A stretch of DNA of 50,612 nt from assembly GCA_007134025.1 (NCBI GenBank), contig SLLR01000124.1, positions 1-50,612 on the forward strand, read 5' to 3'. Made by a program: the position numbers and the translations under genes. A model generated the notes under the pieces. The model was not told the origin of the DNA and did no database searches. It worked only from the letters and a program-made list of their open reading frames with translations. The DNA is from Desulfuromonadaceae bacterium (GTDB taxonomy: Bacteria > Desulfobacterota > Desulfuromonadia > Desulfuromonadales > Syntrophotaleaceae). Position 1 is the first letter of the stretch; each line of letters starts with the position of its first letter. Positions 1 to 50,612 of the stretch are shown here, piece after piece.

Positions 1-13
1 CGCCTTGTGCCAT
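1..13 (-). CDS. Start of a gene running off the left edge (possibly cold-shock protein)
   Basis: On the minus strand an AGGTGA ribosome-binding site sits 7 bases before an ATG at 13-11. Only Met-Ala-Gln-Gly can be read before the window ends. That start, with an A/T-rich untranslated stretch upstream, would suit a CspA-family cold-shock protein, many of which begin Met-Ala-x-Gly-Thr-Val-Lys. Four codons cannot establish identity, so only the start signal is really supported. Confidence 0.3.
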
Positions 14-163
14 AATGGTTTCACCTCGTTGGTGATAGTTTGTTGGTCCGCAACCGCATTCTATCTTCCCGGCTTTGCTGGGACAACGAGGTTTTTCTAT
101 TCTTTTGATGGTGGATCTAGGGTTAAGGGATCAAGCTTCAGAACAAGAGCAGAGCAAAACAAG

Positions 164-191
164 AGGGGTCAAGCTTGACAATCGGAGATTC
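164..191. repeat. Left inverted repeat of the RAYT element
   Basis: This 28-base segment matches the reverse complement of 1143-1170, and of its duplicate 1195-1222, with one mismatch. Its core GTCAAGCTTGAC (168-179) is a perfect 12-base palindrome. It overlaps the last codons and the TGA stop (169-171) of the transposase, so the gene end lies inside the repeat. A partial relative, GATCAAGCTTCAG, lies at 128-140. Confidence 0.8.
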
Positions 192-1125
192 TTAAGCGCC
201 TCGACACCTCTTTCAACTTCCTAGCCAGCAAGGTATCTGTTTGAATTCTTTGCTCCAGCCGCCGCGCCGCCTGACTGAGCCCCGAAAGATCCCGCTTTAA
301 GAACTCGGCCAATTTAACCAGAGACATTGCTTCGCAATTCCTTACCAGGAGTGCCGCCAGCGCCCTGGCTTGGGCAGCCGGCTGGGCTTTTCCCGCCTTG
401 CACAGTTCCGCGGCGGTGAGTTGGTAAACCGAGCAGACGCTTTCGATAACCTGCCCCAGATTAATGGCAACAGGTCGCACCTCTTCGGTGCGGAGCAGCG
501 CCTGGTCGATAAAGGCATCATCTCCCAAGGCCCGACCTTCGAATGACCCTCGGTGGAAATCCTCCCGGTGTCCCTCCTCTAATCCGTCATCCACAAACGC
601 CCTGTATTGTCTGGAAGCGATTTCAGGGGTTCGTGCAAACTGTGCCAAGGCCCAATCCATGGTCAGCCAGGGTGGGCGGGGCAAGTTCCCGGAATAGTTG
701 GGATGACTGGACCAGGGATACGCATCCGGTAATTTAACCATTGCGGCCCGGACGGGGTTAAGATGGATGTAGCGGATCAACTCCATCAGATAGCTGTCGC
801 CATCGATCAGCAATGCCTTGTACCGCCCCTGAAACAGATGACCGGTCCGCTGGTATTTGCGATTGATGAACTGGGTGTAGCGAAACCCAACATTCTGCAT
901 GATGCGGGAGAGGGGTATATCGCCTACCTGAATGGCCAGATGGATGTGTGTCGTCATGAGGCAGAAGGCATGGACGCGATACCTGAAACGCTCGACGCTT
1001 TCCTGGAGCAGCAGGAAAAATCGCGCGCGGTCACCCGCATCGAAGAAGACGTCCTGGCCGCTGTTGCCGCGAAGAATGACATGATAAACGGCGCTGGGGA
1101 AATGAAGGCGTGGTTTGCGTGGCAT
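169..1125 (-). mobile_element. REP-associated tyrosine transposase (RAYT, Y1/TnpA_REP family)
   Basis: A single-strand-specific HUH-type transposase, 318 residues. The N-terminal half (about 1-150) is the Y1 transposase domain. It carries the metal-binding HIH motif at residues 60-62, the FRYTQFINRKY block at 81-91 with candidate catalytic tyrosines, and the RYIHLNPVRA block at 118-127 typical of RAYT proteins. The C-terminal part (about 220-305) is helical and resembles the DnaA-like helix-turn-helix tail found in longer members. The frame is intact. Inverted repeats with a palindromic core lie at both gene ends, and the upstream one is duplicated. RAYT proteins are usually single-copy and domesticated, acting on nearby REP palindromes. 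Whether this copy is active cannot be told from sequence. Confidence 0.9.
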
Positions 1126-1126
1126 G

Positions 1127-1230
1127 GAAGGAGTGTAGACACGAATCTCCGCTTGTCAAGCTTGACCCCTTATGTATAGAAGGAGTGTAGACACGAATCT
1201 CCGCTTGTCAAGCTTGACCCCTTATGTATA
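1127..1230. repeat. Perfect 52-bp tandem duplication upstream of the RAYT gene
   Basis: Bases 1127-1178 and 1179-1230 are identical head-to-tail copies. Each contains the right-hand inverted repeat (1143-1170 and 1195-1222) with palindromic core GTCAAGCTTGAC (1155-1166 and 1207-1218). The array begins one base after the transposase start codon on the minus strand, so the transposase promoter region itself is duplicated. Identity between copies points to recent duplication. Confidence 0.9.
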
Positions 1231-1400
1231 AGAAATTTCAGGGGCAAAATGGGGCTTATAAGGCTGTTTCTGGCGGTAATTTTCGAGGATTTTATGGAAG
1301 AATCAACAAGTTGGCTTGGTCCGACCCGGGAACACTGCGGGAACCCTAACTATGAGACAGCAGTGGCACCCGCCCATGATTCTGATTCTGGCCCTAATGC

Positions 1401-1479
1401 AATAAAACAAGAACGTCCCGTCCCGTCGGTATCCCAATAAAACAAGAACGTCCCGTCCCGTCGGTATCCCGTCGGTATC
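1401..1479. repeat. 35-bp tandem duplication with partial third copy
   Basis: Bases 1401-1435 and 1436-1470 are identical 35-base units, followed by a partial third (GTCGGTATC, 1471-1479). Each unit also contains the internal repeat GTCCCGTCCCGTCGG. The array lies just beyond the hpt stop at 1483 and is different in sequence from the 52-base duplication nearby. Confidence 0.9.
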
Positions 1480-1482
1480 ATC

Positions 1483-2019
1483 CTATCCGGAAAGCCTGTC
1501 CGGATCGACCTGGCCGATGTAGGGCAGAGCCCGGAACCTGTCGGCACAATCCAGGCCGTAACCTACCACCCAGACGTCGGGGATGTCGAAGCCGAGATAA
1601 TCGAGCTGAACCGAGACCTGCAATCGGCCCGGTTTGCGCAGGAAGGCGCAGGTTTTCAGGCTGGCGGGATTGCGGGCCTGAAACAGATTGACCAGGTAAT
1701 GGAGGGTATGACCGCTGTCGACGATATCGTCGACGATCAGCACATGTTTGTCCTGAACGTCGGAGCGCGCGTCGAGAACGAGCCGGACGGCGCCGCTGCT
1801 CACAGTGCGCTCCTCATAGGAAGAGACGGCGATAAAATCGATTCGCCGCGGTATGTTCAGGCGCCGCGACAGGTCGGCCATAAATATGTAGCAGCCGCGC
1901 AGTACGCCAATCATGAGGAGTTCATCCACCCCGGCGTAGTCGGTGGAAATGCGGCTCGCCAGCTCTTTCACCCGGCGGCGGATCTCCGCCGCACCTAAGA
2001 GTTTTTTCGGCTGATACAT
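1483..2019 (-). CDS. hpt: Hypoxanthine phosphoribosyltransferase
   Basis: Transfers phosphoribose from PRPP to hypoxanthine (and usually guanine), giving IMP or GMP in cytoplasmic purine salvage. The 178-residue protein has the PRPP-binding signature VLIVDDIVDSGHT at about 93-105, the general-base region of type I phosphoribosyltransferases. It also has the usual RGCYIFMADL loop near 41-50. The frame opens upstream, but the ATG at 2019 is chosen because an AAGGGGGG ribosome-binding site stands 3-4 bases before it. It starts 16 bases after the ade stop, so the two are almost certainly co-transcribed: Ade makes hypoxanthine and Hpt captures it. Confidence 0.95.
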   Translation of the reverse strand: MYQPKKLLGAAEIRRRVKELASRISTDYAGVDELLMIGVLRGCYIFMADLSRRLNIPRRIDFIAVSSYEERTVSSGAVRLVLDARSDVQDKHVLIVDDIVDSGHTLHYLVNLFQARNPASLKTCAFLRKPGRLQVSVQLDYLGFDIPDVWVVGYGLDCADRFRALPYIGQVDPDRLSG

Positions 2020-2035
2020 GATCCCCCCTTCTCTT

Positions 2036-3760
2036 TCAGCCGCCAGGAAAAAGCGGAACAAGTTGCATCTTCTGAACATCCACCAGGCCCCGGTCGGTGA
2101 GCTTCAGGTCGGGAATAACCTCGAGAGCGAGAAAACTGAGCGTCATGAAGGGGTTTCCTAGCCGGGTGCCGAGACTCCCGGCCGCAACTTCAAGCTCGGC
2201 CACCCGGCGAGCCACCTCCTCGATGCTCAGGTCGGACATCAGGCCGGCAATGGGCAGCGGCAGCAGGCAGAGGACCTGTTGGCCTACCGCCGCCGCAAGG
2301 CCGCCATTCGCTTCGGCCACAGCCTTGGCGGCGGTCAGCATGGAACGATCATCGGCACCGATCGCCACCAGGTTGTGGTGGTCGTGGGCCACGGTGCCGG
2401 CCAGGGCGCCCTGACGCAATCCCATCCCCTGAACGAAGCCGAGACCGACCCGGCCGCTCGCCCGGTGACGTTCGATAACAGCGAGCTTGAGCAGGTCTCT
2501 TTGGGGATCGGCTACGGCATGGCTATTTTCAATTCTCGCCGGAAGGATCAGATGCCTGGTAACCAACTGGTCCGGCACCAGGCCGATGACCCGGATCCGC
2601 TCGCCTTTCGCCGGCACGGTCAGATCGACCTGCCGCCAGTCCACCGCCACGCTGCGGCGCAGCCGTTCGGGCTCATCCACCTCCCGTGGATCGCCCTGCT
2701 TCTCCGTCAATTCCCCTCCCTGGGCGACCAGCCGGCCGGCCTGATAGACTTGGAAAGGGCGGAAGTCGAGGGGATTGTCCACAACGACCAGGTCGCAGCG
2801 GCAGCCGGGGACAATCCTGCCCCGATCTTCCAGGCGAAAATGCTCGGCAGGATTGAGAGTGGCCATGCGAATCGCCAGCATCGGCGGCACCCCGGCCTTG
2901 ACGGCCAGGCGCACCAGGTGATCGATGGAACCGGTGTGGAGCAGATCGCCGGGACTCAAATCGTCGGTACAGAAAGACAGCCGTCGCTCGACAGCCGGGG
3001 TGAGCGCCGGCAGCAGGTCGCGAAGATTGCGGGCGGCGCTCCCCTCGCGCAGGAAGAGTCTCATGCCGCATTGCAGTTTGGCCCGAGCTTCCTGCGCCGT
3101 GGTGCACTCGTGATCCGAACGGATGCCGGCGGCGACATAGGCCGCAAGTTCCTGCCCGGCCAGACCCGGGCAGTGGCCGTCGACGACCCGGCCCCGGAAC
3201 AAGGCCAGCTCCCGCAGAAGGTGCTCTTTTCCGGCGATGACCCCGCCAAAATCCATCACCTCACCGAGGCCGACCACACCGGAATCTTCGCGCAGAAGGA
3301 CCAGATCATCCAGGCTCAAGGCCGCTCCCGACGTCGCCAGCGGAGACGCCGGCACCGAAGAGGGCACGGTCAGCAGAATGTCACAGGGACCGCGCTCTCC
3401 GTCCCGGATCATGTAGCGGACCCCCTCGACGCCGAAAACATTGGCGATTTCATGGGGATTGGCGATCACCGTGGTCACTCCTCTGACGGCGGCGGCGCGC
3501 CCGTATTCGCGGGGACGAACCAGGCTGCTTTCAATGTGCAGGTGGGCATCGATCAGGCCGGGACAGACCCAGCGGCCCTCCAAATCCACTTCCTCCTTCC
3601 CCCCGTAGCCCCGCCCAACCCCGGCAATCCTGGTCCCACAAACGGCGATCTCACCCGGACTGCTCGTTTCCGTGAAAACATCCACCAGGCGCAGGTTCCG
3701 CAGCACCAGGTCCGCCGGTTGGTCGCCACGGGCCACTGCCAGTAATCGTTGCACGTCCAT
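2036..3760 (-). CDS. ade: Adenine deaminase
   Basis: Hydrolyses adenine to hypoxanthine and ammonia. The 574-residue length fits the bacterial Ade family of the amidohydrolase superfamily. The binuclear metal-site motif HLHIESS is at residues 73-79, following CPGLIDAH. The middle carries GEVMDFGG and the DGHCPGL block with further metal-ligand histidines, then the CTDD motif. The C-terminal Ade-specific domain contains the HDHHN block. The ATG at 3760 has a GAGAGG site 5-6 bases upstream. First gene of an ade-hpt operon for adenine salvage. Confidence 0.95.
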   Translation of the reverse strand: MDVQRLLAVARGDQPADLVLRNLRLVDVFTETSSPGEIAVCGTRIAGVGRGYGGKEEVDLEGRWVCPGLIDAHLHIESSLVRPREYGRAAAVRGVTTVIANPHEIANVFGVEGVRYMIRDGERGPCDILLTVPSSVPASPLATSGAALSLDDLVLLREDSGVVGLGEVMDFGGVIAGKEHLLRELALFRGRVVDGHCPGLAGQELAAYVAAGIRSDHECTTAQEARAKLQCGMRLFLREGSAARNLRDLLPALTPAVERRLSFCTDDLSPGDLLHTGSIDHLVRLAVKAGVPPMLAIRMATLNPAEHFRLEDRGRIVPGCRCDLVVVDNPLDFRPFQVYQAGRLVAQGGELTEKQGDPREVDEPERLRRSVAVDWRQVDLTVPAKGERIRVIGLVPDQLVTRHLILPARIENSHAVADPQRDLLKLAVIERHRASGRVGLGFVQGMGLRQGALAGTVAHDHHNLVAIGADDRSMLTAAKAVAEANGGLAAAVGQQVLCLLPLPIAGLMSDLSIEEVARRVAELEVAAGSLGTRLGNPFMTLSFLALEVIPDLKLTDRGLVDVQKMQLVPLFPGG

Positions 3761-4152
3761 TGAGCCTCTCTCCCGGTAATGCGACCGTACCTACCGCCAA
3801 CTGTCCGTTGTCTGCCAGATGGCAAGGCCGGAAGCCGTGAGTTCAAGTATAGCCTCCATTCGCGCACCTGCAGGACGGCAAACGGGCGCCATCTACAGCC
3901 GGGGCGAGCTCATGGCATTACAATAAGAAGAACCGAAATTATGCCGGAGAAGGGAAAAGGATCGAAATCAACGGATCCTATAGGAATTTCGGGGACAGTA
4001 TATCTAGCAAGTATCCATCCTCCACAATTCAACCAGGTTATTCGGAATATCTGAACAGCGGCCGGCGATACTTCGTTGAAGCAGCACGATGCATATTTGG
4101 CATATTGCTTCTTAAGAAACCTGCTTTGAAGTTGAATCGCCTCGGCTTCCCT
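3761..4152. other. Intergenic region with an inverted repeat
   Basis: No convincing gene was found. CCGAAATT at 3933-3940 is repeated inverted as AATTTCGG at 3985-3992, and the second arm runs into GGGGACAGTATAT. That kind of sequence is often met beside RAYT-type elements in Proteobacteria, so this may be a decayed element end. That reading is tentative. The rest shows no structure I can interpret. Confidence 0.35.
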
Positions 4153-4866
4153 TTATCGTCCCGCCAGCCAGGTCAGAACCTGCGCCGGATCGTTGCAGAA
4201 CAAACCATCCACGCCGAGCTGCAGACAATTCTGCAGGGCACTGGCTCCGTCGACGGTCCAGGGGTGGATTGCCAGGCCCTGTTGATGGCAGGCGCAGACC
4301 ATCGCGGCGGACAGATCGGTGTGGCGGGGGTTGAAACTTTCGGCCCGGCAGGCAAGGGCGCTCTCCAGGGCCACAGTCCAGTCCCCTCGCTCCCACAAAA
4401 AACCCAGGGGCAGCTCGGGAGCCCGGCTGCGCAGTTCCCGCAACAGGTTGTAATCAAAAGAAGAGACGACCACGGAGACCTTGGAAAAACGCCGCGCCAG
4501 ATCCAGCACCGCCTTGCCGGCGGCGGCATTTTTGATCTCCACGTTGATCCTGAGGCGCGAGGCACGCCAGGCAAAAACCTCTTCCAGGGTCGGAATGGTT
4601 TCGCCGGCGAAGCCGGAGCCGAACCAGGACCCGGCATCGAGCTGCTTGAGCTGGGCCAGAGTCCGACGGCTAACGGAACCGTGCCCGTTGCTGGTCCGAT
4701 TGAGGGTTCGGTCGTGAATTACCACCGGCACCCCGTCACTGCTCAACTGCACGTCAAGCTCCAGACCGTGGGCACCGGCGGCTTCGGCGGCAGCAAAAGC
4801 GGCCAGGGTATTTTCCGGCGCGACCGCCGAGGCGCCGCGATGTGCCCAGACAAACAATCGCTTCAT
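4153..4866 (-). CDS. ugpQ: Glycerophosphodiester phosphodiesterase
   Basis: Hydrolyses glycerophosphodiesters, the deacylation products of phospholipids, to glycerol-3-phosphate and an alcohol. The 237-residue protein is a compact GDPD-family TIM barrel. It has the catalytic HR at 9-10, the metal ligands in PENT (17-20) and ELDV (36-39), and the second catalytic HD at 51-52. No signal peptide is visible, which suggests a cytoplasmic UgpQ-type enzyme. The ATG at 4866 is preferred over one six codons upstream because AGGAAA lies 8 bases before it. It stands alone, divergent from glpX. Confidence 0.9.
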   Translation of the reverse strand: MKRLFVWAHRGASAVAPENTLAAFAAAEAAGAHGLELDVQLSSDGVPVVIHDRTLNRTSNGHGSVSRRTLAQLKQLDAGSWFGSGFAGETIPTLEEVFAWRASRLRINVEIKNAAAGKAVLDLARRFSKVSVVVSSFDYNLLRELRSRAPELPLGFLWERGDWTVALESALACRAESFNPRHTDLSAAMVCACHQQGLAIHPWTVDGASALQNCLQLGVDGLFCNDPAQVLTWLAGR

Positions 4867-4957
4867 GTGACGATTTCCTATCAAAACAACATTTGACCAG
4901 CATCATAGCCCATTCTGAAAAAGGCCGGCAACGACCATTCACAGAGTCCCGGACAAC

Positions 4958-4986
4958 TTGTTTTCAAAGGTAAACCGTGGCATGAT
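4958..4986 (+). promoter_or_regulatory. Possible sigma-70 promoter for glpX
   Basis: TTGTTT (4958-4963) and CATGAT (4981-4986) are separated by 17 bases, about 50 bases before the glpX start. The match to consensus is modest. Confidence 0.3.
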
Positions 4987-5035
4987 GTGCCCCGACCGCG
5001 TGGGAAATTTTCTTTAATCAAAGGAGGGAAGCATC

Positions 5036-5989
5036 ATGGATCGCAACCTTGCACTGGAACTGGTGAGAGTGACCGAAGCCGCCGCTCTGGCCTGCGGCCG
5101 CTGGGTCGGCAAAGGGGACAAAAACAGCGCCGACGACGCCGCCACGGAAGCCATGCGCCGCACCCTCGATTCGATCGATATCAACGGAACCGTAGTCATC
5201 GGTGAAGGGGAAATGGACGAAGCCCCGATGCTTTATATCGGCGAAAAAGTCGGCCACGACGGCGGCGCGGATGTTGATATTGCCGTTGATCCACTGGAAG
5301 GTACCAGTATCTGCGCCAAGGGTATGACCGGCGCCATCACCACCATCGCCCTGGCCCCCCGCGGGGGGTTTCTGCATGCCCCGGACATGTACATGGATAA
5401 AATTGCCGTCGGGCCCCAGGCCTGCGGCGTCATCGATATTACCGCCTCTCCCGAAGAAAACCTCAAACGGGTCGCTGAAGCCAAGAGTTGCTACATTCAG
5501 GATCTGACGGTAGTGATTCTCGACCGCCCCCGCCACGAAAAGATTATTGGAGAAGTCCGTAAGGCCGGTGCCCGTATTCATCTGATTTCCGACGGCGACG
5601 TGGCTCCGGCCATTGCCGCTACCGTGGCCGACAGCGGCGTGGACATGATGCTCGGTATCGGCGGCGCGCCGGAGGGAGTTCTGGCGGCAGCGGCCCTGAA
5701 GTGCATGGGCGGCGGCATGCAGGGCCGGCTGGTTTTCCTCAGCAGCGAGGAAAAAGACCGGGCCAGAGCCATGGGCATCGACGATTTTGACCGCATCTAT
5801 TCCGCCGAGGAAATGGCTGGAGGCGACGTCTTTTTTGCCGCCACGGGAGTAACCAACGGCGAACTGCTGCGAGGGGTGCGTTATTTCTCGGGAGGCGCAG
5901 AGACCCACTCCATTGTCATGCGCTCAAAGAGCCGCACGGTCCGTTTTATCAAGGCCGAGCATCAGTTCGATTTCAAACCGGTTTACTGA
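5036..5989 (+). CDS. glpX: Class II fructose-1,6-bisphosphatase
   Basis: Dephosphorylates fructose-1,6-bisphosphate to fructose-6-phosphate in gluconeogenesis. The 317-residue protein fits GlpX. Metal- and phosphate-binding motifs are GDKNSAD at 27-33, GEGEMDEAPML at 56-66 and DPLEGT at 85-90, as in the lithium-sensitive phosphatase fold. The LIGIGGAPEG-like segment (MLGIGGAPEG) near 200-213 is the usual substrate loop. An excellent AGGAGG site lies about 6 bases before the ATG. Gluconeogenesis is central to acetate-oxidising Desulfuromonadales, which is consistent with this context. Confidence 0.95.
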   Translation: MDRNLALELVRVTEAAALACGRWVGKGDKNSADDAATEAMRRTLDSIDINGTVVIGEGEMDEAPMLYIGEKVGHDGGADVDIAVDPLEGTSICAKGMTGAITTIALAPRGGFLHAPDMYMDKIAVGPQACGVIDITASPEENLKRVAEAKSCYIQDLTVVILDRPRHEKIIGEVRKAGARIHLISDGDVAPAIAATVADSGVDMMLGIGGAPEGVLAAAALKCMGGGMQGRLVFLSSEEKDRARAMGIDDFDRIYSAEEMAGGDVFFAATGVTNGELLRGVRYFSGGAETHSIVMRSKSRTVRFIKAEHQFDFKPVY

Positions 5990-6150
5990 CAGACGGGCGG
6001 CGCCACTTTCCACCGCCGGTCGGACGACAAGAGACCTTCAACAAAAACTTTCACAAAGCTCGTCCCTGCCGCGCCCTTTGGTGCCAGCATGAACAGCTTT
6101 TTTCGGTCGCTTCGGCGACATAAAAATATCCTCATAAGGAGAACAGGTTC

Positions 6151-6897
6151 ATGGCAGGACACAGTAAGTGGGCCAATATTCGGCACCGTAAGGGCGCCCA
6201 GGACGCCAAACGCGGCAAAATCTTCACTAAACTGATCAAGGAAATTACTGTGGCCTCTCGGCTCGGCGGAGCCGATATCGAATCCAACCCGCGGTTGCGC
6301 ACCGCCATCGACAAAGCCAAAGCCGGCAACATGCCCAAAGACACCATCGAACGAGCCATCAAAAAGGGCAGTGGCGACCTGGATGGGGTGACTTACGAAG
6401 AAGGCACCTTTGAAGGCTACGGTCCCGGCGGTGCGGCGGTGATTGTTGAATTCATGACCGACAACCGAACGCGCACGGTGGCCGATGTGCGCTATATTTT
6501 CAGCCGCAACAACGGCAGCCTCGGGGTCAGCGGCTCGGTCGCTTTTCTGTTTGACCGCAAGGGACTGATCCTCCTGGATGGAGAACAGGACTTCGACACT
6601 CTCTTTGAAATCGCCCTTGAAGCCGGAGCCGAGGACGTCAAGGAGGCCGATGACGGATACGAAATCGTTACCGATCCCTCTGCTTTCATGACGGTTCGAG
6701 ACGCCCTGGCCGACAGGGGCCTGGAGTGGCTATCGGCGGAAGTCACCATGATCCCGCAGACGACGGTCCAGCTCGAAGGCAAGCAGGCCGAACAGATGCT
6801 TAAGCTGATAGATAAGCTGGAGGATAACGACGACGTTCAGAACGTCTACGCCAACTTCGACATCGCTGAAGAGGATCTCGCCAACTTCTTGGGCTGA
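6151..6897 (+). CDS. yebC: YebC/PmpR-family regulator or translation factor
   Basis: 248 residues of the TACO1/YebC family, described as a DNA-binding regulator in some bacteria and as a ribosome-associated factor relieving stalling at proline runs in others. The family signature [14 protein letters not shown] opens the protein, followed by the conserved FTKLIKEI and [13 protein letters not shown] blocks. An AAGGAG site precedes the ATG. yebC next to ruvCAB is a widespread gene order, but here a hairpin with a T-run stands between yebC and ruvC. Confidence 0.95.
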
Positions 6898-6911
6898 ACT
6901 TTTCCAGCCTG

Positions 6912-6965
6912 CGGAACGGGCGACCTCGCCGGGCTTTTGAGCCGATGCTGCCCGTTCCGTTTTTT
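6912..6965 (+). terminator. Probable rho-independent terminator after yebC
   Basis: CGGAACGGGC (6912-6921) pairs perfectly with GCCCGTTCCG (6950-6959), followed by six T (6960-6965). The 28-base loop can fold further. It lies before ruvC on the same strand, so it would separate or attenuate expression. Confidence 0.65.
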
Positions 6966-7041
6966 GGTTCCGAAAACGGACTACAGGCTCGAGTAAGCCG
7001 AGGGCAAGCTGCCGGCCTTCAGCGAGGAAACGCGAAACATC

Positions 7042-7542
7042 ATGCGCATTCTGGGAATCGACCCCGGTTCACGGGTTACTGGCTACGGCCTCATCGAAAA
7101 GCAGGGCACCCGTCTGCGACACATGGACAACGGCGCTATCAACACCTGCAGCAGCGCCCCTCTTCCCGACCGGCTTCAGGTGATCTACCAGGAACTGGTT
7201 CGGGTCATCGTCGCCTACGCACCTGACGCCATGGCCATCGAACAAATTTTCATGGCCAAAAACGCCCAGTCGGCCCTGAAGTTGGGACATGCCCGGGGCG
7301 CGGCCATGCTGGCCGGTGTCAATGCCGGCCTGACGGTGGCCGAGTATTCGGCCATTGATGTGAAAAAAGCGGTGGTCGGCTATGGTCGGGCCGACAAGAG
7401 CCAGGTTCAACAGATGGTGCGCATGCTCCTGGGCCTGCCGGAAGTGGCTCAGGAAGATGCATCCGACGCCCTGGCGGTGGCCATCTGCCACGCCCACAGC
7501 CAGTCTCCGGCCCGCCCTATCGCCCGCCTTAGGCACCCCTGA
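7042..7542 (+). CDS. ruvC: Holliday junction resolvase RuvC
   Basis: Endonuclease that nicks Holliday junctions symmetrically during recombinational repair, working with RuvAB. The 166-residue protein has the RNase H-like fold with all four acidic catalytic residues in the expected places: D7 (GIDPGS), E67 (AIEQIF), D139 and D142 (EDASDA). A GAGGAAA site lies about 12 bases before the ATG. ruvA follows after 20 bases, giving ruvC-ruvA-ruvB in one transcript. Confidence 0.97.
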
Positions 7543-7562
7543 CCGCCCACCGGGAGGTACTC

Positions 7563-8156
7563 TTGATCGCTCTGCTCAGCGGCACCATCGTTCACAAGTC
7601 GGTCAACCAGATCATTCTCGATGTGGGCGGCGTCGGTTACCAGCTGCTGATTCCCCTCTCCTCCTTTTATTCTCTGCCGGAGCAGGGCGCCGCGCGGCTC
7701 CATGTCCACACACACGTGCGGGAAGACGCGATCCTGTTGTTCGGCTTTCTGACCATGGAAGAGAAAGAAATGTTCGGGCTGCTACTGAGCATCTCGGGCG
7801 TCGGCCCCAAAATGGCGTTGAACATTCTGTCCAACATCCCGGTCCTCGATCTCAAGGCAGCCTTGACCCAGGGCAATGTAAAGCAGCTTTCGGGGCTTCC
7901 CGGAATCGGCAAAAAGACTGCGGAGCGGCTGGTTCTGGAACTGCGGGAGAAAATTCCCTTTGAAGCCGGGCCCGTCGATTCCGGCGGCCTTCAGAAGTCA
8001 TCTGCGGGCGGCCGGCGGGAGGATGCTCTGTCGGCCTTGATTAATCTCGGCTACAGGGATACCTTGTGCAAAAAAGCCCTCGACAGCCTGGACACGCCCG
8101 CCGAAGCTTCGCTTGAGGAAGTTCTCAAGGCGGCTCTGAAGGTGCTGATGCGCTGA
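7563..8156 (+). CDS. ruvA: Holliday junction branch-migration protein RuvA
   Basis: Tetrameric junction-binding subunit that loads RuvB. The 197-residue protein has the N-terminal OB fold (about 1-64), two helix-hairpin-helix motifs in the middle (SGVGPKMAL and PGIGKKTAERL, about 79-120), a linker, and the C-terminal three-helix RuvB-contact domain (about 150-197). The start is TTG at 7563, supported by GGGAGG 5 bases upstream and by the family's usual Met-Ile-Ala opening. Confidence 0.96.
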   Translation: MIALLSGTIVHKSVNQIILDVGGVGYQLLIPLSSFYSLPEQGAARLHVHTHVREDAILLFGFLTMEEKEMFGLLLSISGVGPKMALNILSNIPVLDLKAALTQGNVKQLSGLPGIGKKTAERLVLELREKIPFEAGPVDSGGLQKSSAGGRREDALSALINLGYRDTLCKKALDSLDTPAEASLEEVLKAALKVLMR

Positions 8157-8253
8157 GACCGCGCTTTTGTCCGCAGTGCCATAAAGCCCCCCGGCAAGGG
8201 CAGCAACAGACAGGGATTCTTTACAAGGACCTGCCATACCTCAAGGAACAGCC

Positions 8254-9276
8254 ATGAGCGAGCGACTGATCTGCGGCGAACTCGGTAGTGATGACCCGCG
8301 CTACGAAACCTCGTTGCGCCCCCGCACCCTGAAAGAGTACATCGGCCAGCTCAAGGCCAAGGAAAATCTTCAGGTCTTTATCGACGCGGCCCGGGCCCGC
8401 CAGGAAAGCCTGGACCATGTGCTGTTTTTCGGGCCGCCGGGTCTGGGAAAGACCACCCTGGCCAACATCATCGCCTGCGAGATGGGGGTCAACATCAAAA
8501 GCACTTCCGGGCCGGTCATCGAAAAAACCGGCGACCTGGCGGCCATTCTCACGAACCTTGAAGAAGGCGACGTGCTGTTCATCGACGAGATCCATCGCTT
8601 GTCGCCGGTGGTGGAAGAGATTCTTTACCCCGCCATGGAGGACTACCAACTCGACATCATTATCGGTCAGGGGCCGTCGGCGCGCACCATCAAGTTGGAT
8701 ATTCCCCGTTTCACTCTGGTGGGCGCCACTACCCGCGCCGGCCTTCTGTCTTCTCCCCTGCGGGACCGTTTCGGCGTGATCTGCCGGCTGGAGTTTTACA
8801 ACCCCGAGGATCTGGCCACCATTGTCCGCCGCAGCGCCGGAATACTGGGGGTTCCCGTTGTCAAGGACGGCGAACTGGAAGTGGCCCGTCGCAGTCGCGG
8901 CACCCCCCGTATCGCCAACCGGCTGCTGCGCCGGGTGCGGGATTTTGCCGAAATCAAGGGGGACGGCACCATCACCCGGCAGATCGCCGACCTGGCCCTG
9001 CATCGGCTGGAAGTGGATGACCGGGGTCTCGACCAGATGGACCGTCTGATTCTGCTGACCATCATCGACAAGTTCGGCGGCGGCCCGGTAGGCGTGGAGA
9101 CCCTGGCGGCGGCGGTGGGAGAGGAGAAGGACACCATTGAGGACGTGATCGAGCCCTACCTGCTGCAACAGGGCTACCTCAACCGCACCCCGCGAGGTCG
9201 CACCGCCACCGAACTGGCCTATCGGCATCTGCAGCGCCTGCCACAAGGTGCTGACAAAGGCTCGCTTTTTTCCTGA
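8254..9276 (+). CDS. ruvB: Holliday junction helicase RuvB
   Basis: AAA+ hexameric motor of branch migration. The 340 residues include Walker A GPPGLGKT (60-67), Walker B with DEIH (about 107-114), sensor 1 GATTRAG and the C-terminal winged helix with the GGGPVGVET block. Length and motifs are standard. AAGGA precedes the ATG. ruvB closes the ruvCAB set, and the unrecognised gene at 9304 starts 27 bases further on and may be on the same transcript. Confidence 0.97.
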
Positions 9277-9303
9277 TTCTGCGATTGCACGAGCATCCTG
9301 CCC

Positions 9304-11673
9304 ATGGCTTCTGAAATCCCCGCGCCCCTGTCCCCCGAAACCTTGCGCCAATGGACCGGACAATTAGGCCATTGGGCGGAGAGCTTTATCCGCGGAGGCC
9401 GTTCGCCTCTGCGCAAGGTGGAAACCTTTCCCGCCCTGATCACCGCCGAAGGTGAATTCCGCCCGCCGCTGCTGTTCTGGATCAATCGAGACAGCTGCAT
9501 GGCGGGCGGCGTGGTGCTGTTCCCTGCCGACAACGATGCCGAGAGCATGGCGGCGGGTCGCCTCTGCGCCCGCGCCCTGGGATTGCGCTATTTCGTTACC
9601 TGGACCCGGGACGGGGTCTTTTTCTGGGACGAGGGCAATCCTCCCCGGCTGCGCAAAAAACAGCTCCTGCCAGGCAAAAATCCTCCTGCGGCTCAGGAAT
9701 TTCAGCAAACCCTGCAGTGGCTGCTGGAAGAAATCAAGCTGCTGGCGGTGCTGGCCGCCGTTCCCTCTCCCGACCTGTCTCCCTGCTACCTGGCCAATCT
9801 GTGGCGGGTCACCCTGCAAAAAACCGTGCCCCTGCTGGAGCAGGCCCAGCGCATTGCCCGCAGCGAACATTACCCGGACAGCCGGCTGCCGCGGCAGCTG
9901 GCTGTCGACAAGGCCTATCTGACCCTGTTTCGGCTACTCGCTCTGTGCGTCAGCGATCGGCTGCCCGCCGAAACCCAGCCCGCCCGACTGGAGGGGGCGA
10001 TGCTGGAGGCGTTGCACCATCTTCCCCGGGATTTGGCAAGGGGATTGGCCCCGCCCCCTGCGGAATCGCTGCTGCCGGAAGCGGTGGGGGTCGTTTATCA
10101 CCTGTTGTTCCGTCGTCTGACCCAGCTGCGCGCCGCCGGCGACCGGCACCGCTGCCGTGAGGCGCTGACGCTGCTGCTGGCCCATGACCGCCTTTTACTG
10201 GGCGGTCGTCGCCCCCCGTCGCCCCCTGCCGCTTGCCGGTCGGCCTTGTGGCTTAACCCCGACCAAGCCAGCCAGAGCAACGTACCAGCACTGGAATTCG
10301 GGCCTTCGGCCCTGTTAGCCGGGGTGGCCCTGCAACGCCACCTGCTGGGTCTTAAACCCGTTGCACAGGCCACCTCGCTGTGGCAGATCGGTGAAGATTT
10401 TCTGCCCGACTGGATCGGCGGCAGTCTGGCCGAATGTCGGCCTCTGGCGGACGCCGAGCGCCAGCGGCTCCTGATTCTGCTGCGCCGATCCTGGCCCAAT
10501 CGCCGTTTGTCCCTGCCCTCTTCCTCTCCCGCCTGGGCCTGGCAAATGCTGCACCTGCTGGGACTGGCCGCGGAACAGGCCCTGCTCGACCTGAGGCTGC
10601 CGACAGGCTGGCTTAACAGCGGTCACGGCAGGGCCATTCTAGGACTGCTCCAGCAACACTTCACGGTGGTGACGCTCGCCATGGTGGATCAGGAAACCCT
10701 GAATCTGCAGATGACAAAATCGCCCACTGCAGGCAGCTTGTCGCTACTGATCCGCCAGGATATGCGGCGGAGCCTGGAGTGGGACTGGCTAAAGTCCCGC
10801 CACACGGCTGTTTTCGACCTGGCCCTGCACCTGCCCGCAGGGCTTTTTCGACTGCTGCAGAACGGTTCGCTGAGCTTTCCTACCGATACCAACTGGCAGG
10901 AAAAATACAACGAAGCCGCGTTCGCCTTTACCCGCTCGAGCTTCGGCCGAGCCCTCTGGCAACGGCTCGGCGAAGGTCGCCCGCTGCCGCGCAGGGCAAC
11001 GCTGAAACAACAGTTTCTTCGCACGGGACTGCCGCTGCCTGCCGCCAAGTTTCTTCAACGATTGCAGCTGGCGCTGGAAAGCACGCCGCCGGAGAGCGAC
11101 CGAAGCAGCCTCTGCGACCAGGAGCTGACTCTTTGGCTGGGCCGGGATCTGCTCCGACAGGTTGCCGACATAAAAGAGGCATGGGTGCCGGCCATCTCCT
11201 CCGGAGCGACTGGCGACGAACCTGCTAATCCGGCCGGGATGATCGCCGGGGAGGTCTTTGTCGACGGTCTTCCTCGCTTTCCCGAACACTACCTCTACGA
11301 TCACTACCGCCCCCAGCTCCGGGACTATTCCTTTACCCCGCCTCTGAGCACCGGGAGTGAATTTTTTGGACGCGTCATCTTAAGCGACGGAGCACAGCAG
11401 ACCATCGAAGTCGACAACCCGGATATCGCAACAGCCCTTCTGCTGGTGGCCGCTGCCGGCCGTTGCTCGGTGAGCCTGCCCGTCGATTCGGGGATTGCCG
11501 CTGACATTGTGCGCCACTATCTGAGAGACCTGAACAGTCTGAGGCAAAAGCTGAACCGCTGCTGTCATCGTCATTGCGCCGACCCGGCTCAGGCCGAATA
11601 CCTGACCGAAACTCTCTGGTCCGACCAACCGCTGCCGCCCTGGAGCACCGTGTTTGAGCTCTCTTGCCTGTGA
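9304..11673 (+). CDS. Large protein of unknown function, possibly a degenerate restriction-modification scaffold
   Basis: 789 residues, not recognised with confidence. Residues about 1-115 (EFRPPLLFWINRD, LGLRYFVTWTRDGVFFW) have the pattern of the nuclease-like N-terminal domain of type I/IIG restriction enzymes. Residues about 130-230 are strongly helical. Near 430-480 the order LPTGWLNSGHG, RAILGLLQQHF and a hydrophobic strand resembles the part of adenine-N6 methyltransferases after the catalytic motif. I see no SAM-binding glycine motif, no NPPY/NPPF tetrad and no clear PD-(D/E)xK triad. No membrane segment or signal peptide is present. The ribosome-binding site is weak. It follows ruvB closely, hinting at a DNA-related role. 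The coding call is secure; the function is not. Confidence 0.8.
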   Translation: MASEIPAPLSPETLRQWTGQLGHWAESFIRGGRSPLRKVETFPALITAEGEFRPPLLFWINRDSCMAGGVVLFPADNDAESMAAGRLCARALGLRYFVTWTRDGVFFWDEGNPPRLRKKQLLPGKNPPAAQEFQQTLQWLLEEIKLLAVLAAVPSPDLSPCYLANLWRVTLQKTVPLLEQAQRIARSEHYPDSRLPRQLAVDKAYLTLFRLLALCVSDRLPAETQPARLEGAMLEALHHLPRDLARGLAPPPAESLLPEAVGVVYHLLFRRLTQLRAAGDRHRCREALTLLLAHDRLLLGGRRPPSPPAACRSALWLNPDQASQSNVPALEFGPSALLAGVALQRHLLGLKPVAQATSLWQIGEDFLPDWIGGSLAECRPLADAERQRLLILLRRSWPNRRLSLPSSSPAWAWQMLHLLGLAAEQALLDLRLPTGWLNSGHGRAILGLLQQHFTVVTLAMVDQETLNLQMTKSPTAGSLSLLIRQDMRRSLEWDWLKSRHTAVFDLALHLPAGLFRLLQNGSLSFPTDTNWQEKYNEAAFAFTRSSFGRALWQRLGEGRPLPRRATLKQQFLRTGLPLPAAKFLQRLQLALESTPPESDRSSLCDQELTLWLGRDLLRQVADIKEAWVPAISSGATGDEPANPAGMIAGEVFVDGLPRFPEHYLYDHYRPQLRDYSFTPPLSTGSEFFGRVILSDGAQQTIEVDNPDIATALLLVAAAGRCSVSLPVDSGIAADIVRHYLRDLNSLRQKLNRCCHRHCADPAQAEYLTETLWSDQPLPPWSTVFELSCL

Positions 11674-11912
11674 CGTTATGCGTCCCGTTGCCTATGATCC
11701 AGCCAATGTTAAACTGGTTACATCGCCTCCTTGGCTGTGCTAGTGTCCAAAAAGCGCTGCTGCATTGCTGGCAACATAAAAAACTCACAGGGGCCGGTTA
11801 AATAGGCACCCCCCATGCCCAGCGCTCCAGCTGGCGAGGGATGAAGCAATGAGAGCGGCCTTTAACGCCTTTTTGTGACCATTCAACCACCGCTGACCTA
11901 AGGGAGAAAACC

Positions 11913-12215
11913 ATGAATGAACTGATTGAAAAAACCCTGCTTGCCGGTATCGGGGCTCTGGCCCTGAGTCAGAAAAAAGCCGAAGAACTGGTGGGCGCCC
12001 TGCAGCGCCAATTCAATTTAAGCGAAGAAAAGGGCCAGGAGTTGCTGAACGCCTTGCGGGAAGCAGTGAATGATCAGCAGCAGCGCCTGGAAAACATCGC
12101 CCGGGAAGAGTTGAAAGGCTCGGCGGTACGCCTGGGCCTGGTGGACCGAGAGGAATTCCGGCAACTGCAGGATCGCGTTGAACGCCTTGAGCAACGACTG
12201 AACACCAGAGTCTGA
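11913..12215 (+). CDS. Small phasin-like coiled-coil protein
   Basis: 100 residues, acidic and basic residues alternating, predicted entirely helical. The N-terminal helix (IEKTLLAGIGALALSQKKAE) is amphipathic and the C-terminus (about 75-100) forms a coiled coil with heptad leucines. This pattern matches the small phasin/PhaF-related superfamily, which binds polyhydroxyalkanoate granules or membranes. GGGAG precedes the ATG. It lies 25 bases before ubiB, so co-expression is likely. The role is inferred only from resemblance. Confidence 0.75.
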   Translation: MNELIEKTLLAGIGALALSQKKAEELVGALQRQFNLSEEKGQELLNALREAVNDQQQRLENIAREELKGSAVRLGLVDREEFRQLQDRVERLEQRLNTRV

Positions 12216-12240
12216 ACATCCTGCCGAAACGATTAAGAAT

Positions 12241-13932
12241 ATGCCGTCATTTTTTCGGATCAACCGAAATATCCGATCTATTCGCCGTTATCGCCAGGTC
12301 CTCGGCGTCCTGATCAAATACGGCTTCGGCCACATACTGGAACAACTCGGCGTCCAGAATTATCTGCGCCGGGGCCGCAGGCTGTTCCGTCCTAAAAGCG
12401 CCGACCGCAGCTTTGAACGCCTGACTGCCCCCCAGCGGCTGCGGCTGGCTCTTGAGGAGTTGGGGCCGACTTTCATCAAGCTCGGCCAGCTGCTGTCCAG
12501 CCGTCCGGACATTCTGTCTTTGGAATACACCCGTGAACTGAGAAAGCTGCAGGACAGGGTTCCGAGCGTCTCCATCGAGGCCATTCGGGGGGTCATCGCG
12601 GCGGAATTCGGTCGCCCGACAGAGTCTCTGTTTGCCGATTTTTCCGCCGAACCTCTGGCCGCCGCATCCATCGCCCAGGTCCATCGGGGACGTCTTCACA
12701 GCGGCGAAGAGGTCGTCATCAAGGTGCGCCGACCCCAGATTACCGCTCTGATCGAAACGGACATCAACATTCTGGAAGGCCTCGCCAACCTCTTCGAACG
12801 GCATCTGGGTGGCGAGACGATCTTCGATCCTCCGGCCCTGGTCAAGGAGTTCCGCCGCACCATCGAAAGAGAGCTGGATTTCAACCGGGAGCGCCATACC
12901 GTCGACCGGTTCCGGGAGAACTTCGCCGGCGAGGACAACGTTCTTGTTCCCCGGACCTATCCGGACTGCTGCGGCGAAACCGTCCTGACCCTGGAATTCA
13001 TCGACGGCATCAAGGTCTCGGAGATTGATCTGCTGCGTCAAGCCGGCTACGATCTTCCAACCATTGCCGCCAACGGCGCCGACGCCATCCTGGAGCAGAT
13101 TCTGGTTCACGGTCTGTTCCATGGCGATCCCCATCCCGGCAATATTTTCATTCTGCCGGGCAACGTGGTCTGTTTCATCGACTACGGCATGGTCGGCCGA
13201 CTCGACCGGGAGTTAATCTACCGTCTGGCTGAAATCCTGACTTCTATTCTGCAGCGGGATATTGAACGGCTGGTTTCGGTGCTGCTCTATTCCGGGGATC
13301 TGACGGAAGATATCCGCCGTCCAGAGCTCAAGAAGGCGGTCAGCGACTTTGTGGATGATTATTACGAAGTACCACTGCAGGAGATTCGGGCCGGCCGCTT
13401 GCTCATAGAGTTCGTTGAAATTCTCATTCAGTTCCGGATTCCCTTCTCTCCAGACCTGATGCTGCTCTCCAAGACCCTGTTGGTCATGGAAGGGATCGGT
13501 CGGCAACTTGATCCTGCTTTCAACATGGTGGTCCACCTCAAGCCCTTCATGAACCGCCTGCTGAAAGAGAAAGCTGCGCCGACCAACCTGGGACGGGAAG
13601 GTGTACGCCTGGCTCGGGCCTACGGATCTCTTGTGCGCAGCCTGCCGGACGACCTGAAGGAGCTGATCACTCGGGTCAACCGCAACAAGTTCAAGATCGA
13701 CCTCGAACACCGGGGTCTCGACCGCCTTATCACCGACCTCGACAAATCCAGCAACCGACTGTCCTTCAGCATGTTGATCGCGGCTCTGATTGTCGGCTCT
13801 TCCCTGATCATGCAGACCGACAAAGGCCCACTGCTGTTCGGCTTTCCAGCCCTCGGCATTATGGGCTACTCCATCGCCGCAGTCCTCGGTCTGTGGCTGG
13901 CTATCGGCATCCTGCGCTCCGGCCGCCTTTAG
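12241..13932 (+). CDS. ubiB: UbiB/ABC1-family protein kinase-like ATPase
   Basis: 563 residues of the atypical kinase family whose members support ubiquinone or menaquinone biosynthesis or lipid handling at the inner membrane. Diagnostic motifs are the KxGQ motif (FIKLGQLLSSRPD, about 78-90), the alanine-rich nucleotide loop (AAASIAQVHRG), the VIKVRRP lysine, the catalytic HGDPHPGN block, and DYG replacing DFG. Two hydrophobic helices close the protein (about 505-525 and 532-555), the usual membrane anchor. This organism probably uses menaquinone, so the exact substrate is open. Paired with the upstream phasin-like gene. Confidence 0.92.
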   Translation: MPSFFRINRNIRSIRRYRQVLGVLIKYGFGHILEQLGVQNYLRRGRRLFRPKSADRSFERLTAPQRLRLALEELGPTFIKLGQLLSSRPDILSLEYTRELRKLQDRVPSVSIEAIRGVIAAEFGRPTESLFADFSAEPLAAASIAQVHRGRLHSGEEVVIKVRRPQITALIETDINILEGLANLFERHLGGETIFDPPALVKEFRRTIERELDFNRERHTVDRFRENFAGEDNVLVPRTYPDCCGETVLTLEFIDGIKVSEIDLLRQAGYDLPTIAANGADAILEQILVHGLFHGDPHPGNIFILPGNVVCFIDYGMVGRLDRELIYRLAEILTSILQRDIERLVSVLLYSGDLTEDIRRPELKKAVSDFVDDYYEVPLQEIRAGRLLIEFVEILIQFRIPFSPDLMLLSKTLLVMEGIGRQLDPAFNMVVHLKPFMNRLLKEKAAPTNLGREGVRLARAYGSLVRSLPDDLKELITRVNRNKFKIDLEHRGLDRLITDLDKSSNRLSFSMLIAALIVGSSLIMQTDKGPLLFGFPALGIMGYSIAAVLGLWLAIGILRSGRL

Positions 13933-14052
13933 TAACCCGGTGTGGTGAAATATACACATCTCCTCGGCTCAAAAAACCACACAAACCCTTTATGCTTTTT
14001 TCCTTCTCAGAAAAAGTCCTGATTTATCAACAAGATATATTTTTTTATAAAA

Positions 14053-14068
14053 TGGCAAGCTACTTGCA
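14053..14068 (+). promoter_or_regulatory. Sigma-54 promoter upstream of lpxC
   Basis: TGGCAAGCTACTTGCA matches the sigma-54 consensus (TGGCAC, five bases, TTGCA) with one mismatch. The -24 GG is at 14054-14055 and the -12 GC at 14066-14067, exactly ten bases apart. The expected start near 14079 leaves about 50 bases before the lpxC ATG. The flanking sequence is A/T-rich, unlike the genes around it. Confidence 0.65.
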
Positions 14069-14131
14069 TAACCAAGCAGGTCGTAAGCGTATTGCATCCG
14101 TGACTTGTTTCGGGAAGGACACCCTTTTATT

Positions 14132-15058
14132 ATGATTTTTCAAACGACTCTGCGGCATCCCGTAAATATTTCCGGCATCGGACTCCACTCGGGGCAGGAG
14201 ATCACCATGTCCCTGCGCCCGGCTGACGCGGGAACCGGCATTGTTTTTCATCGACGTGACGGTGAACGGATTGTCAGCATCGAGGCCCGCTCCGCCAACG
14301 TGGTCGATACCCGCATGGCCACCGTCATCGGCAAGGGCGACCTGTCCGTTTCCACCATCGAACACCTGATGGCCGCCCTCGCCACGTGCCGCATTGACAA
14401 CCTGCATGTGGACATCGACGGACCGGAAGTCCCGATCATGGACGGCAGTGCGACACCCTTTATCGCTTTGCTCGAAGAATGCGGCATACGGGAACTGGGC
14501 GCCAAGCGCAAGTACCTGACGATTCGCAAGCCGATTACGGTTGTGGACGGCGAAAAGCGTGTGACCCTGATTCCGTCGCGGTTTTTCCGGGTTTCCTTTG
14601 ATATCGCCTTTGACCACCCCTGCATCTCCCTTCAGCATCGTTCGGTGAAGGTTTCACGGGAACTGTTTGCAAAAGACCTGGCGCCGGCCCGTACCTTCGG
14701 CTTTCTGCAGGAGGTTGAATACCTCAAAGCCAACGGATTGGCCCGGGGAGGCTCTCTGGACAACGCCGTCGTGATCGGCGAGGACAGTATTCTTAACCCG
14801 GAGGGTCTGCGTTTCAGCGATGAATTCGTGCGCCACAAAATTCTCGACGCTATCGGCGACTTCAGTCTGCTGGGCTATCCGATCTTCGGTCACATCAAGG
14901 CCTACAAGGCCGGCCATGACATCAACCATCAGACGGTGGAAAAGATTCTCGCCTCCCCCGACTGCTGGCAACTGGTGGAGCTGGGCGAGGCCTCGCCCAA
15001 GCCATCCCGCGCGGCAGCCGGACAACGGGCCTTCGCTCCGGACATGGCTTTTTCCTGA
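14132..15058 (+). CDS. lpxC: UDP-3-O-acyl-N-acetylglucosamine deacetylase
   Basis: Zinc-dependent deacetylase, the first committed step of lipid A synthesis, cytoplasmic. The 308-residue length matches E. coli LpxC (305). It opens with the canonical MIFQTTL and SGIGLHSG, has the STIEHLMAAL zinc-histidine helix, the MDGSA loop, and the C-terminal KILDAIGDFSLLG and GHDINHQ blocks with zinc ligands and the catalytic histidine. The ATG at 14132 is preferred to an upstream TTG because it begins at the conserved family N-terminus. The gene is followed by a strong terminator. Confidence 0.97.
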   Translation: MIFQTTLRHPVNISGIGLHSGQEITMSLRPADAGTGIVFHRRDGERIVSIEARSANVVDTRMATVIGKGDLSVSTIEHLMAALATCRIDNLHVDIDGPEVPIMDGSATPFIALLEECGIRELGAKRKYLTIRKPITVVDGEKRVTLIPSRFFRVSFDIAFDHPCISLQHRSVKVSRELFAKDLAPARTFGFLQEVEYLKANGLARGGSLDNAVVIGEDSILNPEGLRFSDEFVRHKILDAIGDFSLLGYPIFGHIKAYKAGHDINHQTVEKILASPDCWQLVELGEASPKPSRAAAGQRAFAPDMAFS

Positions 15059-15070
15059 GCCTTTGTTTTT

Positions 15071-15104
15071 CAAAAAAAAGCAGCCTTCGGGCTGCTTTTT
15101 TTTT
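15071..15104 (+). terminator. Rho-independent terminator after lpxC
   Basis: GCAGCC (15080-15085), loop TTCG, GGCTGC (15090-15095), then nine T, with a matching A-run before the stem. It ends lpxC transcription before the kinase gene. Confidence 0.9.
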
Positions 15105-15128
15105 GCCCGCTTTCAACCCCGATTGGCC

Positions 15129-15158
15129 TTGCAATACTCTGGGCCAATAACCTACTAT
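15129..15158 (+). promoter_or_regulatory. Possible sigma-70 promoter for the NtrY-like kinase
   Basis: TTGCAA (15129-15134), 18 bases, TACTAT (15153-15158), 27 bases before the ATG. A moderate match; it would give the kinase its own promoter after the lpxC terminator. Confidence 0.35.
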
Positions 15159-15185
15159 TAAGCATTTACTCCAGCCAAGAGCGCC

Positions 15186-17438
15186 ATGAACCCTGCTAGC
15201 GAAAACCCGCAGAAAAAAAGTCCCGAGTTCCGCAAACGTCGCCGGGAATGGCTGATTGCCGGGCTGGTGACGGTACTGGTTCTGATTCTGGGTCGCTTCG
15301 AATACAAGCTGTTTGAAATCTCCGCCGAGCTTCCCTACTCGCAGAACGTCCTGGTTCTGGTTCTGATCAACGTCAACGTCCTGTTGATCCTGCTGATTCT
15401 GTTCCTGGTTCTGCGCAACCTTTTCAAACTTCTGCTGGAGCGCCGGCGACAGGTTCCCGGAGCGAAACTCCGAACCAAGCTGGTCGCGGCTTTTGTCGCT
15501 CTCTCGCTGATTCCGACGATGCTACTGTTTTTTGTCGCAGCGGGGATCATTTCGAGCACCATTGAAAACTGGTTCAACACCGAAATCGAGACCTCCCTCG
15601 AAGAATCCCTGGCCGTCGCCCAGACTTACTATAAAAACTCGGCCACCAATGCCCTCTATTATGCCGACCAACTGGCCCGTATCGTTCGAGAACAGAGACT
15701 CCTCAACGAGGAGAATCTGCCCGAACTGGCTATTCTTATCGAACAGAAGCAGCAGGAGTACAACCTCGGAGTAGTCGAGGTCTTCTCTTCAACCTACGAA
15801 GAACTGGTACGGGCGTCCAACCCTCAGGTTCCCATGGCCGATTTTACCAATCCGGACTCGGAAACCATTCGCGAAGCCCTGCAGGGCAACCGCTTCACCC
15901 GCGTCACCCCCATCGGCAAGGCGGACTTGATTCGTGGCGTGGTGCCGGTCTTTTCCAACTGGAACCCCACCGACGTGGTCGGGGTGATCGTAGTGAACTA
16001 CTATGTGCCTTATTCGCTGGTCAGCAAAGTACAGGAAATTTCCGCCTCGTTTGAACAATACAAGAGCACCAAGCTGCTTAAGGGGAGGATTCAGTCTGCC
16101 TATGTGCTGGTTCTTTTGCTGATTGCCCTGGTCATCATCTTTCTCGCCACCTGGTTCGGCTTTCATCTGGCCCGCGGAATCACGGTGCCGATTCAGGAAC
16201 TGGCCCTGGCAACCAACCGGGTGGCCGGGGGCGATCTGGGCGTTCAGATCGACGCGCAAGGGGATGATGAAGTCGCCTCGCTGGTCCAGGCCTTTAACAA
16301 AATGACCCTCGATCTGCGCAAGGGCCAACAGAGCATCCGCCAAGCCAACCTGGAACTGCAGTCCTCGAACCTGGAGCTTGATCAACGCCGTCGCTACATG
16401 GAAATCATCCTTCGCAACGTCACCGCAGGGGTTATTTCCGTGGATCGTATGGGCAACTTGACCACCATCAACAAATCTGCAGAGAAACTGCTCCGGATTC
16501 ACACCGGTCGCCTGCTGGGCAAGAACTTTCGGGAAGTTATCACTCCCGATCATCTGCCTCTGATCAAGGAACTGCGCGACGCACTGGAGGCGTCGGGAAA
16601 GGACTCGATTCGCAAACAGGTCACCGTCGACATGCCCGACACCAAGCTGACCCTGCTGGTCAACATGACCACCCTGCGGGACGAAAATGGCGATTTCATG
16701 GGGACCGTCGTGGTGTTTGATGACTTGACCGAACTGATTCGTGCTCAACGCATGGCGGCATGGCGCGAGGTGGCGCGGCGCATTGCCCACGAAATCAAAA
16801 ACCCCCTGACTCCGATTCAGCTTTCGGCCCAGCGCCTGCGGCGTCGTTACCTGAATCGTTTTGAAGGCGACGATACGGTGTTCGACGAATGCACCCGCAT
16901 GATCGAAAAACAGGTCGACGAGCTGAAGAATCTGGTCAACGAATTTTCCAGTTTTGCCCGCATGCCGACCAGCAACCCGACTCCCAACGATTTGAACGAG
17001 GTTATTGCCGAAGCGCTGGTTCTGTACCAGGAGGGGCATAAGGACATTGCTTTCCATTTCGCTCCCGACCACCGGCTTCCGGTCTTCAATCTCGATCGCG
17101 ATCAGCTCAAGCGGGTCGTTATCAATCTGCTCGACAATGCGGTGAGTGCCATCGGGGGAGACGGCCGGATCCGGGTCGAAACCAGTTACAATGAGGCACT
17201 GAAGATCGCCTCTTTTGCCGTCGTCGACAACGGCTGCGGCATTTCAGCCGAGGACAAGCCCCGTCTCTTTGAACCTTATTTTTCCACCAAAAAGACCGGT
17301 ACCGGCCTGGGCCTGGCCATTGTTGCCAGTGTCATTTCCGATCATAACGGCTACATTCGGGTCAAGGACAATCCGCCCCACGGGACCCGATTCATCGTTG
17401 AACTGCCAGTGGACAACGACCGCGAATCTTTAACCTAG
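15186..17438 (+). CDS. NtrY-like membrane sensor histidine kinase
   Basis: 750 residues. Hydrophobic segments at about 24-42, 56-84 and 105-128 are followed by an extracytoplasmic sensing region (about 130-305), a fourth segment (308-330), a HAMP linker (about 331-385), a PAS domain (about 405-510), and the kinase core. The core has phosphoacceptor His535 in AHEIKNPLTP, the N box NLLDNAVSAIG, the VVDNGCGIS G1 box and GTGLGLAI. This is the architecture of NtrY, the membrane partner of NtrX. The sigma-54 regulator starts 91 bases downstream and is the likely partner. The signal is unknown; neighbouring lpxC invites a cell-envelope role. Confidence 0.9.
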   Translation: MNPASENPQKKSPEFRKRRREWLIAGLVTVLVLILGRFEYKLFEISAELPYSQNVLVLVLINVNVLLILLILFLVLRNLFKLLLERRRQVPGAKLRTKLVAAFVALSLIPTMLLFFVAAGIISSTIENWFNTEIETSLEESLAVAQTYYKNSATNALYYADQLARIVREQRLLNEENLPELAILIEQKQQEYNLGVVEVFSSTYEELVRASNPQVPMADFTNPDSETIREALQGNRFTRVTPIGKADLIRGVVPVFSNWNPTDVVGVIVVNYYVPYSLVSKVQEISASFEQYKSTKLLKGRIQSAYVLVLLLIALVIIFLATWFGFHLARGITVPIQELALATNRVAGGDLGVQIDAQGDDEVASLVQAFNKMTLDLRKGQQSIRQANLELQSSNLELDQRRRYMEIILRNVTAGVISVDRMGNLTTINKSAEKLLRIHTGRLLGKNFREVITPDHLPLIKELRDALEASGKDSIRKQVTVDMPDTKLTLLVNMTTLRDENGDFMGTVVVFDDLTELIRAQRMAAWREVARRIAHEIKNPLTPIQLSAQRLRRRYLNRFEGDDTVFDECTRMIEKQVDELKNLVNEFSSFARMPTSNPTPNDLNEVIAEALVLYQEGHKDIAFHFAPDHRLPVFNLDRDQLKRVVINLLDNAVSAIGGDGRIRVETSYNEALKIASFAVVDNGCGISAEDKPRLFEPYFSTKKTGTGLGLAIVASVISDHNGYIRVKDNPPHGTRFIVELPVDNDRESLT

Positions 17439-17529
17439 AAGCCCGTCGCAGCAAAAAGTACGGGACATTCATTCCCGAGCGCGGCAGCTTTCCGGCCTTG
17501 CCGGAAAACCATACAGCCAGGCAAACACC

Positions 17530-18885
17530 ATGAAATCCATTTTGATAATCGATGATGAAGAAAGTATTCGGCAAAGCCTGACGGGAATTCTCCAGGATGA
17601 GGGCTACCGACCGCTGATTGCAGGTAGCGGCGAGGAAGGACTGAAACGGCTGCGGGAAGAGAGTCCTGACCTGATTTTGCTGGACATCTGGATGCCCGGC
17701 ATCGACGGCCTGGAAACCCTACGGCTTATCCGTGAGGAGGCCCCCGAGCAGATGGTCATCATGATGAGCGGGCACGGCTCAATCGAAACGGCGGTCAAGG
17801 CCACCAAACTCGGTGCCCATGATTTTATCGAAAAACCCCTGTCCCTGGAAAAAGTTCTGCTCAGCGTGGAAAATGCTTTCAAGGTGAGTCAACTGGTGCA
17901 GGAAAACCGTACTCTCCGGCAGAAAATGGCCAAAGACCTCGATATGATCGGGCAAAGCGAGACCATCCGATCCCTGAAGAAACAGATTGCCATTGCTGCG
18001 CCGACATCGGGATGGGTGCTGATCACTGGAGAAAACGGCACCGGCAAGGAACTGGTCGCACGGGCTACACACAATCTTTCACACCGCAAAGACAAGCCTT
18101 TTGTCGAAGTTAACTGTGCCGCGATCCCCGAAGAACTCATCGAATCGGAATTGTTCGGCCACGAGAAAGGGGCTTTCACGGGAGCCACCACCCAACGCAA
18201 AGGCAAATTCGATCAGGCCCACGAAGGCACTCTGTTTCTGGATGAGATCGGCGACATGAGTCTCAAAACCCAGGCCAAGATTCTGCGCATTCTTCAGGAA
18301 AGACGTTTTGAGCGGGTCGGCGGAAACCGGCCCATTGAGGTCGATGTGCGGGTCATTGCGGCGACCAACAAGGATCTCGAAGAGGAAATCGAGCAGGGCA
18401 ATTTCCGCCAGGATCTTTATTATCGCCTCAATGTGCTGCCCTTTCACGTGCCGCCGCTGCGGGAGCGGCAGGAGGACATTCCCCTGCTGATCGAGCATTT
18501 TTTAGCCCATTTTTGCCAACATGAGGGTCGCCCGGTCAAAAGCATCGCTGACGATGCCCTTGCTATTCTGATGAACTATGCCTGGCCAGGCAATGTCCGC
18601 GAGTTGAAAAATCTGGTGGAACGACTGGTTATAATGGTTCCAGAGGATACCATTTTGCGGGATCATCTTCCCGAATCGGTACAGGCCTCCACACCGAGCA
18701 CGGCCGTTTCGGCCGAAGCGGCCACCCTCAAGGAAGCCCGCGAGCAATTTGAAAAGGATTTTCTGCGCCAGAAACTGACCGAGTTCGAAGGCAACATCTC
18801 CCGTACCGCCGAAGCCATCGACATGGAACGCTCCAACCTGCATCGCAAGCTCAAGGCTTTTGGTATCGAATACAAGAAGCCCTGA
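17530..18885 (+). CDS. NtrC-family sigma-54 response regulator (NtrX-like)
   Basis: 451 residues in three domains. The receiver (1-120) carries the phosphoacceptor D52 (LLDIWMPG). The AAA+ sigma-54 activator (about 140-370) has Walker A GENGTGKE near 167, the sigma-54 contact loop GAFTGA near 214, and LFLDEIGD as Walker B. A Fis-type helix-turn-helix lies at 420-445 (ISRTAEAIDMERSNLHRKL). It follows the NtrY-like kinase and should activate sigma-54 promoters. A near-consensus site of that kind stands upstream of lpxC 3.5 kb away. Confidence 0.93.
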   Translation: MKSILIIDDEESIRQSLTGILQDEGYRPLIAGSGEEGLKRLREESPDLILLDIWMPGIDGLETLRLIREEAPEQMVIMMSGHGSIETAVKATKLGAHDFIEKPLSLEKVLLSVENAFKVSQLVQENRTLRQKMAKDLDMIGQSETIRSLKKQIAIAAPTSGWVLITGENGTGKELVARATHNLSHRKDKPFVEVNCAAIPEELIESELFGHEKGAFTGATTQRKGKFDQAHEGTLFLDEIGDMSLKTQAKILRILQERRFERVGGNRPIEVDVRVIAATNKDLEEEIEQGNFRQDLYYRLNVLPFHVPPLRERQEDIPLLIEHFLAHFCQHEGRPVKSIADDALAILMNYAWPGNVRELKNLVERLVIMVPEDTILRDHLPESVQASTPSTAVSAEAATLKEAREQFEKDFLRQKLTEFEGNISRTAEAIDMERSNLHRKLKAFGIEYKKP

Positions 18886-18899
18886 GGCGGACCCTTCCT

Positions 18900-19739
18900 T
18901 CAATCGGCCTCGGGCGGCGTTTCCAGACTGATGCGGCCGATCCTGCCGCTCTGCAGATCCCGCAACAGCACTTCCGCCGCCCGCTGGGCATCAACCCGGC
19001 CGCCGGCTTCGAGACACCCGCGCCGACGGCCGATTTCTTCCAGCAACTGGTCCGCAGTGGCGGGCAGCGTCTCGATTTTATAGCGGCGCATCAGTAATTC
19101 ACTGTAGCGTGCCATGAGGTAATCGACGGCAAACCGGGCGACCGACGGATAATCCATGGCATTGTCGCCAATGGCACCGCTGGCGGCCAGACAGTACGCT
19201 CCCTGTTGATCTTCCAGGTTGGGCCACAGAATCCCTGGAGTATCGAACAGCATCACGCCATTGCGCAAATCGATCTGCTGGGCGCTGCGGGTAATGGCGG
19301 GGCGGTCGCCGACCCGGGCGATGCGTTTTCCGGCCAGGGTATTGATCAGGGTGGACTTGCCGACATTGGGAATACCCATGACCATTACCCGCAGAGGCCG
19401 CCCCGGAACCCCCCGTTGAGGGACCAGACTGCGGCACAGCTTGGGCAAACGGGAGGCTTCCTTGTTGTTGGCGGCGTTGATGGCCAGGGCGCGAAGCCCT
19501 CGACCGCTCCGTTCAAAAAATCGAATCCAGTTTCCGGTCACCTGGGGGTCGGCCAGATCCGCCTTGTTCAGAAGCTTGATGAAGGGTTTCTGGCCCCGCA
19601 GATCAGCCAGCAGAGGGTTGCCGCTGGCCGCCGGCAGCCGGGCGTCCAGAACCTCGATGACTATGTCGATTTTGGGCATCGCCTCGGCTATCTGCTTGCG
19701 AGCAGTGTTCATGTGCCCGGGGAACCATTTGATCGTCAT
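18900..19739 (-). CDS. rbgA: Ribosome biogenesis GTPase YlqF/RbgA
   Basis: Circularly permuted GTPase that assists late 50S assembly. In 279 residues the G motifs occur in permuted order: G4 NKAD first (about 63), then the P-loop GIPNVGKST and the DTPG switch motif. The conserved N-terminus WFPGHM is present. The ATG at 19739 is used rather than an upstream start because AGGAG stands about 7 bases before it and the family begins there. It is transcribed after hemG with a 47-base gap. Confidence 0.94.
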   Translation of the reverse strand: MTIKWFPGHMNTARKQIAEAMPKIDIVIEVLDARLPAASGNPLLADLRGQKPFIKLLNKADLADPQVTGNWIRFFERSGRGLRALAINAANNKEASRLPKLCRSLVPQRGVPGRPLRVMVMGIPNVGKSTLINTLAGKRIARVGDRPAITRSAQQIDLRNGVMLFDTPGILWPNLEDQQGAYCLAASGAIGDNAMDYPSVARFAVDYLMARYSELLMRRYKIETLPATADQLLEEIGRRRGCLEAGGRVDAQRAAEVLLRDLQSGRIGRISLETPPEAD

Positions 19740-19786
19740 GAAAAATACTCCTGACGCCGTCGCGCCGGTTATGACCGTGGAATAGA

Positions 19787-21187
19787 TCAGGAACCGCCGG
19801 AGAAAAGGGCATCGGCGGTGGCTTGTGCGGCGCTGACACAATCGTTGAGGCCGATACCGAAAAAGGCATTGCCGGTGAAATGAAGTCCGGGATACAGACC
19901 AGTCCGATGTCGCAACTCCTGGAGCCGCCGGCCGTGTCCCGTTGGATACTGGGGAATGGCCCGCCGGTGGCGAAAGACGCAGGCGAATTCGGGGGCTGCG
20001 GCTATGCCCATGGTCTGGCGCAAGGCGGACCGGGTTTCCTGAACAAGGGTATCGTCATCCCAATCGGCCACCTGCGGTCGCGACGCCCCGCCGAGCATGG
20101 ATCGCAACAGGACGCGGCCTTCCGGAGCCCGGCGGCTGAAAATGCTCGAGTCCCAGAGAGTGCCCAGCATCGGCAGGGGATTGGGATGGGCCATCAGAAA
20201 ACCAAAGCCGTTGAGATCGTGGGCAATATGTCGGCGTTCGAATCCCAAACAGACCACCTGCAGCGAGGCATAGGGAATCTCCCGCAGCAAGTCGGCCATC
20301 GGTTGATCGAAAACTTGAACCAAATCGGCAAAATCGTAAGCCGGCAGCGCCGAGACCACCGCATCGGCCTGCAACCGGCGGCCGTCGCCCAGATGCAGGG
20401 CAAAGCCACTTGCCGCCGGCTCCAGAGCCAGTACCGGGGCACAGACCTCGACCTGCTCCCCGAGCACCTGCTGCAGGCGGTCGGGAAGGCGCTGCAGGCC
20501 ATCAGCAAATGAAGTAAGCACCCCGGCCGGACCGGAGGCACTGGCCACCGCCTTGCCGGCCCGCTTTTCGGCCCGGCGCCGGCGAGCCAGACGAAACATG
20601 GCCCGAAACAGACCGCCGTAGTCCGTTTCCAACTGCCGAATCCGTGGAAAGCAGCTCGCCAGGCTCATGGACTCGGGGTCGCCGGCAAATATGCCGGAAA
20701 CCATCGGCGCGACCAGTCGGTCCAGTGCCTGCCGACCCAGTCGGCGCCGACAAAAGTCGGCAAGGGATTCGTCCTCTTCGGAACGCCGGGGCGGAATAAA
20801 GACCTCTGCCGCCATGCGCATCTTGGCAGCGGGGGTGAGTAAACCGGTGCGAAGAAAAGCCCCCGCGTTTTCCGGAACCTGGTGCAGGCGGTTTTCGGCA
20901 TAAATAAACCGGCGGCGGGCATTGTCATCGGATCGCATCAGCTGTTCTGCGATCTGCAGTCGGCGGCACAAATCGAGGGTCGCCGGTTTACCGTCAAGAA
21001 AACCATTGGGGCCCCATTCGCACAGGTACCCCTTCTCGCTGAGCAGACTGCGAATTTTTCCGCCGACCCGAGGTTCGGCTTCCAGAACCTGCAGAGCGAT
21101 TGACCGCCCCTGCTCCTGTGCCTGCTGCTGCAGCAGAAAAGCCGTCGCCAGCCCGGATATGCCGCCGCCGATAATGACCACCCGCAT
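19787..21187 (-). CDS. hemG: Protoporphyrinogen oxidase (FAD, HemY type)
   Basis: Oxidises protoporphyrinogen IX to protoporphyrin IX. The 466-residue flavoprotein has the N-terminal dinucleotide-binding motif VVIIGGGISGLATAF (3-17), the conserved EAEPRVGGKI segment near 36-45 and WGPNGFLDG near 60. The C-terminal FTGNAFFGIGLNDCV is the usual FAD-closing motif. HemY-type enzymes classically use oxygen, so in an anaerobe the acceptor is uncertain. It is separated from the hemE-hemH cluster only by dnaJ on the other strand. Confidence 0.92.
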   Translation of the reverse strand: MRVVIIGGGISGLATAFLLQQQAQEQGRSIALQVLEAEPRVGGKIRSLLSEKGYLCEWGPNGFLDGKPATLDLCRRLQIAEQLMRSDDNARRRFIYAENRLHQVPENAGAFLRTGLLTPAAKMRMAAEVFIPPRRSEEDESLADFCRRRLGRQALDRLVAPMVSGIFAGDPESMSLASCFPRIRQLETDYGGLFRAMFRLARRRRAEKRAGKAVASASGPAGVLTSFADGLQRLPDRLQQVLGEQVEVCAPVLALEPAASGFALHLGDGRRLQADAVVSALPAYDFADLVQVFDQPMADLLREIPYASLQVVCLGFERRHIAHDLNGFGFLMAHPNPLPMLGTLWDSSIFSRRAPEGRVLLRSMLGGASRPQVADWDDDTLVQETRSALRQTMGIAAAPEFACVFRHRRAIPQYPTGHGRRLQELRHRTGLYPGLHFTGNAFFGIGLNDCVSAAQATADALFSGGS

Positions 21188-21273
21188 GCCGATCCTCCCA
21201 ATATAGTTCGAATTGGTCCCGCATCATGGCAATAAAAACCGCCCCGCGCAACGCATCTACCCGGGTACCGCCC

Positions 21274-21302
21274 TTGACCTGAAGCGGTGGCGTATCTATA
21301 TT
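21274..21302 (+). promoter_or_regulatory. Sigma-70 promoter for the DnaJ-type gene
   Basis: TTGACC (21274-21279), 17 bases, TATATT (21297-21302), 35 bases before the ATG. Both boxes and the spacing are close to consensus. Confidence 0.65.
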
Positions 21303-21337
21303 GTCTTAGCATTTCAGCTGTTTAACGGGAGACTTTC

Positions 21338-22228
21338 ATGAGCAAAGACTACTACGCCACCCTCGGTGTCGCCAAGGACGCCGAAGCCGACGTCATCAAA
21401 AAGGCGTACCGCAAGCTGGCACTCAAACATCACCCGGACAAAAACCCGGGCGACAAAAAGGCCGAAGAAAAATTCAAGGAAATCACCGAAGCCTATGCGG
21501 TGTTGTCCGACGCGGAGAAGCGCCGGCAGTACGATCAGTTCGGCGAAAGCGGATTTCATCAGCGCTACTCACAGGAGGATATTTACCGGAATTTCAATGG
21601 AGCCGACGTGTTTCGCGAATTCGGCTTCGACTCGGACGAAATCTTTGCCCGGATTTTCGGTGGCATGGGAGGACGCAGCTCCTTTTTTGGAGGCCGCCCG
21701 CAGCCGGTCAAGGGGCAGGACTATATCATGCACCTGAGCATCCCTTTTCGTCTCGCCATGGAAGGTGGCAAACAGCGGGTCGACTATCGAGGTGATCAGG
21801 GGTTGGAAAATCTCCAGGTGACCATACCTGCCGGCATCGAGTCGGGACAGAAGCTGCGCATCGCCGGCAAAGGCGGTCCCAGCCCTACGGGCGGCCCGCC
21901 CGGTGACCTGTTTCTTGAAGTCAATGTCGCCCCGGATCCCACTTTCAGCCGGGACGGCCGGGACCTGACGGTCAAGGTGAGCATCCCCTTCAGCGGTGCC
22001 TGCCTCGGCTGTTCGGCGGAAGTTCCCACATTAAAGGGCAGCAAACGCATCAAGGTGCCCGCCGGGATGCAAAACGGCGGCAAAATCCGCCTGAAAGGGT
22101 TCGGCGTGCCAGGGCCCAGGGGGCAGACCGCCGGTGATCTGTATGCCCTCATTGAAGTCGCTGTTCCGACCCATATCAACGTGGAGCAAAAAGCCCTGCT
22201 CAAGGAACTGCAGGCTCTCGGCCTGTGA
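21338..22228 (+). CDS. cbpA: DnaJ-type co-chaperone without zinc finger (CbpA-like)
   Basis: 296 residues. The J domain (about 4-68) has the HPD motif at 32-34, needed to stimulate DnaK ATPase. A short glycine/phenylalanine-rich stretch (about 95-125, [13 protein letters not shown]) follows, then the two beta-sandwich peptide-binding domains typical of DnaJ_C. There are no CxxCxGxG repeats, so this is a type II, CbpA-like protein and not canonical DnaJ. A good promoter and a terminator frame it as a single-gene unit. Confidence 0.93.
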
Positions 22229-22238
22229 CAAAGGCTTG

Positions 22239-22271
22239 AAAAGCCCGGACCTCTTGGGTCCGGGCTTTTTT
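22239..22271. terminator. Bidirectional terminator between dnaJ-like gene and hemH
   Basis: AGCCCGGACC pairs with GGTCCGGGCT (22257-22266) around a short loop, with A-run before and T-run after. It serves the convergent genes ending at 22228 and 22277. Confidence 0.9.
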
Positions 22272-22276
22272 CCGGC

Positions 22277-23311
22277 TCATTCCCGAGACGGGGCGTCCCT
22301 TTCAATTGCCAGATCCCGGTGTTGCCGAACCAGAGCTGCCAGGGCCCTGATAAAATCCCGGTGATCATTCAGCGCCGGACAGCGCACCATATTGGTTATC
22401 CCTCGCCGCCGCGCCTCCTGCTGCAACTCCTTATCGATCTCGTAAAGGGTTTCCACGTGGTCGCTGACAAAGGACAGGGGCACCAGCAGCACGTCCTTTC
22501 GCCCCTTCCGGGACAATTGGTCCAGCAGTGCGGTCAGGGCGGGTCCGGTCCAGCGCACCGGACCGCTGCGGCTCTGAAAACCGAGATACCATTCCCGCCC
22601 GGCAAAACGCTGCAGCAGACCGCGAGCCGTGGCCAGCACCTGGCTGAGATAGGGATCGCCCCGATCAATTACCTTTTGTGGCATGGCGTGAGCGGAAAAG
22701 AGCAGCGGAACCTGCTCCCTGTGCTCCGGTGGGAAATGTTCCAGCCCTTCCCTAACCCGCGCGGCCATTGCATCCAGGTACGGCGGCCAGTCGTACCAAT
22801 GGGGAACGACCGAGTAGACCAGTTCGGGATACAGGGCGGCCACGGCCTGCTGAAAATCGGCGATGCCGCTGCCACTGGTCGCCTCGGCGAACTGGGGATA
22901 CAGAGGCAGCACCAGAGCCTGACGCACTCCGTCCTGCCGCAGACGTTGCACCACCTGCTGCGCCCGAGGTTCGGTGTAGCGCATCAAGATGTAGGTCCGC
23001 CAGCCTTCTCCCAGTTCTTCCTCCAGAGCGGCAGCCTGGCGCTCGCTCCAGTAACGCAGCGGTGATCCGCCGCCAATCTGCTGATAATGGTCGCGGCTTT
23101 TTACCGCACGGCGACGGGCCAGCAGGCGGGCCAGAGGCCTTTGCAGCAAAGGGCCTCCCGGAAGCCGGATCAGCTTTCGGTCGCTGAACAAACGGGTCAG
23201 GTAGGGCTCCACCTGCTCCAGGCTTTCCGGACCGCCCATGTTGAGAAGTATCACCGCGGTGTCCCGGTCGGCCCGCAATCCACCGACCCCGGCATGGAAA
23301 CTTCGCGTCAT
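22277..23311 (-). CDS. hemH: Ferrochelatase
   Basis: Inserts ferrous iron into protoporphyrin IX (or coproporphyrin III in some lineages). In 344 residues it has ILLNMGGPES at 21-30, LPLYPQFAEATSGS at 135-148, the catalytic-histidine motif SAHAMP at 206-211, and the conserved HVETLYEID acidic segment. It begins 6 bases after the hemE stop, so the two are translationally close. Last gene of the ahbD-like/hemE/hemH group. Confidence 0.95.
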   Translation of the reverse strand: MTRSFHAGVGGLRADRDTAVILLNMGGPESLEQVEPYLTRLFSDRKLIRLPGGPLLQRPLARLLARRRAVKSRDHYQQIGGGSPLRYWSERQAAALEEELGEGWRTYILMRYTEPRAQQVVQRLRQDGVRQALVLPLYPQFAEATSGSGIADFQQAVAALYPELVYSVVPHWYDWPPYLDAMAARVREGLEHFPPEHREQVPLLFSAHAMPQKVIDRGDPYLSQVLATARGLLQRFAGREWYLGFQSRSGPVRWTGPALTALLDQLSRKGRKDVLLVPLSFVSDHVETLYEIDKELQQEARRRGITNMVRCPALNDHRDFIRALAALVRQHRDLAIERDAPSRE

Positions 23312-23317
23312 CGGACC

Positions 23318-24343
23318 CTAGCCTCCGCTGCTCAGGCGATGAACGCAACGGACCAGAAAAGCGGCTTTTTGCGGATCCACCATAGGCAGAATGCCGTGCC
23401 CGAGGTTGAAAATGTGCCCCGCTCGACCGGCATTTTCCTCAAGAATACGGCGCACCTCGTCCTCTATCACGGCCTCGGGCGCAAACAGCACCGAGGGATC
23501 CAGGTTACCCTGTACCGCCATCTCCTCACCCAGTTGGTCCCGAGCCCGGCCCAGTGGCGTGCACCAGTCGAGGCCCATTACCTGGCCTCCGGCTTCACGA
23601 ACCGTTTCCAGCATGGCCCCGGCCCCCTTGACAAAATGGATGATGGGCACCCCATGAGCTTCCAGCGCCGCGATCAGGCGCCGGCTGTAGGGCAGCACGA
23701 AGCGCCGGTAATCTGTCGGCGCCAGAATCCCGCCCCAGGTATCAAAAATCTGAATGGCCTCGGCACCGGCAGTGATCTGCGCTTCCAGATAGCGGCGGCT
23801 GGTTTCGGTAATCTTATCCATCAGCTCCCGGTAAATCCGGGGAGCCTGGTACATCAACCGCTTGGGGGTGGCAAAGTCTTTGCTGCCCTGGCCCTCGACC
23901 ATATAGCATGCCAGCGTAAAGGGGGCTCCACCGAAGCCGATGAGGGGAACCCGTCCCTGCAGTTCTTGACGCAACAGGGTAATGGCTTCATAGACAAAAG
24001 GGACTTCTTCCTGAACCACGGGAACGCGCAAGGCCGACACGGCCGCGGCATCCCGCACCGGATTCGTGAACACCGGACCCGGCTCATAGCGCAGTTCCAT
24101 CCCCATGGCTTCAACGGGAATGAGAATATCGGAAAACAGAATCGCCGCGTCGACCTCGAGAAAATCCACAGGCTGCAGGGTCACCTCCGCAGCCAGTTCC
24201 GGATTTTTACAAAGGTCAAGGAAACTGACCCGGGAACGGATGGCCCTGTACTGGGGCAGATAGCGGCCGGCCTGACGCATCAGCCAGACCGGGGTGCGGT
24301 CTGTCGCCCGGCCACGGCAGGCCTCGATAAACGGAAAGGACAT
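23318..24343 (-). CDS. hemE: Uroporphyrinogen decarboxylase
   Basis: Decarboxylates uroporphyrinogen III to coproporphyrinogen III. The 341 residues contain the family signature PVWLMRQAGRYLPQYR near 18-33, the catalytic FSDILIP region, and the GFGGAPFTLACYM block. The start is set at the ATG at 24343, where the conserved family N-terminus begins. AGGAG lies 11 bases upstream, and another ATG three codons earlier is too close to it. It is 89 bases after the ahbD-like gene. Confidence 0.95.
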   Translation of the reverse strand: MSFPFIEACRGRATDRTPVWLMRQAGRYLPQYRAIRSRVSFLDLCKNPELAAEVTLQPVDFLEVDAAILFSDILIPVEAMGMELRYEPGPVFTNPVRDAAAVSALRVPVVQEEVPFVYEAITLLRQELQGRVPLIGFGGAPFTLACYMVEGQGSKDFATPKRLMYQAPRIYRELMDKITETSRRYLEAQITAGAEAIQIFDTWGGILAPTDYRRFVLPYSRRLIAALEAHGVPIIHFVKGAGAMLETVREAGGQVMGLDWCTPLGRARDQLGEEMAVQGNLDPSVLFAPEAVIEDEVRRILEENAGRAGHIFNLGHGILPMVDPQKAAFLVRCVHRLSSGG

Positions 24344-24432
24344 AGGTCTCATTACTCCTGGATGGCGGGAAACACTGTGGCCAACAGGTTGGGCGCCTTG
24401 CTGGCCAACCTCTTTACCTGTGCCGAAAGTTT

Positions 24433-25521
24433 TTATTTTTCTGCCGGGCGATGACTCAGGGCCGGCGGGTGGTAGCTGCAAAAAGGCTCTTCCGCCAGAT
24501 AGTCTCCGTAAACCGCGTCGGCTCGCGCCCGACAACCGCCACAGACCCGCAGATATTCACAGACCCCGCATTTACCGCGATAGAGGCTGAAATCCCGCAA
24601 CTCCCGCAGCAGCGGGGCATTGAACCAGAGATCCTTGAAGGGCTGTTTCCGGACATTGCCCGCGGAGGTCGGGAAATAGGAGCAGGGCTTGAGATTACCG
24701 AAAGCATCGATAAGGCAGATGCTCTGCCCCGCCAGACAGCCCTTGCCGCCCCCCGTCGAAAAGGACAGGCTGCGACGCTGATAGGCCACCCCGGACTCTT
24801 GGGCCAAACTGGGGGCGATGCGATAGTAATGGGGCGCGCAGGTGGGTCGCATGAGGATCTCCGTTTCCCGGCATTCCTGATGAAAATGCCAGGCGAGAAT
24901 CTCTTCATAGTCCTCCGCCGTGATCAATTCGTCGAGAATGTCCCCACCGCGGCCGGTGGGCACAATCATGAACAGATACCAGGCCACGGCACCGAGTTCT
25001 TTGGCCAGTCGAAAGGTCGCCGCGATGTCACTCTGGTTGCGGCGGGTAAAGGACGAGTTGATCAAAAACTTGATGCCATGACGCTGCAGAGTGCGGGCCG
25101 CCCTCACGGTGCCTTCAAAGGCCCCGGCACATTGCCTGAACTCATCGTGCCCTTCGGCAGTCGAACCATCAAGGGACAGGGAAACCATGCGAATTCCGCT
25201 GCCGATCATTTCCTGGCAGACCCGGTCGTCAACCAGCGTACCGTTGGTTGCCAGGCACATGCGGAAACCCTGCTCCGTACCGTAACGGGCGATGCTGAAA
25301 AGGTCGTCCCGCAACAGAGGCTCGCCGCCGGTGAGAACCAGCACCGGTCGGGCAACCTCGCCGATCGCATCGACCAGGCGAAAAGCCTCGGTCGTGGTAA
25401 AATCCCCTTCGGCGGCATCCATAGTCGCCGAACAGCGGCAGTGAACACAATGCAGATTGCAGCGGCGGGTAACCTCCCAGGCGATCCACTTGGGTAAATA
25501 AAGCTGTTCCTCGGAATGCAT
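24433..25521 (-). CDS. ahbD: Radical SAM protein, AhbD/NirJ-like (putative haem b synthase)
   Basis: 362 residues. The radical-SAM cluster motif Cx3Cx2C is at C21, C25 and C28, followed by the SAM-binding GGEPLL motif. The C-terminal third has many cysteines ([30 protein letters not shown]) that would hold one or two auxiliary iron-sulfur clusters. That tail and the DYLAEEP block match my recollection of AhbD, which converts iron-coproporphyrin III to haem b in the siroheme-dependent pathway. Closely related NirJ or peptide-modifying enzymes are alternatives. Start at ATG 25521 with AAGGAA upstream. hemE and hemH follow on the same strand. Confidence 0.75.
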
Positions 25522-25605
25522 GGTTTTCCTTCGTTTTATACTCCAGGGTGAGGCCTTATGGTACCCCAGACACCGTCTCTTCACAAGCTGAGCAGAGCAA
25601 CGGAC

Positions 25606-25638
25606 AAAAAAAAGCGGATCTCGGGATCCGCTTTTTTT
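25606..25638. terminator. Bidirectional terminator between the nitronate monooxygenase-like and ahbD-like genes
   Basis: GCGGATC (25614-25620), loop TCGG, GATCCGC (25625-25631), with seven A before and seven T after. On the minus strand it ends the gene at 25666 and so isolates the haem gene cluster. Confidence 0.85.
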
Positions 25639-25665
25639 CTTACACGAGCCGCTTCCGACAGGGCG

Positions 25666-26772
25666 TCAGCCGTTGGATACCAAGGGCGACAAGGCCTGGT
25701 TTTCGCTGAAAAGTTCCGTAAAGATCTCCGCTACGGTGGTGATCCGGTCGGCCTTCCAGGCATTGCTGCCGCAGAACACCAGACCGCGAACCACGTCGCC
25801 TCGCTGGGCACGATCCAGAGCCTCGATAATACAGAAACGCTCTCGATCCTCTTTGAAGGAGCAGCGATGCAGGCAGTTGCTTGGGCAACGCTGCCCCGCA
25901 TCCAGCTGGCTTTGCCGAACCTGGTCGAAATGACGAATGATGGCCCGCCCCGGAAGCCCGGCAGGGCTCATGATCAGGCCGATATCCTCCGGCCGGCACT
26001 CGAGATAGGCCTGTTTGAAGGCCGGATCGGCATCACACTCTTCGGTGCAGACGAAGCGGCTGGCCATCTGCACGGCATCCGCTCCCCGAGCCAGGGCCTG
26101 CTCCATGTCGGAACGGTCCCAGATGCCGCCTGCGGCGATCACCGGCACATCGGCCTGCCAGACCTTCCTGAAATACTCTTTTACATCGCGCACCGTCTGA
26201 TACTGATCGTATGCGCCGGTGCCGATATTCTCCAGTTTCTCCCCCAGATGACCGCCGGCGGTATCGGGATCTTCAACCACCACCGCGTCGGGAAGACGAG
26301 CGTAATTTTTATGCCACTTGCGAGCGATCAACTCGGCAGCACGGCTCGATGAAACAATGGGAATCAGGGCCACCTCGGGAAAACGGTCGGCGACAATCCC
26401 CGGCAGCTGCATCGGCAGGCCGGCACCGCTGACGATGAATTTGGCGCCGGCTTCACAGGCGGCCAGAACCATCTCGGCATAGTTGGTCACCGCCACCATG
26501 CAATTGACACCGATCACCCCTTGGGGGGCGATGGCGTAAGCCTTGCGAATCTCGTCCTGAAAAGCCAGGGGATCGGCCTGAGCCAGGTTACGGCCGTTGT
26601 AATGACGGCTGTTAACCCCGATTCCCGCTGCCGCCACGGTGCCGAAACCACCGCAAAGAGCAACATGACCGGCCAGACGACCCGCTGAAATACGTACCCC
26701 CATGCCTCCGAGAAGGAGGGGAAAAGGGGCGCTGTGAAGACCGATGGTCAAACCTTTTTTCACAAAAGACAT
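25666..26772 (-). CDS. Nitronate monooxygenase-family FMN enzyme
   Basis: About 368 residues of the 2-nitropropane dioxygenase/FabK-like TIM-barrel family. It has the opening GGMGVRISAGRLAG, the phosphate-binding SGAGLP loop, the catalytic HLG segment and the AAGGIWD FMN motif. The C-terminus has a cysteine-rich stretch, CPSNCLHRC (near 310-318), which could bind metal and is not part of the minimal catalytic barrel. The substrate is unknown; members oxidise nitronates or reduce enoyl chains. The ATG at 26772 lacks a strong ribosome-binding site, and a TTG seven codons upstream is possible. Confidence 0.85.
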   Translation of the reverse strand: MSFVKKGLTIGLHSAPFPLLLGGMGVRISAGRLAGHVALCGGFGTVAAAGIGVNSRHYNGRNLAQADPLAFQDEIRKAYAIAPQGVIGVNCMVAVTNYAEMVLAACEAGAKFIVSGAGLPMQLPGIVADRFPEVALIPIVSSSRAAELIARKWHKNYARLPDAVVVEDPDTAGGHLGEKLENIGTGAYDQYQTVRDVKEYFRKVWQADVPVIAAGGIWDRSDMEQALARGADAVQMASRFVCTEECDADPAFKQAYLECRPEDIGLIMSPAGLPGRAIIRHFDQVRQSQLDAGQRCPSNCLHRCSFKEDRERFCIIEALDRAQRGDVVRGLVFCGSNAWKADRITTVAEIFTELFSENQALSPLVSNG

Positions 26773-26849
26773 CCTGGAAGTTAGAGTAAACAAAAACGGC
26801 CACGAAGTTTCATGACTGTTTCAGCATACCACTGTCGCCCTCGAAAAAA

Positions 26850-26866
26850 TGTAATAGTTGTGTAAA
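26850..26866 (+). promoter_or_regulatory. Possible response-regulator binding repeats
   Basis: TGTAAT (26850-26855) and TGTAAA (26861-26866) are direct repeats spaced 11 bases apart, the helical phasing bound by PhoB/OmpR-type regulators. They lie about 75 bases before the kinase-regulator pair, so autoregulation is plausible. Confidence 0.3.
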
Positions 26867-26938
26867 ATCAGCCGTGCAGACCCCGGTTCTCACCGAAAAA
26901 TCTTGTTCGCTCCTAGGTTGCGGTGATAAGAAGGCCCT

Positions 26939-27901
26939 ATGAAATTTTTTCGCCGCCTCGTCAATCCGCTGATCGTGTTCATCGCCATCCAGTGCGCCTG
27001 GGTTCTGGTTGTGGTGTTCTGGACTTCGTGGTTCGTCCACAACAGTCGCAAGTTGCGGGCCATTGCCGAAAAATACGGCATGGAACTTCCGCAGAGCGGT
27101 GTCGACTGGCTGCTGTTTATCGAAGTCCTGGTTCTGCTCATCGCCATCCTGGCAGGGGTCTATATCATCTTTCTTTACTGGCAACGGCAATCGGCCCTGG
27201 CCAAAGAACAGCGTAATTTTATCTCCCAGGTCAGCCATGAATTCAAGTCTCCCCTGGCCTCCCTGCAACTGCACCTGGAAACGGTTCGCCTGCGGCAACC
27301 AACCCCGCAGCAAATGGACGCCTTTCTAAACACCATGCTTGAAGACACCCTGCGCCTGCGCAGCCTGGTCGATAATCTTCTCGATGCCAGCCGCCTTGAG
27401 CAGAAACGCGTGCGCCTTGACCTGCAGCCGGGCAATCTCTCGCAGGGGATCGCCAATTTTTTCCAGCACAGCAGGATCCATCTGCCGAAGGACACGGGTA
27501 TCACTCTGGACCTGGAACCCGACCTATATAGCCGCTTCGATCCTTCCGCCCTGCACATGGTGCTGCGCAATCTACTGGAAAACTCCCTGCTCTATTCGGA
27601 CGGGCCTGCCAGAGTTCACGTCAGTCTTAAAAAAGAGGGTTCCCGATGTCACCTCTGTTTCGCCGACCAGGGGCGGGGCATCGCGGCCAAGGACAAAAAA
27701 AAGGTCTTTCGCATGTTTTATCGCGTGCGGAAAAACGATGAGACCCTGAGCGGTTCAGGGCTCGGTCTGTTTATCGTCAAAGCAGCCGTCTGGCGCCACA
27801 AAGGCAAGGTGTGGCTTGAAAGCGAGGGACCGGGCACAGGCTGCAGCGTCCACATTCTTCTGCCCTGCACCGAGGCTGTAAAGGATTCCGAGCATGGCTG
27901 A
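26939..27901 (+). CDS. Membrane sensor histidine kinase, PhoR/EnvZ class
   Basis: 320 residues. Two membrane helices (about 12-35 and 56-78) flank a periplasmic loop of only about 20 residues, so sensing is probably within the membrane or through a partner. The kinase core has phosphoacceptor H100 (VSHEFKSPLA), N box LRNLLENSLLYSDG, and the FADQGRGI and GSGLGLFIVK boxes. There is no HAMP or PAS domain. Its stop overlaps the start of the regulator by 8 bases (ATGGCTGA), which supports translational coupling. Confidence 0.92.
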   Translation: MKFFRRLVNPLIVFIAIQCAWVLVVVFWTSWFVHNSRKLRAIAEKYGMELPQSGVDWLLFIEVLVLLIAILAGVYIIFLYWQRQSALAKEQRNFISQVSHEFKSPLASLQLHLETVRLRQPTPQQMDAFLNTMLEDTLRLRSLVDNLLDASRLEQKRVRLDLQPGNLSQGIANFFQHSRIHLPKDTGITLDLEPDLYSRFDPSALHMVLRNLLENSLLYSDGPARVHVSLKKEGSRCHLCFADQGRGIAAKDKKKVFRMFYRVRKNDETLSGSGLGLFIVKAAVWRHKGKVWLESEGPGTGCSVHILLPCTEAVKDSEHG

Positions 27902-28601
27902 GGCTTACATTCTGCTGGTGGAAGACGAGCTCCACATCGCTCAAGGGCTGAAATTCAATCTGGAAATGGAAGGATTCAGGGTCGTTCACCTCACAACCGG
28001 GGAACAGGCTTTGGACAGAGCTCCTTGGACCGGCTGCTGTCTGGTGATTCTGGATCGCATGCTGCCCGGCGTGGACGGGCTGGAGGTGTGCCGCGCCATG
28101 CGCCGGACCAATCCCCGCTTGCCGATCCTGATGCTGACCGCCATGGGGAAACCGAAGGATCGGGTGGAAGGTCTTGCGGAGGGAGCCGACGACTATCTGA
28201 GCAAGCCCTTCAGCCTTGAAGAATTTCTTTTGCGGGTCAGGGGAATGTTGCGGCGAGCCGACTGGTATCGCCCCCAGGAAAAAGCCGGGAAAGACTACTG
28301 CTTCGCCGGCAATCGCGTTGATCTGCAACAGCAGAGAGCCGTGGCCAAGGGCCGGGAAGTCTTGCTGACCGAGATTGAAACCCGCATGTTGCAGGTCTTC
28401 TTCCAGCACGAGAACCAGGTTCTGTCCCGCACGAAACTGCTGGAGCTGGTCTGGGGCGTCACTCCGAATACGGAAACCCGTACGCTGGACAATTTTATTG
28501 TTCGCTTGCGCAAGTATTTTGAAAAACAGCCTTCCGCGCCAGAGCATTTTCTTACTGTGCGCGGCAGGGGCTACCGGTTTGTGCGTAATCCCCGGGATTG
28601 A
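27894..28601 (+). CDS. OmpR/PhoB-family response regulator
   Basis: 235 residues. The receiver domain (1-120) has the phosphoacceptor D54 (VILDRMLPG) and the conserved lysine in SKPF. The C-terminal winged-helix DNA-binding domain (about 140-232) has the usual LTEIETRML and VRGRGYRFV blocks. It overlaps the kinase gene by 8 bases and is its clear cognate partner. Confidence 0.94.
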   Translation: MAEAYILLVEDELHIAQGLKFNLEMEGFRVVHLTTGEQALDRAPWTGCCLVILDRMLPGVDGLEVCRAMRRTNPRLPILMLTAMGKPKDRVEGLAEGADDYLSKPFSLEEFLLRVRGMLRRADWYRPQEKAGKDYCFAGNRVDLQQQRAVAKGREVLLTEIETRMLQVFFQHENQVLSRTKLLELVWGVTPNTETRTLDNFIVRLRKYFEKQPSAPEHFLTVRGRGYRFVRNPRD

Positions 28602-28692
28602 AACAGGTTGCAAAATGTAAAAAGGCCGAAAGGCAAAAGTCGATAAACTTCCGTCCGCCGGCCTTCAGTTCAGCCTGTGCAACTGTTTGATC

Positions 28693-29355
28693 TTACCCCA
28701 AAACCTCTTTGCGGAACTTATCGAGCCCGACTTCCTCGATGAACTTGCCGATGCGCCCCCGCTTGTTGAGCTTCTTGAACCATTCGACAATTTTGTCCAC
28801 GATCTGAAGAGCTTCCTCGTCGCCGGGCACATGTTCAACCAGGGTTTGGGACAGCCGGGGAAGACTGCCGCCATTACCGCCAACCATCACATTCCAGCCT
28901 TTCGGAGTCCCGAGCAGGGCGACATCCTTGATACAGGTTTCGGCACAGTCGTTGGCACAGCCGGAAACTGCCATTTTAAATTTCCAGGGCAGTTCCAGTC
29001 CGTGATATTTTTCATCAAGCTGCATTCCCACCCCGACAGCGTCCTGCTGACCGCGTTTGCAGAAGGTGGTTCCCGGACAGATCTTCACCGAACGCACACA
29101 GAGCCCGATAGCCGCCCCGGGCTTCTCGTCCAGAGCTTCCCAGACCTGATCCAGGGACTCCTCGGCCAAACCAACAATGGCGATGCGTTGCGCACTGGTA
29201 ATTTTGAGCGCCTGGGCGTTGAAGCGTTCGGCAACATCGGCGATTTTGCGTAAGGCCGCCGGGGAAGTCACACCGCCGGGAATGTGCGGGGCGATGGCGT
29301 AAGTTTCCTTGTCCCGTTGAACGATGGCCCCTTTCTCCAGAATATCTTTTTTCAT
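28693..29355 (-). CDS. Small siroheme/4Fe-4S sulfite (or nitrite) reductase
   Basis: 220 residues, about the size of the low-spin assimilatory-type sulfite reductase of Desulfovibrio vulgaris and far shorter than CysI or DsrAB. An N-terminal ferredoxin-like half domain (about 15-75) precedes the catalytic domain. The cluster-siroheme ligands are C93 and C99 (CPGTTFC) and C133 and C137 (CANDC), the Cx5C and Cx3C pattern of the family; C141 is an extra cysteine. AGGAG precedes the ATG. No electron-donor subunit is adjacent. Physiological role (sulfite assimilation, detoxification or nitrite reduction) is undetermined. Confidence 0.88.
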   Translation of the reverse strand: MKKDILEKGAIVQRDKETYAIAPHIPGGVTSPAALRKIADVAERFNAQALKITSAQRIAIVGLAEESLDQVWEALDEKPGAAIGLCVRSVKICPGTTFCKRGQQDAVGVGMQLDEKYHGLELPWKFKMAVSGCANDCAETCIKDVALLGTPKGWNVMVGGNGGSLPRLSQTLVEHVPGDEEALQIVDKIVEWFKKLNKRGRIGKFIEEVGLDKFRKEVLG

Positions 29356-29447
29356 CCGCTACTCCTCTGCTGAAAAGGTAACAACATGATGGCGTCACTA
29401 AAACACGCCCGAGGTCTGTAAAGCAATCCAACTTCGCGGATGATTCT

Positions 29448-29819
29448 CTACCGCGATGCCAGCAAATTGTCAACTGTGGCAAACAGATCTTCCAGCTTGA
29501 AGGGCTTGACCAGATAATCCGTCACTCCCAAAACTGCAGCCCGCTCCCGTTCAACTTGCTGATCCTTGGCGGTTATAATCATGAAGGGACAGAGCGGAGC
29601 GACGCTGTTCTGCTGCAGATACTCAATGGTTTCAAAGCCGTCCATGCCGCCGGGCATCATCAGATCGACGATAATCAGATCAAAGCGTTGCTCTCGGGCC
29701 ATCTGCACGGCCCGCTCTCCGCTCTCCGCCAGCAGGACCTGCCGATCCTGACTGCGCAAGCTGATTTCCAGCAGTTGACGAATAATGGCCTGATCGTCGA
29801 TAACAAGTATTTTTTTCAC
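29448..29819 (-). CDS. Single-domain response regulator (CheY-like)
   Basis: 123 residues, a receiver domain only. The acidic pocket is D8-D9, the phosphoacceptor D52 (IIVDLMMPGG) and the lysine in VKPF. No output domain follows, so it acts through protein contacts or a phosphorelay. It starts 24 bases after the PAS kinase stop on the same strand, making that kinase the likely phosphodonor. Confidence 0.92.
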   Translation of the reverse strand: MKKILVIDDQAIIRQLLEISLRSQDRQVLLAESGERAVQMAREQRFDLIIVDLMMPGGMDGFETIEYLQQNSVAPLCPFMIITAKDQQVERERAAVLGVTDYLVKPFKLEDLFATVDNLLASR

Positions 29820-29843
29820 GATGACATTCGAGTCCGTCTATTC

Positions 29844-31553
29844 CTATGCATCCGGCGCGTGCAATGGCAGGAAAAAAGTCACCACGGTACCCTCTCCGAT
29901 AATACTCTCCACCCAGACTTTGCCCCCATGAGCCTTGAGGATTTCCTGAACAATATTCATTCCCAGGCCCGTCCCCTCTATCGCCGAATTGGAGGTGTCG
30001 GCCCGGTAAAACTTATCAAAAATCCGTTGACGCTGCACTTCCGTCATCCCGATTCCCTGGTCCGAGACGGAAACGCATACATCGCCCTCCCGAATCTGTG
30101 CCGCGATCCGTATCGGTCCACCACCGGGAGAATATTTGACAGCATTGCCGAGAATATTCTCCAGCGCCTGAATCAGCTTGCCCCGGTCTCCCAGAACGAT
30201 CAACGGATCGGTCTCCAGAACAAGCTCAAACCGGTGACAGTCCGATGTCAAAGAAAATTGCGCAGCAATCTGTTTGAGCAACGGGGTCAGATCACAGGGG
30301 GTTTTCCCCAGAACAAAACCGGTTCCCGACTCAATCCGGGACAGGTCCAACAGGTCATTGACGATGCGACCGAGATTTTCCGCCTGTTCATGAATGATCG
30401 ACAACATGCTGCGGCACTCGCCCTTGTCCAGATCGGATCGGGTCAGCAGGACTTCGGAAAAACCTTGAATGGATGTAAGGGGGGTGCGTAACTCGTGAGC
30501 CGCAGTCGTAATAAATTCGGTTTTCATGGCGTCAATTTCCCGCTCACGGCTTATGTCCCTCAGGATGGTTATGGTCCCGGCATAGCTTTGGCAGGAATCC
30601 CGAATGGATGATCTGCGGGCCTGCAGGACAAGAGGCTGGTTGTGCAACCCGGCCGCAAGTTTAAGTTCGAACTGATCTGCCTCTTTTCGCCCATCAAGAA
30701 AACCGATCAAAGAATCGGGCAACAGGCCGCTGAGGGCAGGATCGGTCACCACTTTTCCGGCCACCTGGGACTGGGAAACCCCCAGCAGCGCTTCCGCCCT
30801 GGGGTTCATGAGAATTACCCGCCGACAGGGATCGGTCACCACCAGCCCATCGCCAACGGATTCAAGAATACAGGCGATCCTCGCCTGTGCCTCCCGGGCG
30901 GAATGGAGGGCCCCTTGGAGATCGGCTTCCGATCGCTTGAGACCGGAAATATCCTGAACCAGTCCTATGCCGTAAAGCGGCTGCCGAAGGTCGTCGAAGA
31001 CCCAGGCACTGGTGACGTGACCCCAGACCGGCTTGCCGTCCTTACGGATAAAGCGTTTTTCGTAATCAAAGGCTTCGCAGTTGCCGGCGCGTAGGGCCTC
31101 AAATTGTTTACAGGTAGCGGGCAGATCATCGGGGTGGGTCAGGTCAAACAAGGTAAGGTGACGCAGCTCTTCAGGACGGTAACCGATAAAGCGGCAAAAC
31201 GCCGGGTTAACCTGAAGATAGCGTCCTTCCAGGGTGATGGTGTTCATGCCGGCCGCGGCATGCTCAAATATGGAGCGAAACAACTCTTTGCTGGCCTGCA
31301 ACCCGCCATCCAGCCGCTGACTTCGCACCACGATTGATTGCAGAAGATTGTTGGCTTCAGTCAACTGGCGGGTGCGCTGTCTGACCATCGCCGGGAGAAG
31401 AACACTGCCCGACTGTCCGGAGTTGCGTTGCCGGCGGGCCGACCGGATCGAACCGGCCTCTGAGGTATCAGACGGTTGCGGCGCAAAGGTTCTGATCTGT
31501 CGACGCTTGAGCTTCCGCAACGTTCGATTAATTGTAAACTTTCTGTTCTCCAT
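29844..31553 (-). CDS. Cytoplasmic PAS-domain sensor histidine kinase
   Basis: About 569 residues. A basic, low-complexity N-terminus (1-50) is followed by two PAS domains (about 85-200 and 205-320) and the kinase core with H353 (TAAHELRTPLTS), N box ENILGNAVKYS, VSDQGIGM and GTGLGMNIV. No membrane segment is seen, so it senses a cytoplasmic signal. The ATG at 31553 is the first ATG of the frame and has no strong ribosome-binding site, so the start is uncertain; a TTG at 31655 would add 34 residues. A receiver-only partner follows. Confidence 0.9.
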   Translation of the reverse strand: MENRKFTINRTLRKLKRRQIRTFAPQPSDTSEAGSIRSARRQRNSGQSGSVLLPAMVRQRTRQLTEANNLLQSIVVRSQRLDGGLQASKELFRSIFEHAAAGMNTITLEGRYLQVNPAFCRFIGYRPEELRHLTLFDLTHPDDLPATCKQFEALRAGNCEAFDYEKRFIRKDGKPVWGHVTSAWVFDDLRQPLYGIGLVQDISGLKRSEADLQGALHSAREAQARIACILESVGDGLVVTDPCRRVILMNPRAEALLGVSQSQVAGKVVTDPALSGLLPDSLIGFLDGRKEADQFELKLAAGLHNQPLVLQARRSSIRDSCQSYAGTITILRDISREREIDAMKTEFITTAAHELRTPLTSIQGFSEVLLTRSDLDKGECRSMLSIIHEQAENLGRIVNDLLDLSRIESGTGFVLGKTPCDLTPLLKQIAAQFSLTSDCHRFELVLETDPLIVLGDRGKLIQALENILGNAVKYSPGGGPIRIAAQIREGDVCVSVSDQGIGMTEVQRQRIFDKFYRADTSNSAIEGTGLGMNIVQEILKAHGGKVWVESIIGEGTVVTFFLPLHAPDA

Positions 31554-31907
31554 GGCTTTGGCGAAACCGCGCCGATCCTTCCATAAATGCCACCTGTCAC
31601 CGTCTTCACTCCGAGACCCTCGGCACTGTAATGCAGGGGCAAAACCAGGCGACAAGCTGACAGTTTTTGTTGTGCATTTTCATTACAGAAGCCAACGGCG
31701 CAAGGTAGAAGAAAAGCGGAACCTTGGTCCGCAGAGGGTGCGTCATCGCCTTCAAGGAAAAGCGGCTAAACCCCAAGTGACACATTTTATCGAACCTTTC
31801 CACAAATACAACGATGGAGTGCATTTTGTTTTCGGCGGCGGCTGGCAAACTGTTGAAAACGGCCGACAAAGACTCGGGAATGGACTTTTAACCGCGAGCC
31901 ATTATGG

Positions 31908-34106
31908 CTAAAACATATCCACCGGGTCGACATCGATAAGCGCCGAAACCCCCGCCGGAACTTCCTTGCGCAGCCTGTCAAAGTGCCGCAACAGGTGGCG
32001 CAGAGCAAGTCGATTGGTGGATTTGAGCAGAATCTGGCGGCGCCATTTGCCGCGCAGTCGACTCAGGGGACAGGGAGCCGGTCCAAGAATTTCCACCGGT
32101 ATCCCGTTGGCCAGATCCTGCCAGGCCTGTGCCAGCTGTTCGGCGGCGGCCATGACCCGCTGTTCGTCGTTGCCGGCAATCAGGCAGTTCACCAAGTGAC
32201 CGAAGGGCGGGTAACCCAGCACTTCTCGAAGGTTCAGTTCTTCATCGTAAAATGACCGATAATCGTGCCCGGCCACACAGTTCAGCACATAGTGACCGGG
32301 ATCATAAGTCTGAATCAGAACCCGACCGGGCTGCTCACCCCGACCGGCCCGGCCCGCTACCTGGGCCAACAGGGAGAAGGTTCGCTCGGCAGCTCGAAAG
32401 TCGGGAAAGTTCAGGGCGCTGTCGGCGTTTACCACGCCCACCAAAGTGACGCCGGGAAAGTCGTGTCCTTTGGCCACCATTTGAGTTCCCAACAGAATAT
32501 CGATGCGGCGGGCGGACATGCCGTCAATCAGCTTTTGATGGGATCCTTTGCGCGACGTCGTATCCCGGTCCATGCGGCCGATGACGGCATCGGGCAGCAA
32601 TGCTGCCAGCTCCTCCTCCAATCGCTCGGTGCCGGCCCCCTCGGGAACCATGTCGCAACCGTGGCAGGCCGGACAATGGTCCGGCGGTAACAGGGCGAAG
32701 TCGCAGTAATTGCACCGTAGCAGGCGCTGTTTCTGGTAATAGGTCAGGGCAATCTCGCAGTTGGGGCAGCGTATGGTCACGCCGCAATCGGCACACAGCA
32801 AAAAAGGAGCAAAGCCCCGCCGATTGAGCAGCAGCAGAGACTGCTCGCCCTTCTCGAAATTGTCCTGCAAGGCCAGCCGCAGTGTCTCGGCCAGAATGCC
32901 CTCGGGGCGCTGCTCTGTCAGGTCGATGAGCTGCACCTCCGGCAAAGGCCTGCCCAGAATCCTCTCGGCCAGGGGCAGATAGGCGGCCTGTCCCTTTTGA
33001 ACCCGGTAAAAAGTCGTCAGAGCCGGGGTGGCGCTACCCAGCACAACCGTGGCGTGTTGCATCTTGCCCCGCAACAGGGCTAGGTCCCGGGCGTGGTAGC
33101 GAAAGCCGTCTCCTTGCTTGTAACTGCCGTCGTGCTCCTCATCGATGAGAATCAGGCCGATGTTCTCCAGCGGGGCAAAAATCGCCGACCGAGCACCGAT
33201 AACGATGTCGATTTCGCCGCGAGCCACCGCTCGCCAGGAATCGTAACGTTCACCGCTGGACAACCCCGAATGGAGCACTGCCAGGCGGGCATTCCGGTTG
33301 GCAAACCGTGCTCGAAAACGTCCCACCAACTGCGGAGTCAGGGCTATTTCCGGAACCAGAACCAGCGCCTTGCGGCCTCGATCGAGTACCTGCTGAACGG
33401 AGCGAAGATAGACTTCCGTTTTGCCGCTGCCCGTTACTCCGTGCAGCAGCATGGGACGAAAGCTCTGGTCATCCAGAGCTTCTTCGACGGCGGCGAGGGC
33501 AGACCGCTGGCTTGCGGAAGGCTCTACCGGCAAGTCGGCGCCGGCGGGCAGGTCGGCAAAGGGATCCCTTTGCCTCTCCCGTTGGCTTTCTTCCACAAAA
33601 CCCTGCTGCTGCAGTCGCCGCAGGCTGTCGTAAACCTCGCCAAACTGGCCTTTGATCTGCTCCAGAGTGCCGCCAGAGTGCTGCCGCAGATAATCCACAA
33701 GGGCCTGCTGCTTGGCCCCGCGGGGTTTCCCTGCCAGGGGCCGCAGGAAAAAAAATCGTTCTTTGAGAATCCCCGGTTCCCTTCCGGCGCCGCCAAGACC
33801 GGCCGGCAGAGCCGTGCGAATGACTTCGCCTATGGGGTGGCAGTAATAATCGGCGGCCCATTCGAAAAAGGGTACCAGGGATTCCCCGAACAAGGGGGCG
33901 GGGTCCAGCACTTCGACCACCTCTTTCAGGGAGATCGTTTCCTCCTTGACAAAGCCGAGCAGATAGCCGACCACCGTCCTTCTGCCCAGCGGCACACGCA
34001 GGCGGGAACCGATTTTTGCCTGGGTCATCAACCTTTCGGGCAACCGGTAATGCAGAGTTTTTCGTAGCGGCGCGGCGACAGCCACGCGAACGGTCTGGTC
34101 GGACAA
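31908..34106 (-). CDS. priA: Primosomal replication-restart helicase PriA
   Basis: Restarts stalled replication forks by reloading the replicative helicase. The roughly 732-residue protein has the N-terminal 3'-end-binding domain and the superfamily 2 helicase core with Walker A GVTGSGKTE and DEEH box (LILIDEEHD). The zinc-binding cysteine cluster follows (CADC, CPNC, CNYC and CPACHG), then motifs V-VI (AGRAGRG). TTG at 34106 is chosen as the start because AGGTG lies 7 bases upstream; an in-frame TTG at 34112 is too close to that site. Confidence 0.95.
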   Translation of the reverse strand: MSDQTVRVAVAAPLRKTLHYRLPERLMTQAKIGSRLRVPLGRRTVVGYLLGFVKEETISLKEVVEVLDPAPLFGESLVPFFEWAADYYCHPIGEVIRTALPAGLGGAGREPGILKERFFFLRPLAGKPRGAKQQALVDYLRQHSGGTLEQIKGQFGEVYDSLRRLQQQGFVEESQRERQRDPFADLPAGADLPVEPSASQRSALAAVEEALDDQSFRPMLLHGVTGSGKTEVYLRSVQQVLDRGRKALVLVPEIALTPQLVGRFRARFANRNARLAVLHSGLSSGERYDSWRAVARGEIDIVIGARSAIFAPLENIGLILIDEEHDGSYKQGDGFRYHARDLALLRGKMQHATVVLGSATPALTTFYRVQKGQAAYLPLAERILGRPLPEVQLIDLTEQRPEGILAETLRLALQDNFEKGEQSLLLLNRRGFAPFLLCADCGVTIRCPNCEIALTYYQKQRLLRCNYCDFALLPPDHCPACHGCDMVPEGAGTERLEEELAALLPDAVIGRMDRDTTSRKGSHQKLIDGMSARRIDILLGTQMVAKGHDFPGVTLVGVVNADSALNFPDFRAAERTFSLLAQVAGRAGRGEQPGRVLIQTYDPGHYVLNCVAGHDYRSFYDEELNLREVLGYPPFGHLVNCLIAGNDEQRVMAAAEQLAQAWQDLANGIPVEILGPAPCPLSRLRGKWRRQILLKSTNRLALRHLLRHFDRLRKEVPAGVSALIDVDPVDMF

Positions 34107-34180
34107 GGGCAATCACCTCGCTGCCGGTCAGGCGCGGTTGCGGGTTACTGAAGATCAGGAAAAATTCGGCGCAGGGATGT

Positions 34181-34210
34181 TTGCGGCACCCTTGCAGACC
34201 GTGCTATATT
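34181..34210 (+). promoter_or_regulatory. Possible sigma-70 promoter for the phosphoesterase gene
   Basis: TTGCGG (34181-34186), 18 bases, TATATT (34205-34210), between the divergent priA and phosphoesterase genes. Confidence 0.4.
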
Positions 34211-34268
34211 TTGCCATCGACCCCGTAGTTCACCTGCTCTGTTCAAGAAGACGGAGCCACGGTCATTA

Positions 34269-35219
34269 TTGCTTTCGGGAGCCCTGCGCCTCGTGAACGA
34301 CACGCCGCCTGCCGCTGACTCCTTCGGCATATCCCGCCGCCGCTTTCTGGCATCGGCGGCTACCTTGGGCGGCGGCCTTCTGCTGGGCAAGGCCGCCTGG
34401 CACGAACCGCGAACTTTTATCCTTGAGGAGCGGCAACTGCATCTTGCCAAGATCCCTCCGGGACCCGGCCTGCGCATCGTGCACCTGTCCGACCTGCATT
34501 TACGTTCGCTGCCAAGAACCTTTGCCACCGCCGTAGAGACCATCAACAAGCTGCGCCCCGACTTGATCCTGCTGACCGGTGACTACCTCGATCAGGCCCG
34601 CCAGCTTGAAGGAGCCATTCAATTCATCCGCAAGCTGAGTGCTGCTCAGGGCATATTTGCCATACAGGGCAACTGGGAATACTGGGCACGGCTGGAAGGG
34701 GAACCTTTACGGCGGGGACTGGCAGCAGCGGGCGCCGAACTGTTGATCGATGAGCGCCGGGACCTGCTGATTCGCGGCATACCCGTTTCGATCCTCGGGA
34801 TCGACTACCCCTCGGCCTCACACAATCTGGAAACGGTCTCCCGGCTCGCAACAAGGGGCCGGGTCAACATTGCGCTGTCACACGTGCCGGCCTTCAGCCA
34901 CAACAAGTTGGCCGGTCTTGCCGATCTAATTCTCAGCGGCCACACTCACGGCGGGCAGGTTCGCCTGCCTTATGTTCAACCCTTCTACCTGCCCCGCTTT
35001 TCCCTGCCCTACATCTCCGGCCTCTATCGGGTCACGGAAAAACACATCCCGTTGTACGTCAACCGCGGCATGGGGACCAGTCTGCTGCCCGTGCGATTTC
35101 TGTGTCCACCGGAAATAACCCTGTTAACACTCGGCAACCCGCCTGGCGCAGAACTTCCCTGGCGGCGGCCGCCACGGGATACTTCCGGCGATCGTTCAGG
35201 GTCCGTCGAGCATCGGTAG
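34269..35219 (+). CDS. Tat-exported calcineurin-like metallophosphoesterase
   Basis: About 316 residues. A twin-arginine signal, SRRRFLASAATLGGGLLLG (about 23-41), directs export of a folded metalloenzyme. The metal-binding motifs are HLSDLHL, GDYLD, GNWEYW, LSHVP and SGHTHGGQ. This pattern matches the YkuE/YaeI-type phosphodiesterases. The histidine normally found in GN[H][D/E] is tryptophan here. The start is uncertain: TTG 34269 or GTG 34293, each with a weak ribosome-binding site; both keep the Tat signal. The 3' end overlaps the end of aroF by 24 bases on the opposite strand. Substrate unknown. Confidence 0.88.
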   Translation: MLSGALRLVNDTPPAADSFGISRRRFLASAATLGGGLLLGKAAWHEPRTFILEERQLHLAKIPPGPGLRIVHLSDLHLRSLPRTFATAVETINKLRPDLILLTGDYLDQARQLEGAIQFIRKLSAAQGIFAIQGNWEYWARLEGEPLRRGLAAAGAELLIDERRDLLIRGIPVSILGIDYPSASHNLETVSRLATRGRVNIALSHVPAFSHNKLAGLADLILSGHTHGGQVRLPYVQPFYLPRFSLPYISGLYRVTEKHIPLYVNRGMGTSLLPVRFLCPPEITLLTLGNPPGAELPWRRPPRDTSGDRSGSVEHR

Positions 35220-36209
35220 CATACGCTTTATCTGGCCCATCAACTGACTGAACCCCTGCTCGGTCAGACTCTGGGCCCCGTCACACAAAGCGATCTCCGG
35301 AGCGGGATGCACCTCGATCATCAGGCCGTGAGCTCCCGCCACCAGCGCTGCCTTGGACATCACCGGCACCAGCGCCCGCTTGCCGGTGGCGTGGCTGGGA
35401 TCGACGATGATCGGCAGATGGCTGAGTTCCCTCACCAGAGGCACAATGGCCAGATCAAGGGTGTTACGAGTGGCCGTCTCAAAGGTCCGTATACCCCGCT
35501 CACAAAGCACGACCTGCGTATTGCCCTCGGCGAGCAGGTACTCGGCCGCTGCCAGAAACTCTTCAAGGGTAGCGCTCATACCCCGCTTCAGCAATACCGG
35601 CATCTTGAGCTTGCCGACTTCCTTGAGCAGTTCAAAGTTCTGCATGTTGCGAGCGCCGATCTGCACCATATGGGCGTACCGGCAGACCGCTTCCAGTTGG
35701 CTGATACGCATGACTTCGGTAACCACCGGCATGCCGACTTCGTCGCCGGCCGCCCGCAGATACCGCAGTCCTTCTTCACCGAGACCCTGAAAAGTATGCG
35801 GTCCAGTGCGCGGCTTGAAGGCACCGCCGCGAAGAATGTGGGCTCCAGCTTTTTTTACCAGCCGGGCAGCGGCACTTATCTGGTCGGCGCTTTCGACGGA
35901 ACAGGGACCGGCCATAATAACCGGCGGCAACCCGTCTCCGAGCAACACATCGGCTACCTGCACCTGGCTGGAAGAGGGATGGAAGTCCCGGGAAACAAGC
36001 TTATAGGGTTTGCTGACATGGATCACCTCAAGGACACCGGGCAACTCCAGGATGGTACCATCCTCGACATATCCCTGATTGCCAAGCACGCCGATGGCTG
36101 TGCGTTCCTTACCGGGTATCGGTTCGCTGCGAAAACCGAGGGCCTTGACCGCGGCCTGAACCGCTTCGATTTCCCCGGCGGAAGCATGGTGATGCATCAC
36201 AATAAGCAT
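35196..36209 (-). CDS. aroF: 3-deoxy-7-phosphoheptulonate (DAHP) synthase
   Basis: First step of the shikimate pathway, condensing phosphoenolpyruvate and erythrose-4-phosphate. The 337-residue protein is the type I-beta form. It has an N-terminal ferredoxin-like regulatory domain (about 1-70), then the TIM barrel with GPCSVES, the KPRTGPHTFQGLG loop and DPSHATGKR. The N-terminal domain implies feedback control by an aromatic amino acid or prephenate, as known for this class. AGGGAAAGG precedes the ATG. Confidence 0.95.
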   Translation of the reverse strand: MLIVMHHHASAGEIEAVQAAVKALGFRSEPIPGKERTAIGVLGNQGYVEDGTILELPGVLEVIHVSKPYKLVSRDFHPSSSQVQVADVLLGDGLPPVIMAGPCSVESADQISAAARLVKKAGAHILRGGAFKPRTGPHTFQGLGEEGLRYLRAAGDEVGMPVVTEVMRISQLEAVCRYAHMVQIGARNMQNFELLKEVGKLKMPVLLKRGMSATLEEFLAAAEYLLAEGNTQVVLCERGIRTFETATRNTLDLAIVPLVRELSHLPIIVDPSHATGKRALVPVMSKAALVAGAHGLMIEVHPAPEIALCDGAQSLTEQGFSQLMGQIKRMLPMLDGP

Positions 36210-36476
36210 GGTCAGCCTTTCCCTTGATCAAAATACCGAGCTTCTGTAGGGATTTCCCCAACGGTGTCAAACTGAATGAGGACCGAAGACCCGTTTCGCC
36301 TTGGCGCTGCGATGGCCCCTATGCTAGATACCACTTTTCGTTCGGCCAGCGCAATGAGCAAACAGAGGATTGAAATCGTGTAATGCATATGCTATTTTGC
36401 TTGGCTTCGATTGGCCGGATCAAGTCGTTAGGAACCCTTCCGGATTGTTACTAAAAAACACAAGGCCTGATTCCCC

Positions 36477-37178
36477 ATGACGCAGCGCATTATCGAGATC
36501 AGCTCACCGAACTTTGTGACGGAGCTACAGCTCGAATCTCCCGCAAACTTCGCCGCTCTGTTCGAAAACCACAATCCGCTGTGCCTTGAGATCGGCTGCG
36601 GCATTGGCGATTTCATTGAACAAATGGCAACAATTCACCCCCAGCGGAATTTCCTGGCCATCGACATCTACAACAAGGGTTGCTACAAAACCTGTCGCCG
36701 AATCGACGGGGCAGGACTGGGAAATATTCGTGTCATGCGCATTGAGGCCAGATTTCTGCTGGATCGCTATCTGAGCTTAAACAGTCTGGCAGCTGTCTAT
36801 ATCAACTGCCCCGATCCCTGGCCCAAGAAACGTCACCGTCGAAGACGCCTTGTCAACCGGGATTTCCTCCGCGCCTTGCTCTACTATCTGCAACCAGGCG
36901 GAGAACTGTTTTTCAGCACCGACTTCACTGATTACGCGGAGCAGGTGGCGCCCCTGGTTCGCGACCTGCCCGGTTACGAGAGCCAGTTGGGCCGACTGCC
37001 AGAAACGATTCCGCAGGATTATCCCCGCTCAAAATATATGCGCCGTTTTCTTGACAAGGGTCAGCCGATTCATTTTATTCATTGCAAAAAACAGGAGTCC
37101 TGCGCCAGCGGATGCCACTTGCTGACCCCGGTAAGGGCCGGATTCCGAACTTCCTGGAGCAGCGTAGAGCATGGCTGA
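36477..37178 (+). CDS. trmB: tRNA (guanine-46-N7)-methyltransferase
   Basis: SAM-dependent methyltransferase that makes m7G46 in tRNA. The 233 residues include the SAM motif LEIGCGIGDF (about 36-45), the acidic strand LAIDIYNKG, and the TrmB signature CPDPWPKKRHRRRR with STDFTDYAE. The last 30 or so residues (after HFIHCKK) extend beyond the usual end and carry two cysteines (ESCASGC). It overlaps truD by 8 bases (ATGGCTGA), pairing two tRNA-modification genes. Confidence 0.92.
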   Translation: MTQRIIEISSPNFVTELQLESPANFAALFENHNPLCLEIGCGIGDFIEQMATIHPQRNFLAIDIYNKGCYKTCRRIDGAGLGNIRVMRIEARFLLDRYLSLNSLAAVYINCPDPWPKKRHRRRRLVNRDFLRALLYYLQPGGELFFSTDFTDYAEQVAPLVRDLPGYESQLGRLPETIPQDYPRSKYMRRFLDKGQPIHFIHCKKQESCASGCHLLTPVRAGFRTSWSSVEHG

Positions 37179-38379
37179 CTATCTGACAAAAACCTTTCCC
37201 GGCACCGGCGGCACCCTCAAACAATGCCCGGAAGATTTCCGTGTCGAGGAAATCCCTCTCTATACACCCAGCGGCGAAGGAGAGCATCTTTACCTCGAGA
37301 TCGAAAAGACCGGCCTGACAACCCTCGACCTGCTGGATCAGTTGGCCCGCTCCCTCGGTGCAAACCGCCGTGAAATGGGCTATGCCGGCCTTAAAGATGC
37401 CCGTGCCGTGACCCGTCAGACCATCTCGCTAACCGGCGTTCGTCCTGAACAGGCTCTGGCGCTGGATATCGCCGGTGTCAAGGTGCTGTCGGCCCACTAC
37501 CACCGCAACAAACTTCGCACCGGCCACCTGGCCGGGAACCGCTTTGTGATTCGTCTCCGCCAGGTCCTTCCGGACGCCCTGGACAGGGCCCGGGATGTTC
37601 TGCACGTGCTGGCCATCACCGGCGTTCCCAATTATTTCGGGGAGCAACGTTACGGCATTCTGGGCAACAGCCATCTTGTGGGCAAAGCGATCGTCGCCGA
37701 AGATTTCAACACCGCGATTGATCATATCATCGGCGAGCCGAAAATTATAAGCAACCCCGACTGGCAAAACGCAGCCGCAACCTATCTTCAGGGGGATTTT
37801 GACCGTGCCCGGCAACTGCTACCCCGCGGCATGGGCAATGAGGCCCGCCTGTTGAGCCAACTGGCCCGAGGACTTTCTGCCGAAAAAGCCCTGTTCGGGC
37901 TGCCCCACAAACTGCTTAGGCTCTATCTCTCCGCTTACCAGTCATTCCTCTTCGACCGCATTGTCACCATGCGGCTTGCATCCCTGGAAACTCTCTGGCC
38001 CGGCGACCTTGCCTACCGGCACGACAGCGGCGCCTGCTTTCTGGTGGAAAATCCGGAGCGGGAACAACCGCGAGCCGACCGACTTGAAATCAGCCCCTCT
38101 GCTCCCCTTTACGGCTTTAAGGTCACTCTGGCGCAGGGTCAGGCAGGCCTGCTCGAAACAAGTCTGCTTGACAAGGAAGGTCTCTGTCGGGACAGCTTTC
38201 GCCTGTCCCGAGGCCTGGCCCTCGAGGGCGCACGCCGCCCTATCCGTATTCCTTTGGGGGAAATCGCCACCTCAATGGAGGGGGACGCCCTGCGACTCGC
38301 CTTCACCCTGCCCAAAGGAAGCTACGCGACCAGCGTACTGCGTGAGATTATGAAAACCAATCCCTTGAAAAACCAATAA
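37171..38379 (+). CDS. truD: tRNA pseudouridine-13 synthase
   Basis: Converts U13 of tRNA to pseudouridine. The 402-residue protein has the catalytic aspartate D76 in GYAGLKDARAVT and the conserved NRFVIRLR and GVPNYFGEQRYG motifs. The TruD insertion domain lies in the middle, with LYLSAYQSFLFD beyond it. Translationally coupled to trmB through an 8-base overlap. Confidence 0.95.
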   Translation: MADYLTKTFPGTGGTLKQCPEDFRVEEIPLYTPSGEGEHLYLEIEKTGLTTLDLLDQLARSLGANRREMGYAGLKDARAVTRQTISLTGVRPEQALALDIAGVKVLSAHYHRNKLRTGHLAGNRFVIRLRQVLPDALDRARDVLHVLAITGVPNYFGEQRYGILGNSHLVGKAIVAEDFNTAIDHIIGEPKIISNPDWQNAAATYLQGDFDRARQLLPRGMGNEARLLSQLARGLSAEKALFGLPHKLLRLYLSAYQSFLFDRIVTMRLASLETLWPGDLAYRHDSGACFLVENPEREQPRADRLEISPSAPLYGFKVTLAQGQAGLLETSLLDKEGLCRDSFRLSRGLALEGARRPIRIPLGEIATSMEGDALRLAFTLPKGSYATSVLREIMKTNPLKNQ

Positions 38380-38615
38380 TCGGCACTATTTTTGCCCAAG
38401 CACTTGCACCCTGTAGCCGGAACCCGACTGCGTTTTTTGCCCCTTTCGAGGTTTTCGGTCTTCGCGGCCTATCTTTTTTTCAGGAAAAGATTCCTTTGAT
38501 GCCGGGCACAAAAGACCGCGCTAACACACTGCTTCATAAAAAGAATTTCAAGTGCAGCCCCGGAGCGCCGGGAACAGGACGACGACCTTCTCCCCTCGAC
38601 AACAATCCAAGCTGG
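38380..38615. other. Intergenic region after truD
   Basis: No gene and no clear terminator with a paired stem were seen. A T-rich stretch (about 38470-38480) follows a weak GC-rich segment. Confidence 0.4.
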
Positions 38616-38646
38616 TTGACAATAATAAAACAACATTCTATTGTTT
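38616..38646 (+). promoter_or_regulatory. iclR promoter with overlapping dyad operator
   Basis: TTGACA (38616-38621), 17 bases, TATTGT (38639-38644) form a strong sigma-70 promoter. The inverted repeat AAACAA (38628-38633) / TTGTTT (38641-38646), 7 bases apart, covers the spacer and -10 box. A repressor bound there would block transcription; autoregulation by the downstream IclR protein is the natural guess. Confidence 0.6.
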
Positions 38647-38695
38647 CGTGAAGACCCTGGTCTGAAGACGGACTTTCGGGGTTTTTTTTGTTACC

Positions 38696-38799
38696 CAACG
38701 GGTTAGATCAAAACAGTCTCGGTGGCTTTTTCTGCGCCAGGTGTCTCTCAATGAAACAGAGGGACTGCCATGCTGATTCTTTTGAGACACCGCCCGTTG
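38696..38799 (+). promoter_or_regulatory. Nested inverted repeats in the iclR leader (possible structured RNA)
   Basis: CAACGGG (38696-38702) pairs with CCCGTTG (38793-38799). Directly inside, GGTGTCTC (38740-38747) pairs with GAGACACC (38784-38791), one base from the outer stem on the 3' side. A small TGGC/GCCA stem fits in the remaining 5' side, giving a three-way-junction layout. After it come CTTCG-TC-CGAAG and AAAGG/CCTTT hairpins, the latter followed by a T-run near 38844. No known riboswitch consensus was recognised. Confidence 0.45.
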
Positions 38800-38899
38800 C
38801 GAACTTCGTCCGAAGCCGCTAAAGGCTCCGATCCTTTTGGCCAATTTTTTGATTTCACGAGTTTTTTTAAAAATATATTTCTGGAAGGATCCCCTGACC

Positions 38900-39685
38900 A
38901 TGGCACGCAAAGAAAAATCCGAGTACCTGATCCAGGCTGTTTCCCACGCCCTCGATCTGCTTGAACAGTTTCACGGAGACGATGTGGACGAGCTGGGAGT
39001 CACAGAACTCAGCAAGCGCCTCAAACTTCACAAAAACAATGTTTTTCGCCTCCTGGCAACCCTTGAATCCCGAGGCTATATCGAGCAGAACAAGGTGACT
39101 GAAAATTACCGCCTGGGGCTGAAATCGCTGGAACTCGGCCAAACCTTTATCAAAAAAATGGGTTTGCTGGATCAGGCCAAACCGGTACTGCAAGAGCTGG
39201 TGGACGCGACCAACGAAACGGCCTATGTGGCCATTTTTAAAGAAGGCTTCATCGTTTATCTCGACGTCGTAGAAACCCGACTTACCGTGCGCGTCGTTTC
39301 CCGGGTCGGAAGCCGGCTCCCCGCTCACTGCACAGCGGCCGGAAAAATTCATCTGGCCTACATGTCTGAAGAAGAACTTGAAAGCTACTACCCCAGCCAG
39401 GAGCTGAAAGGTTATACTCCCCACTCCATCACCGACCGCGACCAACTGAAACGGAATCTGGCCACAACGGCCGTGAGGGGTTACGCCTTTGATATCGAGG
39501 AACTGGACATGGGCGTGCGCTGTGTCGCCGCGCCGATTCGCGACTACACGCGCCGCATCGTCGGCGCTCTCAGCATCTCCGGACCCTCAACCCGGTTCTC
39601 CGATGAGCGCCTTGAAGAGGAACTGGTTCCCCTGGTGACAAAGGCCGCCGAAGAACTTTCGACCCGTCTCGGCTATCACAAATGA
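38900..39685 (+). CDS. IclR-family transcriptional regulator
   Basis: 261 residues. The N-terminal winged helix-turn-helix (about 10-75, with LGVTELSKRLKLHKNNVFRLLATLESRGYI) is followed by the IclR effector-binding domain (about 80-255). That domain has the typical SRVGSRLPAHCTAAGK and YAFDIEELDMGVRCVAAPI segments. The frame is open upstream, but the ATG at 38900 is chosen for its AAGGA site 10 bases before and for the usual family N-terminus. No catabolic target genes lie beside it, so the effector is unknown. Confidence 0.93.
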   Translation: MARKEKSEYLIQAVSHALDLLEQFHGDDVDELGVTELSKRLKLHKNNVFRLLATLESRGYIEQNKVTENYRLGLKSLELGQTFIKKMGLLDQAKPVLQELVDATNETAYVAIFKEGFIVYLDVVETRLTVRVVSRVGSRLPAHCTAAGKIHLAYMSEEELESYYPSQELKGYTPHSITDRDQLKRNLATTAVRGYAFDIEELDMGVRCVAAPIRDYTRRIVGALSISGPSTRFSDERLEEELVPLVTKAAEELSTRLGYHK

Positions 39686-39722
39686 CGCCGGCGAAAAAAT
39701 GCATTCGCTGAACAGGTTCGGC

Positions 39723-40325
39723 TCAGACTTGCCGCCCGGAGTTCAGTCGCTTCATCAGCGCCCGAACCTGATCCCGGGTTTCCTCCGGTGAGCCCGAGTT
39801 GTCCACTACATAGTCGGCCTGAGCCAGTTTTTCTTTTTGCGGCATCTGGCTGGAGACCCGCGTCCGGGCCTGCTCCAGGCTGATGCCGTCGCGAGCCATG
39901 AGACGGTCCAACTGGATCTCTTCGGCAATCTTGACCACCAGCACTTTGTCAACCTGTTGATCGGCGCCTGACTCAAAGAGCAGGGGGGCTTCATAAATAA
40001 CCAGCGAAGCACCCTGCTCTTCAGCCTCCCGCAGCCGACGCTTTGCCAGGGCGGCGATCGCCGGATGAGTCAGGGCGTTCAGGTCAGCTCTCGCCCGGTC
40101 GTCGGAGAAAATCAATTCCCCCAGAGCTTTGCGGTCCAATTGCCCGTCCCTTAGAATAAACTGGTCACCGAAGCGCTCGGCGATGCGCTCCAGGGTTTCC
40201 GAACCCGTTCGAACAATCTCCCGCGCCAGCACATCGGCGCTGACCACCAACGCCCCCAGATCCTGGAACATACGCGCAACCGCTGACTTGCCGCTGGCAA
40301 TGCCCCCCGTTACACCGATTATCAT
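39723..40325 (-). CDS. coaE: Dephospho-CoA kinase
   Basis: Final step of coenzyme A synthesis: phosphorylates the 3'-hydroxyl of dephospho-CoA. The 200 residues have the P-loop GVTGGIASGKS (4-14), the VVSADVLAREIV segment and the YEAPLLFESG motif, and the late Asp-containing YVVDNSGS. AGAGGT precedes the ATG. A single-gene unit, convergent with iclR. Confidence 0.95.
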   Translation of the reverse strand: MIIGVTGGIASGKSAVARMFQDLGALVVSADVLAREIVRTGSETLERIAERFGDQFILRDGQLDRKALGELIFSDDRARADLNALTHPAIAALAKRRLREAEEQGASLVIYEAPLLFESGADQQVDKVLVVKIAEEIQLDRLMARDGISLEQARTRVSSQMPQKEKLAQADYVVDNSGSPEETRDQVRALMKRLNSGRQV

Positions 40326-40394
40326 AAAGACCTCTCTCCAGAGACTTTCCTGTTTACGCCATGCTTAATAAAAAAACGTGAAGACGAATTGAAT

Positions 40395-40424
40395 TTGTCA
40401 TAGTATGGATAATCGGATTATATT
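40395..40424 (+). promoter_or_regulatory. Sigma-70 promoter of the HEAT/HD-GYP operon
   Basis: TTGTCA (40395-40400), 18 bases, TATATT (40419-40424), in an A/T-rich stretch. It would give a leader of about 130 bases containing the palindrome at 40488. Confidence 0.5.
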
Positions 40425-40487
40425 ATACCGGCAACGGCGAGACGGATCCTATCAGCGATATCTGACCGGATTTCTTTTTTTGTGCAA

Positions 40488-40507
40488 CCCGCAGAGTACT
40501 CTGCGGG
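40488..40507. promoter_or_regulatory. Perfect 20-base palindrome in the HEAT/HD-GYP leader
   Basis: CCCGCAGAGTACTCTGCGGG is a perfect dyad with no spacer, 52 bases before the HEAT gene start. No T-run follows on the plus strand, so it is not an ordinary terminator. It could be a dimeric-repressor site or an RNA hairpin. Confidence 0.6.
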
Positions 40508-40559
40508 CATATTTCCATGTCCCCAATCTTAATAAAACGGCAATCGGTGACGACTTCCC

Positions 40560-42203
40560 ATGCACGAAGTTCGCGACAACCATAAAGGCTTAGTTGCAGA
40601 GGTTCGGCTGGATCACGCGGCCATCGCCCTGCTTGCTTTCAGCAAGCTTCTCAAAGCCGTGCGCTTCTATCCTTCAAGTCATCCGACGGTCAAAGATGCC
40701 AGCCGGGAAGCTTTGCGCCATCTTTCGCCGTTGACCGGAACCCGAGGTCTCACCCTGACCGTAAGCAAGACCGGTTTTTTCTGGCAGGACGAACCCGTCG
40801 GAAGCGAATTTCCTGCCCTTCGGGAACTCGCTTTCCACTTTTTTTCCCGTCTGGTGCATCGCCTGTTGCTGCTTCCCGAGCTAACCGAGCACGAACTGGA
40901 ACTGTTCGCCCGTTGTGCCGGCAAAGAACCGGCGGAACTGAAACAGGCCGGCGGCCTTCAGGAACTTTTGCTGCGGCACCAGGTCACAGGCTTGTTTCTC
41001 AATGAGATTGATCTGCAGACCATTGAATCGCAACGGCAACGGGTACTCAACCAAAAAAAATACATCGACGGCGAATCTGCCTTTTTGGAGAGCAACCCCC
41101 AGGACCTTTCACCGGACCGGGCAGAGCACCTGTTATCCCCGGAGGCGCTGCTGGACAACCTCGCCGCCCTGCAACTCTCTCCGGCGGAGTTGCTCAGTCA
41201 ACTGGAACAGGAAAGCTCTGATAAGCGCTATCGGCTTTTGTGCCGTAAGCTGCTGTCCGCCCTGCAGCAAAGTCCCTATGAGCCGAGCATGGCAACCCAC
41301 TGTAAAGCCCTCTTGCTGCTGGCTCTGCACGGCGCTCAGCAAGATCGCGACAGCCGCCAGCGTCGGGCCGCCCTGGAAACTCTGAACGGGCTTGGCAGCC
41401 CGGAGCTGGTCAAAGCCCTTATCAACGCCCTGTGCGACAACCAGCAAGGCAAGAGCGTTCGCGCCACCCTGGTCAAGGCCCTGAAGGAACTTCAGGATAA
41501 AGCGGCCGTTGCCCTGGTAGAACGCCTGGCCCGCGAGGACAACTTTCAGGCCCGCAAACTCTTCTCTGAGACCCTGGTGCAACTCGGGGAGTGTGCCGTT
41601 GCGCCGCTGATCGAACGTCTGTCCGACAACCGTTGGTACGTCACCCGCAATGCGTTGTTGATTCTTGGCCGAATTGGTAACCCCAAAACAGCCATGCATA
41701 TTCGTCCCTATCTCGACCACCGAGACCATCGGGTGCGCCAGGAGACCGTGCGGGCACTGGGGCGTGTCGGCGGCCCCGTGGCCCTCAAGGGGCTCCTGCA
41801 GCTGGTCGAAAGCCGGGACCGGGAGTTGTGCTCCGCAGCACTAACAGCCCTGGGGTCAATGCAAAACGCAACGGCGGTTCCACCGCTACTGCGCCTGCTC
41901 TGCGCCTTTGATCCCCTGCTGAAAAACCTTGAGCTTAAACAGGGATCCATCAAGGCCCTGGGTGCCATTGGTGATCCGACAGCGATCCCTGCCCTGGTTA
42001 AGATCCTGAGAAAGCGCCGTTTCTGGGGACGAGAAAAGCATGAGACACTACGGTCCGGTGCGGCACAGGCGCTGGGCAATATTCCTGCGCAAGAAGCCAT
42101 TATTGCTCTTGAGTTTGCCGCCAAAGACACCTCTCCCCTGCTGGCCCACGTCGCCAAGGAAGCCCTGCTGAAACTTGTTGCAAGGATGCCCGATGAACAC
42201 TGA
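40560..42203 (+). CDS. HEAT-repeat protein with an N-terminal module shared with the adjacent HD-GYP protein
   Basis: 547 residues. Residues about 15-150 (FSKLLKAVRFYPSSHPTV, then VSKTGFFWQDEPVG) align along their length with the N-terminus of the next gene's product. From about 225 to 545 the sequence is a series of HEAT repeats with the alternating Arg/Ala/Leu pattern (for example RQETVRALGRVGGPVALKGL). No signal peptide or membrane segment is seen, so it is probably a cytoplasmic scaffold. It overlaps the HD-GYP gene by 11 bases. The coding call is secure, the function unknown; a role in c-di-GMP signalling is inferred from the partner. Confidence 0.88.
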   Translation: MHEVRDNHKGLVAEVRLDHAAIALLAFSKLLKAVRFYPSSHPTVKDASREALRHLSPLTGTRGLTLTVSKTGFFWQDEPVGSEFPALRELAFHFFSRLVHRLLLLPELTEHELELFARCAGKEPAELKQAGGLQELLLRHQVTGLFLNEIDLQTIESQRQRVLNQKKYIDGESAFLESNPQDLSPDRAEHLLSPEALLDNLAALQLSPAELLSQLEQESSDKRYRLLCRKLLSALQQSPYEPSMATHCKALLLLALHGAQQDRDSRQRRAALETLNGLGSPELVKALINALCDNQQGKSVRATLVKALKELQDKAAVALVERLAREDNFQARKLFSETLVQLGECAVAPLIERLSDNRWYVTRNALLILGRIGNPKTAMHIRPYLDHRDHRVRQETVRALGRVGGPVALKGLLQLVESRDRELCSAALTALGSMQNATAVPPLLRLLCAFDPLLKNLELKQGSIKALGAIGDPTAIPALVKILRKRRFWGREKHETLRSGAAQALGNIPAQEAIIALEFAAKDTSPLLAHVAKEALLKLVARMPDEH

Positions 42204-43515
42204 GCCATTACATCAGATCGTCAACGGATTTACCGGAGCCTGCAAAGGACTGCGCCTCTATCCACCCCGGCATCCAAGCATTCAGCGTCAGATTGAAAAA
42301 TTGCTGCAATTACTGCAAGCCCACCTTGGCTCCCGGGCACAATTCAAAATCGGCCTGTTGGAAGAAACCCTGTTCATTGACGATCAGCTGTTTGCCATTC
42401 AGACACCGGCCACAGAAGTCCTGACCGCCTTATTACAACGCCTGCAGATTGAAATGCTGGAATTTCACCAAGGACTTGAAGCGCAAGAGCTTCTCGCTTT
42501 TTTGCAGATTCTGGACGGACCAGTCGTCTTGGCTGAAGAATTGAAGCAGGTCTTTGAACGGCACCGCATCCGCCATATCCGTCTTGCGGAAAGCACCTCC
42601 GACGAAGACCGGGAACCTCGCAAGATCTACGGTCGGGCCATGACCGTCGTCAATGAGATTTTTCAGGATGTCCGCCTGGGACGCATCCCCAGTTCGGAGA
42701 AGGCCCGTCATGTAGTAAAAGACATGGCCAGGCTGACACTCGCTGAGCCCCATGCTCTTTTCGCCCTTTCCATGCTGAAAAGTTACGACAATTATACCTT
42801 TACTCACTCGGTCAATGTATCGGTGATCGCCCTTGCCGTCGGACGAGCCTGCGGTCTTTCCGAAACGGAGCTTCTCTGTATCGGGTTGGGAGGTCTGCTT
42901 CATGATATCGGCAAACTGAAAATTGACCTGAACATCATCAACAAGCCCGGTCGCCTGAGCGAACAGGAATTCTCCCAGATAATGCATCATCCCCGCCTGG
43001 GCGCGAACATGGTCCGCGAATCCGAGGGTGTTTCCGCCACGGTCGTCGATATTGTCCTCGGCCACCACCTGCGCTACGACCTGCAGGGTTATCCCGCCGA
43101 CGCCCGGCTTCAGGGGCCGATGAAACCGGTCCACATGACCGCAATTGCCGACTGCTACGATGCCATTACCACGCTGCGGGCCTATCAGCAACCGATCACA
43201 CCCCGCCAGGCAATCGCCAAAATGCTGGAAACCAGCGGTTCGATTCTGCACCCGGATTATCTGAATGCTTTTATGACTTCACTGGGCAATTTTCCCGTCG
43301 GTAGCATGGTGCGCCTGGCAAATAACGAAATCGGCCTGGTAACCCGGGTAGGCCGGGATAATACGGAAGAAATAGAACTCAAAATCCTCTTCAGTGCGCA
43401 AGGAGATCGCCTTGAGCAACCCCCCGTGCGCCAGCTTGGAAGCAACGACGGGCACCTTTTGGTCGCAGAAGTCGACTCCTTTATCAAAGGTGTGAACCCG
43501 GTGGATTTTTTTTAA
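42193..43515 (+). CDS. HD-GYP domain protein (putative c-di-GMP phosphodiesterase)
   Basis: 440 residues. The N-terminal module (about 5-130, with GACKGLRLYPPRHPSI) is shared with the preceding HEAT protein. The HD-GYP domain (about 190-375) has the metal-binding HD at 237-238 (LLHDIGKLK), HH in LGHHLRYD, and the GYP signature at about 299. The family hydrolyses cyclic di-GMP to GMP. ATG 42193 is chosen for AAGGA 6 bases upstream. The C-terminal 60 residues (VGSMVRLANNEIGLV) form a small beta-rich domain common after HD-GYP. Confidence 0.9.
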   Translation: MNTEPLHQIVNGFTGACKGLRLYPPRHPSIQRQIEKLLQLLQAHLGSRAQFKIGLLEETLFIDDQLFAIQTPATEVLTALLQRLQIEMLEFHQGLEAQELLAFLQILDGPVVLAEELKQVFERHRIRHIRLAESTSDEDREPRKIYGRAMTVVNEIFQDVRLGRIPSSEKARHVVKDMARLTLAEPHALFALSMLKSYDNYTFTHSVNVSVIALAVGRACGLSETELLCIGLGGLLHDIGKLKIDLNIINKPGRLSEQEFSQIMHHPRLGANMVRESEGVSATVVDIVLGHHLRYDLQGYPADARLQGPMKPVHMTAIADCYDAITTLRAYQQPITPRQAIAKMLETSGSILHPDYLNAFMTSLGNFPVGSMVRLANNEIGLVTRVGRDNTEEIELKILFSAQGDRLEQPPVRQLGSNDGHLLVAEVDSFIKGVNPVDFF

Positions 43516-43684
43516 GGGATGGGGGTCAGGAGCGGGAGCGGGGCTTCAAGACCCATGCCGCTCGGGTCAAGACGCGAACCGGTTGAGGCATGAGATGATC
43601 GCAGGTGCTGCTGGGAAATGAATCCCGCCAGATCGCGGCTGTGATGTAGCAGACCCCATGAAGAAAACTCTTCCTGCCGAGATA

Positions 43685-44296
43685 TCATTCAGGCGTCGGG
43701 GAGCCGGCCTCTGGCTCGACCTGTAAAAATCCCAGGGCTTCGGCGGCAGCCGCCTTTATCGCAGGACTTGCCGCTTCAAGCAGTCGCAGCAGATCCACCT
43801 CGGCCGCCGGATCGCCGATGGCCGCAAGAGAGCGCACGGCACTTGTCACCAGAGCCTCGTCTTCCTCTACCAGCAGAGCCGACAGATAAGGCACCAGTCG
43901 CCGATCGGAAAAATGACCCAGGGCTTCAGCGGCGTGCACCCGCACCGCCGGATGCGGATCCTTGAGGTGCCGAACCATGTATTTGAGCATTTTTGGGTTC
44001 TTTTTTCGGCCCAGCACCTGAAGCGCCGCACCGCGCACATCCTGGTCTCGCGAGCTCAAGGCTTCAACCAGAGAGTCGTATATTTCCGGGCTGGCGATCT
44101 GCTCCAGAGCATAGATCGCTCGTACCTGCTGTTCCCGACTCCCGGTTTTGAGCAGACCGGCGAGCCCGGAAAATTCAGCCAGGGATTCCAGGCGCTCAAG
44201 CGCTGCGGCGGCAGCCTCCCGCACCCTGCGGTCGCTATCTTGCAGGGCCGAAGCAAGGGCGGCTTTTCTTTTTTTGAGCGCGGCAGTCTCTTGCAA
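43685..44296 (-). CDS. HEAT-repeat protein
   Basis: 203 residues built almost wholly of HEAT/PBS-lyase-type repeats (for example LVEALSSRDQDVRGAALQVL, then RHLKDPHPAVRVHAAEALGHF). Starts at TTG 44296, with GGAGGGTG just upstream. No enzymatic motif is present; it is likely a protein-binding scaffold. It converges on the HD-GYP gene, and the resemblance to the HEAT protein at 40560 is only at repeat level. Confidence 0.82.
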   Translation of the reverse strand: MQETAALKKRKAALASALQDSDRRVREAAAAALERLESLAEFSGLAGLLKTGSREQQVRAIYALEQIASPEIYDSLVEALSSRDQDVRGAALQVLGRKKNPKMLKYMVRHLKDPHPAVRVHAAEALGHFSDRRLVPYLSALLVEEDEALVTSAVRSLAAIGDPAAEVDLLRLLEAASPAIKAAAAEALGFLQVEPEAGSPTPE

Positions 44297-44424
44297 GTCA
44301 CCCTCCGATCCAATATTTCCGGGTCAGCGTAGCAGAAAGAGCGCAAGCGTGCAACGCCATTGGATTTGCCAAAAACCCTTTGAGTATAGTGCTATAGACC
44401 CGTTCCTGTTCACAGGAAACAAAC

Positions 44425-44453
44425 TTGACCCTGTTTTAGATTGCTGTTAAAGT
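44425..44453 (+). promoter_or_regulatory. Possible sigma-70 promoter for nfnA-nfnB
   Basis: TTGACC (44425-44430), 17 bases, TAAAGT (44448-44453), about 100 bases before the nfnA start. Confidence 0.45.
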
Positions 44454-44552
44454 GAGCAGCCGAATGATTAAAAGGCAAAAGTTTCTTTCAGAGGGTTTCT
44501 TGCTCAATAAAACCCTTCCCCCTTTTCTGACCCTTCTGGAGAGCTTATCTCA

Positions 44553-45410
44553 ATGTTTGAAGTTCTGGAAAACGACACCCTGGCTCCCAATGTTCATCGT
44601 TTGGTGGTTCGGGCCCCGCGTATTGCCAAAGCTCGCAAACCCGGGCAGTTCGTCATCGTCCATCCGCAAAAGGGGGGAGAGCGTATTCCCCTGACAATCG
44701 CTGACGCTGACCCGGAAGACGGTACCATTACGTTGTTTGTCCAAGCCATCGGAGCCTCAACCCTTAAAATTACCGGCACACCCCCCGGCAGTTCGCTACT
44801 GGACATTGCCGGACCTCTGGGCAAAGAAACCGACATCGAGAATTGGGGGCGGGTTGTCTGTGTTGGCGGAGGCGTCGGCACCGCGGTGCTGTATCCACAG
44901 GCCAAGGCCCTGGCCGATGCCGGCAACGAGGTAACCACTATCATCGGCGGCCGCTCCGCGCCCTTCATTATTCTGGCAGAAGAACTGGGCCGTTTTTCCC
45001 GGGAAGTCCTGATTACTACCGAAGACGGCAGTCTCGGAAAGCAGGGATTTGTCACCAACGCCCTGCAGGAATTGATCGACGATCCGCTACGCTGTCCTCA
45101 GGCTATTTTTGCCGTGGGTCCGGTGCCGATGATGCGGGCCGTCTGCGAATTGTCCCGCCCCTACGGCATCAAGACCATTGTCAGCCTCAATCCGATCATG
45201 ATTGACGGCACTGGCATGTGCGGCGGTTGTCGGGTCAGCATTGCCGGTGAGACCAAATTCGCCTGTGTCGACGGACCCGAATTTGACGGCCACCAAGTCG
45301 ATTTTGCTCTGCTGATGGATCGACTGACCATGTACCGGGATCAGGAAGCCCGTTTGGTCGAGGATTTGCCGGAATCACTCAAAGGCAAAATCACTAAAGT
45401 GAAGAAATAG
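44553..45410 (+). CDS. nfnA: NfnA-type FAD/NAD-binding subunit (sulfide dehydrogenase SudB-like)
   Basis: 285 residues of the ferredoxin-NADP reductase/dihydroorotate dehydrogenase electron-transfer family. An N-terminal FAD-binding barrel (about 1-95, with RKPGQFVIV and RIPLTIA) precedes the nucleotide-binding domain (GGGVGTA near 105). The C-terminal [2Fe-2S] motif is MCGGC with a later cysteine (FACVDGPEF). This matches the small subunit of NfnAB, which links NADH, ferredoxin and NADP, or SudB of sulfide dehydrogenase. nfnB follows after 7 bases. Confidence 0.9.
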   Translation: MFEVLENDTLAPNVHRLVVRAPRIAKARKPGQFVIVHPQKGGERIPLTIADADPEDGTITLFVQAIGASTLKITGTPPGSSLLDIAGPLGKETDIENWGRVVCVGGGVGTAVLYPQAKALADAGNEVTTIIGGRSAPFIILAEELGRFSREVLITTEDGSLGKQGFVTNALQELIDDPLRCPQAIFAVGPVPMMRAVCELSRPYGIKTIVSLNPIMIDGTGMCGGCRVSIAGETKFACVDGPEFDGHQVDFALLMDRLTMYRDQEARLVEDLPESLKGKITKVKK

Positions 45411-45417
45411 ATCTCCA

Positions 45418-46830
45418 ATGAAAAAAAATCTCAGTCACAAAGAAACCATGGCTATCGAGCGGGTGAAAATGCCCGAGCAAGACCCGCGGCAACGCAGTCG
45501 CAATTTCCAGGAAGTCAACCTGGGGCTGACCAAACAGCAAGCCATGCGGGAAGCCCAGCGCTGCCTGCAATGCAAAAGCCAGCCCTGCGTTGAAGGCTGT
45601 CCGGTTCGCGTGAGGATTCCCGAATTTCTCGAAGCGGTCGCCGAAGACAACATGCCCCTGGCCGCCCATATTTTGCTGGCGGACAACACGCTGCCGGCGG
45701 TCTGCGGCCGCGTTTGTCCGCAGGAAGAACAGTGCGAAATTGTATGTGTCCGCAGCGCCAAATCCGGGCCGGTGGCCATCGGTTACCTGGAGCGCTACGT
45801 GGCCGACTGGGCCATGCAAAATCCAGACAAGTTGCTGAAGCAGGATCGGCCCGAACCCAGCGGCAAAACCGTCGCAGTGGTCGGATCCGGCCCTGCAGGG
45901 CTGACGATGGCCGGCGAATTGGCTCATTTGGGGCACCAGGTGACCATTTTTGAGGCCCTTCATGAAACTGGCGGCGTTCTACGCTACGGAATCCCCGAGT
46001 TCCGCCTGCCCAAGGACATCGTCGATGCAGAAGTGGATCGCCTGAAAAAAATTGGAGTGACTATTGAGTGCAACGTCATTATCGGCAAGACCCTGACTCT
46101 CGATGACCTGATCCGTCAGTTTGACGCTGTCTTTATCGGCAACGGCGCCGGTCTGCCGATGATGCTCAACATCGAAGGGGAAAATCTCAAGGGGGTCTTT
46201 TCCGCCAACGAGTATCTGACCCGGGTCAACCTGATGGGAGCCTGGCGCGATGACCTGCCCACGCCAATTATTCAGGGACGTCGCGTGGTGGTGATTGGCG
46301 GCGGCAACACTGCCATGGACGCTGTGCGGACCGCCCGGCGGCTTGGCGCCGAAAGGGCCATCATCCTCTACCGGCGCAGCGAAGCGGAAATGCCGGCCCG
46401 CGACGAAGAGATCAAACATGCCAAGGAAGAAGGCATCGAATTTATCCTGCTGGCTGCTCCTCTGGAAGTTCTTGGCGACGACAAGGGCTGGGTAAACGGC
46501 CTGCGCTGCCAGCGCATGAAACTTGGCGAGCCCGATGCCTCCGGCAGACGTCGCCCCCAGCCCATTGAGGGGGATACCTTTTTGCTGGAGGCCGACGTGG
46601 TTGTCAACGCTATCGGCACCCGGCCCAATCCTCTGTTGACGTCTACTGCTCCAAACCTGGGTTTGTCCGCCAAGGGCAATATCGCAACGGATGAAAACGG
46701 CGCCACCAGCATCCCCGGCGTCTTTGCCGGTGGCGACATCGTGCGTGGCGGTGCTACGGTTATTCTGGCCATGGGCGACGGCAAAAAGGCGGCAGCGGCC
46801 ATTGACAACTATCTTAGAAAACCCTCCTGA
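45418..46830 (+). CDS. nfnB: NfnB / glutamate synthase small-subunit-like oxidoreductase
   Basis: 470 residues. The N-terminus holds two [4Fe-4S] cysteine clusters (CLQC, CVEGCPV; then CGRVCPQEEQC). A GltD-type core follows, with FAD motif VVGSGPAGLTMAG (about 150-165) and NADP motif VIGGGNTAMD (about 292-301), and the closing GVFAGGDIVRGG. With nfnA it should form the NADH-dependent reduced ferredoxin:NADP oxidoreductase, a flavin-based electron bifurcator. It is commonly annotated gltA or SudA. ATG 45418 lacks a strong ribosome-binding site; the in-frame ATG at 45448 is an alternative. Confidence 0.92.
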   Translation: MKKNLSHKETMAIERVKMPEQDPRQRSRNFQEVNLGLTKQQAMREAQRCLQCKSQPCVEGCPVRVRIPEFLEAVAEDNMPLAAHILLADNTLPAVCGRVCPQEEQCEIVCVRSAKSGPVAIGYLERYVADWAMQNPDKLLKQDRPEPSGKTVAVVGSGPAGLTMAGELAHLGHQVTIFEALHETGGVLRYGIPEFRLPKDIVDAEVDRLKKIGVTIECNVIIGKTLTLDDLIRQFDAVFIGNGAGLPMMLNIEGENLKGVFSANEYLTRVNLMGAWRDDLPTPIIQGRRVVVIGGGNTAMDAVRTARRLGAERAIILYRRSEAEMPARDEEIKHAKEEGIEFILLAAPLEVLGDDKGWVNGLRCQRMKLGEPDASGRRRPQPIEGDTFLLEADVVVNAIGTRPNPLLTSTAPNLGLSAKGNIATDENGATSIPGVFAGGDIVRGGATVILAMGDGKKAAAAIDNYLRKPS

Positions 46831-46852
46831 AAAAAACGCCCACCTTTAACGC

Positions 46853-46888
46853 AAAGACAGCCCGTTTAGTTCCGGGCTGTCTTTTTTT
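46853..46888 (+). terminator. Terminator after nfnB
   Basis: AGACAGCCCG pairs with CGGGCTGTCT across a TTTAGTTC loop, ending in seven T (46882-46888). Confidence 0.9.
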
Positions 46889-47122
46889 GATACGACCGGC
46901 GACTGATTCCACCGGCGGCTTCCAAGCCTCTGTAAACCGCCCGGTTCTCACTCCGGCACGGCAGTACGACTTTTCAGCGCTTTTTGTTCTGTGCTACAGT
47001 TCAAAAGACGCTTTGGATCAGCCCGCTATTGGAGCAACTACGTTCCGGGCTTTGCCTGTTCCTGCAACTATGTCCACTCCGGCACCGTCTGAGAAGGGAA
47101 GTAAAACATTGGGAGTTGTCCC

Positions 47123-47947
47123 ATGACTCTGTTATTTCGTTCCGGGCATCTTCTTTGGCTGCTGTTGGCTTTCTTCCCCGTGATCATCGTAGGTTGCACT
47201 GGCCAAACAAATCCGAACCTGCTCTCCAGCCCGGACCCCATAGGCCAACTGCTCGTTCCGTCCCAGCACGCGTTCGCCGACGAAGACCTTCGCCAGCCTC
47301 TGGCTCAAATGGGCTACGCCGTGCAGGTCGGGGCCTTCAGGCAGCTTGAGAATGCGGTACGTTTTGAAGCGACTCTGAACAACAGGGGGGTTGAAGCCTT
47401 CTATTTCCGTGATGATTCAGGCTTGTTTAAGGTTCATTTCGGCAACCATCGCGACTATGGAAGCGCCCGCGCACAAGCGAAGCAACTCGCCGCCCAGGGT
47501 CTCATCGGCAACTTCTTTATTGTTATCCCCGAAAGCTACAGCAGCTATCGCGCCAGGGGAAGCAATCAGGACCAATTGCGCCACGACCTGGTACAGACCG
47601 CTAAGCGCTTTATCGGCGTTCCCTACCGCTGGGGCGGCACAGACCAGTCCAGCGGCTTCGACTGCAGCGGTCTGACCATGGTCAGCTACCGCCTTAACGG
47701 ACTGGAACTTCCGCGGGTATCGCGCAGCCAGTTTCAGGCCGGCCGCAGTGTCTCGCGGAGCCAGTTGCAGCAGGGCGACCTGGTTTTTTTTGATACCACC
47801 GGCAACCGCCAGGTTTCCCACGTCGGCATGTATATCGGCAACGGCCGGTTCATCCACGCGCCCCGTACCGGTGCTCGCGTACGTATCGAGAATTTGTCCA
47901 GTCCCTATTTTACACGTACCTACATGGGCGGAAGAACCTATTTTTAG
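47123..47947 (+). CDS. SPOR plus NlpC/P60 lipoprotein (peptidoglycan endopeptidase)
   Basis: 274 residues. The signal peptide ends in a lipobox with C25 (IIVGC), so the protein is a lipoprotein. A SPOR domain (about 60-135, YAVQVGAFRQLENA) should bind denuded septal peptidoglycan. The NlpC/P60 domain (about 150-272) has the catalytic cysteine C181 in FDCSG and H233 in VSHVGMYIG. Members cut stem peptides between D-Glu and meso-diaminopimelate. GGGAG precedes the ATG. Likely active at the division site. No partner genes adjoin it. Confidence 0.93.
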   Translation: MTLLFRSGHLLWLLLAFFPVIIVGCTGQTNPNLLSSPDPIGQLLVPSQHAFADEDLRQPLAQMGYAVQVGAFRQLENAVRFEATLNNRGVEAFYFRDDSGLFKVHFGNHRDYGSARAQAKQLAAQGLIGNFFIVIPESYSSYRARGSNQDQLRHDLVQTAKRFIGVPYRWGGTDQSSGFDCSGLTMVSYRLNGLELPRVSRSQFQAGRSVSRSQLQQGDLVFFDTTGNRQVSHVGMYIGNGRFIHAPRTGARVRIENLSSPYFTRTYMGGRTYF

Positions 47948-48005
47948 GCAGTCCTAAATTTAGGCAGAATGGCTAAAGAGTTTTGAAAGTCTGCCATGCC
48001 GGTGG

Positions 48006-48034
48006 CGAAAAAAGCCTCGAAGCAGCTTTTTTCG
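48006..48034. terminator. Bidirectional terminator between the NlpC/P60 and GGDEF genes
   Basis: CGAAAAAAGC (48006-48015) pairs with GCTTTTTTCG (48025-48034) across a nine-base loop. It lies between genes converging at 47947 and 48051. Confidence 0.7.
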
Positions 48035-48050
48035 TCCTTTGATCTGTCCA

Positions 48051-49325
48051 CTAAGGCGAAAATCCCGACGGCTCGAGGAACCGCTTTGTTACGGGTTCAC
48101 AGCTGGCCGCCGTTCCCGTCCCGGTCCCGGTCCATCTGCGCAGCTGATTGCGCCCCGCTTTTTTGGCTGAATAAAGGGCCTTATCGGCCTGTTCGAGCAG
48201 TTCGTCAAAGCTATCCATCCCGGTTGCCGGCGCGGTAGCTATGCCGAGACTCGCCGTAACCCCGAGGGGAATGCCTGCATGGAGCACAACGGACTGCTCA
48301 ATGGCTCCGAGAATCCGACAACCCAGCGCATGGGCCGCTTCCGATCCGGTTTCCGGCAGCAGCACCGCAAACTCCTCGCCACCGTAACGGCACACCGTAT
48401 CAGTACCGCGCACAGTTTGAAGCAGGGATCGGGCCACTGTCCTCAACACCCGGTCTCCGGCTCGATGGCCGTGACGGTCGTTGAATTGTTTAAAGTGATC
48501 AATATCGAACATCAGCAGACTCAAGGAATGGCCATTGCGCCGATGCCGCGCCCATTCTCTCTCAGCCAAGGGGAAAAAGCTTCGCCGATTGGCCGCTCCG
48601 GTCAACGGATCGGTCTGGGCCAGCGACTCCGCCAACCGCCTTTCATCTTCAGCCACGGCCAAGGCCTTCTGAAGAGCTTGCGCCTGATGCTTAATGGTCC
48701 GGCGCTGCAGAAAAGCCCGGCGTTCCATTCGGTTAAGCCCATAGCAGCCGAACATTCCTGAAAGGTTGAAAAAGAAAAAAATGTAAGAACTGCCGATGAG
48801 AAACTCCCGAGTAAGGTCGCAATACAGGAAGACGACAACCTCGTAAGCCACAAAGGTCGTCCAGGCGATCAGATTGGGAAGCAGCCATCCGGGGAGAAAC
48901 AAATAATAGAACAGAACGCAGAGCAGCAACCCACCATAATAAATGTGGTTTGCGGGTGGCCCGGCAAGGGCGATCATGGCGATGATTCCCAAACTCGCCA
49001 GCCCGCCGTTGATCAGGAAGATGGTGGCCTTCTTTTTTGCGCCGACACCGGTAAAGCTCAGAACAAAAGACAGGAGCAGGGCCGGACACACCACGGCAAA
49101 ACGAATAACCAGGCAGAGCCACAGCAGATCGGGCAGCAGTTGCTGATCCAGAAGATAAAAGATGGCGTACATTCCGGCACCGACCACGGATGTGAAACGC
49201 CACCTTCGAGTTTCCTCGGTAATAATTTCCCGGCGATACTCTTTTTCAAGATCACACCCCCGAAATCGCAGACTCAGGGGGCGCAGGGCGTCTTCGCGCC
49301 GCGCTGAACGTCTCACCTTTAACAT
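48051..49325 (-). CDS. Membrane diguanylate cyclase (GGDEF)
   Basis: 424 residues. About six hydrophobic helices fill residues 45-205, a short coiled coil follows (about 210-245), and the GGDEF domain is at about 248-405. The active site reads GGEEF, so the enzyme should make cyclic di-GMP from GTP. An RxxD inhibitory site (RGTD) stands at the standard position before it. The ATG at 49325 has a GGGGAAAAG site just upstream; starting earlier would overlap the preceding gene. It follows the GGDEF/HD-GYP gene by 44 bases and is probably co-transcribed. Confidence 0.92.
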   Translation of the reverse strand: MLKVRRSARREDALRPLSLRFRGCDLEKEYRREIITEETRRWRFTSVVGAGMYAIFYLLDQQLLPDLLWLCLVIRFAVVCPALLLSFVLSFTGVGAKKKATIFLINGGLASLGIIAMIALAGPPANHIYYGGLLLCVLFYYLFLPGWLLPNLIAWTTFVAYEVVVFLYCDLTREFLIGSSYIFFFFNLSGMFGCYGLNRMERRAFLQRRTIKHQAQALQKALAVAEDERRLAESLAQTDPLTGAANRRSFFPLAEREWARHRRNGHSLSLLMFDIDHFKQFNDRHGHRAGDRVLRTVARSLLQTVRGTDTVCRYGGEEFAVLLPETGSEAAHALGCRILGAIEQSVVLHAGIPLGVTASLGIATAPATGMDSFDELLEQADKALYSAKKAGRNQLRRWTGTGTGTAASCEPVTKRFLEPSGFSP

Positions 49326-49369
49326 TTCTTTTCCCCGCGGCAACAAGCCGTTGCAGCAGCCTTCCCTCA

Positions 49370-50612
49370 CTATCGTTGGCAAAGGACTCCTTTTTTTTCT
49401 TCCGAGGAAGTAATTTGCGAATCCCGGGATGCCGCCACAACCCCAATAAAAAGCGGCACCAACTCGGGATCGAACTGGGTCCCGGAACAACGCCTCAGTT
49501 CCTCCACCACCTTTTCCCGAGGCAGTCCCTTGCGGTAGGGGCGATCGCTGATCATCGCGTCAAAGGCATCAGCTATGGCCAAGATACGACACTCCAAAGG
49601 AATTTTATCTCCGGCCAACCCCAAGGGATAGCCGCTGCCGTCCCACCACTCGTGATGCTTGTAGATCCAGTCGGCAATAGGCACCAGATCAGGAGACGCT
49701 TGAGCGATGTGATAGCCGATGGCACAGTGCTGCCGCATGGCGAGAGTCTCTTGCGGAGTGAGTTTATCCGGTTTGAACAGAATCTGGTCCTTGATTCCAA
49801 CCTTGCCGATGTCGTGAAATTTAGCCAGCAGACGCAGATCGTGGATGCGATGTTCGGAAAGGTCCAGTTCCCGAGCCAGGGCTACGACCATGGATTCGAG
49901 CCGATCCGCGTGACCCTCGGTGATGAAATCCCGCGCTTCAAGTGCTCTCGCCAGAGTCTGTACCACGGCGCTTCGATTGCTTTGGCTGCGATGCAGTTTT
50001 TCCCGGGACATATTGTTGTCCGCGGCGATAAAAAGATCGCGTATTTTTTGATCCGGTTTTTCTCGGGCAGCAAACCCTACCGACAGGCTCAAGGGCAGAT
50101 CGGAATTGGCCCGGTTGTGCTGCAGGGCACTGTCCTTGATTCGCTCGGCGGCTTCAGCAACATTCAGAGACCCATTTGCTGTGAGCAGAACAGCGAACTC
50201 GTCCCCGCCCACCCGGGCGACAATGCCCCCTTTGCCGAACAGACCCTGCAGCATACCGGCGACCTGAACGAGAAGCCGATCTCCCGCAGAATGGCCCAGA
50301 GTATCATTGACCAGTTTAAGGCCATCAAGATCACAGACGATCACCCCGCCGCAATCCGATGTGCTCACTTCTTGACGCATCATCTCCCGTTCGAAAAAAT
50401 TACGATTGAACAGCCCGGTGAGGTGGTCGTGAGAACTGGTAAAACGCAGCTCTTCCTCCATGCGCTTATGCCGGGACATATCCACGTCCATGCGCATGAA
50501 TTCACTTACCCCTTTTAGTCCCCCGACGGGCAGAACAAAGGACAGCACGCTCTGCGGCGGCCCGAAGCGATTGGGTACTTCCCCCTCCCACACCTGCCGT
50601 TCTCCCGCCAGC
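49370..50612 (-). CDS. GGDEF plus HD-GYP protein, N-terminus cut by the window edge
   Basis: At least 413 residues are visible and the frame stays open to the right edge. The first visible 45 or so resemble the end of a PAS domain (VLPVGGLKGVSEFMRMDVDMSRHKR). The GGDEF domain follows with an intact signature (RVGGDEFAVLL) and DLDGLKLVND metal site. The HD-GYP domain has LAKFHDIGKVGI and HHEWWDGSGYPLG, also intact. Synthase and phosphodiesterase modules in one polypeptide suggest a switchable c-di-GMP enzyme; which activity dominates cannot be told. Confidence 0.93.
   Translation of the reverse strand, partial: LAGERQVWEGEVPNRFGPPQSVLSFVLPVGGLKGVSEFMRMDVDMSRHKRMEEELRFTSSHDHLTGLFNRNFFEREMMRQEVSTSDCGGVIVCDLDGLKLVNDTLGHSAGDRLLVQVAGMLQGLFGKGGIVARVGGDEFAVLLTANGSLNVAEAAERIKDSALQHNRANSDLPLSLSVGFAAREKPDQKIRDLFIAADNNMSREKLHRSQSNRSAVVQTLARALEARDFITEGHADRLESMVVALARELDLSEHRIHDLRLLAKFHDIGKVGIKDQILFKPDKLTPQETLAMRQHCAIGYHIAQASPDLVPIADWIYKHHEWWDGSGYPLGLAGDKIPLECRILAIADAFDAMISDRPYRKGLPREKVVEELRRCSGTQFDPELVPLFIGVVAASRDSQITSSEEKKGVLCQR

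Follow-up and report, generated by a model that had tools for sequence, protein, structure and literature searches.

In a cell with about 20 GGDEF genes, it is an open question how separate c-di-GMP signals are prevented from mixing. Local complexes are a leading answer, and to our knowledge a common domain that recruits proteins into such complexes has rarely been found. The described systems closest to the locus analyzed here are the HD-GYP phosphodiesterases PmGH (PDB 4mcw), PA4781, and V-cGAP3, the last a cGAMP phosphodiesterase. Tyrosine or phenylalanine at the site of PmGH residue E185 marks a predicted binuclear subgroup, and Bd1817 of Bdellovibrio (PDB 3tm8), in which the GYP tyrosine is absent, is inactive (PMC4159591).

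The window, which is the whole 50,612-nucleotide stretch of DNA that was analyzed, is contig C119 of a 2.25-Mb genome, and its nearest homologues are in Desulfuromonadales. The features of the locus are as follows.

40560..42203, plus strand: HEAT-repeat protein of 547 aa (open reading frame; Pfam HEAT_2 at 125.5 bits; model with mean pLDDT 92.4)
40602..41054, plus strand: N-domain of the HEAT protein, the 'LYPxxHP' domain (N-domain alignment; hhalign against the HD-GYP N-domain, 99.6%)
42182..42186, plus strand: AAGGA, ribosome-binding-like, 6 nt 5' of the HD-GYP start and within the end of the HEAT coding sequence
42193..43515, plus strand: HD-GYP protein of 440 aa from the ATG at 42193 (open reading frame; Pfam HD_5; model with mean pLDDT 88.6; catalytic residues invariant)
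42199..42624, plus strand: N-domain of the HD-GYP protein (N-domain alignment; hhalign)
43685..44296, minus strand: small pure-HEAT protein of 203 aa (Pfam HEAT_2 at 154 bits), convergent with and downstream of the pair

Both open reading frames of the pair were confirmed on the plus strand, together with the 11-base overlap between them given in the preliminary description. The HEAT protein consists of an N-domain (residues ~18–150), a disordered linker (174–191), and a HEAT solenoid (~194–542); its HEAT_2 match covers four stretches and exceeds a cut-off of 27.7 bits, the model contains a helical solenoid, and a structure search with the full-length model matched alphaRep HEAT-like solenoids with a Z score of 22.7. 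The HD-GYP protein consists of an N-domain (~1–133), a helical linker (142–192), the HD-GYP domain (~198–366), and a C-terminal beta domain (~372–427), with Pfam scores of 56.8 bits for HD_5 (cut-off 27.2) and 55.1 for HD (cut-off 22).

Upstream of the pair lies a divergent gene that we take from its sequence to be coaE. Of 56 testable loci in the order, 44 have the small pure-HEAT gene just downstream of the pair; whether it belongs to the same system is uncertain. About 5 kb from the pair, a GGDEF gene (48051–49490, minus strand) and a GGDEF-HD-GYP gene (49370–50593, minus strand) have open reading frames that overlap by ~120 bases. No Rfam RNA, riboswitches included, reached the gathering threshold within the window. 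A promoter at 40395, where the region singled out in the preliminary description begins, was discarded, as the single promoter-like match was not above chance (1.6 in shuffled sequences), and so was a defense system, for which PADLOC returned only weak HEAT-type and Cas3-HD matches.

The two proteins begin with homologous domains. A direct local alignment of HEAT residues 27–149 with HD-GYP residues 13–133 scored 59, compared to 31.4 ± 5.3 for shuffled sequences, of which 2 in 2000 scored as high. When N-terminal profiles were grown separately from HEAT proteins only (HEATN) and HD-GYP proteins only (HDN), with no mixing, the HD-GYP protein of the window was found by the HEATN profile (E 9e-22) and, conversely, searches with the HDN profile recovered HEAT proteins at E values down to 6e-24. 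Profile–profile comparison of HEATN with HDN by hhalign gave 99.6% (E 4e-24, 137 columns), whereas a control with reversed columns gave 0.7%. The shuffles, the independent profiles, and the reversed control rule out chance or low-complexity similarity, and the homology of the first ~135 residues, suspected by eye in the preliminary description, is established at the level of sequence. The details of that earlier reading also hold: the LLKxxR/LxYPxxHP block is genuine, with tyrosine and histidine invariant and proline in at least 90% of 79 N-domains of both kinds, and the helices and strands follow the same HH-EE-H-E-HH-E order in the two predicted models. The tyrosine and histidine are the sole invariant residues of LYPxxHP across these 79 domains.

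Database searches did not place the N-domain in a known family. The first ~135 residues of neither window protein matched Pfam; in searches with the 79 N-domains at E 0.1, any one Pfam-A family matched at most 2 of the 79 and any one NCBIfam model at most 3. A search of PDB sequences with the N-domain profile returned only short, chance-like matches, and Bd1817 was absent from those listed. Structure searches used full-length models, and the matches listed for them correspond to the HEAT and HD parts. The preliminary description knew of no system with such a layout, and we found no description of a HEAT/HD-GYP pair in the literature covered, which excluded most subscription journals. The N-domain looks like an undescribed signaling module, mostly linked to HEAT repeats.

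A survey of genomes addressed whether the pair is peculiar to this organism. Across 80 loci from species genomes, a HEAT gene stood directly before all 78 HD-GYP genes with enough upstream sequence; 11 other HD-GYP genes, which start less than 920 bases from the edge of a contig or stretch, are outside this count. Hosts of the pair include Desulfuromonadales, Acidobacteria, Omnitrophota, and one Myxococcales MAG, and this occurrence across the order and in other phyla rules out a purely local arrangement. Of 58 genomes sampled in the order, 57 had N-domains. Among the matches listed, 49 of the 58 had tandem N-domain frames 1.53–2.18 kb apart, adjacent pairs in four further genomes were verified from sequence, and an adjacent pair occurs in at least 53 of the 58. 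In wider samples, the N-domain was found in 63 of 148 genomes of the phylum, 13 of 50 genomes in a sample reached via Acidobacteria, and 16 of 48 in a sample reached via Omnitrophota.

The pair comes in two forms, a HEAT protein of 520–590 aa with an HD-GYP protein of ~445 aa, and a HEAT protein of 720–790 aa with an HD-GYP protein of 390–430 aa. The genome analyzed here holds one pair of each form, on C119 and C126, and these two adjacent pairs account for its only four N-domains; the genes of the C126 pair overlap by ATGA. Among 101 pairs measured, 79 can overlap, 43 of them by exactly 4 bp, although these counts use the nearest in-frame start and are therefore biased toward overlaps. No fusion of the HEAT and HD-GYP genes was found that would prove contact. 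The partnership is not absolute, because four HD-GYP proteins carry the N-domain without a HEAT neighbor (L106–L109), and two genomes of the order (L110 and L111) have an intact HEAT gene with an HD-GYP gene that is either cut to its C-terminal part or missing (L110:4969–5379 and L111). The genomes with lone HD-GYP proteins have intact pairs elsewhere; therefore, partners in trans are possible.

The two genes have also evolved together. In a tree of 131 N-domains, in which many forks are unresolved, the HEAT and HD-GYP labels require only three changes over 110 rows; therefore, the split between the two kinds of N-domain is old, and pairs have been copied and spread as units. Acidobacteria contain HEAT-HD-HEAT-HD arrays. 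At 37 loci, evolutionary distances of the HEAT and HD-GYP proteins correlated at 0.83–0.91, as tightly as distances between the domains within each protein (0.87 and 0.83), whereas correlations with the neighbors CoaE or IclR were lower (0.51–0.71). Partial correlations given CoaE and IclR, two neighbors that represent the species tree only imperfectly, were 0.67 between the N-domains and 0.82 between the C-terminal parts, and the value for the N-domains was still 0.30 once the C-terminal parts were also removed. None of 2000 permutations was as high as any of these partial correlations.

Outside the order, the N-domain is found in other architectures. Nine loci encode GGDEF-AAA_16-N(-N)-HEAT proteins of 1180–1450 aa, most of which, among eight inspected, have an AGDEF motif and a Walker A motif. 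One of these loci (L126) has two such genes in tandem, and at another (L128) the gene immediately downstream encodes a DUF4388 protein. Some of these proteins contain tandem N-domains, which do not consist of one HEAT-type and one HD-type copy. Three N-HEAT-cNMP_binding-PilZ proteins of 918–1680 aa (L129, L131, and L139) have the PilZ RxxxR...DxSxGG residues; at L129 and L131, the next downstream gene starts with similar sequence. In the sample centered on Omnitrophota, three proteins are N-PAS-HisKA-HATPase kinases (L151, L152, and L154) with which a fourth (L153) aligns; in all four the N-domain is N-terminal, and they have a middle region of their own of ~250 aa. The same sample includes a 23,632-aa open frame that ends in an N-domain and then HD-GYP (L146:2698–8001; G304:C13). 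Lone N-HEAT proteins and short N-only proteins also occur, at loci such as L136, L145, L147–L149, L155, and L156. These varied architectures thus suggest that the N-domain is a signaling module, most often tied to HEAT repeats and c-di-GMP chemistry.

The explanation that we favor, with slightly better than even confidence as a whole, is that the HEAT and HD-GYP proteins would be subunits of one signaling complex. In such a complex, the HD-GYP protein would act as a binuclear-metal cyclic-dinucleotide phosphodiesterase, most likely on c-di-GMP, and the HEAT solenoid would be its dedicated partner, positioning or gating the enzyme and docking the complex on a target. The N-domains would have diverged long ago from a common ancestor and would most likely pair across the two proteins. 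The parts of this explanation differ in strength. The pair travels together across several phyla, so it is probably one machine, and a physical complex of the two proteins is likely; a role of the HEAT protein as scaffold or gate is fairly probable; and contact through the N-domains is about an even call. Tandem N-domains in the GGDEF-AAA-N-N-HEAT proteins are expected if two N-domains pair, but the fact that they do not combine a HEAT-type with an HD-type copy counts against it, as do the lack of a fusion among the pairs and the exceptions to the partnership. The preliminary description proposed that a shared module lets a HEAT scaffold and a phosphodiesterase assemble: the shared module is borne out, and the evidence for assembly is indirect, from gene overlap, co-duplication, and covarying rates. 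More tentatively, and with the odds somewhat against it, the 'LYPxxHP' domain may be an undescribed and mostly HEAT-linked chassis on which maker (GGDEF-AAA-N-N-HEAT), breaker (N-HD-GYP with N-HEAT), and receptor (N-HEAT-cNMP-PilZ) would be brought together on HEAT solenoids by their matching N-domains, so that signaling is local.

A sensing role for the N-domain fits as well, because the domain heads histidine kinases and some HD-GYP proteins without a HEAT neighbor, and it is the main rival to a heterodimer of N-domains. If the N-domain bound a ligand, the HEAT and HD-GYP proteins could each read the same signal without a stable contact between their N-domains, the one responding by binding a target and the other by breaking down the messenger. 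As is typical of sensor domains, the N-domain precedes varied outputs (HD-GYP, HEAT, HEAT-cNMP-PilZ, and PAS-histidine kinase), and the invariance of its tyrosine and histidine in both kinds and the existence of solitary N-HD-GYP proteins point the same way. We nevertheless consider this alternative rather unlikely, since the N-domains of the genome analyzed here occur only in its two adjacent pairs and the two proteins covary like one, beyond the need of two independent readers.

As to the enzyme of the proposed complex, residues H205, H237, D238, K241, H266, H291, H292, G299-Y300-P301, and D320 are each invariant in the 71 aligned HD-GYP sequences. Y201, also present in 71 of 71, occupies the site of PmGH E185, which places these proteins in the predicted binuclear subgroup rather than in the trinuclear E/D-T-G subgroup, whose members have glutamate or aspartate at this position. 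In the HHExxDGxGYP motif, the two histidines and the G, Y, and P are invariant, the aspartate is kept in 61 of 71, the glutamate is replaced by leucine in 61 of 71, and the glycine of DG is mostly arginine or leucine. The invariant metal ligands make it probable that the protein is an active binuclear cyclic-dinucleotide phosphodiesterase, one that has the HEAT protein as its dedicated partner. With 20 matches to GGDEF and 7 to PilZ, the genome has a c-di-GMP network, and membership in the HD-GYP family makes c-di-GMP the likely substrate. Leucine at the HHE glutamate, a peculiarity of this family, means that substrate choice could differ from that of classical enzymes. With the architecture otherwise as proposed above, the HD-GYP protein might degrade a different cyclic dinucleotide, for instance 3',3'-cGAMP. 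We regard this as improbable, because GGDEF proteins with an N-domain mostly keep GHxxGD, the usual c-di-GMP form, and PilZ proteins with the same N-domain point to c-di-GMP. For cGAMP speak the leucine just described, the match of the HD-GYP part to V-cGAP3 (7.6e-38), nearly as good as that to PmGH (4.4e-40), and the cGAMP signaling known in Geobacter, a relative (PMC8835794).

It is very unlikely that the genes are only co-transcribed and co-inherited, with a HEAT protein that serves an unrelated process and an N-domain left as a relic of duplication: the generally strong synteny around the locus and the two genomes that keep HEAT without an intact HD-GYP gene would fit, but equally syntenic neighbors correlate less, and plain synteny does not explain why pairs recur at other loci, in other phyla, and in tandem arrays.

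Compared to PmGH, PA4781, and V-cGAP3, the HD-GYP protein has the same catalytic domain, and 7 of the 8 metal ligands of PmGH, as listed in PMC4159591, are invariant. Unlike these enzymes, it has tyrosine at the E185 site and is thus predicted to be binuclear, most members have leucine at the HHE glutamate, and the catalytic domain is joined to an unnamed N-domain and encoded beside a HEAT partner that bears the same domain. Bd1817 was the best structural match of the HD-GYP model (Z 23.8, 220 aligned residues, rmsd 3.1); unlike in Bd1817, the GYP motif is intact in 71 of 71 HD-GYP proteins with the N-domain.

The scaffold and phosphatase of PP2A-like systems likewise combine a metallohydrolase with a HEAT solenoid of its own, although by analogy only, as the enzyme and HEAT sequences of such systems are unrelated to those described here and are not known to have an N-terminal domain in common. 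For the separation of c-di-GMP signals, the proteins with an N-domain provide a concrete and testable set of partners, and many genes annotated as 'hypothetical HEAT repeat' gain a likely role. In several phyla, the same unnamed domain is carried by synthases, by a phosphodiesterase and its dedicated partner, and by PilZ receptors. The newer and wider point, beyond the preliminary description, is that proteins that make, break down, and sense the messenger have this domain in common.
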